Shown: piece by piece, positions 1 to 64,000 of the stretch
Position numbering within the stretch: position 1 is the stretch's first letter
Layout: every line of letters starts with the position of its first letter
Assembly (NCBI GenBank): GCA_000751835.1
Contig: CCMQ01000008.1
Span: forward strand, 124,001 to 188,000
Direction: 5' to 3'
Source: Necropsobacter rosorum
Lineage (GTDB): Bacteria; Pseudomonadota; Gammaproteobacteria; Enterobacterales; Pasteurellaceae
Length of the DNA: 64,000 nt
The notes under the pieces: model-generated
What the model was told of the DNA's origin: nothing
Database searches by the model: none
The model's input: only the letters and a program-made list of their open reading frames with translations
Made by a program: the position numbers and the translations under genes

Positions 1-16
1 TTTTCATTATGGTTTT

Positions 17-46
17 GCCACTGTGAATAACAGTGGCTTTTTTTTT
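17..46 (+). terminator. Rho-independent terminator at left edge
   Basis: A perfect 7-bp stem, GCCACTG (17-23) with CAGTGGC (31-37), and a 7-nt loop is followed by nine T. It ends a plus-strand transcript whose gene lies left of the window. Confidence 0.85.
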
Positions 47-108
47 GCACGATGAGAATGATGGGATTGGAAGTTGCACACCATAAGCGGCATGCGCTCA
101 ATCAAATA

Positions 109-132
109 GAAAAAACCGCCATAAAGGCGGTT
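109..132 (-). terminator. Terminator of the DUF3037/HipA-like operon
   Basis: On the minus strand AACCGCC, TTTAT and GGCGGTT form a 7-bp hairpin followed by a T-run. It lies directly after the stop codon at 137 and ends the two-gene minus-strand operon. Confidence 0.8.
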
Positions 133-136
133 CGGA

Positions 137-973
137 TTAATCAAACAGGTTGATATTCTGAGCAAAAGAGAGAATATTTTTATTATCGCGCCAATCGGTA
201 TGTTGAATGTTGAATTTATCAAAAGTCTGCTTTATTGTCGTCAGTATATTCGCTTTTGAATCCGTATCGGCAGTATCTAAAGCAAACAAGATATTGTCTC
301 TCTTTAAGAGCCCTTCCTCGCTTGCACGGTTTATTTTCGCCACCCAGTTATCACAATGTTCGATCATCCCCGCCGTTTCGGTTTGATCAAATGCCAACGG
401 CTTAATGCCTTTCAGAATTTCTTTGGTTTCCGCATGTTGTAATGCCAAAGGAAATTTAAACTTAGCCGTATCGCCCTGAACAAGATGCTCTTTATATTGT
501 GCCAGTAACTGATTATTTTGTTCTTTAAACAAGCGTTTATATTCTCTAATAATATGCGTTTCCTGACTTTCCGTAGGCACACAGGCACCTCGAATGAATT
601 TTTCATACAATTCATCGAATTTAATCGCAGGATCCTCAACTAAGCCGACCGCCGCATTACTAAACTGAAATAAACCGTCTTTTTGCTCGGTGTAATGATA
701 GAAGAAGTTAATCATTTCATCGCTTGTCTTAAACGGCTCCGCCGCAATTTTAGCGACAATATATTTCAGCTGTTCGTTAATAACGGGCTGCACATCATAA
801 AAAATTTTACTCTGACGAAAGAAATGATTGACCCGAACATCATTTTTTTTCACCAAACGATAGGTCAATGTTTTAGCGCCGGGTTCACACATTAATAAAC
901 CGATATTCACAAATTCCCCGCTTTCGAAGAAAGGAAGAAATCTTACAAAACTATATAGAATTGGCGTTTTCAT
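137..973 (-). CDS. DUF3037 domain protein
   Basis: This 278-residue soluble protein is recognised as DUF3037 from its N-terminal stretch (YSFVRFLPFFESGEFVNIG, then LLMCEPGAK). The function of the family is unknown. I start it at the ATG at 973 rather than the in-frame TTG at 988, because that ATG overlaps the stop of the upstream HipA-like gene as ATGA, which implies translational coupling. The body is charged and largely helical, with no signal peptide or membrane segment. From memory, DUF3037 genes are often paired with HipA_2-type kinase genes. The pairing suggests a partner, antitoxin or modulator of the kinase, but this is inference. Confidence 0.8.
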   Translation of the reverse strand: MKTPILYSFVRFLPFFESGEFVNIGLLMCEPGAKTLTYRLVKKNDVRVNHFFRQSKIFYDVQPVINEQLKYIVAKIAAEPFKTSDEMINFFYHYTEQKDGLFQFSNAAVGLVEDPAIKFDELYEKFIRGACVPTESQETHIIREYKRLFKEQNNQLLAQYKEHLVQGDTAKFKFPLALQHAETKEILKGIKPLAFDQTETAGMIEHCDNWVAKINRASEEGLLKRDNILFALDTADTDSKANILTTIKQTFDKFNIQHTDWRDNKNILSFAQNINLFD

Positions 974-1707
974 ACTATTTTTTCCCAAAAACTATCGGTT
1001 AAGATGCGATTAAGAATATGCTTTATTGATTCTAAATAACCATCATAATTATCAGCCGGCTGCCACTCTTCAGGAATACTATCGAAGATATCATCAATAT
1101 ATTGCATCGTTGCGCAGAATTTATCCTGCAAATAAGGACGATCCATTAAATCAAAAGTCCAATTCCGGTTTGTGTTAGAAAAGATATGATAGGCAAACGG
1201 AGTATCTGATAAATCCGAATCAAAAGCAAGATTATGATCGATCAAGAACAATTTCTTTAACGAACGGCTAAAAAGTAAATTAACATTGCCGGTGTCTTTG
1301 TCAGAAAGTGTTCTGTCTGAATTATTTATCCAAAAATCAAAAAGATAAATCTCTTTTTGTAATAAGATATCGCATAATTCATAAGCCTGTCCGAATTTTA
1401 CCAATGTCGCATCTTCAATATATTCAATACCGAAAGCAGCTCCCTCGTTTATGCCGCCTCGCCAGTCCGGGCGCACATTTTTAGCAATAAACTCCGAAAT
1501 ATAAACAATCTCAAAGTCCGGAATCGGCAGCCCCAGCTTTTTTGCCAAACAAGCGGCGACATATTCGGCAATAATCTGTTTTGGCGTTAACGATGACTTG
1601 GTTTTAACGACGTAAGTTTTCCCATTACTTGCTTCACATAAATATGGCCGGGTAATCCCGCTATTCACATTAAACCGATCCTTTACAACCAGTATTTCCG
1701 CCGTCAT
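970..1707 (-). CDS. HipA-like (HipA_2) kinase-fold protein
   Basis: This 245-residue protein resembles the compact HipA-like kinase family, not full-length HipA (about 440 residues). Visible kinase-type features in order are a YVVK lysine near residue 35, a catalytic-loop-like FWINNSDRT near 128-136 with GNVNLLF just after it, and a metal-binding-like FLIDHNLAF near 154. This order matches HipA and other atypical PI3/4-kinase-fold enzymes. Its stop overlaps the start of the DUF3037 gene, so the two form one operon, first gene here. It may phosphorylate a protein target in a toxin-antitoxin-like or defence setting, but the substrate is unknown. There is no HipB-type DNA-binding antitoxin next to it. 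Confidence 0.75.
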   Translation of the reverse strand: MTAEILVVKDRFNVNSGITRPYLCEASNGKTYVVKTKSSLTPKQIIAEYVAACLAKKLGLPIPDFEIVYISEFIAKNVRPDWRGGINEGAAFGIEYIEDATLVKFGQAYELCDILLQKEIYLFDFWINNSDRTLSDKDTGNVNLLFSRSLKKLFLIDHNLAFDSDLSDTPFAYHIFSNTNRNWTFDLMDRPYLQDKFCATMQYIDDIFDSIPEEWQPADNYDGYLESIKHILNRILTDSFWEKIV

Positions 1708-1829
1708 CTCATTCCTTACTGATATGAATATCAGATTTCATTAACTCATGCTTAATCATCGTTGTCATATCTCTTGTAAATAGAAACAAATAAGGATCTG
1801 ATTTTAACTGAATATTATTTATTCTGAAC

Positions 1830-1924
1830 TGGCGGAAGATCATGGGAGTCGAACCCACCCAAGATTGCTGGCAACCTTAACAGGATTTGAAGTCCTGCCG
1901 CTTCACCGGAAACGACGATCTTCC
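1830..1924 (-). tRNA. selC: tRNA-Sec (anticodon TCA)
   Basis: On the minus strand the RNA starts GGAAGATCGTCG and ends GATCTTCCGCCA, giving the long acceptor stem typical of selenocysteine tRNA. The anticodon loop CTTCAAA carries TCA, and there is a long variable arm. The 95-nt sequence is close to E. coli selC throughout, with CCA encoded. Its presence means the organism inserts selenocysteine at UGA, as in formate dehydrogenases. selC is a classic integration site for genomic islands. The HipA-like pair lies on its 3' side, but no integrase is visible. Confidence 0.97.
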
Positions 1925-2029
1925 GCAAAAGGCGCACCAACTTTAAACCAATTCGGCGAATTATTCAAGTGCGGTCATTTTTTTATCCGTTTTTACAAGA
2001 AAATGTGATCCTCTTCAAAAATATCACGT

Positions 2030-2076
2030 AATGATAACAATTATCATTTGTTTAATTAAATTAAACTCTTTAAAAT
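2030..2076 (+). promoter_or_regulatory. Fur box and probable promoter of the haem receptor gene
   Basis: Positions 2030-2048 read AATGATAACAATTATCATT. Sixteen of the 19 positions are self-complementary, and it matches 14 of 15 bases of the TGATAATNATTATCA Fur core. A TAAAAT -10 box lies at 2071-2076, with TTGTTT at 2048-2053 as a weak -35 after a 17-bp spacer, so bound Fur would cover the -35. Iron-loaded Fur should repress the gene at 2118. Confidence 0.85.
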
Positions 2077-2117
2077 AGCGCGGTTTTTATATTTTGGGGT
2101 CTTAAAAGGATTAACTT

Positions 2118-5027
2118 ATGCCTTGTGATCAAACGCTATTTAAAATTTCAATAATAACAATTGCAATCTGGGGTTACAGCGCTACGGCGTTAAGCGAAAC
2201 GGTCGCGACTGATGCAGCCGCGCTGGAAACCATTCATGTGGATGGCGATATGCAGCAGCAAAGCATCCGCGAACGTAAAATCGGCGAAATCAAAAAAACA
2301 GCACAAACGCTGGCAAAACAACAGGTTCAGGACAGCCGTGATTTAGTCCGCTATGAAACGGGGGTCAGCGTTGTGGAAAGCGGTCGTTTCGGCAGTAGCG
2401 GTTATGCTATCCGCGGGGTGGATGAAAACCGGGTGGCGATTACGGTGGACGGCCTGCATCAGGCGGAAACCCTGTCTTCTCAAGGGTTTAAAGAATTATT
2501 TGAAGGCTACGGCAATTTTAACAATACGCGGAATTCGGTCGAAATCGAAACGTTAAAACAGGTTTCCATTACCAAAGGTGCGAATTCCGTTAAAGCGGGC
2601 AGCGGTGCGCTGGGCGGTGCGGTCATGTTTGAAACCAAAGATGCGAGGGATTTTCTGCTTGATAAGGATTATCACATCGGTTACAAAACCGGCTATACCA
2701 CCCGCGATAATCAGCAGCTGAATACTTTAACGCTGGCCGGTCGTTACAAATGGTTTGATGCGTTAATCATTAAAACCAAACGCAAAGGGCATGAACTGGA
2801 AAATTATGATTATAAATATGCCGAAGAAATTAAAGGAAAATTAAGGGAAAAAACCGATCCTTACACTATTGAGAAAGACAGTACGCTGGTGAAATTTTCC
2901 TTTGCGCCGAATGAAAATCATCGTTTGACCGTCGGTACGGATCTGTATGAAAACCGCAGTCGGGGGCATGATTTTTCTTATAATCTGAATAAGGCGAAAA
3001 CCATTGATTTTGATACGGAAGATTTGCGCCGTACCAATGATAAAAGTAAGCGCAAGCACTATTTTGTCAGTTATGAAAATTATGCCGGTAATTTGTTCTG
3101 GGATAGCTTAAAGATCAGTTATTCCGATCAATTCATCAAAAACCGTGCCAGAACCGATGAATACTGTGACGGCGCTCATTGTGAGGAAAACCGCAATCCG
3201 GTGGGATTACAGCTGAAAAACGGTAAAATCGTTGATGCCAACGGCGATCCGGTGCGGACAAAAATCATTGACGGTAAAGAAGAAATTGTCGATAAAAACG
3301 GCAATCCGTTCCCTTATTACGGTTTGGGCGATCCGACGAAAAGCAGCTTCAGACGCCAGAGTTTAAACAGTTTCTGGTTCGACTGTTCGATATTTGACTG
3401 TAACTCGCCGCTTATTGCCGATCGGAAAATCGGCTGGACGGATAATTATGAAAAAGTGCCGCTTACGTTAGATAAAAAATATACCGATCCGAACACCGGA
3501 AAAACCTTTGCCTCTTCTTCGGCGGCCAGTTGGAAAGATACCATCATCATTCCTAACAGCAAAGGTTATCTCGGCCGTTTATGGCAGGAGCGTGATCTGG
3601 ATACCAAATCCCGCCAGCTCAATCTTGATTTAACCAAAAGTTTTACCCTGCTCGGTACCGAACATCAGGTGGAATACGGCGGAGTGTATAACCGCACTAA
3701 AAAACAAATGGTTAATCAGGCCGGTCATGATGCCACGGAAGCCAGATGGTGGACGGACAGTTTTCTCGGTCTGGACTGGAACGGTCGGTTAAGAGAGTGC
3801 GGTTATAATACCAACAGTTATCTTTGCCCGAAAACCGATCCTAAGTTCTCTTTTCTGCTGCCGGTGAAGTCGAAAAACGGGGCGTTATATTTTATCGACA
3901 AAATCAAGCTGAACGATTATCTCGGTTTTGATTTTGGTTATCGTTATGATCATATTCAATATCAGCCTAATTATATTCCGGGCGTGACCCCGAAATTACC
4001 GGATGATATGGTGAAAGATCTGTACATTCCATTGCCGCCGGGCAAGAAAAACTGGATGGGAAGCTATGATCCGCCGAGTGAAGACGTGCAGAGACAAAAT
4101 GCCATTGATAATATCAATTACATTGCGCAACGGAAAAAATTTAAGGCGCATTCTTACGATTTTAGCACCACTTTTGATCCGCTGGATTTCCTGCGCGTGC
4201 AGGCCAGATATGCAAAAGGTTTCAGAGCGCCGACACAGGATGAAATTTATTTCACCTTTAAACATCCGGACTTTACTATTTTGCCGAACCTGCATTTGGA
4301 ACCTGAAGTTGCGCGCACCCGCGAAATCGCATTAACCCTGCATCACGATGAGTGGGGATTTGTGACTGCCGGTTTTTTCAGAACGAAGTATCAGAATTTT
4401 ATCGATTTGGTTTATTTGGGGCAGAAAAACTACAAAATCACCAATGGCGGCAGCACGATTCCGTTCTCACTATACCAGAATAAAAACCGTCAGAATGCGG
4501 TGGTAAACGGCTTTGAAGTGCAATCCAAACTGGAATTAGGCAAATTTTTAACCGCACTTGACGGTCTTCATATGAGTTATCAATACACATATCAGAAAGG
4601 CCGGATGGAAGGCACGATCCCGATGAACGCCATTCAACCGCGCACCAGCGTCTATGGCTTAGGCTATCGGCATGCGGAGGATATTTTCGGTATAGATTTA
4701 TTCGTGACCCATGTGGGACGGAAAAATAAAGAAGATACCTATAATATGTATCACAAAGAAGACGGCTCGAAAGACAGTTATATGAAATGGCGCAGTGACG
4801 CTTATACCATGATTGATCTGATCGGTTATTACAAACCGATAAAAAACCTGACGCTACAGGCCGGGATTTATAATTTAACCGATCGTAAATACATTACTTG
4901 GGAGTCGGCGCGTTCGATTAAGCCGTTCGGTACGAGTAACTTAATCGATCAGGCCACCGGCAGGGGGATTAACCGTTTTTATTCGCCGGGCAGAAATTTC
5001 AGGTTAAGCGCTGAAATTCTATTTTAA
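2118..5027 (+). CDS. hgbA: TonB-dependent haemoglobin/haem receptor, HgbA type
   Basis: This 969-residue outer-membrane receptor has a signal peptide of about 27 residues and a TonB-box-like ETIHVDGD near residue 35. The plug domain includes DSRDLVRYETGVSVVE, then YAIRGVDENRVAITVDGLHQ. A 22-strand-type barrel ends in AEILF with the usual C-terminal Phe. FRAPT near residue 702 and LPNL near 722, with a His between, are the FRAP/NPNL boxes of haem and haemoglobin receptors. The plug closely resembles HgbA of Actinobacillus and Pasteurella. It should import haem from haemoglobin using TonB energy, under Fur control. A terminator separates it from the ABC genes downstream. Exact ligand is inferred. 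Confidence 0.88.
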   Translation: MPCDQTLFKISIITIAIWGYSATALSETVATDAAALETIHVDGDMQQQSIRERKIGEIKKTAQTLAKQQVQDSRDLVRYETGVSVVESGRFGSSGYAIRGVDENRVAITVDGLHQAETLSSQGFKELFEGYGNFNNTRNSVEIETLKQVSITKGANSVKAGSGALGGAVMFETKDARDFLLDKDYHIGYKTGYTTRDNQQLNTLTLAGRYKWFDALIIKTKRKGHELENYDYKYAEEIKGKLREKTDPYTIEKDSTLVKFSFAPNENHRLTVGTDLYENRSRGHDFSYNLNKAKTIDFDTEDLRRTNDKSKRKHYFVSYENYAGNLFWDSLKISYSDQFIKNRARTDEYCDGAHCEENRNPVGLQLKNGKIVDANGDPVRTKIIDGKEEIVDKNGNPFPYYGLGDPTKSSFRRQSLNSFWFDCSIFDCNSPLIADRKIGWTDNYEKVPLTLDKKYTDPNTGKTFASSSAASWKDTIIIPNSKGYLGRLWQERDLDTKSRQLNLDLTKSFTLLGTEHQVEYGGVYNRTKKQMVNQAGHDATEARWWTDSFLGLDWNGRLRECGYNTNSYLCPKTDPKFSFLLPVKSKNGALYFIDKIKLNDYLGFDFGYRYDHIQYQPNYIPGVTPKLPDDMVKDLYIPLPPGKKNWMGSYDPPSEDVQRQNAIDNINYIAQRKKFKAHSYDFSTTFDPLDFLRVQARYAKGFRAPTQDEIYFTFKHPDFTILPNLHLEPEVARTREIALTLHHDEWGFVTAGFFRTKYQNFIDLVYLGQKNYKITNGGSTIPFSLYQNKNRQNAVVNGFEVQSKLELGKFLTALDGLHMSYQYTYQKGRMEGTIPMNAIQPRTSVYGLGYRHAEDIFGIDLFVTHVGRKNKEDTYNMYHKEDGSKDSYMKWRSDAYTMIDLIGYYKPIKNLTLQAGIYNLTDRKYITWESARSIKPFGTSNLIDQATGRGINRFYSPGRNFRLSAEILF

Positions 5028-5049
5028 TCCGTTATGATTTTTTTAACCG

Positions 5050-5085
5050 ACTTGAGTGATGTTGCGTCACTCAAGTTTTCTTATT
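5050..5085 (+). terminator. Terminator after hgbA
   Basis: A perfect 10-bp stem, ACTTGAGTGA (5050-5059) with TCACTCAAGT (5067-5076), is followed by a T-rich tract. It may be partial, giving less transcription of the ABC genes than of hgbA. Confidence 0.85.
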
Positions 5086-5114
5086 TTCAATCGTCGCAGT
5101 AAGGAAATCATTTT

Positions 5115-6863
5115 ATGATGATCGATAAACGATTAATTAATACGGTGCCGGACAGCAAAAAATGGATTGCCGTAACGGTGTTATGGAACTGGGTTGCGCT
5201 GCTTGGCGCGATTGTCAGTGCGGTGGCGTTTGCGCTGTGCCTGCAGGCGGCGTTTGCGCAAACCCTGAGCGCAGAAAGTGCGGTCGGTTTTGCCGCCGTT
5301 TTGCTGCTGGCGTTAATCCTGCGGGCGCTGGCCGGAAAAAAAGCGGTAAACGCCTCTTATTACGCCAGCACCAAGGTTAAACATCAGCTGCGCACGCTGA
5401 TTTACCGCAAACTTTGCGCCATGCCGTTAAATCAGGTTAATCGGCAATCCACCTCATCGGTGATTCAGATTGCCTCCGAAGGTGTGGAACAGATTGAAAT
5501 TTATTTCGGGCGTTATCTGCCGCAGCTGTTTTATAGTCTGCTTGCACCGTTGACGCTGTTTGTGTTTCTGGTTTTTTTCAATTTGCCCACTGCATTGATT
5601 TTACTGGTCTGCGTGCCGTTGATTCCGTTATCGATTATCGCGGTGAATAAAATCGCCAAACGGCTGCTAAGTAAATACTGGTCGGTTTATGTGGGGCTCG
5701 GCAGCAGTTTTCTGGACAATCTACAAGGATTGGTGACGCTGAAAATTTATCAGGACGATGCCTACAAAGCCAAACAAATGGATATTGAGGCGGAAAACTT
5801 CCGTACCATTACCATGAAAGTGCTGACGATGCAGCTCAATTCCGTCTCCATTATGGATTTACTGGCTTACGGCGGGGCGGCAATCGGCATTTTAACCGCG
5901 CTGCTGCAATACCAAAACGGCAGCTTAAGCATTTTCGGGGTCATTTTGTTTATTTTGCTGTCTTCCGAATTTTTTATTCCGCTGCGTCTGCTGGGCTCTT
6001 TTTTCCATGTGGCGATGAACGGCAAAGCCGCATCGGAAAAGATTTTTACCTTATTGGATACCCCGCTGGAAGCCCGTCAAAGTGCGGTGGATTTTGCGCC
6101 GGAAAATAGCGTGCAGGTTACGGTTCGTAATGTACATTTTGCCTATTCGGCGCCAAAAAGCGCAATAAACGGTTTAAGCCTGACGATCGAACCGAAACGG
6201 CTGACCGTGATTGTAGGGAAAAGCGGTTGCGGCAAATCCACGCTGGTTTCGCTGCTAATGGGATTTTATCGCCCGCAGCAGGGGCAGATTCTGTTTAACG
6301 GCCAACCGTCGGAATCACTGAACCGAGCCTCTTTTTACCGTCATGTCGCGCTGGTCAGCCACAGCAGTTATGTCTTTAAAGGCACGCTGCGGGAAAATAT
6401 GCAAATGGCCCGCCCGACGGCGACGGACGAGCAAATTTATCAGGCGCTGGAACAGGTGAATTTAGCCGATTTTGTGCGGCAAAACGGCGGACTGGCAATG
6501 CCGTTGCTCAGTCGCGGCAGTAATCTGTCTGGCGGTCAGATTCAGCGTCTGGCGCTGGCGCGCGCTTTGCTGCATGATGCCGCGCTGTATATTTTCGACG
6601 AAGCCACCAGCAATATTGATGTGGAAAGCGAAGAAATTATTCTCAATTTTATTCAGCGCTTAAAACAGGATAAAACCATTGTGATGATTTCTCACCGTTT
6701 GGCCAATGCCGTGGCGGCGGATGCCATTTATGTGCTGCAGGAAGGCACATTAGCCGAACAGGGAAGCCATGCGCAGCTGATGGCGCAAGACGGCGTTTAT
6801 GCCGCGATGTTTAAGCAACAGAAAAAGCTGGAAAATCTCAGAGCGGAGGCAAAACATGCGTAG
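5115..6863 (+). CDS. ABC half-transporter (fused membrane and ATPase domains), first of a pair
   Basis: In this 582-residue protein the membrane domain covers about residues 15-310 with six predicted helices. The ATPase follows with Walker A GKSGCGKST near 368, signature LSGGQIQ near 471, Walker B LYIFDEATS near 491 and switch MISHRLA. It overlaps the next gene by 8 bases, so the two products probably form a heterodimer. Both resemble YbtP/YbtQ- and CydDC-like exporter-fold pairs. Their place behind a Fur-controlled haem receptor suggests haem, siderophore or iron-complex traffic across the inner membrane, but substrate and direction cannot be read from sequence. USS copies at 5276 and 6080 lie inside the gene. 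Confidence 0.82.
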   Translation: MMIDKRLINTVPDSKKWIAVTVLWNWVALLGAIVSAVAFALCLQAAFAQTLSAESAVGFAAVLLLALILRALAGKKAVNASYYASTKVKHQLRTLIYRKLCAMPLNQVNRQSTSSVIQIASEGVEQIEIYFGRYLPQLFYSLLAPLTLFVFLVFFNLPTALILLVCVPLIPLSIIAVNKIAKRLLSKYWSVYVGLGSSFLDNLQGLVTLKIYQDDAYKAKQMDIEAENFRTITMKVLTMQLNSVSIMDLLAYGGAAIGILTALLQYQNGSLSIFGVILFILLSSEFFIPLRLLGSFFHVAMNGKAASEKIFTLLDTPLEARQSAVDFAPENSVQVTVRNVHFAYSAPKSAINGLSLTIEPKRLTVIVGKSGCGKSTLVSLLMGFYRPQQGQILFNGQPSESLNRASFYRHVALVSHSSYVFKGTLRENMQMARPTATDEQIYQALEQVNLADFVRQNGGLAMPLLSRGSNLSGGQIQRLALARALLHDAALYIFDEATSNIDVESEEIILNFIQRLKQDKTIVMISHRLANAVAADAIYVLQEGTLAEQGSHAQLMAQDGVYAAMFKQQKKLENLRAEAKHA

Positions 6864-8514
6864 AAACGGGTTTATTGTAATGTGGCATTTGCTCAAACTG
6901 GTGGCACCGCTGGCGCATATTATGAGCTTTACCGTGATTATGGGCACGCTCGGCTTTCTGGCGGCGATTTTTATTATGGTGCTCGGCGCCATGGGGCTGG
7001 TAAATCTGCTGGGCTTTGCCACCCATTTAAATTTCAGTCAGATTTTGACCGCACTTTTAGTGCTGGCGGCACTGCGCGGTGTGTTGCGTTATCTGGAACA
7101 GATGTCCGGCCATTATATCGCGTTCAAATTACTGGCGCTGCTGCGCGACAAAGTATTCGGCGCATTGCGTAAACTGGCGTTTGTCAAATTGCAGGGCAAA
7201 CAGGCCGGTCAGCTGCTGTCGCTGGTGACCAATGATATTGAACTGCTGGAAGTGTTTTATGCTCATACGATTGCGCCGATTGTGATCGCGCTGCTGACCT
7301 CGCTGGTATTATTGCTGGTTTTTGTGCATCTTTCGCCGTGGCTGGCGCTGATTGCGTTGCTGGCGTATTTAACCGTCGGGTTTTTCCTGCCGGTGCTGAC
7401 CACTAAAACGGCACGCGATGACGGGCGCAAATACCGTGAACTGGTGGGCGAAATGAACGATTATTTTCTCGACAGTCTGCGCGGCATGAAAGAAATTCAG
7501 CTGTTCGGCAACGAAAGCCGGCGTCTGGCGCAAATCAACCGTCGCAGCGAAGAGATTGATCAGGCTTTCCGGCGCATAAAACAACAGGAAGCTAAGGTGC
7601 GCACTTATACGGAAATCGCGGTCTCGGCGTTTAATATTCTGATGTTATTCGCCGCGCTGGCGTTATTTTATGGCCGGCATATCGGCTTTGACGGCCTGTT
7701 GATTGCGGTTATCCTGTTAATGTCCAGTTACGGCCCGGTCATTGCGCTGAGCAATTTATCCAATAATCTGCTGCAAACCTTAGCCAGCGGTGAGCGGGTG
7801 CTGAGCCTGTTGGCGGAACAGCCGACGTTGCAAGACGTCACGACGGGCAAAAACCTTAGCACGGTTGAGCGTCTGGAGGCGGATAACATTCATTTTGCTT
7901 ACGCCGAACAGGCGATTTTATCCGGCGTTTCGCTGCAATTGAACAAAGGACAGATTCTCGGCATCCACGGACGCAGCGGCAGCGGCAAAAGTACGCTGTT
8001 AAAACTGCTGATGCGGTTTTATGATCCGCAGCAGGGCGAAATCCGGCTGAACGGTGAAAATCTGACCGCCCTGAATACCCGTAATCTGCGCGATAATATG
8101 GCCTATATTACGCAGCAAACCTATATTTTCAACGAAACCGTTTATCAAAATATCCTGATGGCGAACCGCACTTGCACGCGCGAGCAAGTGATCGAGGCGG
8201 CGAAAAAAGCGTCGATTCATGATTTTATCATGAGTCTGCCGCAAGGCTATGACACCAAAGTGACGGAGCTGGGCAACAGTTTATCCGACGGCGAAAAACA
8301 GCGGATCGGCATTGCACGCGCCTTTTTGCATAATGCGCCGGTGATTTTGCTGGATGAACCTACCAGCAATCTGGACAGTTTAAATGAAGCCATCATTTTG
8401 CAATCTTTGTTGAATGTCAAAGCGGAGAAACTGATCGTGCTGGTCAGTCACCGCGCCTCCACCATGGCGATTTGCGATCAGGTGATTGAAATTGAAAACG
8501 GCCGACTGTCGTAA
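6856..8514 (+). CDS. ABC half-transporter, second of the pair
   Basis: This 552-residue protein has the same layout as its upstream partner: six-helix membrane domain, then ATPase. I chose the ATG at 6856 because GGAGG lies 6 bases upstream and it overlaps the previous stop, a coupled start. An in-frame start 57 bases further upstream is possible but less likely. Walker A is GRSGSGKST (near residue 372) and Walker B VILLDEPTS. The signature is LSDGEKQ, not LSGGQ. A degenerate signature in one half is common in heterodimeric exporter-fold transporters, where one ATP site is weak. Confidence 0.82.
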   Translation: MRRNGFIVMWHLLKLVAPLAHIMSFTVIMGTLGFLAAIFIMVLGAMGLVNLLGFATHLNFSQILTALLVLAALRGVLRYLEQMSGHYIAFKLLALLRDKVFGALRKLAFVKLQGKQAGQLLSLVTNDIELLEVFYAHTIAPIVIALLTSLVLLLVFVHLSPWLALIALLAYLTVGFFLPVLTTKTARDDGRKYRELVGEMNDYFLDSLRGMKEIQLFGNESRRLAQINRRSEEIDQAFRRIKQQEAKVRTYTEIAVSAFNILMLFAALALFYGRHIGFDGLLIAVILLMSSYGPVIALSNLSNNLLQTLASGERVLSLLAEQPTLQDVTTGKNLSTVERLEADNIHFAYAEQAILSGVSLQLNKGQILGIHGRSGSGKSTLLKLLMRFYDPQQGEIRLNGENLTALNTRNLRDNMAYITQQTYIFNETVYQNILMANRTCTREQVIEAAKKASIHDFIMSLPQGYDTKVTELGNSLSDGEKQRIGIARAFLHNAPVILLDEPTSNLDSLNEAIILQSLLNVKAEKLIVLVSHRASTMAICDQVIEIENGRLS

Positions 8515-8530
8515 TCGGCGAAACAACACG

Positions 8531-8557
8531 GCGGCGCGGATCGCTTATCCGTGCCGC
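8531..8557 (+). terminator. GC-rich hairpin after the ABC pair
   Basis: GCGGCGCGGAT pairs with ATCCGTGCCGC in an 11-bp stem with one G-T pair and a 5-nt loop, followed by AT-rich DNA without a long T-run. It is a plausible terminator or RNA-stabilising hairpin. The rest of 8515-8716 shows only a ribosome site (AAGGAG) before 8717. Confidence 0.55.
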
Positions 8558-8716
8558 CGCAATAAATTTTCCGATAAAAATAAATCTTTTTTTGATTTAG
8601 TTTAACTTTTTGATGAAGCAATCCTTTGCGCGTTTTTGCTGTCCGTACATTTGCCGCAAGAATCGTTAGAATATCCGTTCGCATTAACCAATCCCATTTA
8701 TATTTAAGGAGAAAAA

Positions 8717-8926
8717 ATGCTTATTGAGATTCTCGGCTATCTCGCCATGTGTCTGGTGGCAGGGGCGTTTTTATTAAAAGATGTGGTTAAACTGAGATGG
8801 GTGAATTCCGTCGGCGCCGCCTGTTTTGTGCTTTACGGTTTATTGATCGGGTCTTTTCCGGTGGTCGGATTAAATATTTTCGTGGTGTGTGTGAACGCGT
8901 ATTATATCCGGCAGGCGCACAAATAA
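8717..8926 (+). CDS. Small inner-membrane protein, YgjV/CBU_0592-like
   Basis: This 69-residue protein is almost wholly hydrophobic, with two or three predicted helices: LGYLAMCLVAGAFLL, then VNSVGAACFVLYGLLIGSFP and VVGLNIFVVCVNAYYI. The pattern of a short Lys/Arg loop (KDVVKLRW) between helices and NxxxxxVNxYY in the last one resembles one repeat unit of the YgjV-type family. It has a good ribosome site (AAGGAG) and no obvious operon partner. Function unknown. Confidence 0.65.
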   Translation: MLIEILGYLAMCLVAGAFLLKDVVKLRWVNSVGAACFVLYGLLIGSFPVVGLNIFVVCVNAYYIRQAHK

Positions 8927-8998
8927 AAACGCGGCCGGCGCGTTTTGGTTGGCGGTTTTTCGTCTGCGCATTATAATCGGGATATTTGGAGATGTAAC

Positions 8999-9643
8999 AT
9001 GAAAAAAGACCTCAGATTTTATTTAATCAGACACGGACGCACCGTGTGGAATGATCAGGGATTATTGCAGGGACACGGCGATTCGCCGCTGACGGAGCAA
9101 GGCATTTCCGCTGCCCGTCTGGCGGGGCGGGCGCTTGCAGATGTGCCCTTTGCCGCCGCCTATTCCAGTATTTTACGCCGCACTATCGATACCGCCCGCT
9201 ATATTATCGGCAACCGTTCGGTGCCGTTGTTTCAGCATCAGGGCTTAAACGAGCAGTTTTTCGGTAACTGGGAAGGCATTGTTATCGACACTATTCGTGA
9301 TACCGAAGCGTTCTGGCAGATTCAGCATGACCCGGCCAATTACACCGCGGAAATCAATCAGGGCGAAACCTATGAACAACTTGCCGAACGGGCGATGGGC
9401 GCGTTGCGGGATATTATTCAGGTGCATGATAAAGGCAATATTCTGCTGGTTTCCCACGGGCATACTTTGCGTTTACTGCTTGCCCTGTTGGACGGTTCCA
9501 GCTGGCAGAACCACCGCGCCAACACGCGGATCCCGAGTCTGGCGAACACCGCGATCAATGTGGTGCACTATATGCAGGATGACAGCGCCCAAAGCGGACG
9601 CTTTATCATCGAAAAAATCAATGACGTCACCCATTTGGGCTGA
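8999..9643 (+). CDS. Histidine phosphatase family protein (phosphoglycerate-mutase-like)
   Basis: This 214-residue enzyme opens with LIRHGRTVWNDQG, the catalytic RHG motif. It also has the second arginine in SSILRRTIDTA, the acid in FGNWEG, and the second catalytic histidine in LVSHGHTLRLL. The start is ATG 8999, with TTTGGAG 6-7 bases upstream. An in-frame start 54 bases earlier gives an unlikely tail. The family includes GpmB, CobC and broad phosphatases, and substrate cannot be assigned. A USS (9647) follows the stop. Confidence 0.85.
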   Translation: MKKDLRFYLIRHGRTVWNDQGLLQGHGDSPLTEQGISAARLAGRALADVPFAAAYSSILRRTIDTARYIIGNRSVPLFQHQGLNEQFFGNWEGIVIDTIRDTEAFWQIQHDPANYTAEINQGETYEQLAERAMGALRDIIQVHDKGNILLVSHGHTLRLLLALLDGSSWQNHRANTRIPSLANTAINVVHYMQDDSAQSGRFIIEKINDVTHLG

Positions 9644-9673
9644 ATAAAGTGCGGTCGGTTTTTCGCCGGTTTT

Positions 9674-9701
9674 CGGTGTTTATCAACGGCGATAAACACC
9701 G
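9674..9701. terminator. Inverted repeat between convergent genes
   Basis: CGGTGTTTATC (9674-9684) and GATAAACACCG (9691-9701) form a perfect 11-bp stem with a 6-nt loop, between the phosphatase and cpdB ends. It has no clear T-run on either side, so it may end transcripts in both directions only weakly. Confidence 0.5.
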
Positions 9702-9730
9702 ATCGCAATCAATATTGAATAATCCGCCGC

Positions 9731-11701
9731 TTAATTGTTCAAATCCAACCGGTAAACTGCAAAGCCAATATCGTCGGTGCCGATAAATTGCATCGGATAT
9801 TGCGCATTTTCGGTAATAAAAGCACGGGCTTTGTCGCTCGGCGAGGTTTCAAACCGAATATCCAGTTGAGTCGGGCTTTGAATCGGCGCCAAATGCCAGT
9901 TTTTATCGGCTTGCGGACTGACCTGCCCCTGCGCTTTGCTTTGCGCGCTGATATAATTTGCCAGAATCTGACGGTTTTCATCCGGTGCGGCGAACACGAT
10001 GTGGCTGTCGCCGGTGCCGGGGAATTTATTGCCGTAAGCGCGGTAATTATTGGTGGCAATCAGAAATTCCGCGTCGGCTTTAACCGGTTTTCCCTGATAA
10101 GTCAGGTTGATAACGCGGTGGGATTGCGGGTTAATCAGTTTGCATTCGCCGTCATAACGTGCCGGCTGGGTAATATCATATTGATATTCCACACCGTCGA
10201 TAACATCGAAATTGTAGGTGCGGAAACCCTCCCAATCCAGCAGACTTTGCGGCTTGTCGCTGTGCGGATCAATTTGTCTGAACATGCCGGCGCTGCATTC
10301 CAGCCATTCTTTCAGTTCTTCGCCGCTGACTTTCACCACCACCAGCGTATTCGGATAAAGATATAAATCCGCGGCATTGCGGAAGGTCAGTTCACCTTTA
10401 TTTACTTCGGTATAACCGGTCGGATCGTTTTTGCGGCCGCCCGCTTTAAACGGCGCGCCGGCGCTTAACACCGGAATACCCGCCAGCTGAGGCAGCGCCT
10501 GTAAGGCGTTTTCCACATAGGCTTTTTGCGCCTGATTAACGATTTGAATGGTCGGATCATCCTGCACCAGCGCCAGATAACTATACATATTATCGCTGGC
10601 TTTGCCGATCGGCTGGGAGACGAATTGACGCGTCGCTTCATGTACCGGTTGTAAAAGTGCGGTGATTTCCGGGTGATTTTCTACATTGGCGGTTTTTTTC
10701 TCGGCATCATAAATCGCCCGCAAGGCCGCCGAACCGTCGGTAACGACCCATTTGCCATGATGTTGCGCCAAGGTTAAATCCACCACGCTGATATTATTCG
10801 CCCAATATCCCGCCATACTTTCCGGCACCCCTTTCACCGTTCCTTTTCGGATATCCGCATGGGGCGAGGTGGCAAATTCCTTATTCGGGAATAAACGATG
10901 AGCATGACCGAAGATCACGGCATCAATTCCTTTTACATCCGCCAGATAAAACGCCGCATTTTCCGCCCCTTCTTGGTAAGGCTCGTCGGAAGGGCCGGTA
11001 TGCGCCAGCGCGATGATAATATCCGCGCCCGCTTTTTTCATCAGCGGAACATATTGCTGCGCGGTTTTAACGATATCGCGCGCCTGCACTTTACCTTCTA
11101 AATTGGCTTTATCCCAGACCATAATCTGCGGCGGCACAAAACCGATATAACCGATGTTAAGCTTATGTGTGCCGCCCTGCGCATCGCGGATTTCTTTTTG
11201 CTGAATCACATAAGGCGTAAACATCGGCTCATCGGTACCGGCTTTCACCACATTGGCATTGACGATAGGAAATTTCGCCTGTTTGATACTGTCGTTAAGA
11301 TAGGTTAAGCCGTAATTGAATTCATGATTGCCCAATGTCCCCGCGTCGTATCCCATTGCGTTCAGCGCGGCGATGGCCGGATTTTCTTGCCCGGCTTTAT
11401 AACCTACCGCCGCCTGATAATCCGCGATCGGATTACCCTGAATCAAATCGCCGTTATCCACCAGCACGCTATTAACCGCTTCCTGACGCGCCTGAGCGAT
11501 TAAACTGGCGGCGCGGGTAAAGCCGAATTTTTCCGTCGGCACGTCTTTATAATAATCAAAATCGGTTAAAAAGCTGTGTACATCGGTGGTGGCGATAATG
11601 CGTAATGTGGTCATGTTGTTCTCCGCCGCACCGGCATAACGACCGGCGGTCAGCACCAAAATCCCGGCCGCGCCGAGTTTAAGAAATTGTCTTCTGTCCA
11701 T
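9731..11701 (-). CDS. cpdB: 2',3'-cyclic-nucleotide 2'-phosphodiesterase / 3'-nucleotidase
   Basis: The 656-residue protein starts [20 protein letters not shown], a twin-arginine (Tat) signal. I chose ATG 11701, with GGAGAGAG upstream, over an in-frame start 21 bases earlier. The metallophosphatase domain has [24 protein letters not shown] and FGHAHRLFP, which bind two metals. The C-terminal 5'-nucleotidase domain follows, with NNYRAYG near the end. It should hydrolyse 2',3'-cyclic nucleotides and 3'-nucleotides in the periplasm for nucleoside salvage. E. coli CpdB uses a Sec signal, so the Tat motif here is notable. Confidence 0.9.
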
Positions 11702-12016
11702 GTTCTCTCTCCTGCACCACAACGTGGCGTTTATTTAACAGCGCAAACTATAATAAAATCCGCCGATTATTGTACAAAATAAATGGCGTTATGTGAGGAA
11801 AATCACACAAATTCGTCAGGCAAACGATTGCCGTTTTTACTTTAATGCCGATAGCCGGCAGGTGTTTGGCGGTGAGGATTTTGTGGGGTTTTCCAAATTC
11901 CTGCCAAAATCTGACCGCTCTTTTTTATTTATAAAATTTTCAAAAACCGCAAGAATCGGGTCGCTTGCGTTTAGGCTTTGGGCAATAATGATGAGGTAAA
12001 TAAAGGGAGAAACAAG
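11702..12016. other. Intergenic region between cpdB and the accessory region
   Basis: This stretch of about 315 bases holds the divergent promoters of cpdB and the ada-like gene. Short reading frames in it have no ribosome site or recognisable product. TGACCGCTC at 11922-11930 is a degenerate USS. No terminator, repeat or RNA gene is apparent. It marks the left boundary of the compositionally different region. Confidence 0.5.
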
Positions 12017-12868
12017 ATGAATAATGAAACCAGCGTGCCGTTTATCCGCATTGCCGAAGCGATTGAATATTTATATGACCATTTTCAAACGCAGCCGAGT
12101 TTGAACGAAGTAGCAGCCAAGATTGGTGTCAGCCCAGCCCATTTTCAGCGTCAGTTTCAGGATTGGGCGGGCATTAGCCCGAAAAAAATGCTGCAATTTA
12201 TCAGCATTGAACACGCCAAAACCGTGTTACAAGCGCAAGGCAGCGTACAAAATGCGGCATTTGAGAGCGGGTTAAGCGGCAGTTCTCGTTTGCACGATTT
12301 ATTTGTTTCTATTGAAGGTATGACACCGGGCGAATACAAAAACGGCGGCGCAGGTTTGACGGTGGATTACGCTTTTGCGCCGACCGCGTTTGGCGATGTG
12401 TTGATTGCCGCCACGCCAAAAGGTATTTGCTGGCTGGCATTTGCGGACGATCGCCGCCAATCCTTACAAGATTTGCAACACGAATATCCGCAAGCGAATT
12501 TTCGTCAGCATTCCAACATTTTGCACGAACAAGCCTTGTCCGCCTTAGGTGGTAATGCGACAGCGCCACTGCCCTTGCATTTAAAGGGCACGCCGTTTCA
12601 GTTGAAAGTGTGGCAAGCCTTGTTGTCTATTCCTGCCGGAAAATTAAGCAGTTACGGCGAGCTTGCCGCTCAAATCGGCAAACCGACCGCCGCCCGCGCG
12701 GTGGGCACGGCAATCGGACACAATCCTGTGGCGGTGTTGATTCCTTGTCATCGTGTGATTCGTGAAAGCGGCATTATCGGCGGCTACCGTTGGCAACGTG
12801 GACGCAAAATGGCGTTGTTGGCGAAGGAGTTGGGTGGCGATAAACTTATCGAGCAAAAAGTGCGGTAA
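12017..12868 (+). CDS. AraC-type regulator fused to O6-methylguanine-DNA methyltransferase (Ada-like)
   Basis: In this 283-residue protein an AraC-type HTH covers about residues 8-105 (LNEVAAKIGVSPAHFQRQF, then GMTPGEYK). A methyltransferase domain follows, with LSSYGELAAQIGKP, ARAVGTAIGHNP and the active site IPCHRV, Cys near residue 244. It removes alkyl groups from O6-alkylguanine by irreversible transfer to that Cys and may activate repair genes. The N-terminal Ada domain with the zinc and phosphotriester Cys is absent, so it cannot sense methylphosphotriesters as E. coli Ada does. The start is ATG 12017 with AAAGGGAGA upstream. alkB lies 1.5 kb downstream on the same strand. A USS overlaps its end. 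Confidence 0.88.
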   Translation: MNNETSVPFIRIAEAIEYLYDHFQTQPSLNEVAAKIGVSPAHFQRQFQDWAGISPKKMLQFISIEHAKTVLQAQGSVQNAAFESGLSGSSRLHDLFVSIEGMTPGEYKNGGAGLTVDYAFAPTAFGDVLIAATPKGICWLAFADDRRQSLQDLQHEYPQANFRQHSNILHEQALSALGGNATAPLPLHLKGTPFQLKVWQALLSIPAGKLSSYGELAAQIGKPTAARAVGTAIGHNPVAVLIPCHRVIRESGIIGGYRWQRGRKMALLAKELGGDKLIEQKVR

Positions 12869-12890
12869 ATAATTAAAGAGTTTTTAAAAA

Positions 12891-13784
12891 ATGGCGATAA
12901 ATTTATTTGAGTTGATGAAGATTTTTACCACGTTGGCGGAATGTGGCAGTTTTACACAAACGGCGGAGCGTTTATATTTGCACCGTCCTGCCGTAACCAA
13001 AGGCATTCAGCAATTGGAAGATTATCTTAATGTGCGTTTATTGCAGCGTACGACAAGGCAAATTCATCTTACCCCCGAGGGCGAAGCGTTTTATCAGCGT
13101 TGTGTGCAGTTGCTGTCGGAAGTTGATGATGCTTTGCAACATTTTTCGCCAAATCAACCGCTTACAGGCGTGTTGCGTGTTGATATGCCAACATCGCTGG
13201 CAAAACATTTGATTATTCCCCATTTATCCGAGTTTTATCAGCAACATCCGCAACTGAAAATTGCATTGAGTAGCACGGATTCGTCTATTGATTTAGTCAA
13301 AAACGGCGAGGATTGCACTTTGCGTTTGGGCGAACTAGCCAGTTCGGATTATGTCGCACGCAAATTGGGCGAGTTAAAAATGGTGAGCTGTGCCAGTCCC
13401 AGTTATTTGGTAAATTTTGGTACGCCGCAGAACTTAACGGATTTATCGCAACATCAAGCGGTGGCATTTAGTTTGTCAAATCGCCGTTTGATTGCGTGGC
13501 AATTTTCCACACCGCAAGGCAATGTTTCCGTAAATTTGCCCAGTTGGCAATTAACAACCACAAGGGCGGAAGATTACATCGCTGCCGCTGAGCAAGGTTT
13601 AGGCATTATTCAAGCCTTTGAATTATTTGTGAAAGAACAATTAGCAAGCGGACGTTTGGTGTCCTTGCTGCCTGATTATCCTGTGCCTGCAAAACCGATT
13701 TCTTTGCTGTATCCAAGCCGAACGCACTTGCCGCCAAAAGTGAAAATTTTTGGCGACTGGGTGCAAACATTGTTACAAAAATAG
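12891..13784 (+). CDS. LysR-type transcriptional regulator
   Basis: The 297-residue protein has an N-terminal winged HTH (residues 1-60: FTQTAERLYLHRPAVTKGIQQLEDYLNVRLLQRTTRQIHLT) and a periplasmic-binding-like effector domain to the C-terminus, of the CrgA/DsdC-like subgroup. It lies 22 bases after the ada-like gene and 90 bases before a SnoaL-like gene, all co-directional. It may therefore regulate the SnoaL/alkB genes or its own operon. Effector unknown. Confidence 0.88.
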   Translation: MAINLFELMKIFTTLAECGSFTQTAERLYLHRPAVTKGIQQLEDYLNVRLLQRTTRQIHLTPEGEAFYQRCVQLLSEVDDALQHFSPNQPLTGVLRVDMPTSLAKHLIIPHLSEFYQQHPQLKIALSSTDSSIDLVKNGEDCTLRLGELASSDYVARKLGELKMVSCASPSYLVNFGTPQNLTDLSQHQAVAFSLSNRRLIAWQFSTPQGNVSVNLPSWQLTTTRAEDYIAAAEQGLGIIQAFELFVKEQLASGRLVSLLPDYPVPAKPISLLYPSRTHLPPKVKIFGDWVQTLLQK

Positions 13785-13873
13785 TAATAGTGATGTACTA
13801 ACTTTACTATTTTTATAACAAAAAGCATTGTCTATAATGCCCTTGTTTTTTTAATCAACAAAGGAATCACACA

Positions 13874-14335
13874 ATGCAAAATCTTGAACAAAACAAAGCG
13901 ATTGTCGCCAAATTATTAGCAGAAGCTTTACCAAACAACGACTTGGATTACGTCCGTCAAGTGGTGGACAAACAAGCGGTTACCCGCCGAGCGGGCTTTG
14001 CCGCACTTTATGAAGCACTTGGTTCGCCCATTCCCAAAGACGGCAATTTTTTAGATTGGATGGAGCAAGGCTGGGCGTTGTTGTTAGCGGCGTTAGGCGA
14101 TCAGAAAGTTGAAATGCAACACCTTGTTGCAGAAGGTAATAAAGTGATGGCGCAATGGCATTACAGTGCCACTCATCAGGGCGAATTTGTTGGTGCAGCA
14201 GCGACACATCAACGCATTGAATGGGACGAAATCGGCATTTTCACGTTTAACGATGACGGCAAAATTATTGAAATGTGGTATCTGTGCGAAGAAGCCAAAG
14301 CGGCTTCACAGTTGGGATATCAGTTTATTTTGTAA
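13874..14335 (+). CDS. SnoaL-like (NTF2-fold) protein
   Basis: This 153-residue soluble protein resembles SnoaL-like polyketide-cyclase and ester-cyclase proteins: helical N-terminus, then VAEGNKVMAQWHYSATHQGEF, WDEIGIFTFNDDGKIIEMWYL. The family adopts a cone-shaped alpha+beta barrel binding small hydrophobic molecules. TATAAT at 13833-13838 is a likely -10 box, and AAGGAA precedes the ATG. An Actinobacillus-type USS 9-mer lies inside it at 13972-13980. Substrate unknown. Confidence 0.75.
   Translation: MQNLEQNKAIVAKLLAEALPNNDLDYVRQVVDKQAVTRRAGFAALYEALGSPIPKDGNFLDWMEQGWALLLAALGDQKVEMQHLVAEGNKVMAQWHYSATHQGEFVGAAATHQRIEWDEIGIFTFNDDGKIIEMWYLCEEAKAASQLGYQFIL
13972..13980 (+). repeat. Actinobacillus pleuropneumoniae-type USS core
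   Basis: ACAAGCGGT is the 9-mer core of the uptake signal used by the A. pleuropneumoniae / Mannheimia haemolytica branch, not the Haemophilus-type signal of this genome. It lies within the SnoaL-like gene. Confidence 0.6.
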
Positions 14336-14392
14336 GAGATGATTTTTCACAATGCCGTTACTTAAAACAGACGTATCAACAATGGAAACGCA

Positions 14393-15037
14393 ATGAACAA
14401 TTTTGATCTTTTTGATTTTCCGCCCAGTCCTGCGGACAATTTTTTGCCGTTTGACGGCATTGTGAACGATTATGGCGTGATTTTTGCGCCTGATGAAGCC
14501 GATTTTTTGTTGAATGAATTGCTGGCAAACATTCCGTGGCGACATGATGAAGCGATGATCGGCGGCAAACGCATTCAAACCGCGCGACAAGTGGCGTGGT
14601 ATGGCGACGCGAATTTTTCCTACACCTATTCTGGCGTGTCGCACATTGCTTTGCCGTGGAATGCTTTGCTTTTGCAGCTAAAACAACGCGTAGAAAGCGA
14701 ACTTGCCCAAGTTAGCCCTACGCAATTTAATTCGTGTTTGTTGAATTTGTATCAAAGCGGCAACGAAGGTATGGCGTGGCACAGCGATGACGAACGCGAA
14801 CTTGGCAAAAATACGGTGATTGCGTCATTGAGTTTCGGCGCGACACGCAAATTCGCGTTCAAACACAAATTAAGCCTTGAAAAACGCGAAATGTGGCTCA
14901 AACACGGACAACTCATCGTGATGCGCGGCACAACGCAAAGCTACTGGCAACACGCCGTGATGAAAAGCAGCAAAATCAGCGAACCGCGCGTCAATTTAAC
15001 CTTTCGCACGATTGTGGGAAAAGAAAAGGCTGCCTGA
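14393..15037 (+). CDS. alkB: AlkB-type 2-oxoglutarate/Fe(II) DNA dioxygenase
   Basis: In this 214-residue protein the Fe(II)-binding His and Asp are in MAWHSDDE. The distal His is in YWQHAVMKS, and the 2-oxoglutarate-binding Arg residues are in EPRVNLTFRT. SLSFGATRKFAF and the substrate loop match the AlkB family. It demethylates 1-methyladenine and 3-methylcytosine oxidatively. Together with the Ada-like gene 1.5 kb upstream it forms an alkylation-repair set. Its own stop codon lies inside a Neisseriaceae DUS (15027-15038), a typical arrangement in Neisseriaceae but foreign here. Confidence 0.9.
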   Translation: MNNFDLFDFPPSPADNFLPFDGIVNDYGVIFAPDEADFLLNELLANIPWRHDEAMIGGKRIQTARQVAWYGDANFSYTYSGVSHIALPWNALLLQLKQRVESELAQVSPTQFNSCLLNLYQSGNEGMAWHSDDERELGKNTVIASLSFGATRKFAFKHKLSLEKREMWLKHGQLIVMRGTTQSYWQHAVMKSSKISEPRVNLTFRTIVGKEKAA

Positions 15038-15038
15038 A
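15027..15038 (+). repeat. Neisseriaceae DUS, AG-simDUS dialect
   Basis: AGGCTGCCTGAA is an exact 12-mer match to the DNA uptake sequence dialect described for Simonsiella and relatives. It overlaps the TGA stop of alkB (15035-15037). With the inverted CCTGAAA/TTTCAGG pairing to the DUS at 15071 it could form a transcript-ending hairpin. Confidence 0.85.
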
Positions 15039-15070
15039 AGGAGAGTTTTTGCGTTGCAGAATGTCGTTTC

Positions 15071-15082
15071 AGGCCGTCTGAA
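15071..15082 (+). repeat. Neisseriaceae DUS, AG-DUS dialect
   Basis: AGGCCGTCTGAA is an exact 12-mer match to the AG-DUS of many Neisseria species, containing the classic 10-mer GCCGTCTGAA. It lies in the gap between alkB and the convergent acetyltransferase gene. It is flanked as TTTCAGGCCGTCTGAAA, itself partly palindromic. Confidence 0.88.
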
Positions 15083-15096
15083 AATTAATCACTTCA

Positions 15097-15651
15097 TTAT
15101 TTATTAATATATTTCACCACTTTCGCAGGCACGCCTGCGACGATGGCATTATCAGGCACATCTTTACTCACCACCGCACCTGCGGCGACAATGGCGTTTT
15201 CGCCCACCGTTACGCCTGCCAAAATGGTGGCGTTTGCACCGATCCAACAGCCTTTTTTCAGATGAACAGGCGAGAGCAACACGCCACGGCGATCTTTCGG
15301 ATTGATTGGGTGATTGACGCTGATAATGTTGGCTCGTGGGGCGATAAGTACGTTGTCTTCAATCACAATACCGCCAAGATCGGTCATCATCACGCCCATA
15401 TTGATAAAAATGTTTTTGCCGAATTGAATATGCCGCCCGAAGTCGCTGTAAAACGGAGGATTGACGACCACGCTTTCATCAAGGGGTTCATTTGTAATTT
15501 CGCTTAATAGAGACCGCACTTGTTCAGGTGTTTTATAGCCATTGTTGAGTTCGGCAATTTTCGGTTGATTTTCGGCGACAATTTGATGAATTTTTTGATA
15601 AATTTGGCTGTTTTCTGCAATAAGTTCGTTGGTTGGATAGGGATTTTTCAT
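15097..15651 (-). CDS. Sugar/maltose O-acetyltransferase family (left-handed beta-helix)
   Basis: The 184-residue protein has an N-terminal Mac-type segment followed by hexapeptide repeats. Landmarks are HIQFGKNIFINMGVMMTDLGGIVIEDNVLIAP, then SVNHPINPKDRRG with the catalytic His, then CWIGANATILAGVTVGENAIVAAGAVVSKDVP. It transfers acetyl from acetyl-CoA to sugars or similar acceptors, probably as a trimer. A Haemophilus-type USS lies inside it at 15513-15521, so the gene has spent time in, or recombined with, a Haemophilus-type USS species. Confidence 0.88.
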   Translation of the reverse strand: MKNPYPTNELIAENSQIYQKIHQIVAENQPKIAELNNGYKTPEQVRSLLSEITNEPLDESVVVNPPFYSDFGRHIQFGKNIFINMGVMMTDLGGIVIEDNVLIAPRANIISVNHPINPKDRRGVLLSPVHLKKGCWIGANATILAGVTVGENAIVAAGAVVSKDVPDNAIVAGVPAKVVKYINK

Positions 15652-15768
15652 TTGGTTTCTCTGTGTAAAGTGGCGGACAATCGTCCACCACGATTATTTT
15701 CCGCATAAATAATGAAATCTCACGCACACCGCCGCTTTCACATTTGGATCGGCGGTGTTGAGTTGCGT

Positions 15769-16878
15769 TCAGTTGAGTTTTGCTTTGAAGAAAGCTTCAA
15801 ACTTGTCATACGGAATTTTGCCGTTTACATCATCGTATAGATCCGTGTGGCTGGCGTTTGGCACGATATACAACTCTTTATCGGTGCTTCCAATCGCTTT
15901 AAATGCGTCTTCGCTGAAATAACGGCTGTGGGCATTTTCGCCGTGAACGATTAACGCAGGCGTTTTCATCTCATTGGCGTATTGCAAAATCGGCATATTG
16001 ATTAAGCCAATCGTCATCGTGGTTGCCCAAGAGCCGTCTGGATTGGAGTTTACCGAACGTGGGTGGAAGCCACGTTTGGTGGTGTAATAATCCGAATAAT
16101 CTTTGATAAATTTTGGCGTATCTTTGGTAATTTGTTCGCCACGCAAATTGTTCGCTGGCAACAGATCCGCATAGCCGTTTTTTGCTGCCGCCCAACGTGC
16201 GTTATTGAGTTCTTGCTTCATTTTGTAGCGAGCGTCTGCGTCCACGCTGTCGTTGTAGCCTTTGGCGGCGACACGGGTCATATCGTACATTGTGCTGGTT
16301 GCCACCGCTTTAATGCGTGTGTCGGTCATCGCCGCATTCAAGGCAAAACCGCCCCAGCCGCAAATGCCCAAAATGCCGATTTTCTCTTGGTTTACTTCGG
16401 GCAAGCTACCTAAAAAATCCACCGCCGCCGAGAAATCTTCGGTGTTAATTTCAGGCGAAGCCATATTGCGTGGCAAGCCCGAACTTTCGCCTGTAAACGA
16501 GCCGTCAAACGCCACCGTGATAAAACCACGTTCCGCCAACGTCTGTGCATACAAGCCTGAAATCTGTTCTTTCACCGCCCCAAACGCCCCCGCCACAGCG
16601 ATTGCGGGTAGCTTTTCGCCTGCTTTAATGCCTTTCGGAAGATACAAATCCGCCGCCAGCGTAATGCCAAAACGGTTTTTAAAGGTAACTTTGCGATGTT
16701 CCACTTTGTCTGATTTTGGGAAAACCTTGTCCCAATTTTGCGTTAATTGAATGCTTTGTGCAGGGATTTCAATCAGGGTTGCATTGCTGCTGTTTTGTGC
16801 GTAACTCATTGTTGTTGCTCCGAATAAAGTTGAACCAAGTAAAAGTGCGGTGGTAATTTGCTTTAATTTAAGTTTCAT
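15769..16878 (-). CDS. Secreted alpha/beta hydrolase with Cys nucleophile motif
   Basis: This 369-residue protein has a Sec signal peptide (about residues 1-27, ending SYAQ). The alpha/beta-hydrolase fold shows an oxyanion region VAGAFGAVKEQ, nucleophile elbow ILGICGWGGFA, ALIVHGENAHSRYF (acid region) and a C-terminal NASHTDLYDD (catalytic His). The elbow holds Cys (GxCxW) where serine hydrolases have GxSxG, as in dienelactone hydrolases. It is divergent from the LysR at 16979, its likely regulator. One GCTACCCGCA copy and one USS lie in the gene. Substrate unknown. Confidence 0.8.
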   Translation of the reverse strand: MKLKLKQITTALLLGSTLFGATTMSYAQNSSNATLIEIPAQSIQLTQNWDKVFPKSDKVEHRKVTFKNRFGITLAADLYLPKGIKAGEKLPAIAVAGAFGAVKEQISGLYAQTLAERGFITVAFDGSFTGESSGLPRNMASPEINTEDFSAAVDFLGSLPEVNQEKIGILGICGWGGFALNAAMTDTRIKAVATSTMYDMTRVAAKGYNDSVDADARYKMKQELNNARWAAAKNGYADLLPANNLRGEQITKDTPKFIKDYSDYYTTKRGFHPRSVNSNPDGSWATTMTIGLINMPILQYANEMKTPALIVHGENAHSRYFSEDAFKAIGSTDKELYIVPNASHTDLYDDVNGKIPYDKFEAFFKAKLN

Positions 16879-16910
16879 TTTTTGCTCCTATGTTACTGAT
16901 GAACATATTG

Positions 16911-16951
16911 TAGAATCGACTTTGTTTTTATAGAATCAATAAATTTAGAAT
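16911..16951. promoter_or_regulatory. TAGAAT direct repeats in the divergent LysR/hydrolase promoter
   Basis: TAGAAT occurs at 16911, 16931 and 16946 in the 100-base gap between the hydrolase (minus) and the LysR gene (plus). Repeated hexamers in this position are typical of regulator sites. It is a candidate binding site for the adjacent LysR protein. Confidence 0.4.
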
Positions 16952-16978
16952 AGACTGTTTGTGTTAAGAGAATAAACA

Positions 16979-17881
16979 ATGGATAAACTCACCGCCATTC
17001 GCTACTTTTGCTTGGCTGCCGATACGCTGAATTTTCGGGAAGTTGCCAATCAGCAAGCCATTTCGCCGTCTGTGATTACCCGTTTAATCAATGAGTTGGA
17101 AGATGAATTAGGCGAACCGCTGTTTAAACGCAACACACGCAACATCAGCCTAACGAGCTTTGGCGAGCAATTTTTGCCGCAAGCCAAACAATGGCTTACC
17201 GACAGCGAAAAGCTGTTTCAGGCAGGTAAAAAAGCGGCGGATTTAGCAGGCGTGGTGCGGATTACCGTGCCTGCGTGGCGAGAAAATGACCGCATCGTCA
17301 GCGAATTGATGACGGCGTTGGAAGCCTATCCCGACATCGTGATTGACTGGCGAGAAGATATGATGAAGCTAGATATGGTGCGAGATCGGATCGACATCGG
17401 CGTGCGTGTTGGGCTGGAAACCAACCCCGATTTTGTGGTGCGAAAAGTGGTGGAAATTGGCGATTTGTTGCTAATTTCGCCGAAATTGCTGGCAAAACTC
17501 GGCAATCCGCAAGATTTGGACGATTTGCAACGCCGTTTTCCGTTTGTTATGCCGATTAACGCCAGTACAGGCAAACCTTGGGCGTTGTATCTCAACGAAC
17601 AAACCACGCTCACGCCACGCAAGCCAGCGTTTTATTCGGTGGACAATTACAGTGCCTTGCAAGTAATTTTGGCAGGCAAAGCGGTCGGCTTAATCAATGA
17701 TTTTCAAGCCAAACCCTATTTAGTAAGCGGCGAATTGGTGCAGCTTTTCCCTGAAATTCAAATCGATAAATGGCAACTTTATCTCTATCGCCCCTATCAA
17801 ACGATTACGCCGCCCAGAGTGCTGAAAGTGTTTGATTTATTGACGGAGATTTTTCGGAAAGTGTTTGGGGAAGGGAAATAG
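16979..17881 (+). CDS. LysR-type transcriptional regulator
   Basis: The 300-residue protein has an N-terminal HTH (LNFREVANQQAISPSVITRLINELEDELGEPLFKRNTRNISLT) and a LysR substrate-binding domain. It is divergent from the secreted hydrolase at 15769 and so probably controls it. It converges with the HXXEE operon, separated by a 39-bp repeated element at 17895. Confidence 0.88.
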   Translation: MDKLTAIRYFCLAADTLNFREVANQQAISPSVITRLINELEDELGEPLFKRNTRNISLTSFGEQFLPQAKQWLTDSEKLFQAGKKAADLAGVVRITVPAWRENDRIVSELMTALEAYPDIVIDWREDMMKLDMVRDRIDIGVRVGLETNPDFVVRKVVEIGDLLLISPKLLAKLGNPQDLDDLQRRFPFVMPINASTGKPWALYLNEQTTLTPRKPAFYSVDNYSALQVILAGKAVGLINDFQAKPYLVSGELVQLFPEIQIDKWQLYLYRPYQTITPPRVLKVFDLLTEIFRKVFGEGK

Positions 17882-17894
17882 GTTTTTGGGAAAG

Positions 17895-17933
17895 TTGGCA
17901 AAATTCGCCAAGATCTGACCGTTTTCGTAAAAA
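17895..17933. repeat. 39-bp intergenic repeat, copy 1
   Basis: This copy starts TTGGCAAAATTCGCCAA, a near-palindrome, followed by GATCTGACCGTT and an A-run. It matches the copy at 21005-21043 with three differences in 39. Both copies lie just after a plus-strand regulator gene and before a minus-strand gene, so it may act as a bidirectional terminator. Confidence 0.75.
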
Positions 17934-17947
17934 CCCAATCGCCTGTT

Positions 17948-18604
17948 TTATTTCTCGCCATAAAACCGATCAAACTTCTCCATTTGATACGGCGCGAACG
18001 CATAAGGAGAATTTTTGTCTTCCCACAGTTTCGGAATGAGAATGCGGATAACGCCAACATACCACGCAATCATCAAAAATACCGCTAAAACGTATTCCCA
18101 CCACACGACTAAATTTTGCGTTTCAATCACATAAATGTAGGCAATCATTAGCGGAAAATGCCCCAATAACGAACTTGCCAAACCTGAATTGTATTTGGTT
18201 TTCAACATGTTATTGTTCACAATGCCGTGGATAATCACTTGTGCCACACCGCCGAAAATAATCCCCACCAAGCCGAGCCAAATTTGATCATAAAAAATCA
18301 CAGGCGGCAGATACATTACAAGTGCCGTTCCCCAATTTATCCACAACGCCGACATATTGTTGAGTGGATAGCGGTCGGCGATGTCTGGCGTGCTGTCTTT
18401 CGGAGCAAAAATCGTGTTGGCGAATTTCGGAAATCCGCCTGGAAAGCCAAATTCTTCAAAAAAGTGAAAGAAAATCACCGCCAAATTCAGCAAAGCAATA
18501 ATTTGCAAAACGTGCCAATCGTGCCACGTTGCGAACGTAAAGCCCAAAATCGCCACGCCAATCACGCCGCTTAAATTAACCCAATTATTTAATAAAAATT
18601 TCAT
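17948..18604 (-). CDS. HXXEE domain membrane protein (copy 1)
   Basis: This 218-residue inner-membrane protein has about five or six predicted helices. The family motif is at residues about 47-59: HFFEEFGFPGGFP (His-x-x-Glu-Glu). A second conserved block is QVIIHGIVNNNMLKTKYNSGLAS. The His and Glu residues lie at a helix end and could bind metal or act as a catalytic site. It is the last gene of a three-gene minus-strand operon and is a distant paralogue of the first gene. HXXEE proteins have no established function that I know of. Confidence 0.8.
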   Translation of the reverse strand: MKFLLNNWVNLSGVIGVAILGFTFATWHDWHVLQIIALLNLAVIFFHFFEEFGFPGGFPKFANTIFAPKDSTPDIADRYPLNNMSALWINWGTALVMYLPPVIFYDQIWLGLVGIIFGGVAQVIIHGIVNNNMLKTKYNSGLASSLLGHFPLMIAYIYVIETQNLVVWWEYVLAVFLMIAWYVGVIRILIPKLWEDKNSPYAFAPYQMEKFDRFYGEK

Positions 18605-18619
18605 TGTTTTTTTCCTTGC

Positions 18620-19588
18620 TTAATCAAAATCTCTTGCGCTAGCAATTTCTACAAAACCTTTGCCGATAACCGCTTTTCCTGCAATTGTGCCACGCATTTC
18701 TATTGCCCCTTCAATACAAGGACCGTTTACTTTATCGCCAACTGGCGGAACAATTTCTTGCCCTAAATTCGTGGTTTGGACGCTTAAATCAATGTCCTTT
18801 TCAGGCAGGCTGATGCGCCATTTTGAATGCCATTTACGACCACTTTTTTCGCTTTGCCATAAACCTGTGCCGCTATCAATGATGTCGTGTAAAGGCGCGA
18901 CTGTGTATGTGCCGTCTGAATGCAAAATGGTCAGCCAATCGTAGGCGATTTCGTCTCGTGTACTCCAAAGTGCCAAACAATCGCCATTGTCAAAAGTGGC
19001 GCAAAACCACAACCAGCGCGCCGAACCATTCAACAATCCAGCAACAGGCAACGCCCCCCATTGACGGTCAAACCACGCATTGCCTGAAAATTCATAGGTT
19101 TCTCCGTTTATGGTTAATGTGCCATGCGTAAGCATTTGCGGGAAAGCGTATTCAAAATTGGGAATTTGCGCCCCAAACAGGGGAATATAACCTGTTGAAT
19201 TGTAGGCAAATACGCGACCATTAGATTGGGCGGATAATTGAATGCTGATATTTTTTTGTACACAACTTGCTCTGATAGACATTTGATTATCAGATGTTTG
19301 CCAAACGATATTTGCCGAGCTAAATTCAAAACCGTTTTCGCGTTGTTTAATGTTGCCTGTGTTGGCAATATCAGTAACAAAGCAATCATCGGTAATATCA
19401 ATGACCGAAACGGTGGAGCGTTCTTCGCCTTTGCCACGCGTTACATAATGAAAGAGCAAGCCGAATTCTTTATCGCCGCTTTGCACGTTGGCAATCAAGA
19501 ACCACGAGTCCGCACCAGCCGTTTTGCTATCTAATGTTTTGGGAGCAAGATCGGCAATAGGATTAATAAAAATAGGTAAATTGTTCAT
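18620..19588 (-). CDS. AttH / carotenoid 1,2-hydratase (CrtC)-like lipocalin-type protein
   Basis: In this 322-residue protein the start is ATG 19588, in the upstream pattern shared by all three operon genes (CATTGTTTTTTTCCTT read on the plus strand); a longer upstream extension would run into the previous gene. Recognisable AttH/CrtC features are SWFLIANVQSGDKEFGLLFHYV near the N-terminus, SGNAWFDRQWG in the middle and WLWFCATFDNGDCLALWS. The family forms a double lipocalin-like barrel. CrtC hydrates carotenoids, but no carotenoid gene is nearby, so another hydrophobic substrate is likely. It has no signal peptide. It sits between two HXXEE membrane proteins, suggesting work on a membrane lipid. 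Confidence 0.75.
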   Translation of the reverse strand: MNNLPIFINPIADLAPKTLDSKTAGADSWFLIANVQSGDKEFGLLFHYVTRGKGEERSTVSVIDITDDCFVTDIANTGNIKQRENGFEFSSANIVWQTSDNQMSIRASCVQKNISIQLSAQSNGRVFAYNSTGYIPLFGAQIPNFEYAFPQMLTHGTLTINGETYEFSGNAWFDRQWGALPVAGLLNGSARWLWFCATFDNGDCLALWSTRDEIAYDWLTILHSDGTYTVAPLHDIIDSGTGLWQSEKSGRKWHSKWRISLPEKDIDLSVQTTNLGQEIVPPVGDKVNGPCIEGAIEMRGTIAGKAVIGKGFVEIASARDFD

Positions 19589-19599
19589 TGTTTTTTTCC

Positions 19600-20247
19600 T
19601 TATTTCAGGCGGCAAAGTGCCGTAATTTTTTCGTATTTTTTCAGTTGAATATCGGAAATGGCATAAGGGCTGTTGCGGTTTTTCAATAACTGCACAGGCA
19701 AAATCACACAACTTGCCAACACAAAAATAAAGCCAATCACGCCCCAAAGCCACGTCCACGCCGTTGTTAAGCCGTTTGTGTGAATATAATACAAGTAATA
19801 AATCGCAATCGGCGTGAATAAAAATAAGCTGGTGGCAAGTCCGGGGTTGTACCATGTTTTCAAGGCTTTATTCATTTGAAAACCGTGTCCGAACAGTTGA
19901 AACAAATTAAACAACATCGTGCCAATGCCGAGTGGCAAAAAATCAGGAAAGACAATCGCCAAGCTATAAATAATCCACGCCACATTGTTCACAATCATTG
20001 AAGAATGCGTATTGCCAGGGTAATGCGTAAAATCGTTTTTTTCGCCAAAGGTGGCAATATTCACAATCACTGGCGCACCACCGGGGAAAACGTATTCTTC
20101 AAATTGATGTGCGAAAAGACTTGCCAAACTTGCTAATAAAATCAGTTGAATATGGCTCATTTCAGAACCTAATATCGCCCAAATCACAACGCACAACAAC
20201 ATAAAAAACGGCGTGAAGTTGTACCAATTATTTCGCCAAAAATTCAT
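19600..20247 (-). CDS. HXXEE domain membrane protein (copy 2)
   Basis: This 215-residue inner-membrane protein is the first gene of the operon. The motif HQFEEYVFPGGAP (near residues 47-59) and the block QLFGHGFQMNKALKTWYNPGLATS align with the second HXXEE gene at 17948. The two are clear paralogues and may form a heterodimer or act in sequence. It is divergent from the TetR gene at 20394, with a large inverted repeat between, so it is probably TetR-controlled. Function unknown. Confidence 0.8.
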   Translation of the reverse strand: MNFWRNNWYNFTPFFMLLCVVIWAILGSEMSHIQLILLASLASLFAHQFEEYVFPGGAPVIVNIATFGEKNDFTHYPGNTHSSMIVNNVAWIIYSLAIVFPDFLPLGIGTMLFNLFQLFGHGFQMNKALKTWYNPGLATSLFLFTPIAIYYLYYIHTNGLTTAWTWLWGVIGFIFVLASCVILPVQLLKNRNSPYAISDIQLKKYEKITALCRLK

Positions 20248-20326
20248 TGTTTTTTCCTTGTTTGTTTAAAGTGCGGTCAGTATAAGCAAAAAATTTTCTC
20301 AAAAATACCGCCAATTTCGCTCTGTT

Positions 20327-20376
20327 TTGTTAAGATAAGCAGACAAATTTTTAAATCTGTATCGTTATCTCAACAA
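20327..20376. promoter_or_regulatory. Candidate TetR operator for the HXXEE operon
   Basis: TTGTTAAGATAA (20327-20338) and TTATCTCAACAA (20365-20376) form an inverted repeat with 11 of 12 arm bases matching. They lie between the divergent TetR and HXXEE genes and end 17 bases before the TetR ATG. The 26-base spacing would suit two operator halves on one face of the helix, or RNA structure. Confidence 0.55.
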
Positions 20377-20393
20377 ACAAGGTCAAAATTGTT

Positions 20394-20945
20394 ATGACAG
20401 AAAAACAAGATTTGCGTGTGGTTCGCACGCATAAAATGATACGAGCGGCGTTAATTCAGCTTTTGAAAACACAGGAATTTGACAACATCGCCGTGCAAGA
20501 TATTGTGGATTTGGCGATGGTCAATCGTGCCACGTTTTACAAATATTATTCGGGCAAAAGCGACTTGGCAGGCGTGATGATTGCAGAATTTAAGGCGAAT
20601 TATCAGGCGACGTTGAAAGCACGTTTTGCGGGTAGCCTTGATGTGCAAACGCTGATGAATACCGCCATTCCAGCCCTTTACGAACAGCGTGAATTGATTT
20701 TGGCATTGTGGAAAATCAAAACGAAACGGCATCATTTGTGGGACGATATGTATTTGATGATTAAGCAAAATTTTATCCATCATCAACAAACGAAATTCCC
20801 CAACCGCAATTTTGACTATCAAGGCGAAATACTTGCTACGATGATTTTGAAAACGGCACACTATTATTTTTCGCAGGATTTGCCGATACCCATCAAGCAG
20901 GTTTGGGCGGAAATTGGGGAGATGTTGGCGGCGGTGCAAAATTAG
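20394..20945 (+). CDS. TetR/AcrR-type transcriptional regulator
   Basis: In this 183-residue protein the TetR HTH is at residues about 10-57 (FDNIAVQDIVDLAMVNRATFYKYYSGKSDL), followed by an all-helical ligand domain. It is divergent from the HXXEE-AttH-HXXEE operon and the only regulator beside it, so probably its repressor. A GCTACCCGCA motif (complement, 20626) lies in the gene, and an exact DUS follows three bases after its stop. Confidence 0.87.
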   Translation: MTEKQDLRVVRTHKMIRAALIQLLKTQEFDNIAVQDIVDLAMVNRATFYKYYSGKSDLAGVMIAEFKANYQATLKARFAGSLDVQTLMNTAIPALYEQRELILALWKIKTKRHHLWDDMYLMIKQNFIHHQQTKFPNRNFDYQGEILATMILKTAHYYFSQDLPIPIKQVWAEIGEMLAAVQN

Positions 20946-20947
20946 TT

Positions 20948-20959
20948 TTCAGGTAGCCT
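20948..20959 (-). repeat. Neisseriaceae DUS, AG-eikDUS dialect
   Basis: TTCAGGTAGCCT on the plus strand is the exact complement of AGGCTACCTGAA, the uptake dialect described for Eikenella. It lies directly after the TetR stop and extends to the palindrome TTCAGGTAGCCTGAA (20948-20962), which can fold as a small hairpin. Confidence 0.85.
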
Positions 20960-21004
20960 GAAGTGGATTTTTGTGGAGTTTTTCGGTGTTTTTTGTGAGG
21001 GAGT

Positions 21005-21043
21005 TTGGCGAAATTCGCCAAGATCTGACCGTTCTCGCAAAAA
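21005..21043. repeat. 39-bp intergenic repeat, copy 2
   Basis: This is the second copy of the element at 17895, with 36 of 39 identical bases. Here the palindrome is perfect over TTGGCGAA and TTCGCCAA, sharing the central bases. It lies between the TetR gene and the convergent LysR gene. Confidence 0.75.
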
Positions 21044-21077
21044 GCTACCGGCAAAATCAAATTGCGGGTAGCTTTTT
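21039..21077. terminator. Bidirectional terminator made of an inverted GCTACC(C/G)GCA pair
   Basis: AAAAAGCTACCGGCAA (21039-21054) pairs with TTGCGGGTAGCTTTTT (21062-21077), 15 of 16 bases, with a 7-nt loop. A-run and T-run ends serve both strands, ending the TetR and LysR transcripts. The arms carry the word that recurs across this region, in the inverted-pair layout Neisseriaceae use for DUS terminators. Confidence 0.82.
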
Positions 21078-21084
21078 CACATAA

Positions 21085-21996
21085 CTATTTTTGTTCCCCC
21101 AATCTCTCCGCCAAAAACTTCACCAGCAAATTGATCTTCACAATCTGCCGACTGCCTGCGGGGTAAACGGCGTAAATTGCGTCGTCGGCGGGGTTGGCGG
21201 TGGGTTGGATTTGCCAGTCGTTTAAGACGCTCACGAGTTTGCCGTTTGCCAGTTCGTCTTTAATCAACCAATCGGGCAAGTGAGCGATGCCGATGCCTGC
21301 GAGTGCGTATTCACGCAAAATTTCGGTGCTGTTGCCGAGCAAACTGCCTTTAACGCTAACCATTTGGCTTGACGTTTCAGGCTGCTTGAAATGCCAGCGT
21401 TGGGTGTAGCCACGATAGTAAAACAGCAGACAGTTGTGGCTTTGTAGGTCGTTTGGCGTTTGTGGTTCTCCCTTACGAGCCAAGTATTCAGGGCTGGCAC
21501 AAAGCAGGCGGCGTTGTGGGGTAAGGCGTTTGGCGATGAGATTTGGGTCGTCCACTTTGCCGAGTCGCACCGCCAAATCAAAGCGTTCCGCTTGCAAATC
21601 TACATAATCGTCCGACGCCCAAATTTCAAGCCTAATTTTCGGATATTGCAAGGCAAATTCCGTCAAAATCGGGGCAAGCACCGATGAGCCGTAGGAATGC
21701 GAAAAGGTAATGCGGAGCTTGCCTTGCGGTTGATCCAGTTCCAGTTTGAGCGACAAATTCGCTGCGTCCAAATCGTCCAAAATCGGGCGAGTGCTTTGCA
21801 AATAAAGTATTCCAGCGTTGGTGAGCGAAATCTGCCGTGTGGAGCGGCTAAACAACGCCACGCCGAGTTCGTTTTCAAGGCTGTCAATTTGGCGTGTAAC
21901 GGACGACACCGCCACGCCAAGTTGCTGTGCCGTGCGGCTAAAACTGCCCGTGTCGGCGACGTGGTGGAAAATGTTTAGGGCGGAGAAGTAGTCCAT
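21085..21996 (-). CDS. LysR-type transcriptional regulator
   Basis: This 303-residue protein has a winged HTH (SFSRTAQQLGVAVSSVTRQIDSLENELGVALFSRSTRQISLT) and a LysR effector domain of the CrgA/DsdC-like type. It is divergent from the luciferase-like gene at 22144, with a good promoter between, and is the likely regulator of that three-gene operon. A near-DUS TTCAGGCTGCTTGAA lies inside the gene at 21376-21390. Confidence 0.88.
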   Translation of the reverse strand: MDYFSALNIFHHVADTGSFSRTAQQLGVAVSSVTRQIDSLENELGVALFSRSTRQISLTNAGILYLQSTRPILDDLDAANLSLKLELDQPQGKLRITFSHSYGSSVLAPILTEFALQYPKIRLEIWASDDYVDLQAERFDLAVRLGKVDDPNLIAKRLTPQRRLLCASPEYLARKGEPQTPNDLQSHNCLLFYYRGYTQRWHFKQPETSSQMVSVKGSLLGNSTEILREYALAGIGIAHLPDWLIKDELANGKLVSVLNDWQIQPTANPADDAIYAVYPAGSRQIVKINLLVKFLAERLGEQK

Positions 21997-22050
21997 TTTG
22001 GTTGTCCTTGTTTTGCGAAAAATGCAAAAGAATTTCTAAATTTCCCCATA

Positions 22051-22079
22051 TTATCATTTTAAACAGAAAAATCTATACT
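22051..22079 (+). promoter_or_regulatory. Promoter of the luciferase-like operon
   Basis: TTATCA (22051-22056), a 17-base spacer and TATACT (22074-22079) lie 65 bases before the ATG at 22144 and downstream of the divergent LysR start, where an activator would act. Confidence 0.55.
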
Positions 22080-22101
22080 GCACCACATCAGAACACGACC
22101 C

Positions 22102-22111
22102 ACAAGCGGTC
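22102..22111 (+). repeat. Actinobacillus pleuropneumoniae-type USS, full 10-mer
   Basis: ACAAGCGGTC is an exact copy of the uptake signal of the A. pleuropneumoniae branch. It lies in the leader before the luciferase-like gene, followed by a T-run. The chromosome around this region uses AAGTGCGGT. Confidence 0.7.
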
Positions 22112-22143
22112 GGATTTTTTACTCAATTTACAAGGATTTCAAA

Positions 22144-23196
22144 ATGACAAAATTAAACGTACCTAACCTTTCTGTACTCGGTCAAGACAACAGCCAACTG
22201 TTCCACGAAAACAACGCCGCCAACACCAAAGCGGATTTGCCTGCCCATTTGGCGAATCACAAAGCGTTTTCGCAAGTGTTCCAAAAAGATAAATTGACGC
22301 TTGGTTTGATTGCACCGTTCAAGGGCTACGCTGATACGCCGATTCCGAATGTAGAAGATTTGGGCGATGTGGCGGAACTCGCTGAAAAATTGGGATTTTC
22401 TGCTCTTTGGTTGCGTGATGTGCCGTTTTACGACCCGAATTTTGGCGATGTGGGGCAAGGGCTTGATCCGTTCGTCAGCCTAGGCTATTTGGCGGCTCGC
22501 ACCAAAACGATTGCACTTGGTACGGCAGGCATTGTGTCGCCGCTGCGTGAGCCGATTCATATTGCCAAAAGCTCGGCAAGCGTGGACGCATTAACCAACG
22601 GTCGCTTTATTCTCGGGCTTTCCAGCGGCGACCGTCCTGTGGAATATCCTGCGTTCAAAAAAGAATTTGGTAATCGTGCCGAACGCTTCCGTGAAAGCTG
22701 GGATTTAATCCGCACGCTGACCAATCCGCAAACGCACGATTTTCCTGTGTTTAACGGCAATCACTACGGCAATTTGACGGGCAACATTGACGTTACGCCG
22801 AAAGTCAAAACCGCCTTGCCAATGGTGGCGATTGGTCGGGCAAGACAGGAATTGGATTGGCTGGCGAACACGGCGGACGGCTGGATTTGGCACGGCGTGA
22901 ACCCGAAAGACACGAAAAACATCGTGCAAACGCTCGCCGAACTCAACCAAGACAACAGCTGGCATCCGTTCGGCTACGCCAACTTTGTGGAACTTGCCGA
23001 AAATCCAAATGAGCCTGCGAAATTGTTTAACAACATTTACTTGCGTGGCGGTGCAAACGGCTTGTTGGAGTACTGGCAAGAGCAGAAAGAACAAGGGCTG
23101 GCACACGTTACCGTCAATCTTAAACCGACCGAACGCCCAGCGGCGGAAACCTTGCAGGATTTGGCGGAGAATGTGTTGGCGAAGTTGAATAAATAG
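22144..23196 (+). CDS. LLM-class (luciferase-like) flavin-dependent oxidoreductase
   Basis: The 350-residue TIM-barrel protein carries bacterial-luciferase-family motifs: LTLGLIAPFKGY at the first strand, VAELAEKLGFSALWLRDVPFYDPN, TKTIALGTAGIVSP, and GRFILGLSSGDRP for flavin and phosphate binding. It probably uses reduced FMN supplied by a partner. The azoreductase-like flavoenzyme two genes downstream is a candidate. The operon order is LLM, NTF2-like, azoreductase-like. Substrate unknown. Confidence 0.85.
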   Translation: MTKLNVPNLSVLGQDNSQLFHENNAANTKADLPAHLANHKAFSQVFQKDKLTLGLIAPFKGYADTPIPNVEDLGDVAELAEKLGFSALWLRDVPFYDPNFGDVGQGLDPFVSLGYLAARTKTIALGTAGIVSPLREPIHIAKSSASVDALTNGRFILGLSSGDRPVEYPAFKKEFGNRAERFRESWDLIRTLTNPQTHDFPVFNGNHYGNLTGNIDVTPKVKTALPMVAIGRARQELDWLANTADGWIWHGVNPKDTKNIVQTLAELNQDNSWHPFGYANFVELAENPNEPAKLFNNIYLRGGANGLLEYWQEQKEQGLAHVTVNLKPTERPAAETLQDLAENVLAKLNK

Positions 23197-23282
23197 GTGG
23201 AATAAATAGCGAAAAGTGCGGTCGTTTTTTGAGAATTTTGCAAATTTTTCAAAAATCCGACCGCCTTATTTAAGGAAGAAAA

Positions 23283-24176
23283 ATGATCAGAACAATACTC
23301 AAAAACCGTTTTACCGATTTTTTAAATGTTTGGACGAACGATAACGAAGAATTGCCTTTTTTAAGCGAAAACGTGCAACTGCACAATTTTTCAGGCAGCT
23401 TTTTTGGCAAAGAAGACGTTTTAACCCAACTTCAAAACGAGCGTTCGGCATTGCCAATTAAAGTGCAATACACCAATCTTTACATCGCTGGCAAACACGA
23501 CAAAGCGGCGGTGAGTGCCTATATCTACGGCAAACTGGGCGAACACAGCTTTTACGGCGTGTTGCTGTTGAAACTCTCCAAGCAACAAGATTGGCAAATT
23601 GACGAAATCCGCAGCACGCACGCCTTAAACGGCAATGCGTTGGCAAAACATTGGCTAAACGGCAAACAGGTGCGCCGAGATTGGCAGCCTGCCGACCCAA
23701 CACGCCCGATTGTCAGCGAATTAGACAGCCCTTGGCATTTGTTCCCCAATAACGAATTTCACGCCGAAACCGCCGAAGCGCAAATCGCCGAGCTGTACGC
23801 CAAATACGCTTGGGGCTTGGATTTTGCCGATTTCGCCTTGCTTGCCAGCGTGTTTGACGAAAATATCACATCGGATTTAACGCCAATGGGCAAACGCCAG
23901 ACCCTGCGTGAAACCTTTGGGCAGTTGCGAGCTTTTCGCTTGGCGGCAGGCGAATTGTTCCACGCCACCGAAGTGCTGGAAATCACGCAGATTGACGACA
24001 AACACGCCGCCGCTAAACTCGGTCGCATTATCCCTGAACAAACGCATACCGAAAACGGCGAAAAATTGTTCGGTGCGTATTACGATGTGGAAATCGTTAG
24101 AGATGCAAACGGCAATTTCAAATACCAAAAATTTGATTACCACCCACAATGGTTTATGCTTCACGAAGAACAATAA
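23283..24176 (+). CDS. Two-domain SnoaL/NTF2-like protein
   Basis: In this 297-residue protein each half has an NTF2-like pattern. The N-terminal half has HNFSGSFFGKEDVLTQL and WQIDEIRSTHALNG. The C-terminal half has IAELYAKYAWGLDFADFALLASVFDENI, then ATEVLEITQIDDKHAAAKLGRI and NFKYQKFDYHPQW. The second domain resembles aromatic-dioxygenase-beta or steroid-isomerase-type small barrels. The gene lies between the LLM and azoreductase-like genes with short gaps, so one operon. A USS and T-run precede it. Function unknown, perhaps isomerase or hydratase of the LLM product. Confidence 0.7.
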   Translation: MIRTILKNRFTDFLNVWTNDNEELPFLSENVQLHNFSGSFFGKEDVLTQLQNERSALPIKVQYTNLYIAGKHDKAAVSAYIYGKLGEHSFYGVLLLKLSKQQDWQIDEIRSTHALNGNALAKHWLNGKQVRRDWQPADPTRPIVSELDSPWHLFPNNEFHAETAEAQIAELYAKYAWGLDFADFALLASVFDENITSDLTPMGKRQTLRETFGQLRAFRLAAGELFHATEVLEITQIDDKHAAAKLGRIIPEQTHTENGEKLFGAYYDVEIVRDANGNFKYQKFDYHPQWFMLHEEQ

Positions 24177-24191
24177 CAACGGAGAAAAATA

Positions 24192-24845
24192 ATGAAAACA
24201 CTCGTTATCAACGCCACACCCGCCACGTCGCCACAATCCGTTTCCGACCAAATTTTGGCGAAACTTCGCGAAATGCTACCCGCAGAGAGCGAATTTGTGG
24301 ATTTATATAAAATGCCTGATTTGCCTGCGTTGGACGAGCAAGGTTTGGCGTTGATTTACAAGCAACAAATCGGCGAAACATTGTCTTTTGATGAGCAAAA
24401 AATTGCCGAAAAACGCACCGCACTTTTGCAACAATTTAAAGCCTACAAACGCATTGTGATTGTCTATCCAATGTTTAATTACAACATTCCCGCCAAGCTC
24501 AAAGATTATTTAGACAACGTGCTTGTGCCACGAGAAACTTTCCGTTACAGCGAAGACGGCAAACTCACAGGGCTGCTCAACGACGGACGAGAAGTGATTT
24601 TTATCCAAACAAGCGGTTCAATTTTTTCAGGCAATAGCGAATTTGCCGAGCTGGAATTTGCCTATTTTTATTTGGACGCAATGTTCAAAAAATTAGGCTT
24701 TGAAAAACGCCATTTGGTACGAGCCGAAGGCACGGCGGTGTGCGATAAAAAGATAGTGATTGAAAAAGCCATCACGGAAATAAAATGGGGATTGGAATGT
24801 GCGTTTAAGCCTGTTAAAAATGATAAACCGTTGATGTGTGATTGA
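24192..24845 (+). CDS. FMN-dependent NAD(P)H azoreductase/quinone reductase, AzoR-like
   Basis: This 217-residue flavodoxin-fold protein starts MKTLVINATPATSPQSVSD (phosphate loop). It carries YPMFNYNIPAKLKDYLDNVL and the QTSGSIFSG flavin-binding turn characteristic of AzoR. It reduces azo dyes and quinones by two electrons. It is third in the LLM operon, 15 bases after the NTF2-like gene. An Actinobacillus-type USS 9-mer (24609-24617), a Haemophilus-type USS (24417) and one GCTACCCGCA (24275) all lie within the gene. Confidence 0.82.
   Translation: MKTLVINATPATSPQSVSDQILAKLREMLPAESEFVDLYKMPDLPALDEQGLALIYKQQIGETLSFDEQKIAEKRTALLQQFKAYKRIVIVYPMFNYNIPAKLKDYLDNVLVPRETFRYSEDGKLTGLLNDGREVIFIQTSGSIFSGNSEFAELEFAYFYLDAMFKKLGFEKRHLVRAEGTAVCDKKIVIEKAITEIKWGLECAFKPVKNDKPLMCD
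24609..24617 (+). repeat. Actinobacillus pleuropneumoniae-type USS core
   Basis: ACAAGCGGT, the third exact copy within this region, lies in the azoreductase-like gene just before its SGSIFSG codons. Confidence 0.55.
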
Positions 24846-24896
24846 ATGATTTACCATTTGAAATAACTTTATAAAATCTCTGAAAAACCCGACCGC

Positions 24897-25790
24897 TTAT
24901 TTACACGCCCTTCCTATCAACTCCCTCAACCATATAAAAGCGGGATCGCGGTGTATTCTGGCATGCCACACCAGCGTTTTGGTAAAACCTTGCACAGGAA
25001 TTGGCGGTTCGGCGGTTTTTAAGCCTGAAATGCCGTTTAACAATCGTGCCGGTAGCACGGCGATTAAGTCGGTCGTGCGTAAAATGTCGGGCAAAATCAG
25101 GAAATTTTGCACGGAAAGGGTGACGTTCCGACGTTGATTGAGTTGTGTCAGCGTTTGGTCGGTTACGCCAGAAAATGCGCCGCCGTGATAAGACACTAAA
25201 GCGTGATTGGCTTGACAAAAAGTGGTGATATCCAGTGTTGTTTCTGCAAGCGGGTGGTCGGCACGCATGGCGCAGAGATAATGCTCGTCGTACAGGGGTT
25301 TGGCGTGAATATCCGCCGTCTGAAAATCCGGCGTAGTGAGCGCGAAATCCAGCTTTCCTTGAGCGAGTTGACCGGCAAGCGTACTTTCATCAAGGGCGAA
25401 AACGGCCACTTTGATATTCGGGGCGGCTTGCTGTAACAACTGCAAAAACGGCAATAATACGGCGCGCATAGCATAATCGGTAGCTGCGATATTCATTGTC
25501 ATTTCCGCGGTGAGAGGATCAAACACCGGCGGTTTAAGCAAGGCTTCTACCTGATCTAAAATCTGTTTCACTTGTGGGGCGAGCTGTTCGGCAAAGGTGG
25601 TGGGTTGAATGCCGCGTTGTACGCGCAGAAACAGCGGATCGTCAAAGCTGTCGCGCAGCCGTGCCAGCGTGCCGCTCATCGCCGGTTGGGTCAGCGCAAG
25701 ACGTTGTGCCGCAAGGCTGACGCTTTTTTCTTCCATCAGGGCATGAAAGGCTTTGAGTAAATTCAAATCCAGCGTGCGTAACTCTTTCAT
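24897..25790 (-). CDS. LysR-type transcriptional regulator (NodD/PcpR-like)
   Basis: This 297-residue protein starts LRTLDLNLLKAFHALMEEKSVSL, then the HTH AAQRLALTQPAMSGTLARLRDSFDDPLFLR, the pattern of the LysR subgroup that includes NodD, PcpR and LeuO-like proteins. It is divergent from the SRPBCC-mdaB-ygiN-like operon, with a symmetric operator between. It probably senses a quinone or aromatic compound and controls that operon, by inference. Confidence 0.88.
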   Translation of the reverse strand: MKELRTLDLNLLKAFHALMEEKSVSLAAQRLALTQPAMSGTLARLRDSFDDPLFLRVQRGIQPTTFAEQLAPQVKQILDQVEALLKPPVFDPLTAEMTMNIAATDYAMRAVLLPFLQLLQQAAPNIKVAVFALDESTLAGQLAQGKLDFALTTPDFQTADIHAKPLYDEHYLCAMRADHPLAETTLDITTFCQANHALVSYHGGAFSGVTDQTLTQLNQRRNVTLSVQNFLILPDILRTTDLIAVLPARLLNGISGLKTAEPPIPVQGFTKTLVWHARIHRDPAFIWLRELIGRACK

Positions 25791-25825
25791 ATCATTTTAA
25801 TTGATGTTAATTATTAAGGATAATG

Positions 25826-25856
25826 ATTGTACTTATATCTAAAGCAAAAGTACAAT
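25826..25856. promoter_or_regulatory. Symmetric operator overlapping the SRPBCC-mdaB promoter
   Basis: ATTGTACTT (25826-25834) and AAGTACAAT (25848-25856) form a perfect 9-bp inverted repeat with a 13-base spacer. The same bases give TTGTAC, 18 bases, TACAAT, a usable promoter, so a bound regulator would control it directly. The divergent LysR product is the likely ligand. Confidence 0.6.
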
Positions 25857-25888
25857 GCCGGCATTGATTTTCAACAGAGGACATTAAA

Positions 25889-26413
25889 ATGCAACATTCA
25901 ATTAACTGGCCGCAAGGTTATATTCCGGGCTTTACCGATAATTTCTGTTCCAACGAAGTGATTGTGGCGGGTTTAGGCGTTGAAGAAGTTTGGCACTATT
26001 TAAACGATACCAAATTCTGGCCGCATTATTACAGCAACGTGGCGGACGTACGTTTTTACAACGGCTATCAAGGCACAGCGCTTTATGAAAACGCCCGTTT
26101 TTTCTTTAAAACCTTCGGTTTTCCTGTGGAAGCGGAAATCGTCGAATACGTTGAGCCGAAAGCCGGCGTGGCAGGACGAATTTCGTGGCACGGCTGGGCG
26201 GGCAAGCAAGGTACGGCAGAGCGTTTAGACGTGATTCACGCTTGGCTGATTGAAGCATTAGACGGCGGACGGGTGCGGATTTTAACCCAAGAATCGCAAA
26301 ACGGCGAACCTGCCAAACAGCTTGCCAAAACCGTGCCGAACCCAATGATTAACGGACACCAGGAATGGCTGGACGGCATTGTGAAAAGCGCAAAAGCCAA
26401 GTTAAGTCTGTAA
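25889..26413 (+). CDS. SRPBCC family protein
   Basis: This 174-residue START/Bet v 1-like protein reads VEEVWHYLNDTKFWPHYYSNVADVRF, a typical SRPBCC opening, then RISWHGWAG, HAWLIEALDGGRVRILTQESQNGEP and a long C-terminal helix. It binds a hydrophobic ligand. It is first in an operon with mdaB (22-base gap) and a YgiN-like gene, suggesting a quinone or aromatic ligand. Function inferred. Confidence 0.78.
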   Translation: MQHSINWPQGYIPGFTDNFCSNEVIVAGLGVEEVWHYLNDTKFWPHYYSNVADVRFYNGYQGTALYENARFFFKTFGFPVEAEIVEYVEPKAGVAGRISWHGWAGKQGTAERLDVIHAWLIEALDGGRVRILTQESQNGEPAKQLAKTVPNPMINGHQEWLDGIVKSAKAKLSL

Positions 26414-26435
26414 CTTTTTGAATTTATGGAGAAAA

Positions 26436-27014
26436 ATGAATATTTTATTATTGGACGGCGGTATGAAATTTGCCCATTCCGGCGGAGCTTTAAATCACAC
26501 GTTGCAGGCGGTTGCCAAAGAAACCCTGCAAACACTCGGGCATCAAGTGCAGGAAACCGTTATTGAACAGGGCTATGATATTGAGCAGGAAGTAAACAAA
26601 TTTCTTTGGTCGGACGCCGTGATCTGGCAAATGCCCGCTTGGTGGATGGGCGAGCCTTGGATAGTGAAAAAATACATGGATGATGTGTTCACCGCAGGGC
26701 ATGGCAAGCTCTATACCAGCGATGGCCGCCACCGGAACGATCCGACCCGAAACTACGGCAAAGGCGGGCTAATGCAGGGCAAAAATTGTATGCTTTCGCT
26801 CACATGGAACGCACCGATTGAAGCGTTTACCGAGCCCGGCGATTTTTTTGCCGGCAAAGGCGTGGACGAGGTTTATTTGCATTTTTTCAAAGCTCATGAA
26901 TTTATCGGAATGGGTAGGCTGCCGACGTTTATCTGCAACGATGTGATAAAATCCCCCGATGTGCCGCGGTTTATGGCCGATTATCAACGACATTTGCAAC
27001 AAGTGTTCGGTTAA
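26436..27014 (+). CDS. mdaB: NAD(P)H quinone reductase MdaB
   Basis: This 192-residue protein is strongly similar along its length to E. coli MdaB: FLWSDAVIWQMPAWWMGEPW, KKYMDDVFTAGHGKLY, LSLTWNAPIEAF and a C-terminal IGMGRLPTFICNDVIKSPDVP. It reduces quinones by two electrons with FAD or FMN and NADPH, avoiding semiquinones. ATG 26436 has TGGAGAAAA upstream. The next gene is YgiN-like, as in E. coli, where mdaB and ygiN are neighbours. Confidence 0.92.
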   Translation: MNILLLDGGMKFAHSGGALNHTLQAVAKETLQTLGHQVQETVIEQGYDIEQEVNKFLWSDAVIWQMPAWWMGEPWIVKKYMDDVFTAGHGKLYTSDGRHRNDPTRNYGKGGLMQGKNCMLSLTWNAPIEAFTEPGDFFAGKGVDEVYLHFFKAHEFIGMGRLPTFICNDVIKSPDVPRFMADYQRHLQQVFG

Positions 27015-27097
27015 TTGGCTTGCTGTTCATGCCGTGGTAAAACCCGCATTGAAACACAGATTTCGTATAAACTTTCAAAATTCCGGGAGCAAATTTA

Positions 27098-27439
27098 ATG
27101 ACGGCAGCGTTAAGCCGCGCCGAGCCGATTATCCGCATATTTGAAATGCAGATTAAGCCTGAAAGCGTGGAGCAATTTAAACAGTTAGGTGAACATAATA
27201 TTCGCCAATCGGTCAATACCGAAGCGGGCGTGTTGGCAATGTATGTGCTGACCGACAAGCAAGATCCTGCGAAATTCTATATCGTCGAAGCCTACGCCGA
27301 CGAAGTCGCCTACCAAGCCCATCGAAACGCCTCCCACTTCCAAGCGTGGCTTAACGGGGCAAAGGATATGATAGTGTCTCGCAAAGTGATTGAAACCGAC
27401 CCGGTAATTTGGGGCTCAAAAGCTGTGGCCGTGAAGTAA
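27098..27439 (+). CDS. ygiN: Quinol monooxygenase, YgiN-like (ABM domain)
   Basis: This 113-residue antibiotic-biosynthesis-monooxygenase fold protein reads PIIRIFEMQIKPESVEQFKQ, EAGVLAMYVLTDKQDPAKFYIVEAYADEVAYQAHRNASHFQAW. E. coli YgiN oxidises menadiol and related quinols, forming a quinone cycle with MdaB. Gene order mdaB then ygiN is conserved here. A USS with T-run follows the stop, perhaps as terminator. Confidence 0.82.
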   Translation: MTAALSRAEPIIRIFEMQIKPESVEQFKQLGEHNIRQSVNTEAGVLAMYVLTDKQDPAKFYIVEAYADEVAYQAHRNASHFQAWLNGAKDMIVSRKVIETDPVIWGSKAVAVK

Positions 27440-27637
27440 AAGTGCGGTCGTTTTTTTGAGTGTTTTGTAAATTCTCTTAGAAATTCGGCCGTTTAGGACA
27501 AATAATGGGTTGAATCCCGTCCAATTTCTAAACTTACCCTTAACTTCAGCACTTTTCCCTCTTTTCCGGCACTCATTGTCGTATATCCGCACGGCTGACG
27601 GCGGTGTTTTGCACACTACAAACTTACGGTGACGACA

Positions 27638-28462
27638 TTATTCCCAATGAAATCGAATGTTCAATCCAACGGCATCGGCAAAATTTTGGATCGCTTTGCG
27701 CCGATCTTTCGTTGACGAATGTATATGAAGATAGATATTTTCTTCAAGTTCTATCGTATATTTCATCCCGTTTGGGTGGAAACTCGGTTCGTTTCCAATG
27801 CAATGGCGCACTGTCGGTTTGCCATTACGGCAGAAATCTTCAACCAGTGGACGGTAATTTCGGCTTTTCAATAAAAATAAAAAGAATTTCTTTTGATTAT
27901 CCCGATAACTTTTACCTGAAATTTTATGATGATCTAATTCAATGAAATATTGTCCTGTATTATTTTCTTCTTCATCGTTAACGGATGTTTCAAATATATT
28001 GATATGGGCCACTTCGTCCATAATTTCCTGAACCAGATTCCAAATATTATCCGCTTTAATTTTGCTTGTCTTTTCAATATAAGAACGATTACCTGCCGTA
28101 TTATTATCTAATTGAAGATTGGTTTGCTTAAATTCTTCAATCAATTTCTTTTCAAGATAATCCATTTGAGACTTATCTAAATGCCCATCATCTCGCCCGA
28201 AGAAAATAATTTGATTCCACCAAGATTTATTTTCATCAAGATTATGTACAACTATACGTTCATAAACTTTATTACTTGCCTGCCCGACATAACGCTGATT
28301 TTCACCCAGCAAAATATAAATGCCGGCTTTATTCGCTTCTTCTAAATATTTTAATTGTTTTAAATCCGTGCGATCCGCAATCACTAAAAAAGCAGGTTCT
28401 TTTGTGTAGACGGTAATATTATCTTTTGCTTGATCGCTGATAATGACTGTATGAGTAACCAT
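27638..28462 (-). CDS. GIY-YIG nuclease family protein
   Basis: In this 274-residue protein the N-terminal GIY-YIG domain is visible at about residues 46-75: AGIYILLGENQRYVGQASN, then VYERIVVH, with EFKQTN later. It is followed by an acidic linker (NDEEENN) and a C-terminal domain ending in IRFHWE. The start is ATG 28462 with AGGAAAT upstream; 35 extra upstream codons have no ribosome site and look non-coding. The gene is AT-rich and stands alone. The order nuclease domain plus uncharacterised C-terminal domain resembles accessory or defence-associated nucleases, but its target is unknown. Confidence 0.78.
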   Translation of the reverse strand: MVTHTVIISDQAKDNITVYTKEPAFLVIADRTDLKQLKYLEEANKAGIYILLGENQRYVGQASNKVYERIVVHNLDENKSWWNQIIFFGRDDGHLDKSQMDYLEKKLIEEFKQTNLQLDNNTAGNRSYIEKTSKIKADNIWNLVQEIMDEVAHINIFETSVNDEEENNTGQYFIELDHHKISGKSYRDNQKKFFLFLLKSRNYRPLVEDFCRNGKPTVRHCIGNEPSFHPNGMKYTIELEENIYLHIHSSTKDRRKAIQNFADAVGLNIRFHWE

Positions 28463-28650
28463 AATGTTATTTCCTGTTTTCAAGCTATAAATCTTACAAG
28501 TTTTAATTATAGTTGAAAGTTTTTGTGATTTTGATAAATATTTTATATATGTATTTGATGTGCGCAATCAAATTTATGATTTGGGCTTAAATTTGTCCAT
28601 TTAGGTGGGCAAAAGATAAGCAAAAGCCTATTGTATTTTAACGAATAGCT

Positions 28651-29517
28651 TTATTTAGCGTTGGGTTGTGCATTTTCTCTAAATACCGCAGGCGTTAAAC
28701 CTGTCGCTTTTTTGAATGTTTTGCCGAAGTGTGTTGGGTCGGTGAAGCCGAGTTGGTCGGCAATAGCGGCGGTGGAAAGTTCACTATGACGCAATAGGCG
28801 TTTAGCTTCTAAAATGCGGCGTTGTTCAATTAAGGTTTTAGCATTGCTTTGGCGAGCTGCTTGGCAAGCTCGGTTGAGGCTTTTTTCGCTGCACGCTAAT
28901 TTGTCGGCATAAAACTGTACTTGATTGGCATATTGAAAATGCTGTTCTAGCAATTCCTGAAAAGCGTAAAAGCGTTGATAAAGACGTAAATTGCTGCGAT
29001 TTTTCGGTAAATTGGTGGCGATATGCGTTAAACGTGCAATAAGTGCATAAAGCTGATAACGCAGCAATTGAAAAATAGTGGCGCTGTTTTTCGTTTGGCT
29101 GTCGCTTTGCATTTGCTGCATTTGTTGGTGCAGGGCAAGACTTTCGGTTTCATTTAAATAAAGCACATCGGGCAAGCGGTTGAAATTCAGCGAATGTTGG
29201 TCAGGCGGCAATACCTCCGAGCGAAATAGCAACATCATTCCGTTCCAATGACGTTCCGTACTGAACTGATGCGTTTGTCCTGAACGTACCAAAATCAACG
29301 TGTTCTTTTGAGCGTGAATAGGCTTGCTGTCGAGCCATTGAGTACATTCGCCTTCGCTGACCAATACCAACATTTCGCAGCGATAACGATAAGCAGAAGA
29401 TAGAATGTTATCGCTACTGCGGTTCATCATTTCTTGTGCGGTAAAGAGTTCAACATCGTATTGATCGGGCTTATTCGGCTGAAAATAGAGTTCTCTAAAC
29501 GTTTCTTCTGTATTCAT
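28651..29517 (-). CDS. AraC-type transcriptional regulator
   Basis: This 288-residue protein has an N-terminal cupin-like sensor (LVLVSEGECTQWLD, ILVRSGQTHQFS) and two C-terminal HTH motifs (VQFYADKLACSEKSLNRACQAARQ, then LSTAAIADQLGFTDPTHFGKTFKKATGLTPAVFR). It is divergent from the SnoaL-like gene at 29632 and so a likely regulator of the 29.6-31.7 kb operon. Confidence 0.88.
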   Translation of the reverse strand: MNTEETFRELYFQPNKPDQYDVELFTAQEMMNRSSDNILSSAYRYRCEMLVLVSEGECTQWLDSKPIHAQKNTLILVRSGQTHQFSTERHWNGMMLLFRSEVLPPDQHSLNFNRLPDVLYLNETESLALHQQMQQMQSDSQTKNSATIFQLLRYQLYALIARLTHIATNLPKNRSNLRLYQRFYAFQELLEQHFQYANQVQFYADKLACSEKSLNRACQAARQSNAKTLIEQRRILEAKRLLRHSELSTAAIADQLGFTDPTHFGKTFKKATGLTPAVFRENAQPNAK

Positions 29518-29631
29518 TGTATTTCCTTTTTTTGTCTGAAATATACCATAAAAAAGGCTTTTTCTTGCCTATTTTTTACAACATCATCTCTCTATAATGC
29601 ATACATTCTTCACAAACTAAGGAAAAATATA

Positions 29632-30081
29632 ATGAACGAATTTAACTACACCAATGAACAAAAAGTCTTAGTCGATGAAATCCTTCAATTAGAAGTTGAT
29701 GCACTAAATCGCTGGTTTAATGGCGATGTATCGGGTTATCGTGAGATATGGTCAAAAACAAATTTTAGCTACTTTGATATTGCCAAGCCGTTGCGAATAG
29801 ATAGCTATGCGGAGATTGAGCCTTTCTTAGATAATTTAGATGGCAAGCTATTTATTGAGAAACCTTATGAATTAGTTAGCCCAAGGGTGCAATTTAGCAA
29901 CGATAATCAAACTGGCATATTAACCTATCAACTTCACGCCAAAACGAATTTGATTGATTCACACTACAACTGCATTGAAATTTTCCAAAAAGAAAACGGC
30001 AAATGGCAAGTGATTCATTCCTGTTGGGCAGCGATTCGTCCAATGGATTGGGATTACAACACAATGATTGCAGCGGTATAA
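29632..30081 (+). CDS. SnoaL/DUF4440-like NTF2-fold protein
   Basis: This 149-residue protein reads VDEILQLEVDALNRWFNGDVSGYREIWSK, LSPRVQFS-type strands, and YNCIEIFQKENGKWQVIHSCWA, the closing signature of the NTF2/SnoaL superfamily. The start is ATG 29632 with AAGGAAAAA upstream; a frame continuing further upstream covers the promoter and AraC start and is not credible. It is first in a co-directional run with MmcQ/YjbR, exonuclease and DUF5131 genes. Substrate unknown. Confidence 0.75.
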   Translation: MNEFNYTNEQKVLVDEILQLEVDALNRWFNGDVSGYREIWSKTNFSYFDIAKPLRIDSYAEIEPFLDNLDGKLFIEKPYELVSPRVQFSNDNQTGILTYQLHAKTNLIDSHYNCIEIFQKENGKWQVIHSCWAAIRPMDWDYNTMIAAV

Positions 30082-30131
30082 AAGTGAATAAAGGCGGTAT
30101 GTGCCGCCTGATTTTATTTAAGGAAAACAAA

Positions 30132-30509
30132 ATGGAACACGCAACTTTTTTTCACGCAATGGTACAACGCTATCACGCTCAAGCGGAATATTTATGGGCA
30201 AAATTTCCTGATTATGCGGTGTTTCGTCATCAAGAAAATCGCAAGTGGTTTGCGTTGTTTGGTCAGCTGGCGGCAGAAAAAATCGGGCTAACAAGCGATG
30301 AAAAAATTCCGCTGCTTAGCGTGAAAGCTCGCCCCGAAGAAATCGGTTCGTTACGAATGCTCAAAGGCGTTTATCCTGCTTATCATATGAACAAAGAACA
30401 TTGGTTGAGCTTGAATTTAGCCGAAATTGATGAACCGTTATTGTTTGAATTATTGGACGAAAGTTTTGCTTTAACCGCACCAAAATCAAAGAGAAAAACG
30501 GATGAATAG
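30132..30509 (+). CDS. MmcQ/YjbR family protein
   Basis: This 125-residue protein shows the MmcQ/YjbR pattern: LWAKFPDYAVFRHQENRKWFALFGQL, VKARPEEIGSLRMLKGVYPAYHMNKEHWLSLNL. The fold is CyaY-like and has been proposed to bind DNA, without an established role. ATG 30132 has TAAGGAAAAC upstream. It overlaps the exonuclease gene by 8 bases, so they are co-translated. Confidence 0.82.
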   Translation: MEHATFFHAMVQRYHAQAEYLWAKFPDYAVFRHQENRKWFALFGQLAAEKIGLTSDEKIPLLSVKARPEEIGSLRMLKGVYPAYHMNKEHWLSLNLAEIDEPLLFELLDESFALTAPKSKRKTDE

Positions 30510-30996
30510 TTTTGTTGCCATTGATTTTGAAACGGCAAATCGCAACCTAAGCAGCGTGTGCAGTATTGGCTTGGTGTTTGTGGAAAATGGGCAGATTGCG
30601 GGTAGCTATTATCAGCTTATCAAGCCTGTTCCCAATTTTTACAGCCGTTTTAATACGCAGGTTCACGGATTAAGCCGAGCCGATACCGACAATGCCCCCA
30701 CATTTTCGCAAATTTGGACAGAAATCCAACCGCTTTTAGCAGGCAAAACCTTAGTCGCACATAACAGTACTTTTGATGAAAACTGTTTAAAAGCCGCTTT
30801 GCAAGCCTATGCGTTGCCATTGCACAGCAATCCATTTCGTTGTACTTGCCGTCAAGCTCGCAAAATGCTGCCAACCCTTGAAAATCATAAATTAAACACG
30901 GTTGCACGCTATTTAGGCGTGGATTTAAACCAGCACCATCACGCGCTTGCCGATGCAAAAGCCTGTGCCGAGATTGCCTTGCAACTGTTTCGTTAG
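30502..30996 (+). CDS. DEDDh 3'-5' exonuclease
   Basis: This 164-residue protein has the complete catalytic set of the DnaQ-like family: IDFETAN (D and E) at the N-terminus, VAHNSTFD (D) in the middle and HHHALADA (H and D) near the C-terminus. It is a stand-alone exonuclease domain, shorter than DNA polymerase III epsilon, RNase T or ExoX. It could trim single-stranded DNA or RNA. It is coupled to the MmcQ/YjbR gene and lies 8 bases before the DUF5131 gene. Confidence 0.88.
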   Translation: MNSFVAIDFETANRNLSSVCSIGLVFVENGQIAGSYYQLIKPVPNFYSRFNTQVHGLSRADTDNAPTFSQIWTEIQPLLAGKTLVAHNSTFDENCLKAALQAYALPLHSNPFRCTCRQARKMLPTLENHKLNTVARYLGVDLNQHHHALADAKACAEIALQLFR

Positions 30997-31004
30997 GAGA
31001 AATA

Positions 31005-31742
31005 ATGTCCGTGATTTGGAACTTATGGCACGGCTGCTTAAAAGTCAGTGCAGGCTGTGCGAATTGTTATATGTATCGCACGGACGAAAAATTCGGGCGA
31101 GATAGCCGCAAAATCTACAAAACCCAAGATTTTAATTTGCCAATGCGAAAAATCCGTGGTGGCAACGACAAAATCCCCGCAGGTTCGCTGGTTTACACCT
31201 GTTTTACGTCCGATTTTTTTATTCAAGAAGCCGACCTTTGGCGAGAAGACGCTTGGGGAATGATGCGTTATCGCCAAGATTTACATTTTTTTCTTACAAC
31301 CAAACGTGTGGAGCGGATCAATGAATGCTTGCCTGATGATTGGGGCAATGGCTATGAAAATGTCACTATTTGTTGCACGGTAGAAAACCAAAAAGAAGCC
31401 GACCGCCGCTTGCCAATTTATTTGCTTTTACCACTCAAACACAAAACCTTAATCTGCGAACCGCTGCTCACGCCCCTTGATTTATCGTCTTATCTCACAG
31501 GCGAAATTGAAAAGGTGATTGTAGGCGGCGAATCAGGCGACAACGCCCGTCCTTGTCGTTACGATTGGGTGTTAGCCATTCGGGAAACCTGCCTTGCAAA
31601 AAATGTGGCATTCACATTCAAACAAACAGGTGCAAATTTCATCAAAGACGGCAAACACTACCGCATTCCCCGCAAAATTCAGCAATCACAAGCGAAAAAG
31701 GCAGGGATTGATGTGAAGAGTGAAAAGCACACCGCTTTTTAG
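31005..31742 (+). CDS. DUF5131 family protein (phage Gp37/Gp68-like)
   Basis: This 245-residue protein opens WNLWHGCLKVSAGCANCYMYR, a Cys cluster typical of DUF5131 that resembles a metal or iron-sulfur site. It continues with TCFTSDFFIQEADLWR, FFLTTKRVERI, NVTICCTVENQKEADRRLP, VIVGGESGDNARPC and VAFTFKQTGANF, all hallmarks of the family. Members are known from phages and bacteria, and their chemistry is, to my knowledge, undetermined. It ends the operon and the atypical region. Confidence 0.85.
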   Translation: MSVIWNLWHGCLKVSAGCANCYMYRTDEKFGRDSRKIYKTQDFNLPMRKIRGGNDKIPAGSLVYTCFTSDFFIQEADLWREDAWGMMRYRQDLHFFLTTKRVERINECLPDDWGNGYENVTICCTVENQKEADRRLPIYLLLPLKHKTLICEPLLTPLDLSSYLTGEIEKVIVGGESGDNARPCRYDWVLAIRETCLAKNVAFTFKQTGANFIKDGKHYRIPRKIQQSQAKKAGIDVKSEKHTAF

Positions 31743-31833
31743 CAATCCGATTCAGAAAGAGATCGCTGCCACATTGAAAAAATCGCCAATGGATGCGCGT
31801 TCGGCGTGTATGGTTAAGCATTACCAAATATGA
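31720..31833 (+). pseudogene. Possible gene remnant or very short ORF after the DUF5131 gene
   Basis: A 37-codon GTG frame overlaps the end of the DUF5131 gene by 23 bases in another frame and continues past it. Its tail reads QKEIAATLKKSPMDARSACM, protein-like but not recognised. It could be the truncated start of a lost downstream gene. Support is weak. Confidence 0.2.
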
Positions 31834-32182
31834 CAACACTGTTGCTTCGTATATCAGTATTTACAGAATTTTAGAAAGTTTAACCACCTGTTATTACTGA
31901 TATACAAGGGGTACTTAATGTCGAAAGTAAAAATACTGTTTGACGAAGTTTTAAAATAGTATTTTTACAATTTAATTCAGTTTCTATTTCTAAAAAAACA
32001 TTTAAATAAGAAATGATTAATAACTCAAGCTTTCTTGATTTTGCTGTAGTACCCATATAAATCTCGGACATTTCATTTATGTCTATTAGCAAGTCTCATT
32101 ACAACAAAAAGTGCGGTCAAATTTCGGGCGATTTTATCGGTGTCGAGTGCGCGCTGACAGTGTGTGGTGTTAATTAAAAATC
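31834..32182. other. Gene-poor gap at the right boundary of the accessory region
   Basis: This AT-rich stretch has no convincing gene. TATATCAGTA (31850-31859) and TACTGATATA (31895-31904) form a perfect 10-bp inverted repeat 35 bases apart. A Haemophilus-type USS lies near 32107. A 70-codon minus-strand frame across it has no ribosome site or recognisable product. It may be scar DNA at the junction. Confidence 0.4.
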
Positions 32183-32224
32183 TTGACAAATTTTTTTTCT
32201 TTATTAAAATTCCGACCGTTCGGT
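32183..32224 (+). promoter_or_regulatory. Strong promoter with TetR-type operator, SMR operon
   Basis: TTGACA (32183-32188), a 16-base spacer and TAAAAT (32205-32210) form a near-consensus promoter. Right after the -10 box lies ACCGTTCGGT (32215-32224), arms ACCG/CGGT, the type of short palindrome TetR repressors bind. The TetR gene is second in the operon, implying autorepression. Confidence 0.7.
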
Positions 32225-32246
32225 TTTTTTGATAAAGGAAAGGAAG

Positions 32247-32591
32247 ATGAATGTATTAACAACCGCTTATACTTTGTTGGGCTGTGCCATTGTTTGCGAA
32301 GTGACCGGCTCTACGTTTTTAGCTAAATCAGACGGTTTTACTAAACTGATTCCGACAGGCATCACCGTTATCATGTTTGTGTTGGCATTTTATCTGTTAT
32401 CACATGTGATCAAGGTGATTCCTTTGGGAATGGTGTATGCGATTTGGTCGGGAATCGGGATTATTTTAACGGCGCTGGTGGGCTTTTTAGTATTAAAACA
32501 ATCGCTTGATCTGCCCGCGTTAATCGGTATCGGGTTTATTGTAACCGGCGTGGTGATAATGAATTTATTTTCACACAGCGTGGGGCATTAA
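32247..32591 (+). CDS. Small multidrug resistance (SMR, EmrE-like) efflux protein
   Basis: This 114-residue protein has four predicted membrane helices. The essential membrane Glu is in helix 1 (LLGCAIVCEVTGSTFLAKSDGFTKL). YLLSHVIKVIPLGMVYAIWSGIGIILTALVG is the SMR family signature. It exports cationic drugs or quaternary ammonium compounds by proton exchange, as a dimer. ATG 32247 has AAGGAAAGGAAG upstream. It is followed without a gap by a TetR gene, its probable repressor. Confidence 0.9.
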   Translation: MNVLTTAYTLLGCAIVCEVTGSTFLAKSDGFTKLIPTGITVIMFVLAFYLLSHVIKVIPLGMVYAIWSGIGIILTALVGFLVLKQSLDLPALIGIGFIVTGVVIMNLFSHSVGH

Positions 32592-33137
32592 ATGATGAGT
32601 AAGTACAATCCCGCGCAAGTGCGCGAACAATTACTGCATGCCGTAGGGAAATTATTGTTGGCACAGGGCATCGCAGAATTGTCTCTCCAAAAAGTGGCGC
32701 AGGAAGCCGGTGTGAGTAAAGGCGCATTGTTTCATCATTTTGCCAATAAAGATGCCTTGCTTTCCGCGTTTTTTGCGAATTTACTGGCCGATTTTGAACG
32801 CGGTATTCTGCGGCATTTAGCGCCGAATCCGACTTATGCGGATTTTTTGTATGCTTACACGAAAGCAAGTTTTGAAGATTTAACGGTCTCGCATGATAGT
32901 GTGATTTGGGTCATGCAGTTTTTATCTTATCAGGATTATAAATTGCGCTGGCAGGATTGGCTGAATCGGACAATGCCGGCTTTCGAGACGCGAAATTCGT
33001 CACTGAATTTATTGAAATGTGCGGTAGATGGATTATGGCTGAATCTGGCCATCGGCGTGGTTCAGGTTGATGAGGTTCGGACTATTCAAGCGTTTATTTT
33101 GCAACAAATTGAGCAATATCGCGGCATAGCGCCGTAA
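32592..33137 (+). CDS. TetR-type repressor of the SMR pump
   Basis: In this 181-residue protein the HTH is at residues about 25-52 (LSLQKVAQEAGVSKGALFHHFANKDALL), and the C-terminal domain resembles TetR_C of SMR-linked regulators. The ATG directly follows the SMR stop codon (TAAATG), so translation is coupled. It probably binds the palindrome at 32215 and releases it on binding a cationic drug. Confidence 0.88.
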   Translation: MMSKYNPAQVREQLLHAVGKLLLAQGIAELSLQKVAQEAGVSKGALFHHFANKDALLSAFFANLLADFERGILRHLAPNPTYADFLYAYTKASFEDLTVSHDSVIWVMQFLSYQDYKLRWQDWLNRTMPAFETRNSSLNLLKCAVDGLWLNLAIGVVQVDEVRTIQAFILQQIEQYRGIAP

Positions 33138-33206
33138 GCGGCGGAAAAGTATATACCACGGCAGTGCGCACGCCAATAGCGTGTTTTCCGGCAAATGTCA
33201 GCCGTT

Positions 33207-33238
33207 AAAAAAGGACCGAATCCAACCGGATTCAGTCC
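33207..33238 (-). terminator. Terminator of the small secreted protein gene
   Basis: On the minus strand GGACTGAATCC and GGATTCGGTCC form an 11-bp stem with one G-T pair and loop GGTT, followed by six T. It lies about 55 bases past the stop at 33293. Confidence 0.85.
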
Positions 33239-33292
33239 TGAGCTTAGCTTGGTTAATGTTGTTATGCGCACCAAAGTGCGGTCGGTTTTCGG

Positions 33293-33544
33293 TTATTTTC
33301 TGGCGGTAATATGATTGCGCGCTTCTGCGGCAAGAGACATATAATCGCGGTAATCCTGTTCGCCGTCAGTCAGCGTATCGTTGGTATAATCTACACGATT
33401 ATTCACCGCACTTTTAGCGGATTGTACGCCGTTTAACGCCATATAATCCTGATAATCGGCTTCGCTGTCAGGGGTGTCCGCCATCACATTTAAGGATACG
33501 GCGCCGGCGAACAGTACAAGGGCTAATTTATTCATTGCTTTCAT
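33293..33544 (-). CDS. Small secreted protein with paired DY.DYM motifs
   Basis: This 83-residue protein has a Sec signal peptide (about 1-23, AGAVSLNVMA). The mature part holds two copies of one motif: DSEADYQDYMALN near its start and DGEQDYRDYMSLA near its end, about 30 residues apart. I start at ATG 33544; ATG codons 9 bases later and 24 bases earlier are possible. It is divergent from a LysR gene, with TTGTTC/GAACAA (33568-33587) between as a possible operator. It has no Cys or lipobox. Not recognised; perhaps a DUF4148-like small periplasmic protein. Function unknown. Confidence 0.75.
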   Translation of the reverse strand: MKAMNKLALVLFAGAVSLNVMADTPDSEADYQDYMALNGVQSAKSAVNNRVDYTNDTLTDGEQDYRDYMSLAAEARNHITARK

Positions 33545-33567
33545 GTTGAATTCTCTCATTAAGTTCA

Positions 33568-33587
33568 TTGTTCATAGTAACGAACAA
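33568..33587. promoter_or_regulatory. Inverted repeat between small secreted gene and LysR
   Basis: TTGTTCATAGTAACGAACAA has 6-bp arms, is close to the T-N11-A form of LysR boxes, and lies directly upstream of the small secreted gene. Confidence 0.4.
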
Positions 33588-33689
33588 ACTGCGTTCGATG
33601 CGGTTGATTATAGTCCTTTGCTTTATTATGATAAGACCGAACAAACCTAATTCTTTCTTAGGATGATCCTAATAATCGGAGCGTATCGG

Positions 33690-34586
33690 ATGAACGGTTC
33701 AATTTACGGTTATCTTGTGGTGTTTCATACCATTATCATTGAAGGCAGTATCGCCGGTGCGGCGCGTAAACTGGAGGTGGCCTCGCCCTCTGTCAGCCAG
33801 TCGCTGAAAGCGTTGGAGCAGCATATCGGCCTGCCGCTGATTAATCGCACCACCCGCAAAATGGAACTCACCGACGCCGGACAGCGTTTATTTGACAGTA
33901 CGTTTCCGCTGGTGCAGTCGCTCAATTTGGCCGTGGAAGAGGTGCGGGATTTAAGCGATATGCCGTTCGGTAAAGTGCGCATTACCCTTTCCGATCTGCA
34001 TTATTACAGTATTTTGCAGCCGCATTATGCGGAATTTTGCCGGCGTTATCCGCAGGTGCTGCTGGAAATTTCCATTAATAACGGCATGGTGGATATTCTG
34101 AAAGAAGGGTTTGATGTCGGGATCCGAATGGGCGATCGGCTGGATGATCATTTTGTTGCGCGCAAACTGACGGAAACCGGAAAAATGGGCTTTTATGTAT
34201 CCAAAGCCTATGCCGAGCAATATGGCGTGCCGAAAACGCCGGCGGAACTGAAACGGCACAAGCAGGTCGGCTTTCGTTTTACCACTTCAAATAAACTGGC
34301 GCAAACCAACGTGTATGACGACGACGGCGAACAGCTAACGCTGGATATTCCGCTTTCCATTATCACCAATAACATGATGTCAACCATTGATGCCGTTGAG
34401 CAGGGCATGGGCATCGGGCGGATTTTCAGCCTGCATCCCTGCACCAAAAACCTGATTCCGGTGCTGCCGGATTATTGGGTGATGTTCCCGCCGTCTTACC
34501 TTTTTTATCTGCAGAACAGCCAGAAAGCCAAGCGCGTGAAAGTGTTTATTGATTTTCTGCTGGAAAAAACCGCCCGCCTCAATTAA
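33690..34586 (+). CDS. LysR-type transcriptional regulator
   Basis: The 298-residue protein has an HTH at residues 5-60 (SIAGAARKLEVASPSVSQSLKALEQHIGLPLINRTTRKMELT) and an effector domain. ATG 33690 gives the usual LysR N-terminus; an in-frame ATG 27 bases earlier is also possible. It is divergent from the small secreted protein gene, which it probably regulates, and 120 bases upstream of the betaine transporter genes, which it may also affect. Confidence 0.87.
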   Translation: MNGSIYGYLVVFHTIIIEGSIAGAARKLEVASPSVSQSLKALEQHIGLPLINRTTRKMELTDAGQRLFDSTFPLVQSLNLAVEEVRDLSDMPFGKVRITLSDLHYYSILQPHYAEFCRRYPQVLLEISINNGMVDILKEGFDVGIRMGDRLDDHFVARKLTETGKMGFYVSKAYAEQYGVPKTPAELKRHKQVGFRFTTSNKLAQTNVYDDDGEQLTLDIPLSIITNNMMSTIDAVEQGMGIGRIFSLHPCTKNLIPVLPDYWVMFPPSYLFYLQNSQKAKRVKVFIDFLLEKTARLN

Positions 34587-34707
34587 AAAATCGCGCCGAA
34601 ACGACCGCACTTTGCCGACTTATTCCGCACAATCGTTTCGTGATTTGCGTTTTTTGCTTTAAAGTATAAAGCGGAAATCAAGGTGAACAATCAAAAGGTA
34701 AAAAAGC

Positions 34708-36531
34708 ATGCACAAACGGATCCGAACGCTGTTGCTGTTGTGTTTATTCAGCGCGTTTGCACAGGCGGCGCCGCAGCCGATAAAATTTGCCCGTTTAGAC
34801 TGGGAAAGCGGGCAGTTTACCACCGCCCTGCTGCGGATGATCATTGAAAAGGGGTATGGCTATCCGACGGAAGAAATTTCCGGGGCGGGCGTGGCGCTGG
34901 AAAATGCGCTGATGCAGAATGATATTCAGATTATCGGTGAAGTCTGGGTCGGCCGCTCGGAAGTGATGACGCGCGCCATTGCCGAAGGGCGGATCCGCAT
35001 TGTCGGCGACACGCTGAAAGGCGGCGCCACGCAAGGCTGGTATATTCCCGATTATGTGCGACGCCAGTATCCTGAGCTGAAAAGCGTCGCGGATTTACCG
35101 CGCTTTGCCCATTTGTTTCGGGATCCGAATGATCCTGAACGTGCCCGTTTTCTGAATTGTCCCGCCGGTTGGACCTGTGAAGTGTTCAATACCCGTTTGC
35201 TGCACAATTTGAAGCTGGAGGCGCAGTTCAACAATGTGCCGACCGGCACCGGCTCAGCGCTGGACAGCGAGATTTCCGCCTATTACGAACAGCAAAAACC
35301 GTTGTTATTTTATTATTGGCAGCCGACCGGGTTAATGGCGAAATACGCTTTCGTGCCGTTGGAGTTTCCCGCCTTTGATGGGCGCTGCTGGGCGGAATTG
35401 CTGAATGCGCACAGTCAGGATAGTTGTGTGTCGGGATTTCCCGTATCGCGGCTGTCGGTTGCGGTGTCCGCCCGATTTGCCGAGCGCTACCCCGAGCTGA
35501 TCGCGTTTTTGCAAAAGGTTGAGCTGGATGCCGATACCCTGAACCGCCAGATTCTGCTCATGAACGAGCGGCAGCACAGCGGCGAGCAGCAGGCGGCGCA
35601 GTTTCTGGCGCAATATCCGCAGCGCTGGCAACAATGGGTGTCTGCCGAAACCGCAGAGCGGCTGTCCGCACAGTTTAGCGCACCGGTTGCGAGCGACGGA
35701 TTTTTTCCGCATTGGTCGATTCAGGAACCCTTTAATCGATGGCTGAAAAATACGGTTCAGCATTACGGCGATTATTTCCGTCACATAAGTTTAACGTTGC
35801 AGCATTCACTGCTGAATCCAGTGGAGCGATTTTTTCTTTCTCTGCCGCCGTGGCTGTTTATTCTGTCGGTGTGTCTGGTGGTCTGGCACAGCACCAAACG
35901 CCCTCTGTTCACCCTGTTTAGCGGTGCCGGGTTGTTTTTGCTCGGTGCGCTGGGCGTGTGGCAGGCGTCTATGCAGACCGTGGCGTTAATGGTGGTGTCT
36001 ATCGGGTTCACCGTGATATTGGGCATCCCGCTCGGCATTGTGCTGGCCAAGCGCCGGCGTTGTTATCGTTTGGTGCTGCCGCTGCTTGATGTGATGCAGA
36101 CGATGCCGAGCTTTGTGTATCTGATTCCGGTGCTGATGCTGTTCGGGCTGGGCAAAGTGCCGGCGATGTTCGCCTGTATTATTTACGCCATTGTGCCGCT
36201 GATTCGCCTCACCGTATTGGGAATTCGCCGTATCGAGCCGGAATTGCTGGAAACCGGACGCGCGTTCGGCAGCAGTCGCTGGCAGATGCTGTGCTGGATT
36301 ATTCTGCCCTCGGCCAAAGCGCAGATTATGGCGGGCATTAATCAGACCGTGATGATGTCGCTGTCGATGGTGGTCTTGGCGTCAATGATCGGCGCGGCCG
36401 GGCTGGGACAGGTGATTTTGCAGGCGATCCAAACGTTAAATGTCGGGCAGGGGTTGCAGGCGGGCGGTGCGATTGTGATTCTGGCGATTATTGTCGATCG
36501 GATTACGCAGGGCTATGGAGGAAAGCAATGA
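34708..36531 (+). CDS. Glycine betaine/choline-type ABC transporter, binding protein fused to permease
   Basis: This 607-residue protein has a signal-like N-terminus and then a ProX/OpuAC-like substrate-binding domain, residues about 22-320 (KFARLDWESGQFTTALLRMIIEKGYGY, GEVWVGRSEVM, WYIPDYVRR, LLFYYWQPTGLMAKY). The ProW-like permease domain follows at about 375-600, with the EAA loop LLETGRAFGSSRWQMLCWIILPSAKAQIMAG. The binding domain would face the periplasm, tethered to the membrane. It imports compatible solutes such as glycine betaine under osmotic stress. The ATPase gene follows after 25 bases. Separate ProW and ProX are more usual in gamma-proteobacteria. Confidence 0.85.
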   Translation: MHKRIRTLLLLCLFSAFAQAAPQPIKFARLDWESGQFTTALLRMIIEKGYGYPTEEISGAGVALENALMQNDIQIIGEVWVGRSEVMTRAIAEGRIRIVGDTLKGGATQGWYIPDYVRRQYPELKSVADLPRFAHLFRDPNDPERARFLNCPAGWTCEVFNTRLLHNLKLEAQFNNVPTGTGSALDSEISAYYEQQKPLLFYYWQPTGLMAKYAFVPLEFPAFDGRCWAELLNAHSQDSCVSGFPVSRLSVAVSARFAERYPELIAFLQKVELDADTLNRQILLMNERQHSGEQQAAQFLAQYPQRWQQWVSAETAERLSAQFSAPVASDGFFPHWSIQEPFNRWLKNTVQHYGDYFRHISLTLQHSLLNPVERFFLSLPPWLFILSVCLVVWHSTKRPLFTLFSGAGLFLLGALGVWQASMQTVALMVVSIGFTVILGIPLGIVLAKRRRCYRLVLPLLDVMQTMPSFVYLIPVLMLFGLGKVPAMFACIIYAIVPLIRLTVLGIRRIEPELLETGRAFGSSRWQMLCWIILPSAKAQIMAGINQTVMMSLSMVVLASMIGAAGLGQVILQAIQTLNVGQGLQAGGAIVILAIIVDRITQGYGGKQ

Positions 36532-36556
36532 TAACGCAGATTAAGGCGGTTCGCCG

Positions 36557-37309
36557 ATGAATAACATTGAATTCAATAATGTCAGCAAATATTACGGCAC
36601 GCACCGTGCGCTGGATCGAGTCAGTCTCGGTTTGCCGGCGGGAAAGATCAGTTGCATAATGGGGCTGTCCGGTTCGGGCAAATCCACCTTGCTGCGCCAT
36701 ATTAACCGTCTGCTGGAGCCGAGCGAGGGGGAAATCCTGATCGAAGGGAAAAATCTGGCGGCGTTCGATGCGCATGCCTTGCAGCAGTTTCGCCGTAATC
36801 AGGTCAGTATGGTGTTTCAGCATTTCGGTTTACTGCCCCATTTATCGGTGATCGAAAATATCGAATACGGTTTAAAAGTCAAAGGGGTTAAGCGCCCCGA
36901 ACGGCGCAAGCGGGCGCTTTGCTGGCTGAATGAAGTGGGGCTGACGGATAATGCGCAAAGCCCGGTGCAGGCCTTGTCGGGCGGGATGAAACAGCGCGTT
37001 GGCATTGCCCGCGCCTTTGCCTGCGATACGCCGATTCTGCTGATGGATGAACCATTTTCCGCGCTGGATCCGATCACTCGGCAGGCCTTGCAGACTTTGC
37101 TGCTGACCTTACAGGCGAAATGGCGCAAAACCATTGTGTTTGTCAGTCACGATTTGGATGAAGTGCGTTTGCTCAGTGATTTTGTGGTGCTGCTGGAACG
37201 AGGGCGTGTGGTGCAAAGCGGCACGTTCGAGCAGCTGCAAAATCATCCGAACAGCGATTACACCGCTCAATTTATGCAAAAACGGATTGCCGATGAGAAC
37301 AACCCGTAA
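36557..37309 (+). CDS. Glycine betaine-type ABC transporter ATPase, ProV-like without CBS domains
   Basis: This 250-residue protein has Walker A GLSGSGKST near residue 38, Q-loop VFQHFGLLPH, signature LSGGMKQRVG, Walker B ILLMDEPFSALDP and switch VSHDLDE. E. coli ProV has about 400 residues with C-terminal CBS modules that sense ionic strength. Here the protein ends after the ATPase fold, so that control is missing or provided elsewhere. It pairs with the fused permease gene upstream. Confidence 0.88.
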   Translation: MNNIEFNNVSKYYGTHRALDRVSLGLPAGKISCIMGLSGSGKSTLLRHINRLLEPSEGEILIEGKNLAAFDAHALQQFRRNQVSMVFQHFGLLPHLSVIENIEYGLKVKGVKRPERRKRALCWLNEVGLTDNAQSPVQALSGGMKQRVGIARAFACDTPILLMDEPFSALDPITRQALQTLLLTLQAKWRKTIVFVSHDLDEVRLLSDFVVLLERGRVVQSGTFEQLQNHPNSDYTAQFMQKRIADENNP

Positions 37310-37368
37310 GCTTTTTTGCCGTGTTTATGGCTAATTGGCAATCAACAACAAGCCGGCATAAAAAGATG

Positions 37369-37408
37369 AAAAAAAGCACCGCACTTTTGAATGAGAAAAG
37401 TGCGGTGC
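37369..37408 (-). terminator. Inverted USS pair acting as terminator of metPS
   Basis: GCACCGCACTTTT (37376-37388) and AAAAGTGCGGTGC (37396-37408) are two USS in opposite orientation forming a perfect 13-bp stem with a 7-nt loop. On the minus strand a run of seven T follows. It ends the metP-metS transcript and probably also the betaine operon. Confidence 0.9.
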
Positions 37409-37422
37409 GTTCCGGCGAGGTT

Positions 37423-37515
37423 TTATTCTTTCGGCAGGCGTTTAATCGCGTAAACCAGCCCGCCCCAGATAATCACTAAAGCGACGATCATCATAATAAT
37501 TGCGCTGGCATTCAT
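37423..37515 (-). CDS. metS: Methionine/alanine importer small subunit
   Basis: This 30-residue protein is one membrane helix (AIIMMIVALVIIWGGLVYAI) with a basic tail KRLPKE. Its ATG lies one base after the metP stop, and its Shine-Dalgarno GGAG sits within the end of metP. MetS is the small partner of the NSS-family MetP transporter described in Corynebacterium glutamicum, where it is needed for transport. It is easily missed by gene finders because of its length. Confidence 0.9.
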   Translation of the reverse strand: MNASAIIMMIVALVIIWGGLVYAIKRLPKE

Positions 37516-37516
37516 A

Positions 37517-39025
37517 TTATTCTCCTTGTTTCTGCGTGAGTGCTTCGCTTTTCCATTTTAAACGGGAAAGCAGGAAGGAAATCACCACTAAACTTATCGA
37601 CATGCCCCAGCCGAAGGTGTTCACAAACCAGCTTGGGTAGCCTTCATAGCCTTCGGAAAAGACTTTGGCGCCTTCGCTTAATAACATAAAGGCCAGAATA
37701 CCGGTGGTGATCACGATGCACAGGCGCCAGAAAAAGCCCACTTTAAATGACGACGTTTCGTTTAAGTGATCGCCCAGCACGCCGAGTTTTTCATTAGCCA
37801 CAATGGCGATCAGCGACACGAAGGCGACAGCGACGATACCGAAATAGTTAATGAATTTATCCAGCACGTCCAGCATCGGCAAACCGGTGGTGGTGCCGAA
37901 CAACATCACCGAGACGAACATCATCGGTAAGCCGACGATAAACGTGGTTTTCACCCGGCGGGTGCGTAATTTATCCTGTACCGCGGAAATAATCACTTCA
38001 ATCACCGAAATAAACGAGGTCAGCGCGGCAAAGGTTAAGGAACCGAAAAACAGCACGCCGAGAATATGGCCGAACGGCGCCTGATTGATAATGGTCGGAA
38101 AGGCGAAAAAGGCCAGACCGATACCGCCTTTCGCCACTTCGCTCACTTCCTGACCGGCGGCGGTCGCCATAAAACCGAGTGCGGCGAACACGCCGATGCC
38201 GGCCAGCAGTTCAAAACTGCTGTTGGCAAAGCCGACTACCAAGCCGGAGCCGGTTAAATCCGAGTCTTTTTTCAAATAAGAGGCGTAGGTGATCATAATG
38301 CCGAAACAGATAGAGAGCGAAAAGAAAATCTGCCCGTAAGCGGCGATCCACACGCTCGGATCGGACAGCTTCGACCAGTCCGGCGTAAATAACGCATTCA
38401 GCCCTTTGGCGGCACCCGGTAGGAACAGCGAGGAAACCACCAGCACGATAAACATGACCACCAACAACGGCATTAAAATGCCGGAGGATTTGGCGATCCC
38501 TTTTTGTACCCCCAGCGCCAGCACGCCTAAGGCAACCAGCCAGACCGCAATCAGCGGGCCGGTCACCATGGTGACGAAATCAAAGCTGACGCCTTGTGCG
38601 ATATCGCCCATTTGCAGAAATTCGCCGATAAAAAAATCAATCGGTTTATCGCCCCAAGCGGAAGTAAAGGAAAAATAAGTATAACTTGCCGCCCAGCCGA
38701 GGACGACGGCGTAATACAGACCGATGATCACATTTACCATCACCTGCCACCAGCCGAAAGTTTCGAAATGGCGGTTAAAACGGCGATAGGATAAAGGCGC
38801 CCCGCCGCGGTGACGGTGCCCGATGGCGTAATCTAAAAACAGCAGCGGAATACCCGCGGTGAGCAGGGCGATAACGTAAGGCACGATAAACGCGCCGCCG
38901 CCGTTTTCGTAAGTGACATAAGGGAAGCGCCAGATGTTGCCGAGCCCGACGGCGGAACCGATGGCAGCGATGATAAAGGCTCTGCGGCCTGAGAAAGTTT
39001 CTCTTTTAGCAGTTGACTGAGCCAT
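37517..39025 (-). CDS. metP: Sodium-dependent methionine/alanine-type transporter, NSS family
   Basis: This 502-residue protein has 12 predicted helices. The N-terminal signature [33 protein letters not shown] is that of neurotransmitter:sodium symporters. The twelfth helix is present, unlike in LeuT-type short forms, fitting the MetP branch that works with the MetS peptide encoded directly downstream. Imports amino acids with Na+. In this genome the sodium gradient can be provided by Na+-NQR (48-54 kb). Confidence 0.88.
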
Positions 39026-39230
39026 ATAATTACCTTTTTTATTGTTAGATGAATGTGCTAAGGGTTAGGAATATAGCGCAATATTATTTCTAGTCAATAG
39101 TTAAAAATATCATCAGGCGGCGTATTTTATTTGTGTTTATAGTTTTTAATGCTGTTTTGCGATTTTGATTTGAATAAATAATCTGTTTTTAGCGTGAAAT
39201 TAATTTATCTTGCCAAAAAGCGCGGAAACC

Positions 39231-39273
39231 GCCGCATAAAACGCTGGCAATAAAAAAGCGCGTTTTATGCGGC
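39231..39273. repeat. 14-bp inverted repeat between aroE and metP
   Basis: GCCGCATAAAACGC (39231-39244) and GCGTTTTATGCGGC (39260-39273) are perfect arms, with an A-rich 15-base loop. It lies 34 bases beyond the aroE stop and may end that transcript, although the T-run is in the loop on the minus strand. The rest of 39026-39306 is AT-rich promoter DNA for metP. Confidence 0.6.
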
Positions 39274-39306
39274 ATTAAGGTCAACTAGGATTTCTCTTTT
39301 GAAGCG

Positions 39307-40116
<810 letters not shown>

Positions 40117-40686
40117 TTATCCTTGTCTGATTACTTGATTGGTCAGCAGATCGCGGATGGTCGACGGGTTTTCTGCCTGCCCCGTCGCCATTTCCAACAC
40201 CGGGAAATCCGCGCCGAACTGGGCTTTCACTTCCTGTGCGGTACGGCACGGCGGCAATCCGCTTAAATTGGCGCTGGTGGAAATCAGCGCAAATCCCGTC
40301 TGTTCGCACAACAAACGCACCGCCTCATGGCGGCATAAACGGATTGCAATGCTGTCAAAACGCCCGGTTAAAAAGGCCGGCGTGCCCGGTGCAGCCGGAA
40401 CCAGCCAAGTGGTCGGGCGATCGTAACGGGCGGTGAGGCGCTGCAACTGTGCGGCATCAAGGGCGGCGATATTAATAAAAGGCTGTAGATAACTTAAGGT
40501 CGGCGCGACCAAAATCAGGCCTTTTTCCACAGGACGCTGTTTCAAAACTAATAATTTTTGTACCGCACTTTCGTTCAGCGGATTGCAACCCAGACCGAAT
40601 ACCGCTTCGGTGGGATAGGCGACAACCTGATTGTGTTTCAGTTGTTCAACGATATATTGCACATTAGCGGGGTGTTGCGTATTCAT
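40117..40686 (-). CDS. tsaC: Threonylcarbamoyl-AMP synthase
   Basis: This 189-residue protein of the Sua5/YrdC family reads [16 protein letters not shown] near the N-terminus, [21 protein letters not shown] and [12 protein letters not shown]. It makes threonylcarbamoyl-AMP from threonine, bicarbonate and ATP, the first step of the t6A37 tRNA modification. It is the short TsaC form, without the Sua5 C-terminal domain. The start overlaps the yrdD stop by four bases. Confidence 0.95.
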
Positions 40687-41231
40687 AGTGCCGTGTCAAA
40701 AATATGCCGACAGCCTCGTGCCGCACATTGCCAAGTGCGGTGCGTTTCGCTTTCTTTTTTTAAGCTGCAAACCTGTCCGCCGCAGGCGGGACAGCTGACG
40801 GCATAAGGCTTGTCGGGTAAGGTGAATTTACATTTCGGGTACCGGCTGCAACCATAGAATAGTTTTCCTTGCCGTCCGCGTCTGGCTACCAGCGTTCCCT
40901 GCCCGCATTCCGGACAGCCGATCGTCTGTTCCGGCGGCGGGGCCTCTTCCTGCACCACAAACTGACATTGCGGATAGTTGCTGCAACCGATAAACATCCC
41001 GTAGCTGCCTTGTTTTAACTGTAAAACATGACCGCACTGCGGGCAGCGTTGAGGGAGCGATTTAATAATTTGCGTGTTGTGATGCGGCTGTAACGGTTTG
41101 AGGAAATCGCAATCCGGATAATTACTACAGCCTAAAAACAAGCCCTTTTTGCCTTTTTTCATCACCAGCGGCGAGCCGCACTGCGGGCAAGGCTCGGTTT
41201 GTTTGGTCGGTTGAAAAAGACGCTTGTTCAT
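40683..41231 (-). CDS. yrdD: Topoisomerase-type zinc-ribbon protein, YrdD-like
   Basis: In this 182-residue protein four zinc ribbons follow one another: [65 protein letters not shown] and a more divergent CPACGGQVC with CAARGC. These are the C4 ribbons found at the C-terminus of topoisomerase I, and they bind single-stranded nucleic acid. It is always near tsaC-aroE in relatives. The precise role is not established. A USS lies in the last ribbon. Confidence 0.9.
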
Positions 41232-41356
41232 AATATTTCCGCTTGCTGATTAGGGACGATTAAGCCGAATGCTTGGCGCCGGCATGTCGTTTTTGCGTTT
41301 GCCGTCGGCAATTTTAAGCGACAATGGCGCCGAACGCAATGCGCCGCCGTCGCCTT

Positions 41357-41953
41357 TTACGGCAGCTCGATGCCGGCATGGCGTAGCAGCTGCGCGGTTT
41401 CGAACACCGGCAGTCCCATAATGCTGGTAAAACTGCCTTCAATATGCCGGATGAAAATGCCGCCCATGCCCTGAATACCGTAGGCGCCGGCTTTATCCAT
41501 CGGTTCTTTGCCGGCGATATAACGCCGGATGTCATCCTCCGTCAGCGCGGTAAAGCATACTTGGCTGGTTTGCACAATGTTATGCCGGCGGGCTTGGTGG
41601 AACAGGCAAACGGCGGTCATCACCTGATGAGTACGGCCGGACAGGCGACGCAGCATCTGCGCAGCGTGCGCGTCATTGCGCGGTTTACCGAGAATTTGTC
41701 CCTCCGCGACCACAATGGTATCGGCGGACAGAAACGGTAAGTGCGGTGGTTTTTGCTGCTGTTTTTGCCATAATGCCACCGCCGCCCGGTTTTTTTGCTG
41801 CGCCATGCGCATAACGTAATCCGCCGGCGTTTCCCCTTTGCGCGGGGTTTCGTCAATGGCGGCGGCAAACACTTCGACATGCAGCCCGAGCTGCTGCAAA
41901 AGCTGTAGGCGGCGCGGACTGTTTGAGGCCAGATAAAGTTGGGTTGTGGACAT
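41357..41953 (-). CDS. yhdE: Maf-family nucleotide pyrophosphatase, YhdE type
   Basis: This 198-residue protein reads LYLASNSPRRLQLLQQLG (SxSPRR nucleotide motif), FAAAIDETPRKGETP, SADTIVVAEGQILGKP and AGAYGIQGMGG. The YhdE branch hydrolyses dTTP, UTP and modified forms to monophosphates, cleaning the nucleotide pool. I start at ATG 41953; a GTG one codon earlier is possible. It is divergent from rmuC. Confidence 0.92.
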   Translation of the reverse strand: MSTTQLYLASNSPRRLQLLQQLGLHVEVFAAAIDETPRKGETPADYVMRMAQQKNRAAVALWQKQQQKPPHLPFLSADTIVVAEGQILGKPRNDAHAAQMLRRLSGRTHQVMTAVCLFHQARRHNIVQTSQVCFTALTEDDIRRYIAGKEPMDKAGAYGIQGMGGIFIRHIEGSFTSIMGLPVFETAQLLRHAGIELP

Positions 41954-42020
41954 CACATTGATCGGTTGTTTATTCGGAAGGAATTTAGTTTATACTTAAG
42001 CGGCAAAATAAGGAATAGCT

Positions 42021-43634
42021 ATGTTTGAATTTACTCAGAATCAATGGTTGACGGCGGTGCTGCTGTGTGTGTTGATCGGTTTGACGCTGTTGTTTATTGC
42101 CGTGCGGCGTAAACAGACGATTTACCGTCTGCAACAGGATTTAAATAAAAATATCAATGATTATAATCAGTTGCTGGAAAAATACGAACATCTGTCGCAG
42201 CAAAAAATCCTGTCGGAACAAGGGCTGATTAAAGCGCAGACCAGCGCCGACGGATTGCAGGTGCGTTTACGGGAGCGCGATGAAAAACTCGCTTACCTGC
42301 AACAAGAGCTGGATGAGGAACAGGCGCGACATGAAAATATCGCCGCCCGGATCACCGCCCTGAATGAACGTTTTGGCGCCGCCCGTGCGCAGGCGGACAG
42401 TTTAAGCCGCCAGCTTGAGCAAAGCCGCGACGGCCTGGCGCGCAAAGAGCGGGAATATGCCGATTTAAGCGAAAAAAACACCGCACTTTGGCGTGAGCTG
42501 ACCGCGCTGAAAACCAGTCTGGCGGAAAAGGAAAAACACTTTGCCGCCCAGCAACAGAATTTCGAGCACGGCAAACAGCAGCTCAGCGTCGAGTTTCAGA
42601 ATCTGGCGAATCGGATTCTGGAGGAGAAAAGCCGCAGTTTCAGCCAGAGCAACCAAGCGGCGCTGGATCAGCTGCTGAAACCGTTCCGTGAGCAGATCGA
42701 CGGATTCCAGAAACGGGTGAACGAGATTCATTCCGAAGCGCTGAAAGGCAATGCGGGATTGGAGGCGGAAATCAAAAAAGTGCTGCAAATCGGGCTGAGC
42801 ATGTCGCAGGAAGCCAATAATCTGACTTCCGCCCTGAAAGGCGAGAAAAAAACGCTGGGCAACTGGGGCGAAGTGCAGCTTGAACGGGCGCTGCAGCTGG
42901 CGGGGCTGGTAAAAGACGCCCATTACAGCGCGCAGGCGCATTTTAAAGACGAACACGGCAAACATAATTACCCGGATTTTATCCTGAATCTGCCGGATAA
43001 TAAGCATATTATTATCGACAGCAAAATGTCGCTGGTCGCTTACGAAAGTGCGGTCAATACGGAAGACGAAAACAAACGGCAGTCGCTTTTGCGCGAGCAT
43101 ATTAAGGCGATCAGAAATCATATCGACGATTTATCGTACAAAGATTACAGCAACCTGATCGGCATGCGCAGCCCGAATTTCGTGCTGATGTTTATTGCGC
43201 TGGAACCGGCTTATATGGAAGCGCTGAAACTGGATAGCACGCTGTTTAACTACGGCTATGAGAAAAACGTGATTCTGGTTTCCCATACCACTCTGATGCC
43301 GATTCTGCGTACGGTCGCCAACCTGTGGCGGATTGAGCGCGGCAACCGTGAGGCGAAGGAAATCAGCGCCAAAGCCGGCGAAATCTACAATCAGATCTGT
43401 CTGGTCGCCGAACGGCTGGCGAAACTGGGCGGCACGCTCAGCACCGTCAGCAGCCATTACAACAGCACGGTCACGGCGCTGGTAGGCCAACAAGGGCTGG
43501 CGGGAAAAGTCGAACGTTTCCGCGATTTATCCGCCAAAGCCACCAAAACTTTGCCGGATGTGGCGCTGCTGCATCAGGATTTGGAGGTAGAAAAACTGAT
43601 TGCGCTAAAAGCGGAAGAAGATGCGGGCGAATAG
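42021..43634 (+). CDS. rmuC: DNA recombination limiting protein RmuC
   Basis: The 537-residue protein has one N-terminal membrane helix (LTAVLLCVLIGLTLLFIAV), a long coiled coil at residues about 30-190 rich in Glu, Lys, Arg and Gln, and the conserved RmuC domain. That domain includes LGNWGEVQLERALQLAGL, YPDFILNLPDNKHIIIDSK and RSPNFVLMFIALEPAYMEAL. The IIDSK and related residues belong to an endonuclease-like fold. RmuC limits inversions at short inverted repeats. Single gene. Confidence 0.95.
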   Translation: MFEFTQNQWLTAVLLCVLIGLTLLFIAVRRKQTIYRLQQDLNKNINDYNQLLEKYEHLSQQKILSEQGLIKAQTSADGLQVRLRERDEKLAYLQQELDEEQARHENIAARITALNERFGAARAQADSLSRQLEQSRDGLARKEREYADLSEKNTALWRELTALKTSLAEKEKHFAAQQQNFEHGKQQLSVEFQNLANRILEEKSRSFSQSNQAALDQLLKPFREQIDGFQKRVNEIHSEALKGNAGLEAEIKKVLQIGLSMSQEANNLTSALKGEKKTLGNWGEVQLERALQLAGLVKDAHYSAQAHFKDEHGKHNYPDFILNLPDNKHIIIDSKMSLVAYESAVNTEDENKRQSLLREHIKAIRNHIDDLSYKDYSNLIGMRSPNFVLMFIALEPAYMEALKLDSTLFNYGYEKNVILVSHTTLMPILRTVANLWRIERGNREAKEISAKAGEIYNQICLVAERLAKLGGTLSTVSSHYNSTVTALVGQQGLAGKVERFRDLSAKATKTLPDVALLHQDLEVEKLIALKAEEDAGE

Positions 43635-43820
43635 CGCGCCGGTCGCATTGTGCGTTGCTGAGCTCAGGCGATATGATATTAACGCCCGTTCCGGCTCTTG
43701 CGGATGACAAACCGTGCCGGAGGTAAAACCGGCAGCAGCGACTGGTTACGCTGGTATCTTATGCCGATTTAACCGGGTTTAGCGGTTAACCGATATTCAG
43801 TTTTATTCCACCGAATACTA

Positions 43821-43855
43821 AAAAAGCATAACAAAATGATAATGTTATGCTTTTT
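43821..43855. terminator. Bidirectional terminator between rmuC and mutS
   Basis: AAAAAGCATAAC (43821-43832) and GTTATGCTTTTT (43844-43855) form a perfect 12-bp stem with an 11-nt loop and serve both convergent transcripts. Confidence 0.88.
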
Positions 43856-43876
43856 ATGTGATCGTACTGCCGTTTT

Positions 43877-46468
43877 CTAAATCATTTTTTTCAATTGATA
43901 TAAATACGCCAGCGCCTGTTTCGGGGTCATGTCGTCGGGGTCGAGTTTTTCCAGCATTGCCAGCACCGCACTTTGGCTTTCTTCCTCTTCCATTAACGCC
44001 AGTTCGCCTTGGGTTTGTCGGCCGGTGAGCAGTTCGTGCGGGTCGAGGCTACGGTTTTGCAGGGAAAGTTGTTCCAGCTGTTTGAGTTTTTGTTTCGCCA
44101 GTTTGATGACCGGCTGCGGTACGCCCGCCAGCGCGGCGACCGCTAAGCCGTAACTTTTGCTCGCCGCGCCTTCCTGTACCGCGTGCATAAAGGCGATGGT
44201 GTCGTGGTGTTCCAGCGCATCAAGGTGAATGTTGGCACTGCCCGGCAGTTGTTCGGGCAATACGGTCAGTTCAAAATAATGGGTGGCGAATAAGGTCAGC
44301 GAGCGGCACTGTTTGGCCAGCCATTCCGCGCAAGCCCAGGCCAGGGACAAGCCGTCGTAAGTGGAGGTGCCGCGCCCGATTTCGTCAATCAGCACTAAGC
44401 TGTGGGCGGTGGCCTGATGCAGAATATTGGCCATTTCGGTCATTTCCACCATAAATGTCGAACGGCCGGAGGCCAGATCATCGGAGGCGCCGATGCGGGT
44501 AAAAATGCGATCGACAGGCCCGATCCGCGCACTTTCCGCCGGTACGAAGCTGCCGATGTACGCCATTAAGGTGATCAGTGCGGTCTGGCGCATATAGGTA
44601 CTTTTACCGCCCATATTCGGGCCGGTGATGATCAGCAAATGGCGCGCGCTGTCCAATTGCACCGGGTTGGCGATAAAAGGCTCTTTTAAAACCTGCTCCA
44701 CCACCGGGTGACGCCCCTGCTCAATCGTGACGCCGATTTGCTCGCTGAACTGCGGCGCGATGTAATTCAGGGTTTGCGCCCGTTCCGCCAGATTGCTCAG
44801 CACATCCAGCTCCGCCAGCGCCAGTGCGGCGCGCTGCAATTCGCCCAAGTGCGGTAATAATTGGGCAAAAATTTCTTCATACAGCTGTTTTTCCAGCGCC
44901 AGAGAGGCGCCTTTGGCTTTCAGCACTTTATCTTCGTAAGTTTTCAGTTCGGGAATGATATACCGCTCGGCATTTTTCAGGGTTTGCCGGCGCACATAAT
45001 GGATCGGGGCTTTGTGCGCCTGTCCCTGACTGATTTGAATATAATAGCCGTGTACCGCATTAAAGCCGATTTTCAGGGTATCGATGCCGGTGCTTTCCCG
45101 TTCACGTTTTTCCAGATCGTCCAGATATTGCGTCGCCCCTTCCGCCAGCGAACGCCATTCATCCAGTTCGGCGTGATAACCTGCGGCGATCACACCGCCG
45201 TCGCGGATCAGTAGCGGCGGGTTATCGATAATCGCCCGTTGCAGTAACTCCCGTTGTGCCGAAAAATCGTTCATTTGCTGGGAAAGTGCAGTCAAAAACG
45301 GGCAATTTTCCGCTTGCAGAATGTGTTTCAGCAACGGAATCTGTGTCAGCGCGGTGCGCAGGCGGGTTAAATCGCGCGGACGGGCGGAACGCAACGCCAC
45401 GCGAGCCAGAATCCGTTCCATATCGCCCACTTGCTGCAGACAGGGTTGCAGTTGGCTGATCAGATCCTGCTGTAAAATCGCGCTGATCGTTTGTTGGCGC
45501 TGTTGCAGCTTTTTAACATTGCGAATCGGCTGGTGGATCCAGCGCTTCAGCAGGCGGCTGCCCATCGGGGTGACGCACTTATCCAGCACCGATGCCAGCG
45601 TATTTTCCGTGCCGCCGGCAAGATTTTGGGTCAGCTCCAGATTGCGCCGGGTGGCGGCATCCAGCTGAACGGTATCGCTGTTTTGCAGCAGGCTGATACT
45701 TTGAATATGCGGCAGAGCGGTGCGTTGAGTTTCCTGCGCATATTGCAGCAGACAGCCGGCGGCGCACAGCCCCAGCAGCGCCTTTTCCACCCCGAAACCG
45801 CGTAAATCTTTGGTGCCGAACTGGCGGTTTAATTGCTGAACCGCCGTGTTTAACTCAAATTCCCACACCGGACGCCGGCGCAAGCCCTTGGCATGTTCAA
45901 TTAAATGCAGTGCGGCGAAATCTTCGCAATACAGCAGTTCGACCGGTTGAATGCGCTGTAATTCCGCTTGTAGATGTTGTTGCGAATCGGGTTCGCTGAG
46001 CTGAAAGCGCCCCGATGTCATATCCAATGTCGCCAGACCGAAGCGTTCTTTTTCCTGATATACCGCCGCAATCAGATTATCCTGCCGCTCCGGCAGCAGC
46101 GCTTCGTCGCTCACCGTACCGGGCGTAACCACACGCACAATCTGGCGTTCCACCGGCCCTTTGGCAGTGGCCGGGTCGCCGATCTGTTCACAAATCGCCA
46201 CGCTTTCACCAAGCTGCACCAGTTTGGCCAGATAGCCTTCCACCGCGTGATAAGGCACGCCCGCCATGGGAATCGGCTGGCCTGCCGACTGGCCGCGTTT
46301 GGTCAGCGAAATATCCAGCAATGCCGCCGCTTTTTTGGCGTCATCGTAAAATAATTCATAAAAATCGCCCATGCGGTAAAACAGCAGAATATCGGGATTT
46401 TCTGCTTTTAAACGCAGGTATTGCTGCATCATCGGCGTGTGTTGATCAGTTTTTTTGTCTAATTTCAT
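43877..46468 (-). CDS. mutS: DNA mismatch repair protein MutS
   Basis: The 863-residue protein has the mismatch-reading motif [12 protein letters not shown] (Phe and Glu that contact the mismatch) near residue 28, connector, lever and clamp domains, and the ATPase with Walker [14 protein letters not shown] near 615 and [15 protein letters not shown]. The dimer/helix-turn-helix segment follows, and the protein ends [12 protein letters not shown]. Length and domains match the full enterobacterial-type MutS. It starts mismatch repair by binding mispairs and recruiting MutL. Single-gene unit. Confidence 0.97.
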
Positions 46469-46715
46469 TGCGTTATCCGTTTTATTATTTTCTTGTCAGA
46501 GGATTTTCTGCGCGCTGCTATTTTATAACGAATCCGGATTTTTGTGCAGAAGGCGATAAGGCAATCGCACAATTATTGTATGAGCCGCGACATCAAAAAG
46601 CCACCGCTAAAAAAAGCAGCATGATTTTTGAGCTGAGAAAATGCCGAACGAAAACGGCTGTGATGATGCCTATTTAGGAAGAAAACGCCGAAGCTTTCCG
46701 TTCGGCAAAGACCCT

Positions 46716-46733
46716 GATCGCCGTACGGCGATC
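46716..46733. repeat. 18-bp perfect palindrome downstream of yajG
   Basis: GATCGCCGTACGGCGATC lies 22 bases past the yajG stop. It could be a terminator stem for yajG without a strong T-run, or a protein-binding site. The rest of 46469-46754 holds the mutS promoter and no gene I can support. Confidence 0.5.
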
Positions 46734-46754
46734 AAGATCGGATGTGCGGATGGA

Positions 46755-47351
46755 TTAATTGCTGAATTTACTAATCGCTGCGGCAATTTCCTGATCGCGG
46801 TAAACCGCCTGTACCACTTCGGAAAAGGTTTGGTTCAGCACTTTCTGAATTTCGTCATTTTTTGCACTGAAGGCGCCTTCCTGTGTTCGGGTGCCGCCGA
46901 TTTTCTTGGTGAACTGCCCTTTCGCGCCCTGTACCTGCACGTTCAACTGTATATTGGTCGTGATTTTATAGCGTAAATCGCCTTGTTCGACTTTGGCATA
47001 AAAATCGGTGACATCAACGAGTACGTTGCTGTTGGATTGCGCCGGTGTGGCGGCGATACGGAAGCCTTTGGCGTTCAGATCCTGTTTGATGACCTGATCA
47101 AACAATTGTGTTACGGTCGGTTCGGCAAACAGTTTAAAAACGCCGCCGTTGATGACATAACTGGATATTTCAGGTTGCGCGCGCGCATCACGCGTCGCAA
47201 TGTTCAGTACGGCATTCTGATTTGCCGCATTAAACTGCGTGGTCGGCGCCGGCGGTGTGAAACTTAATGTACTGCTTGGCTGGCTCTGGCAGGCGCTCAG
47301 CAGCAGCGCACCGGCTATCAGTGCGGCAACGGAAAATTTTTTAAAACCCAT
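46755..47351 (-). CDS. yajG: YajG family lipoprotein
   Basis: This 198-residue protein has a lipoprotein signal with lipobox LLSAC (Cys near residue 20). The mature domain reads ISSYVINGGVFKLFAEPTVTQLFDQVIKQDLNAKGF and ITTNIQLNVQVQGAKGQFTKKIGGTRTQEGAF, as in YajG. In E. coli yajG is next to bolA and ampG. Here bolA is divergent, and ampG is not in the window. The lipid anchor should be in the outer membrane; the role is not established. Confidence 0.88.
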   Translation of the reverse strand: MGFKKFSVAALIAGALLLSACQSQPSSTLSFTPPAPTTQFNAANQNAVLNIATRDARAQPEISSYVINGGVFKLFAEPTVTQLFDQVIKQDLNAKGFRIAATPAQSNSNVLVDVTDFYAKVEQGDLRYKITTNIQLNVQVQGAKGQFTKKIGGTRTQEGAFSAKNDEIQKVLNQTFSEVVQAVYRDQEIAAAISKFSN

Positions 47352-47465
47352 AGATCACCTCGATAATCAAAAAAAGTGACGGTTATTCTTGCAAACTTCC
47401 CGGGTAATGTATAGTCTCTGGGCGCGAAAAGCACGAAAAATTTACCACAGAAACAAGGAAACGCG

Positions 47466-47777
47466 ATGTCCAAACAACAGGAATTACAGGCTAAAATTCA
47501 TGCCGAATTTGCACCGCACTTTTTGCATATTGAGAACGAAAGCCATCTTCACAGCGCGGGACGCGGCGCCGAGTCGCATTTTAAGATCGTGATTGTCTGC
47601 GAGGCGTTTGCCGGCATGACGAAAATTGCCCGTCACCGCGCGGTTTATCAGCTGCTGGCGGCGGATCTGCAAAACGGGATTCATGCGCTGGCGCTGCATA
47701 CTTACAGCCCGTCGGAGTGGGAGAATCTGAACCGCCGGATACCGTCGTCCACCCGTTGTGCCGGCGTCGGCCATTAA
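47466..47777 (+). CDS. bolA: BolA-type regulator / iron-sulfur partner
   Basis: This 103-residue protein is a BolA fold: IHAEFAPHFLHIENESHLHSAGRGAESHFKIVIVCEAFAGMTKIARHRAVYQLL, ending with GIHALALHTYSPSEW. The conserved His in ALALHTY binds an iron-sulfur cluster with monothiol glutaredoxins. BolA also affects cell shape and biofilm genes in E. coli. It is divergent from yajG. Confidence 0.92.
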   Translation: MSKQQELQAKIHAEFAPHFLHIENESHLHSAGRGAESHFKIVIVCEAFAGMTKIARHRAVYQLLAADLQNGIHALALHTYSPSEWENLNRRIPSSTRCAGVGH

Positions 47778-48168
47778 GGCGCCGTCTCATACCTCATTGG
47801 CGGTACAGTAAAATTTTTCCTGTGCCGAAAAGTTGATTTTTTACAAATATTCTGCTTTTTTTCGCAAAAACAGGGGAAAAATGCCGCGCTTAAGTGGCAT
47901 GAATTTTATTATTTGGTTAAAATGAGCAGCTAATTTTTACGAAATTTTAACGTTATATTTTGTACATAAAATAGACGCCTGAAACGACAGAATTTGAGTT
48001 TTAAATTTTATATGGTTGGAGAACTATTATTACTATTTTGTTATGTTCGCAGATAGTCCGGATAGCTCTGAAAATCATTACTCAAGACGAGGTTGCCGCA
48101 TGTTGCCGTCACGACGGTAAAAGTGCGGTAGCTATATTTTTAATCTAACGAAAAGTAGTGCAAACAAT
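47778..48168. other. Leader and promoter region of the nqr operon
   Basis: This stretch of 391 bases has no gene. It is AT-rich around 47930-48040, with several possible -10 boxes (such as TATATT at 47953), and has a USS at about 48121 shortly before nqrA. I saw no riboswitch or clear operator. Promoter position cannot be fixed by eye. Confidence 0.4.
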
Positions 48169-49509
48169 ATGATTACGATTAAAAAAGGCTTGGATCTTCC
48201 TATTGCGGGAAGTCCGGAACAAGTAATCCGTAGCGGTAACGCCGTTACTGAAGTTGCCTTGCTTGGCGAAGAATATGTGGGTATGCGGCCTTCCATGAAG
48301 GTGCGCGAAGGCGATACGGTGAAAAAAGGTCAGGTGCTTTTTGAAGACAAAAAGAATCCCGGCGTCTTTTTTACCGCGCCGGCAAGCGGAACCGTTAGCG
48401 CGATTAATCGCGGCGCCAAGCGAGTATTACAATCCGTAGTGATTCAAATTGCCGGGGATGAACAAGTCACGTTCGCTCACTACGCGGCGGCCGAACTGAA
48501 AACCCTGAGTGCCGAACAGGTTCGGCAAAATCTGCAAACTTCAGGATTATGGATCGCACTTCGCACCCGTCCGTTCAGTAAAATTCCTGCTGTTGACGCC
48601 GTGCCGGCATCGATCTTCGTCAATGCCATGGATACCAACCCGCTGGCGGCAAATCCGGAAGTGGTGTTAAAAGAACACGGGCAGGATTTTATTGACGGTC
48701 TGACCGTATTAAGTCGCCTGCATGAAGGTCAGGTACATTTATGCAAAGCGGCCGGCAGTCAGATTCCGACCGCCGATTTGCCGAATCTGGCGGTGCATGA
48801 GTTCAGTGGGCCGCATCCGGCGGGCTTAAGTGGTACGCATATTCATTTCATTGATCCGGTCAGCGCGACCAAATCCGTCTGGTCTGTCAATTATCAGGAT
48901 GTGATCGCTATCGGTAAATTATTTACCAGCGGCGAACTTTACACCGGGCGTGTGGTGGCGTTAGCCGGCCCACAGGTGAAAAATCCGCGTCTGATTTATA
49001 CCCAGCTCGGCGCTAATTTGTCGCAGTTGACGGCAAACGAGTTAAAAGACGGCGAAAACCGGGTGATTTCCGGTTCCGTGCTGAGCGGTCATACCGCGAC
49101 CGGCCCGGTCGATTATCTGGGACGTTATGCCCTGCAGGTCGCCGTGATTGCCGAGGGACGCGAGAAAGAGTTTTTAGGCTGGATGATGCCGGGCGCGAAT
49201 AAATTCTCAATTACCCGCACGGTGCTGGGACATTTCGGGCATAAACTGTTTAACTTTACTTCCGCGCTGAACGGCGGTCATCGCGCAATGGTGCCGATCG
49301 GCGCTTATGAGCGGGTCATGCCGTTGGATATTATTCCGACATTATTACTGCGTGATTTAGCCGCAGGCGATACGGACAGTGCGCAGGCGTTAGGCTGTCT
49401 GGAGCTGGACGAAGAGGATCTGGCGCTTTGCACGTTCGTCTGTCCGGGAAAAAACGAATACGGTCCGATGCTGCGCGCGGCGCTGGATAAGATCGAGAAG
49501 GAAGGTTAA
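48169..49509 (+). CDS. nqrA: Na+-translocating NADH:quinone reductase subunit A
   Basis: This 446-residue peripheral subunit of Na+-NQR begins [20 protein letters not shown], typical of NqrA, with [39 protein letters not shown] (barrel-sandwich domain) and [21 protein letters not shown] near the C-terminus. It is the ubiquinone-binding subunit. The operon nqrABCDEF follows in standard order with short spacing, and the complex pumps Na+ out while oxidising NADH. Confidence 0.97.
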
Positions 49510-49511
49510 AA

Positions 49512-50750
49512 ATGGGTTTAAAACATCTTTTAGAGAAAATGGAACCTGCATTTTTACCGGGCGGTAAATATGAAAAATGGTTCGCATTATACGAAGCGAC
49601 GGCGACATTTTTATATACGCCGGGTACGGTCACCACAAAAGCCGCTCATATACGCGATGCGTTAGATTCAAAACGGATGATGGTGTTGGTCTGGCTGGCT
49701 CTGTTTCCGGCGATGTTCTACGGTATGTTCAACGTCGGGGCGCAGTCGATACTGGCGTTAAGCGTCGGTGATTTTGCGCAGAATCTGGCGCAAAATGCGG
49801 CTAACGACTGGCATTTCGCGCTTGCTGACGCATTGGGTCTGGTTTCACCGGATGCCGGCGTACTGGCGAAAATGGCGCTGGGGGCGATTTTCTTCCTGCC
49901 GATTTATCTGGTGGTCTTTTTGGTCGGCGGTTTCTGGGAAGTGTTGTTTGCGATGGTACGCAAACACGAGGTCAATGAAGGTTTCTTTGTCACCTCCATT
50001 CTGTTAGCCCTGATTGTTCCGCCGACATTACCGTTATGGCAGGCGGCACTGGCGACGACTTTCGGTGTCGTGGTGGCGAAAGAAGTGTTCGGCGGCGTGG
50101 GTAAAAACTTTATGAACCCGGCATTAGCGGGACGTGCGTTTCTCTTTTTTGCTTATCCGGCACAGATTTCCGGCGATATGGTATGGGTTGCCGCGGATGG
50201 TTTTTCCGGTGCGACCGCACTTTCGCAATGGTCAAGCGGCGGCGAAGCTGCACTGAAACATGTGGCGACCGGACAGCCGATTACCTGGATGGATGCCTTT
50301 TTAGGTAATCTGCCGGGCTCTATCGGTGAAGTCTCTACCCTGGCGCTGTTAATCGGCGGGCTGGTTATCGTTGTCGCCCGGATCGCATCCTGGCGGATTA
50401 TCGCCGGTGTGATGATCGGTATGATCGCCACTTCAACCTTGTTTAATCTTATCGGCTCCGCCACTAATCCGCTGTTTGCTATGCCTTGGCACTGGCATTT
50501 AGTGTTAGGCGGTTTTGCCTTAGGTATGCTGTTTATGGCCACCGATCCGGTATCTGCGGCGTTCACCAATAAAGGGAAATGGTGGTACGGTGCGCTAATC
50601 GGCGTGATGGCGGTGCTTATCCGCGTGGTAAACCCGGCATATCCGGAAGGCATGATGTTGGCTATTTTATTTGCCAACCTGTTTGCGCCGTTATTCGACT
50701 ACATTGTAGTTCAGGCAAATATTAAACGTCGGAGAGCACGCAATGGCTAA
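49512..50750 (+). CDS. nqrB: Na+-NQR subunit B
   Basis: This 412-residue integral membrane protein has about ten predicted helices. [12 protein letters not shown] contains the Thr (near residue 234) that carries covalent FMN through phosphoester linkage. The nqrA stop is two bases away. It overlaps nqrC by eight bases. The flavin is attached by ApbE, encoded downstream. Confidence 0.97.
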
Positions 50751-51516
50751 ATTCAATAAAGACAGTATCGGCGGCACAATCTCGGTGGTTGTGCTGTTAA
50801 GTTTGGTTTGTTCCGTTATCGTAGCGGGTTCGGCGGTATTGCTGAAACCGACACAGGAAGAACAGAAACAACTGGATAAACAAAAAAATATTCTCAGTGT
50901 GGCCGGTTTATTAAACGCGGATACCAAGGCCGGGCAGATTAAAGATATTTTCGCCAAAAATATCGAAGCCCGCTGCGTGGAGCTGGACAGCGGCGATTAC
51001 ACCGATTGCCCGGCTAACTTTGATGCGAAAGCGGCGGTAAAAGATCCGAAACAAAGTCAGGCGTTGACTGCCGATGAGGATCAGGCCGGCATTCGCAATC
51101 GCGCCAATCTGGCCGAAGTTTATCTGGTTAAAGGCGGTGATGGACAGGTCTCGCAGGTCGTGCTGCCGATTTACGGACGCGGCTTATGGTCCACCATGTA
51201 TGGTTTCCTGTCGGTACAGCCGGACGGCAACACCGTCAACGGAATCACCTACTATGAGCACGGCGAAACGCCGGGGCTGGGCGGTGAAATCGAAAATCCG
51301 CGCTGGCAGGCGCAATTTGCCGGCAAGAAATTATTTGACGGCGATAAAGCGGCATTATTTGTCGGCAAAGGCGCATCGTCCAATAAAGAACACGGCATCG
51401 ACGCGATATCAGGCTCTACCCTGACCAGTAACGGAGTGAACAATTCCTTTAAATTCTGGTTGGGTCAAAAAGGGTTTGGTCCGTATTTGGCAAAATTAAA
51501 AGCGGGGGCTAACTAA
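50743..51516 (+). CDS. nqrC: Na+-NQR subunit C
   Basis: This 257-residue subunit has one N-terminal membrane helix ([21 protein letters not shown]) and a periplasmic FMN domain with [24 protein letters not shown] near residue 223-226 is the flavin-attachment motif, in an SGST form rather than the usual SGAT. Thr near 226 is the expected FMN site. It overlaps nqrB and nqrD by eight bases and one base. Confidence 0.96.
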
Positions 51517-52139
51517 TGGCTGGTTCAAATCTTAAAAAGCTGTTGTTATCGCCGGTCATCGATAACAACCCGATTGCATTACAAATTTTAGGTATTTGTT
51601 CTGCGTTGGCGGTAACCACCAAACTTGAGACCGCGGTGGTAATGGCGGTTGCGGTAAGTCTGGTTACGGCGTTTTCAAGCTTCTTTATTTCGTTAATCCG
51701 TAACTATATTCCGAACAGTATCCGTATTATCGTACAAATGGCGATCATTGCGTCACTGGTTATTCTGGTGGATCAAATCCTGCGTGCTTACGCTTATGAT
51801 TTATCAAAACAGCTGTCCGTTTTCGTCGGTCTGATTATTACTAACTGTATCGTGATGGGGCGCGCCGAGGCGTTCGCCATGAAATCGGCACCGGTAGAAA
51901 GTTTTGTGGACGGTATCGGTAACGGTCTGGGTTACGGCGCAATTCTGGTGACGGTGGCGTTTATTCGCGAGTTAATCGGTTCCGGAAAATTATTCGGCAC
52001 GACCGTCTTCCAAACCTTACAGGATGGCGGCTGGTATCAGACTAACGGTCTGTTCTTACTGGCGCCGAGCGCATTCTTTATCATTGGTTTCTTAATCTGG
52101 GGCTTAAGAACCTGGAAACCGGAACAGGTGGAGAAATAA
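51516..52139 (+). CDS. nqrD: Na+-NQR subunit D
   Basis: This 207-residue membrane protein has six helices. [39 protein letters not shown] contains the Cys that, with NqrE, coordinates an intramembrane iron centre. [13 protein letters not shown] matches the family. It is three bases before nqrE. Confidence 0.96.
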
Positions 52140-52142
52140 TCG

Positions 52143-52739
52143 ATGGAACATTATATTAGCTTATTCGTTAAATCCGTATTTATCGAAAATATGGCGCTTT
52201 CTTTCTTTCTGGGAATGTGTACGTTCCTGGCGGTCTCGAAAAAAGTGTCCACCGCCTTCGGTCTGGGGATTGCGGTTATCGTCGTACTGGGTATTTCCGT
52301 GCCGGTCAACCAACTGGTGTATTCTTTAATTCTTAAAGACAGCGCGTTGGTTGAAGGGATTGATTTAAGTTTCCTTAACTTTATTACCTTTATCGGGGTG
52401 ATTGCGGCGTTAGTACAAATTCTCGAAATGGTACTGGATAAATTCTTTCCCGCGTTATACAACGCGCTGGGGATCTTTTTACCGCTGATCACGGTAAACT
52501 GTGCGATTTTCGGTGGCGTATCCTTTATGGTTCAGCGCGATTATAATTTCGCCGAATCGGTGGTGTACGGCATTGGTGCCGGTACGGGCTGGATGCTGGC
52601 GATTGTGGCGCTGGCGGGGATTACTGAGAAAATGAAATATGCCGATGTACCGGCAGGGCTGCGCGGCTTAGGCATTACTTTTATCACCGTCGGTCTGATG
52701 GCGCTCGGCTTTATGTCCTTCTCAGGCATTCAGTTGTAA
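52143..52739 (+). CDS. nqrE: Na+-NQR subunit E
   Basis: This 198-residue membrane protein has six helices and is homologous to NqrD in inverted topology: [34 protein letters not shown] and [17 protein letters not shown], each with the Cys of the iron site. It is part of the Na+ path. Confidence 0.96.
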
Positions 52740-52754
52740 CAAAGGGGATATAGA

Positions 52755-53978
52755 ATGGAAATTACTCTTGGCATTGCAATGTTCACGGTTATCGTATTGG
52801 TTTTAGCGGTTATCATCTTATTCGCCAAATCCAAACTGGTAAACTCCGGCGACATTACAATTGAAATCAATAACGATCCGAGCAAAGCGATCAGCCTGCC
52901 GGCCGGCGGTAAATTATTAGGCGCGCTGGCGAGCAAAGGCATCTTCGTATCCTCCGCTTGCGGCGGCGGCGGTTCCTGCGGTCAATGCGTCGTAAAAGTA
53001 ACGGAAGGCGGCGGCGATATTCTGCCGACCGAGCTTTCCCATATTTCTAAACGTGAAGCGAAAGAGGGCTATCGCCTTTCCTGTCAGGTCAACGTGAAGA
53101 ACAGCATGAAAATTGAACTGCCGGAAGAAGTGTTCGGGGTGAAAAAATGGGAATGCACCGTTATCTCCAACGATAACAAAGCGACTTTCATTAAAGAGCT
53201 CAAACTGGCGATTCCGGAAGGCGAGGAAGTACCGTTCCGTGCCGGCGGCTATATTCAGATTGAAGCCGAACCGCATACGGTTTATTACAAAGACTTCGAC
53301 ATTCCGCAGGAATATCACGAAGACTGGGATAAATACGATTTATGGCGTTATGTGTCCAAAGTGGACGATCATATTATCCGCGCCTATTCCATGGCGTCTT
53401 ATCCGGAAGAAAAAGGCATTATTATGCTGAACGTGCGTATTGCAACGCCGCCTCCGCGTAATCCTGACGTGCCGCCGGGACAAATGTCCTCTTATATCTG
53501 GTCGTTAAAACCGGGTGATAAAGTGACGATTTCCGGGCCGTTCGGCGAATTCTTCGCCAAAGATACCGATGCGGAAATGGTGTTTATCGGCGGCGGTGCC
53601 GGTATGGCGCCGATGCGTTCGCATATTTTCGACCAGTTAAAACGTCTGCATTCCAAACGTAAAATTTCCTTCTGGTACGGCGCACGTTCCAAACGGGAAA
53701 TGTTCTATGTGGAAGATTTCGACCAGTTACAGGCCGAAAATCCGAACTTTACCTGGCATGTGGCGTTGTCCGATCCGTTGCCGGACGACAACTGGGACGG
53801 TTACACCGGATTTATTCACAACGTGCTTTATGAAAATTATCTGAAAAATCACGAAGCGCCGGAAGATTGCGAATACTACATGTGCGGACCGCCGGTGATG
53901 AACGCCGCCGTGATCGGCATGCTGAAAAATCTGGGTGTGGAAGATGAAAACATCTTATTGGATGATTTCGGCGGCTGA
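52755..53978 (+). CDS. nqrF: Na+-NQR subunit F (NADH dehydrogenase)
   Basis: This 407-residue subunit has an N-terminal helix, then a 2Fe-2S ferredoxin domain with [12 protein letters not shown] and a fourth Cys in LSCQV. The FAD domain has [11 protein letters not shown], and the NADH domain has [14 protein letters not shown] and the C-terminal [15 protein letters not shown]. It is the electron entry point of the complex, facing the cytoplasm. Confidence 0.97.
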
Positions 53979-54000
53979 TAAATCTCAGCGCGTAAATAAG

Positions 54001-54022
54001 AGCGGTCAGAAATCTGGCCGCT
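54001..54022 (+). terminator. Hairpin after nqrF
   Basis: AGCGGTCAGA and TCTGGCCGCT pair over 10 bp with one G-T pair and a tight loop, followed by TTTC. It is a probable operon-end or partial terminator, since apbE and nqrM lie further downstream. Confidence 0.6.
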
Positions 54023-54104
54023 TTCACCATTATTCGGCACAGAAAACCGTCACATGCCGTCTTTCAACCGCGGTTTAGCCGATAAGTACGGTAAGGAGAA
54101 CATC

Positions 54105-54458
54105 ATGTTCAGTTTTCAGCGCATTTATGATTTTACCCCGCAGGCAAACCAATGTGCGGTGTTCGTTGACCGGCTTTACCCGCGCGGTGTGCATAAGGCA
54201 TTGTTTCAGCACTGTTTATGGTTAAAATCCGTCACGCCGTCCAATGAGCTGCGCAAATGGTTTCATCAGGATCCGGCGGCGAATTTCGAGCTGTTTAAAC
54301 TGCGGTATCATCAGGAGTTGCTCGGTGCCGAACAGCAGCAGGGATTGGCACAGCTGAAAGCTCTAGCGCAGCAGCATGACAATGTGTTGCTGTTAAGTGC
54401 GGTCAAAAATCCGCAAAAAAGTCATATTCCGGTGTTACTGGAAGCGTTAAATCAATAA
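54105..54458 (+). CDS. DUF488 family protein (YeaO-like)
   Basis: This 117-residue protein reads IYDFTPQANQCAVFVDRLYPRGVHKALFQHCLWLKSVTPSNELRKWFHQDPAANFELFKLRYHQEL, the pattern of YeaO and other short DUF488 proteins (DRLYPRG motif). It starts at ATG 54105 with AAGGAG upstream. It sits between nqrF and apbE, so it may be co-transcribed with the NQR genes. Function unknown; no metal-binding Cys. Confidence 0.8.
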   Translation: MFSFQRIYDFTPQANQCAVFVDRLYPRGVHKALFQHCLWLKSVTPSNELRKWFHQDPAANFELFKLRYHQELLGAEQQQGLAQLKALAQQHDNVLLLSAVKNPQKSHIPVLLEALNQ

Positions 54459-54518
54459 TCTATTTTTATGCTTGGTATCTTTATTATTTTCAATCAGATA
54501 TGCAGGCATTCCGACATT

Positions 54519-55565
54519 ATGAAAAAGAAACGAATTTTTAGCTGGTGTTGTCTGGCGTTATGCGGCCTGATGCTGGCCGCCTGCAATAAGGAGCCGCAGA
54601 TCACAACGCTGAGCGGCAAAACCATGGGCACGACCTATCATATTAAATATATCGACGACGGCAGCTCGGCAGCGGATACCGCACGCACGCACGAACAGGT
54701 CGAAACGATTTTAAAAGACGTGAACGATAAAATGTCCACTTATATTCCGAGTTCGGAACTCAGCCGCTTTAATCAGTCGCGTCAAACGGATACGCCGGTT
54801 GAAATTTCGGCCGATTTGGCCACCGTTATCGGTGAGGCGCTGCGCTTAAACCGTCTTACCGAAGGGGCGCTGGATATTACCGTCGGGCCGCTGGTCAATT
54901 TATGGGGATTCGGCCCGGAAAAACGGGTTGAAAAACAACCCACAGCACAGCAATTGGCGCAGCGGCAGGCATGGGTCGGCATTGAAAAGCTGAAATTAAG
55001 CGAAAAGGACGGACGTTTTTACCTTGAAAAAGCCGTTCCCGAACTCTATGTTGATCTCTCTGCCATCGCCAAAGGTTTCGGCGTCGATAAAGTGGCGGAC
55101 TATATCGAAAGTATCGGCATTGCCGATTATCTGGTGGAAATCGGCGGTGAAATCCGCGCAAAAGGCCGCAATCTCGAGGGAAAAGTCTGGCAAATCGCCA
55201 TTGAAAAACCGACCTTTGACGGTTCGAGAGCGGTAGAACAGGTTATCGGACTGGGGAATCTGGCGATGGCCACTTCCGGCGATTACCGCAATTATTTTGA
55301 GGATAACGGCAAACGCTTTTCCCATGAAATCGATCCGAAAAGCGGCTACCCGATCCAGCATCATTTAGCTTCAATTACCGTGCTGGATCCGTCGTCTATG
55401 CGCGCGGACGGGTTGTCCACCGGCTTGTTCGTATTAGGCGAGGATAAAGCCCTGCAGATCGCGGAACAACACAATCTGCCGGTTTATCTGATCATCAAAA
55501 CGCAGGACGGCTTTTCCACCAAAATGTCCTCCGCGTTTGAAAAACTGTTAAACAACAAGGAATAA
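54519..55565 (+). CDS. apbE: FAD:protein FMN transferase (lipoprotein)
   Basis: This 348-residue protein has a lipoprotein signal with lipobox LAAC near residue 21. ApbE domain motifs are GTTYHIKY, MSTYIPSSELSRFN, TEGALDITVGPLVNLWGFGP, SAIAKGFGVDKVADY, YLVEIGGEIRAKG, ATSGDYRNYFEDNGKRFSHEIDPKSGYP and RADGLSTGLFVLG. It moves FMN from FAD to Thr of NqrB and NqrC in the periplasm. The start is ATG 54519 giving the lipobox at the expected distance. It lies directly before nqrM. Confidence 0.95.
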   Translation: MKKKRIFSWCCLALCGLMLAACNKEPQITTLSGKTMGTTYHIKYIDDGSSAADTARTHEQVETILKDVNDKMSTYIPSSELSRFNQSRQTDTPVEISADLATVIGEALRLNRLTEGALDITVGPLVNLWGFGPEKRVEKQPTAQQLAQRQAWVGIEKLKLSEKDGRFYLEKAVPELYVDLSAIAKGFGVDKVADYIESIGIADYLVEIGGEIRAKGRNLEGKVWQIAIEKPTFDGSRAVEQVIGLGNLAMATSGDYRNYFEDNGKRFSHEIDPKSGYPIQHHLASITVLDPSSMRADGLSTGLFVLGEDKALQIAEQHNLPVYLIIKTQDGFSTKMSSAFEKLLNNKE

Positions 55566-55568
55566 CCT

Positions 55569-55817
55569 ATGCAATTATTTTTGATTACCTTCGGCCTGTT
55601 TATTCTGGTGATCCTCGGCATGTCACTGGGCTATATCGTGAAGAAAAAATCCATCGCCGGCAGCTGCGGCGGCATTTCCAGCCTCGGGCTGAAAAAAGTC
55701 TGCGACTGTGAAGAACCTTGCGATAACCTGAAACAAAAAGTGGCGAAAGGGGAAGCAGATCCGGCGGAGTTAGCGCGTTTTGAGAAAAATAACGCGCAAT
55801 TTTACGAAGTGAAATAA
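55569..55817 (+). CDS. nqrM: Na+-NQR maturation factor NqrM
   Basis: This 82-residue protein has one N-terminal helix and then four Cys in IAGSCGGISSLGLKKVCDCEEPCDN, as in NqrM (DUF539). It is required for assembling the iron site of NqrD/NqrE in Vibrio and Klebsiella. It follows apbE by three bases, the usual apbE-nqrM order. Confidence 0.95.
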   Translation: MQLFLITFGLFILVILGMSLGYIVKKKSIAGSCGGISSLGLKKVCDCEEPCDNLKQKVAKGEADPAELARFEKNNAQFYEVK

Positions 55818-55834
55818 TTTTTCGGAGCAACATT

Positions 55835-56053
55835 ATGCCTTACGTTAATATCAAAGTGACCGGCGGCAAAGAAGCGCCGACGGCGCAGCAAAAAGCGGAA
55901 CTTATCCGCGGTGTGACCGAACTGCTGCACAATGTGCTGGGAAAAAATCCGGCCACCACCGTGGTGGTGATCGACGAAGTGGAAACCGATAACTGGGGAA
56001 TCGGCGGCAAAACCGTTACCGTACGGCGTCAGGAGACATCCTGCGAAGAATAA
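55835..56053 (+). CDS. 4-oxalocrotonate tautomerase family protein
   Basis: This 72-residue protein begins MPYVNIKV, giving the catalytic Pro after Met removal, and has AELIRGVTELLHNVLGKNP and VVIDEVETDNWGIGG, typical of 4-OT and YwhB-like tautomerases. It forms hexamers or dimers in the family. Substrate unknown. It is 17 bases after nqrM, probably the same transcript. Confidence 0.88.
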   Translation: MPYVNIKVTGGKEAPTAQQKAELIRGVTELLHNVLGKNPATTVVVIDEVETDNWGIGGKTVTVRRQETSCEE

Positions 56054-56107
56054 ACGACGGCGAAAACTTGATAAAAAACGACCGCACTTTAGGTGCCGGA
56101 GAACATA

Positions 56108-57259
56108 ATGAAATCAGAAACCTACCAACAGCATTTCCCGCAGCTCAGCGCCGCGCAGCTTGCCGAACACGGCAAACGAAAAGTGATTGTCGGCATGTCG
56201 GGCGGGGTGGATTCTTCCGTATCCGCCTTTATTTTGCAGCAACAGGGCTATCAGGTGGAAGGCCTGTTTATGAAAAACTGGGAAGAGGACGACGACACCG
56301 ACTATTGCACTGCGGCGGCGGATCTGGCCGATGCGCAGGCGGTGTGCGATAAACTGGGGATTCGCCTGCATAAAATTAACTTTGCCGCCGAATACTGGGA
56401 CAACGTGTTCGAACATTTTCTGGCGGAATATAAAGCCGGCCGCACGCCGAATCCGGATATTCTGTGCAATAAAGAAATCAAATTCAAAGCCTTTCTGGAC
56501 TATGCCGCCGAGGATCTGGGCGCCGATTATATCGCCACCGGCCATTATGTGCGCCGGCGCGATGTCGACGGTCGGACGCAACTTTTGCGCGGTCTGGACA
56601 ATAACAAGGATCAGAGCTATTTTCTTTATACTCTGAGCCATCAGCAGGTGGCGCAAAGCCTATTTCCGGTCGGCGACATTGAAAAACCGATCGTGCGCGC
56701 CATTGCCGAAGAGCTGGGGCTGGCGACGGCGAAGAAAAAAGATTCCACCGGCATTTGTTTTATCGGCGAGCGTAAATTCAAAGATTTTCTGGCGCGTTTT
56801 CTGCCCGCGCAACCGGGCGACATAAAAACCACCGAGGGCGAGATTATCGGACGCCATCAGGGCCTGATGTATCACACGCTCGGCCAGCGTAAAGGGTTGG
56901 GCATCGGCGGTGTCAAAGGCAAAGACGAAAATGCCTGGTATGTGGTGGAAAAAGATCTGCAAAATAACGTGTTAGTGGTGGCTCAGGGGCTGGATAATAC
57001 GGCGCTGCTGTCGCGCGGACTGATCGCAGGCCAGCTGCATTGGGTGGATCGCCAACCGCTGCGTCAGCCGTTGCGCTGCACGGTCAAAACCCGTTATCGT
57101 CAGGCGGATATTGCCTGCCAAATTATCCCGCTGCATGACGATGGCATCGAAGTCCGTTTCGAACAACCGCAAATTGCGGTCACACCCGGCCAGTCCGCGG
57201 TGTTCTATCAAGGCGAAGTCTGTCTCGGCGGCGGCGTGATAGAACGGCAAATCAAATAA
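56108..57259 (+). CDS. mnmA: tRNA-specific 2-thiouridylase MnmA
   Basis: In this 383-residue protein the PP-loop [10 protein letters not shown] (near 30) activates U34 with ATP. Catalytic Cys residues are in [12 protein letters not shown] (near 120) and [12 protein letters not shown] (near 217). [11 protein letters not shown] matches the family. It makes 2-thiouridine at position 34 of Lys, Glu and Gln tRNAs. ATG 56108 with CCGGAG upstream gives the usual length. A USS lies just before it. hflD and purB follow further on, as in E. coli, but with two extra genes between. Confidence 0.96.
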
Positions 57260-57277
57260 CGAATTGACTATTCAGCC

Positions 57278-57306
57278 AAAGTGCGGTGAAAAAGACCGCA
57301 CTTTTT
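57278..57306 (+). terminator. Inverted USS pair terminator after mnmA
   Basis: AAAGTGCGGT (57278-57287) and ACCGCACTTT (57295-57304) form a perfect 10-bp stem with a T-run. Two opposed USS double as the mnmA terminator. Confidence 0.9.
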
Positions 57307-57323
57307 CTACTCAACGAGGACAT

Positions 57324-57749
57324 ATGAACTTTATCATTAAACCGATGCGGCCGTCCCATTACCAACAGGTTTACGCCTTGTGGAACAGTATTGAGGGCAT
57401 GGATCTGCATGCGGTGGACGACAATCCGACTGCCATTGCGGCTTTTTTAGACTTTAATCCGGATCTGAATTATATCGCCGAAGCGGACGGCAAGGTGGTC
57501 GGCGTGGTGATGTGCGGCTTCGACGGACGTCGCGCCACCATTTATCATGCTGCGGTGGCGACGGCATACCGCGGCTGCGGAATCGCCACGGCGCTGCTGG
57601 AAAGGGTGGAAAAAGTGCTGAAAGCCAAAAATATCACCAAAGGCCGCCTGTTGGCGTTTAAATCCAATGAAGCGGCGGCGGTGTTCTGGCAGAAAGCCGG
57701 CTGGACGCTGCATAACCGGTTTAATTATTTTTCCAAAAGCCTGCTTTAG
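57324..57749 (+). CDS. GNAT acetyltransferase, YpeA-like
   Basis: This 141-residue protein has the order MRPSHYQQVYALWNS, AEADGKVVGVVMCGFDGRRATIYHAAVATAYRGCGIATALLERVEK (acetyl-CoA motif A, RGCGIA), then AAVFWQKAGW. It resembles YpeA. It starts at ATG 57324 with CGAGGA upstream. It is convergent with the PCu(A)C gene, overlapping it by four bases. Substrate unknown. Confidence 0.85.
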   Translation: MNFIIKPMRPSHYQQVYALWNSIEGMDLHAVDDNPTAIAAFLDFNPDLNYIAEADGKVVGVVMCGFDGRRATIYHAAVATAYRGCGIATALLERVEKVLKAKNITKGRLLAFKSNEAAAVFWQKAGWTLHNRFNYFSKSLL

Positions 57750-58156
57750 TGGGCAATAACTTTCGCCCGTACCGGCAGGGTTTCTCCGTTATCAAAAAAT
57801 AGTGTCAGCGGCAATTCGCTGTCCGGCATCAAAGCCTGAGCTGAATCGAACACCATAATATGCAACCCGCCGCGTTTTAGCTCGACGCTGCCGTGCGGCG
57901 GAATGTCGATGCCGGTGACGGTCAGCATTTTGCCGTTTTGCATGCCGTGCAATTCTAAACGGGACGGCACCGCACTTTCCGCCATGGCCAGACTGACCGC
58001 CTGCTCACCGGTATTGGTCAGGCGCATAAAAACCGCCGTCGGTTCACCGGCTTTTTGGGTGGCGAATACCACCGGCTGCTCAACCTGAATTTCAGCGGCG
58101 GCAATGGCAGGGAAAAGTGCGGTCAGAATCAGCAGTGTTTTGGTGAAATAATGCAT
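57746..58156 (-). CDS. Periplasmic copper chaperone PCu(A)C
   Basis: This 136-residue protein has a signal peptide of about 20 residues and a cupredoxin-like fold with Cu(I) ligands in RLELHGMQNGKMLTVTG and GGLHIMVF (H, M, H, M pattern). The family delivers copper to the CuA site of cytochrome oxidase. Pasteurellaceae often lack CuA oxidases, so another copper target is possible. A USS lies in its signal-peptide region. Confidence 0.88.
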   Translation of the reverse strand: MHYFTKTLLILTALFPAIAAAEIQVEQPVVFATQKAGEPTAVFMRLTNTGEQAVSLAMAESAVPSRLELHGMQNGKMLTVTGIDIPPHGSVELKRGGLHIMVFDSAQALMPDSELPLTLFFDNGETLPVRAKVIAH

Positions 58157-58290
58157 CGTTGTTATCCTTCATTATTGAAACGGCGCTATTATAACAGGAT
58201 TTGTGATGACCTTTAAAACACGGCGGAAAAATGCTATATTGCTCACACTTTTCGGGTTGCTTTTGATTACAACGGGTTATTACAATTCCT

Positions 58291-58902
58291 ATGGCCAATT
58301 ACTATGACATCACCTTAGCCCTGGCCGGCGTCTGCCAGTCTGCCAAACTGGTGCAACAATTTGCCTTGCACGGACAAGCGGATGAAGCGGCGTTTCATAC
58401 CTCGATTACGACGTTATTGCAAACGGCGCCGGAAAACATTCTGGATATTTACGGCGGACATGAACGCCAGCTGAAACTGGGGCTGCAGATTTTAATGGAA
58501 CAGCTTAACGGCAGCGAGCCGGATCTGAACCGCTATTGGCTGAGCCTGCTGGCGCTGGAAGGCAAACTGCATAAAAATCCGCAGGCAAAGGCCGAACTGG
58601 CGCGTCGGATTCAGTATTTGCCGACCCAGTTGCAGCATTATGCGCTGTTTGACGAGCAGATGCTGTCCACGATTGCCGGCATTTATGTGGATGTAATAAG
58701 CCCGCTGGGCAGCAGAATCCAAGTGACGGGCGCGCCGCAATATTTACAGCAGCTGCCGATCCATAACCGCATCCGTGCCAGCCTGTTGGCGGGCATTCGC
58801 TCCGCCGTATTATGGCGGCAGGTCGGCGGCAGCAAATGGCAGATTCTTTTTTCACGCCGTAAAATCGCCACCATGGCACAACAACTTTATTCATCTCTTT
58901 AG
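58291..58902 (+). CDS. hflD: HflD, regulator of lysogeny
   Basis: This 203-residue protein reads [28 protein letters not shown], then [12 protein letters not shown] and [35 protein letters not shown], matching HflD (YcfC) throughout. In E. coli it binds phage lambda CII and lies between mnmA and purB. Here it is 12 bases before purB. Confidence 0.94.
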
Positions 58903-60282
<1,380 letters not shown>

Positions 60283-60382
60283 AAAAATGCACCGCACTTT
60301 TGCCTCCGTGCGCCATGACGGGCTTATCCACAATCTGCGCGTGTCGTGCGATTTGCACTGAGCGCGGTAGTGCAAAAGGGTT

Positions 60383-60414
60383 AAAAAAAGACATTGCCTC
60401 CGCAATGTCTTTTT
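60383..60414. terminator. Bidirectional terminator between purB and gst
   Basis: GACATTGC (60390-60397) and GCAATGTC (60402-60409), loop CTCC, are flanked by an A-run before and a T-run after, serving both convergent genes. Confidence 0.9.
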
Positions 60415-60445
60415 GCTTTTTCAGCCGATCGCGAAACCGAATCCG

Positions 60446-61060
60446 TCAGGCTAATCCTTCCTGCTTGCGCACCTGCTGCACGCCTTGATTCGCTTCAACC
60501 CGCGCAATAAACGCCTTAAACTGGCTAAACGCACTGATATCGATACCGAGTTTGCCGCACCAGTTCAGCATGACGTATAAATACACATCGGCGACGGAAA
60601 TCTGTTCGCCGAAGAAAATATGGCTTTCCAGATGACGATTGGCGATCGCCAGATAAGCCAAGAGTTTTTGCGTCGCCGCCTGACGAATAGCGGCGCCGAG
60701 TTCATCCTTGCCCTGCGCATAATCCGGTAGGCGGAATAACTCGCCGAATGTTTTGTGTACATCGGCGTTAAAAAAGGCCAGCCAGCGCATTGCTTTGGCT
60801 TTATCCCGCACGGTTTTGCTGCCGAACAGGCGAGCCTCGGGATAGAGCGCGTCCAAATAAGACAAAATCGCGACATTCTGTGACAGCACCAGCTCACCGT
60901 CTTCCAGTACCGGTACGCTGCCCAGCGGATTAAGCGCGAGATAATCCGGCGATTTGAGCGCTTCACGCGAAACGGCCTGCGCCTGATACGGCTGACCGAT
61001 CCACGCCAGCGCGGTGTGCGGTACGAATGAGCAGGCGCCCGGCAGATAATACAGTTTCAT
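60446..61060 (-). CDS. gst: Glutathione S-transferase (GstA-like)
   Basis: This 204-residue protein has an N-terminal thioredoxin-like domain [25 protein letters not shown], with the Cys-Ser pair of beta-class enzymes, and [24 protein letters not shown], the glutathione gamma-glutamyl site. A helical C-terminal domain contains [12 protein letters not shown]. It conjugates or reduces electrophiles with glutathione. Confidence 0.93.
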
Positions 61061-61126
61061 CGTATTTTTCTCCTGTGTAACGAATAAGTGCGGTCATTTT
61101 AACAGGAATTTCGGCGACGGAAAGGG

Positions 61127-63019
61127 TTAACGCAATGCCAGCGGATTTTTATTCTGCTGCATAGTCGAGCGATGTTCGCGGATAACGCTGATAAAAGGCT
61201 GCGCGAAACGTTCCAGTTTAATCGCCCCGACGCCGTTAATCAGCAGCATTTCGCGGCTGGTTGTCGGCTGATATTGCGCCATTTCCTGCAAGGTGGCGTC
61301 ATTGAATACGATATAGGGCGGAATATTTTCTTTATCAGCGATTTGCTTGCGCAGAAAACGCAGGCGTGCGAACAGATCTTTATCATAATTGGGCGGGGCG
61401 TTTTTCAGCGGTGCCTGCGCACTGCTCACCGACGAGCTGCGCGGCATCGCCAGCTGTAGCGGCTGCTCGCCGCGCAGTACCGGTTTGGCGCTTTCGGTCA
61501 GGCGCAGGCTGCTGTTGAATTGATCGATCACCTGCTGTACCAGCCCCAGATGAATTAACTGACGGATAACCGATTGCCAGTATGCCGCACTGTGCTCCTT
61601 GCCGATACCGTAAACGGCGAGTTTGTCATGACCGTTATCCTTAATTTTCTGATTTTGCAGGCCGCGCAGCACAGCGATCACATAATGGCTGCCGAAACGT
61701 TGTCCGACCCGGTAAATCGCCGACATGACCTTTTGCGCATCCAGCAGCCCGTCGTATCGGGTCGGCGGATCCAGACAGATATCGCAGTTATTACAGGGGC
61801 TCTGGCGCCGTTCGCCGAAATAGTTGAGCAGCACCAGACGGCGGCAGGTCTGGCTTTCGGCAAATTCGCCGATCGCTTCCAGTTTATGCTGTTCTATCTG
61901 GCGCTGCGGGCTTTCCGGCTTTTCCAGCAGCATTTTTTGCAGCCAGGCATAATCGGCGGGGTCGTAAAACAGCACCGCCTGTGCCGGCAAATCGTCCCGC
62001 CCGGCGCGACCGGTTTCCTGATAATAAGCCTCAATGCTGCGCGGTAAATCGAAATGGGCAACAAAGCGAACATTGGATTTATTGATCCCCATGCCGAAAG
62101 CGATAGTGGCGACCACCACCTGAATATTATCCCGCTGAAATGCACGTTGCACATGTTCCCGCTGTTCGCTCGGCATGCCGGCGTGATAGGCATCCGCCGC
62201 CACACCGCGTTTGCGCAGGCTTTCTGCGATGCGTTCCACTTTGTTGCGGCTGTTGCAGTAAATAATTCCGCTTTTGCCTTTTTGTGCCAGCACGAAGCGG
62301 CACAGCTGTTCCATCGGTTTGAATTTTTCCACCAGCGTATAACGAATATTCGGGCGATCGAAACTGCCGATATAAATATGCGGATCCTGCAAATTCAGAT
62401 GGTGCAGAATGTCCTGCCGCGTGGTGTGATCGGCGGTGGCGGTCAGCGCCATAATCGGCGCCTGCGGAAAACAGCTTTTTAAACCGCCGAGCCGCGCATA
62501 TTCCGGACGGAAATCGTGTCCCCATTGGGAGATGCAGTGGGCTTCGTCAATGGCGATAAAACTGACCTGACAGTGGGAAATAAAATGGAAAAAGCTGTTG
62601 GTCATGGCTTTTTCCGGCGAAATATACAGCAATTTCAGCTGCCCGGACATAGCTTTGTTCTGCACCTGTTGCTGCTGCTCAAAGGTCTGGGTCGAATTCA
62701 GATAATCCGCCTGAATGCCGTTTGCCGACAGGTGATCCACCTGATCTTTCATCAATGAAATCAGCGGCGAAATCACCAAGGTTAAGCCGCTGAAACACAG
62801 GGCGGGAATTTGATAACACAGGGATTTGCCGTTACCGGTGGCCATGATGACCAGACTGTCGTGGCGGGCTAAGGCGGCGTTGATAATGTCTTGCTGCCCC
62901 TGACGGAAAGACTGATAACCGAAAACCGAATGCAGGATATGAAGTGCGGTGTCGTTTGAGGCAGAATCCGCAGAAAAATGCACCGCACTTTGTGCCGGTT
63001 CGGGCGCCGGATTGCTCAT
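61127..63019 (-). CDS. recQ: ATP-dependent DNA helicase RecQ
   Basis: The 630-residue protein has helicase motifs FGYQSFRQGQQDIINAAL, MATGNGKSLCYQIPAL (Walker A), AIDEAHCISQWGHDFRPEY (DEAH and aromatic loop) and QETGRAGRDDLPAQ. It also has the RecQ zinc Cys set (CRRLVLLNYFG, CNNCDIC) and a C-terminal HRDC domain. It unwinds DNA 3'-5' in recombination and repair. ATG 63019 overlaps the cyaY stop by one base (TGATG), implying coupling. An upstream start would lie inside cyaY. Confidence 0.96.
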   Translation of the reverse strand: MSNPAPEPAQSAVHFSADSASNDTALHILHSVFGYQSFRQGQQDIINAALARHDSLVIMATGNGKSLCYQIPALCFSGLTLVISPLISLMKDQVDHLSANGIQADYLNSTQTFEQQQQVQNKAMSGQLKLLYISPEKAMTNSFFHFISHCQVSFIAIDEAHCISQWGHDFRPEYARLGGLKSCFPQAPIMALTATADHTTRQDILHHLNLQDPHIYIGSFDRPNIRYTLVEKFKPMEQLCRFVLAQKGKSGIIYCNSRNKVERIAESLRKRGVAADAYHAGMPSEQREHVQRAFQRDNIQVVVATIAFGMGINKSNVRFVAHFDLPRSIEAYYQETGRAGRDDLPAQAVLFYDPADYAWLQKMLLEKPESPQRQIEQHKLEAIGEFAESQTCRRLVLLNYFGERRQSPCNNCDICLDPPTRYDGLLDAQKVMSAIYRVGQRFGSHYVIAVLRGLQNQKIKDNGHDKLAVYGIGKEHSAAYWQSVIRQLIHLGLVQQVIDQFNSSLRLTESAKPVLRGEQPLQLAMPRSSSVSSAQAPLKNAPPNYDKDLFARLRFLRKQIADKENIPPYIVFNDATLQEMAQYQPTTSREMLLINGVGAIKLERFAQPFISVIREHRSTMQQNKNPLALR

Positions 63020-63327
63020 CAGGCGAAACTCACTTGCTCTCCGTGTGCGCGGCATGCCTGTTCCAGACATGGCCAGAATAATTGCCCGTCGGCGCTAATC
63101 CATTGATTGTCTTTAAAATGGAAATGAAAACCGCCGGCTTTGCTGGCCAGCCAGAGCTCCAAGAGCGGTTCCTGTTTATTGACCACCACCTGACTGCGAT
63201 CGGCAAAGGTAATGGTAAACACCGAACCTTGGGTGTCGCAATCCGCGTCGCAATCCTGTTTTTCTAATTCGTCTTCGATTTTTAACCAGATTTGTTCGAT
63301 ATTCTGATGATATTCCGCTACGTTCAT
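63019..63327 (-). CDS. cyaY: Iron donor/frataxin-like protein CyaY
   Basis: This 102-residue protein reads MNVAEYHQNIEQIWLKIEDE (acidic first helix), QGSVFTITFADRSQVVVNKQEPLLELWLASKAGGFHFHF and DGQLFWPCLEQACRAHG, as in Haemophilus CyaY. It binds iron and tunes iron-sulfur cluster assembly with IscS. The start is ATG 63327, eight codons inside a longer frame, by comparison with the family. It is co-transcribed with recQ. Confidence 0.94.
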   Translation of the reverse strand: MNVAEYHQNIEQIWLKIEDELEKQDCDADCDTQGSVFTITFADRSQVVVNKQEPLLELWLASKAGGFHFHFKDNQWISADGQLFWPCLEQACRAHGEQVSFA

Positions 63328-63486
63328 GATTGTGTCCTGTTGTGTTTTCATAGGGCTAGATTATAGATATTTTCCCGGGGCAGTACAAATGGAAATGCGA
63401 CGGCGGGCTTTAATCCGTTCTTCTTAAAGCCCTGACAGAGTAAGCTGAAAATCAGTATTAAGGTGTTGAAAAAGCCGGTCGGCGCA

Positions 63487-63921
63487 TTACGGTTTCAGCT
63501 CAAAATTCTGTAGCGGATATTCCGCATTGTCGCTGATCAGTTTCAGGCTGTAGTCACCGAGCGGGTCGCTGTGGTCGAACTTCCAGCAGTTGATGATTCG
63601 GCCGTTGACCGGCGTGGCGGAAAAGGCGAATTCATGCCGGGTGTTGTCCGCACTGGTAGCGTTGTTGAAGTGGAAGGTGGCGTTGCCCGGCGAGGTGATG
63701 ATCAGGCTGAATTTCATCGGCTGCGCGCTGTCGGCCAAATCTTTTAATTCCCAGCAGAACTGGCGGTTGTTATCGCTTTTGGAATAAACGCGGCCGTCAC
63801 TTAACCAAGGGCCGTCGGCGGAACCGGCTTTTTTAGCGCCGAAGGTAAATGTCGGATCGGCGGCAAATACATTGCCGGACAGAAAAAGTGCGGTCAGAAT
63901 AAATGAAGTTTTTTTCAACAT
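63487..63921 (-). CDS. Secreted protein of unknown function
   Basis: This 144-residue protein has a Sec signal peptide (about 1-20, SGNVFA). The mature part appears beta-rich: FTFGAKKAGSADGPWLSDGRVYSKSD, FCWELKDL, FSLIITSPGNATFHFN and INCWKFDHSDPLGDYSLKLISD. Two Cys may form a disulfide. It resembles an immunoglobulin-like or beta-sandwich periplasmic protein. I do not recognise the family. A USS lies near its signal sequence, so it is a long-resident gene. Standalone. Confidence 0.75.
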   Translation of the reverse strand: MLKKTSFILTALFLSGNVFAADPTFTFGAKKAGSADGPWLSDGRVYSKSDNNRQFCWELKDLADSAQPMKFSLIITSPGNATFHFNNATSADNTRHEFAFSATPVNGRIINCWKFDHSDPLGDYSLKLISDNAEYPLQNFELKP

Positions 63922-63947
63922 CACGGCTGCTCCAGATTACGAATATG

Positions 63948-63976
63948 AAAAAAGCCGTTAATCTGCATTAACGGCT
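63948..63976 (-). terminator. Terminator of a minus-strand gene at the right edge
   Basis: AGCCGTTAAT (63953-63962) and ATTAACGGCT (63967-63976) form a perfect 10-bp stem with loop CTGC. On the minus strand a six-T run follows. Confidence 0.9.
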
Positions 63977-63986
63977 CTTAAGAATT

Positions 63987-64000
63987 TGGCTCCTCCTGCT
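63987..64000 (-). tRNA. Probable tRNA 3' end, cut by the window edge
   Basis: On the minus strand the window starts AGCAGGAGGAGCCA. It ends in CCA preceded by a discriminator G and a GGAGGA acceptor strand, which resembles the end of tRNA-Asn. The terminator 10 bases downstream fits. Only 14 bases are visible, so identity is a guess. Confidence 0.4.

Follow-up and report, generated by a model that had tools for sequence, protein, structure and literature searches.

MucF of Streptococcus mutans, named an 'HXXEE domain-containing protein' (PMC9112991), is a membrane protein that cleaves the N-acyl chain from the antibiotic reutericyclin by hydrolysis (PMC10161427). This deacylation was demonstrated in vivo as well as in E. 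coli lysate, and all 16 further MucF homologues selected for testing were active, some of them from organisms that do not produce reutericyclin (PMC10161427). The initial annotation of the locus described here had regarded HXXEE proteins as lacking an established function, a view that is overturned by the demonstrated reutericyclin deacylase activity of this family member.

Two other described systems are relevant. In DAPG-producing Pseudomonas, PhlG takes an acetyl group off DAPG, and its gene, phlG, is under the control of the TetR repressor PhlH, which DAPG releases on binding (PMC7062750, PMC8003664). Like reutericyclin, DAPG is a proton ionophore. Kievitone hydratase detoxifies a prenylated phytoalexin and thereby defends fungi (PMC5805349). 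In the related CrtC of Rubrivivax, an Asp and a Trp-x-Trp motif (D268, W283, and W285) are important (PMC12402844).

The window analysed in this study is a stretch of 64,000 nucleotides from Necropsobacter rosorum. Its minus strand carries a three-gene operon that begins with HX2 (19600..20247, 215 aa), an HXXEE-family membrane protein recognized by PF13787 and its orthologues. The second gene encodes an AttH/CrtC/kievitone-hydratase-like double lipocalin (18620..19588, 322 aa; PF07143 and PF17186), for which an ORF call of 411 aa was over-long, the operon ATG lying at 19588. The third gene encodes HX1 (17948..18604, 218 aa), an HXXEE-family membrane protein assigned from PF13787, orthologues, and hydropathy, with about six hydrophobic segments. 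The intergenic gaps are 11 bases between HX2 and the AttH-like gene and 15 bases between the AttH-like gene and HX1. A divergent gene on the plus strand (20394..20945) encodes a TetR-family regulator (TetR_N, PF00440, 26.8 bits), a predicted substrate-sensing repressor. The gene arrangement, coordinates, and gaps of the initial annotation were thus reproduced, including the TetR gene upstream. In a whole-genome profile search, HX1, HX2, and the AttH-like protein were the only HXXEE and Lipocalin_9 matches of the genome.

The promoter region also contains a Pasteurellaceae-type DNA-uptake core, AAGTGCGGT, at 20269..20277 on the plus strand. This core, which we take to be of the Haemophilus type, occurs 43 times in the window compared to 0.5 expected copies, and the genome is Pasteurellaceae-like. 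The flanks of the cassette (15097-17881 and 21085-24176) contain LysR genes, an alpha/beta hydrolase, an acetyltransferase, a luciferase-like monooxygenase (TIGR03571), and a SnoaL-like gene. The LysR/hydrolase/acetyltransferase block also occurs in the vicinity of another HXXEE subtype in G031 (L054); in G045 (L055) this holds for the hydrolase and acetyltransferase.

HX1 and HX2 scored 47.9 and 53.1 bits against PF13787 (Pfam cut-off 25), carry the motifs HFFEEFGFPGGFP and HQFEEYVFPGGAP, and are 34% identical to each other, which bears out their description as two paralogues around an AttH/CrtC-like gene. The conserved residues were analyzed by aligning 18 HXXEE proteins, drawn from three phyla, with identities down to 16% and both window copies included. 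H47, E50, E51, H121, and G136 were invariant and N87 was nearly so; both window proteins possess the H-x-x-E-E motif and the second conserved His (H121). The expected conservation of His and Glu residues was therefore found, and this set is consistent with a His/Glu hydrolase or a metal site. HX1 and HX2 are predicted to be deacylases or amidohydrolases. An AlphaFold2 model of HX2, built from just two sequences (both of them window copies), reached a pLDDT of 41, a confidence too low to place the His and Glu residues relative to one another.

The kinship of HX1 and HX2 to MucF was judged by family membership and motif. Like MucF, they are HXXEE (PF13787) integral membrane proteins adjoining TetR genes, and outside reutericyclin producers MucF also occurs by itself as a detoxification gene. 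Unlike the MucF system, the window cassette has no NRPS/PKS genes in view beside it, and two divergent HXXEE copies share one operon with an AttH-like gene. Among distant HXXEE genes, that of a Paenibacillus plasmid follows a TetR gene, that of a Raoultella plasmid follows an ABC efflux operon, and that of G713 lies, as read by eye, near an apparent choloylglycine-hydrolase-type amidase gene. The phage search found no HXXEE gene. The viral-contig search found one frameshifted copy, close to the end of a prophage-like contig (L071 3335-3993), and no AttH-like protein. A kinship between HXXEE and CruF proteins was rejected (hhalign probability 1.7%).

The AttH-like protein scored above the cut-offs for both lipocalin domains (CrtC 45.3 bits, Lipocalin_9 48.7 bits). 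Its closest PDB relative by sequence was 7a0q (E 6.7e-7, residues 28-316), which the structure library names as the kievitone hydratase of Nectria haematococca. Foldseek also placed 7a0t/7a0q and 2ich at the top, to be read as weak support given that the query was a two-sequence model with a pLDDT of 40. The match to kievitone hydratase (7a0q/7a0t) is a near full-length double lipocalin with DRQW and Trp-x-Trp motifs. However, the fungal enzyme is secreted and glycosylated, whereas the window protein has no signal sequence and is distantly similar only. The AttH protein of the Agrobacterium att region and NE1406 (2ich) share its Pfam domains and fold, but the window gene adjoins HXXEE genes and is not accompanied by ABC transporter genes.

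In an alignment of 37 sequences, two of which are duplicate copies of the window gene, W172, D174, W177, and W194 were invariant and W192 was 97% conserved. The D174...W192-x-W194 pattern resembles D268, W283, and W285 of the Rubrivivax enzyme, a mapping by spacing only, and the D...W-x-W spacing is 18/20 here and, as in the Rubrivivax enzyme, 15/17 in most homologues. The protein is a predicted hydratase or acid-base enzyme. Hydropathy indicated neither a signal sequence nor a hydrophobic or TM segment, so that it is predicted to be cytosolic. Together with the conserved D174, W192, and W194, this makes the previously proposed role as a soluble catalyst probable. The protein might instead be a non-catalytic lipocalin carrier that delivers a hydrophobic molecule to the HXXEE enzymes or takes it up from them. 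The lipocalin fold would suit such a role, as would an AttH relative that shares an operon with ABC transporter genes on a Rhizobium plasmid. We consider this very improbable, given that the Asp and Trp residues that would serve in catalysis vary little or not at all and that the nearest relative for which both structure and function are known is an enzyme.

A role as carotenoid 1,2-hydratase was rejected because the genome lacks a carotenoid synthase. The whole-genome search for phytoene/squalene synthase (SQS_PSY) was negative; the same search was positive in 7 of 14 control genomes. Among other AttH relatives, the genome-contig collection contained one distant locus, and no HXXEE gene was detected in flanks of about 1.5 kb at the AttH-relative loci of other Gammaproteobacteria. 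In a Syntrophaceae MAG (JAHDKI010000023.1, L003 5377-7572), a single ORF apparently joins a CrtC/AttH-like double lipocalin to a polyprenyl-synthase-like domain, as read by eye.

The intergenic region between HX2 and the TetR gene contains an inverted repeat (20312-20391). Its existence had been noted earlier with 12-bp arms; the arms are in fact 39 nt long and 74% complementary, and the repeat contains a conserved 34-bp palindromic core, GATAAGCAGACAAATTTTTAAATCTGTATCGTTA, at 20334..20367 on the plus strand. This predicted TetR operator was assigned by consensus match and recurrence. It is 3 mismatches from the family consensus GATAASNATACAAAWTTTNAAATTTGTATTGTTA, with 0 matches expected in shuffles. 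At up to 3 mismatches the consensus has one site in the window, and a slightly shortened form has one site in the genome. Among 140 genomes, only four (G000, G100, G101, and G002) carried the shortened form, which lay at TetR-paralogue loci and upstream of the HX2-HX1 pair of G100; the reversed control pattern occurred 0 times.

A weight matrix built from seven sites scored 29.7 and 30.5 upstream of the G088 and G055 HXXEE operons, whose sites were left out of those seven. The scores at loci with other HXXEE subtypes were at most 7.6, the next best site in the 64-kb window scored 2.8, and 20 shuffled versions of a 15-kb locus reached 7.0 at best. The predicted operator recurs in Pasteurellaceae at TetR-AttH, TetR-199aa-CrtC-like, HX2-HX1, and HXXEE-MBL loci. 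A palindrome between the regulator and its presumed target, common to relatives, is also the arrangement of PhlH/phlG-type modules. A promoter-consensus scan performed no better than shuffles. In G002, an operator-linked HXXEE gene of another subtype is followed by a metallo-beta-lactamase-fold protein (Lactamase_B_2; L053 7013-9023).

The genes beside relatives of the window TetR (40-82% identity) are candidate targets. They encode a PF00144 protein of the serine beta-lactamase/esterase family (L111), metallo-beta-lactamase-fold hydrolases at five loci (L116-L120), alpha/beta hydrolases (L121), PhlG-type DAPG hydrolases (L122 and L126), an ABC exporter (L123), and an MFS pump (L124). The cassette resembles PhlH-phlG, in which an intergenic operator precedes a hydrolase of an acylated proton ionophore, in its predicted TetR repressor and intergenic operator before putative hydrolase genes, and relatives of its TetR adjoin PhlG-type genes. 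It differs in that its enzymes belong to other families and that it has no producer cluster. The two PhlG loci showed no convincing copy of the operator (weight-matrix scores 6.7 and 10.6), so the PhlG argument consists of TetR kinship and adjacency. Elsewhere in the genome no PhlG-type gene was matched, and control genomes were likewise without a match. In three genera, members of this TetR clade or copies of the operator adjoin a protein family without a Pfam match, whose members are about 200-247 aa long and 22-33% identical to each other (L050 12374-12973, L057 8186-8929, and L125 3696-4370, all on the minus strand).

CruF-like PF04240 proteins are encoded divergently from Pasteurellaceae TetR relatives of 57-60% identity (L114 5456-6283 and L115 3598-4425). 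Both known families of carotenoid hydratases, CrtC-like and CruF-like, therefore occur beside one TetR clade. This association could indicate that the three proteins modify one of the cell's own membrane lipids, quinones, or polyprenyl compounds, as could the carotenoid 1,2-hydratases in the superfamily of the AttH-like protein and the apparent polyprenyl-synthase domain of the distant L003 relative. We regard such endogenous modification as unlikely. The genome lacks phytoene/squalene synthase, no lipid-synthesis gene was seen at the loci of TetR relatives, and these relatives adjoin antibiotic hydrolases and pumps. The earlier proposal was divided by these results: a single TetR-controlled unit with a hydrophobic substrate stood, and modification or export of a membrane lipid did not, because the regulator's relatives adjoin antibiotic-degrading enzymes and efflux pumps with no lipid-synthesis gene travelling along.

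The patchy distribution of the cassette is likewise unlike that of a core lipid pathway. AttH matches (E <= 0.001) were found in 2 of 140 family genomes and HXXEE matches in 12 of 140. The order HXXEE-AttH-HXXEE was present in the window only (1/140). G100, of the same genus, and G055, of another genus, each have an intact HX2-HX1 pair that lacks AttH, at 53-64% identity: HX1 orthologues are 63-64% identical in G100 and G055, and HX2 orthologues are 53-58% identical in G055, G100, and G101. G100 also has an intact AttH gene alone beside a shortened TetR gene (L049).

In G101, of the same genus, one locus comprises a TetR gene, an AttH remnant, an intact HX2, and an HX1 remnant. The AttH remnant corresponds to the first 80 residues and is 90% identical to the G100 AttH. 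A second locus has a TetR gene with an HX2 remnant, and a third has a TetR gene with an AttH remnant. These loci indicate that in this genus the TetR gene and AttH are associated with the HXXEE pair, in varying order. Thus, the exact gene order was not conserved outside the strain, and the association of TetR, operator, AttH, and HXXEE pair was, in rearranged form. The three decaying copies of the module in this sister species (L052 6416-8567, L112 3554-4690, and L113 4248-5517) suggest relaxed selection there, and this decay also speaks against a core lipid function.

An inducible detoxification cassette, derepressed from TetR and directed against hydrophobic acylated and/or prenylated antimicrobials, accounts for these observations better than a membrane-lipid pathway, and we assign this reading a probability of about 0.58. 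The kinship to antibiotic-deacylating and phytoalexin-disarming enzymes, combined with a dedicated repressor, makes an antimicrobial-destroying kit the most likely function. TetR bound to the palindrome between its own gene and HX2 would keep the operon off. A hydrophobic antimicrobial entering the membrane would bind TetR and release it. Candidate substrates are acylated and/or prenylated enolic acids or phenols of the reutericyclin, diacetylphloroglucinol, or kievitone type. HX1 and HX2, as membrane-embedded His/Glu hydrolases, would remove the acyl group as MucF does. The AttH-like protein would hydrate a prenyl or alkene group, as kievitone hydratase does, or perform a related acid-base conversion, and the products would be more polar and harmless. 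This specific two-step chemistry is less certain than detoxification in general. Furthermore, the HXXEE pairs of G100 and G055 have no AttH gene next to them, so the enzymes need not act jointly on one molecule.

The same proteins might instead degrade the acylated signals of neighbours, such as acyl-homoserine lactones or similar compounds. Five TetR relatives adjoin metallo-beta-lactamase-fold hydrolases, whose superfamily includes known lactonases, and N-deacylation of the MucF type would presumably inactivate AHLs. The alpha/beta hydrolase near the cassette weakly resembles the AHL lactonase UilS, but its 64 bits are below the cut-off of 400, and no match reached a quorum-quenching cut-off. 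Because the kievitone-hydratase-like, PhlG, and efflux partners suit toxins better than signals, signal interference appears quite unlikely.

Detoxification in the window may be one case of a wider arrangement, which we propose only tentatively and at well below even odds. The Pasteurellaceae TetR clade would run a mix-and-match defence against acylated and prenylated proton-ionophore natural products, combining related operators with HXXEE deacylases, kievitone-hydratase-like or CruF-like hydratases, metallo-hydrolases, or efflux genes. In the window, two deacylases and a prenyl hydratase would act sequentially on one molecule. To our knowledge, no described bacterial resistance system couples a prenyl hydratase with MucF-type deacylation.

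If the detoxification reading is true, HXXEE proteins would no longer be confined to the reutericyclin biology of Gram-positive bacteria but would also belong to an inducible operon in the Gram-negative Pasteurellaceae. A bacterial AttH/CrtC-like protein would gain a testable role in a genome without carotenoid synthesis. Furthermore, the ligand of the defined operator would name the natural products that these bacteria meet.
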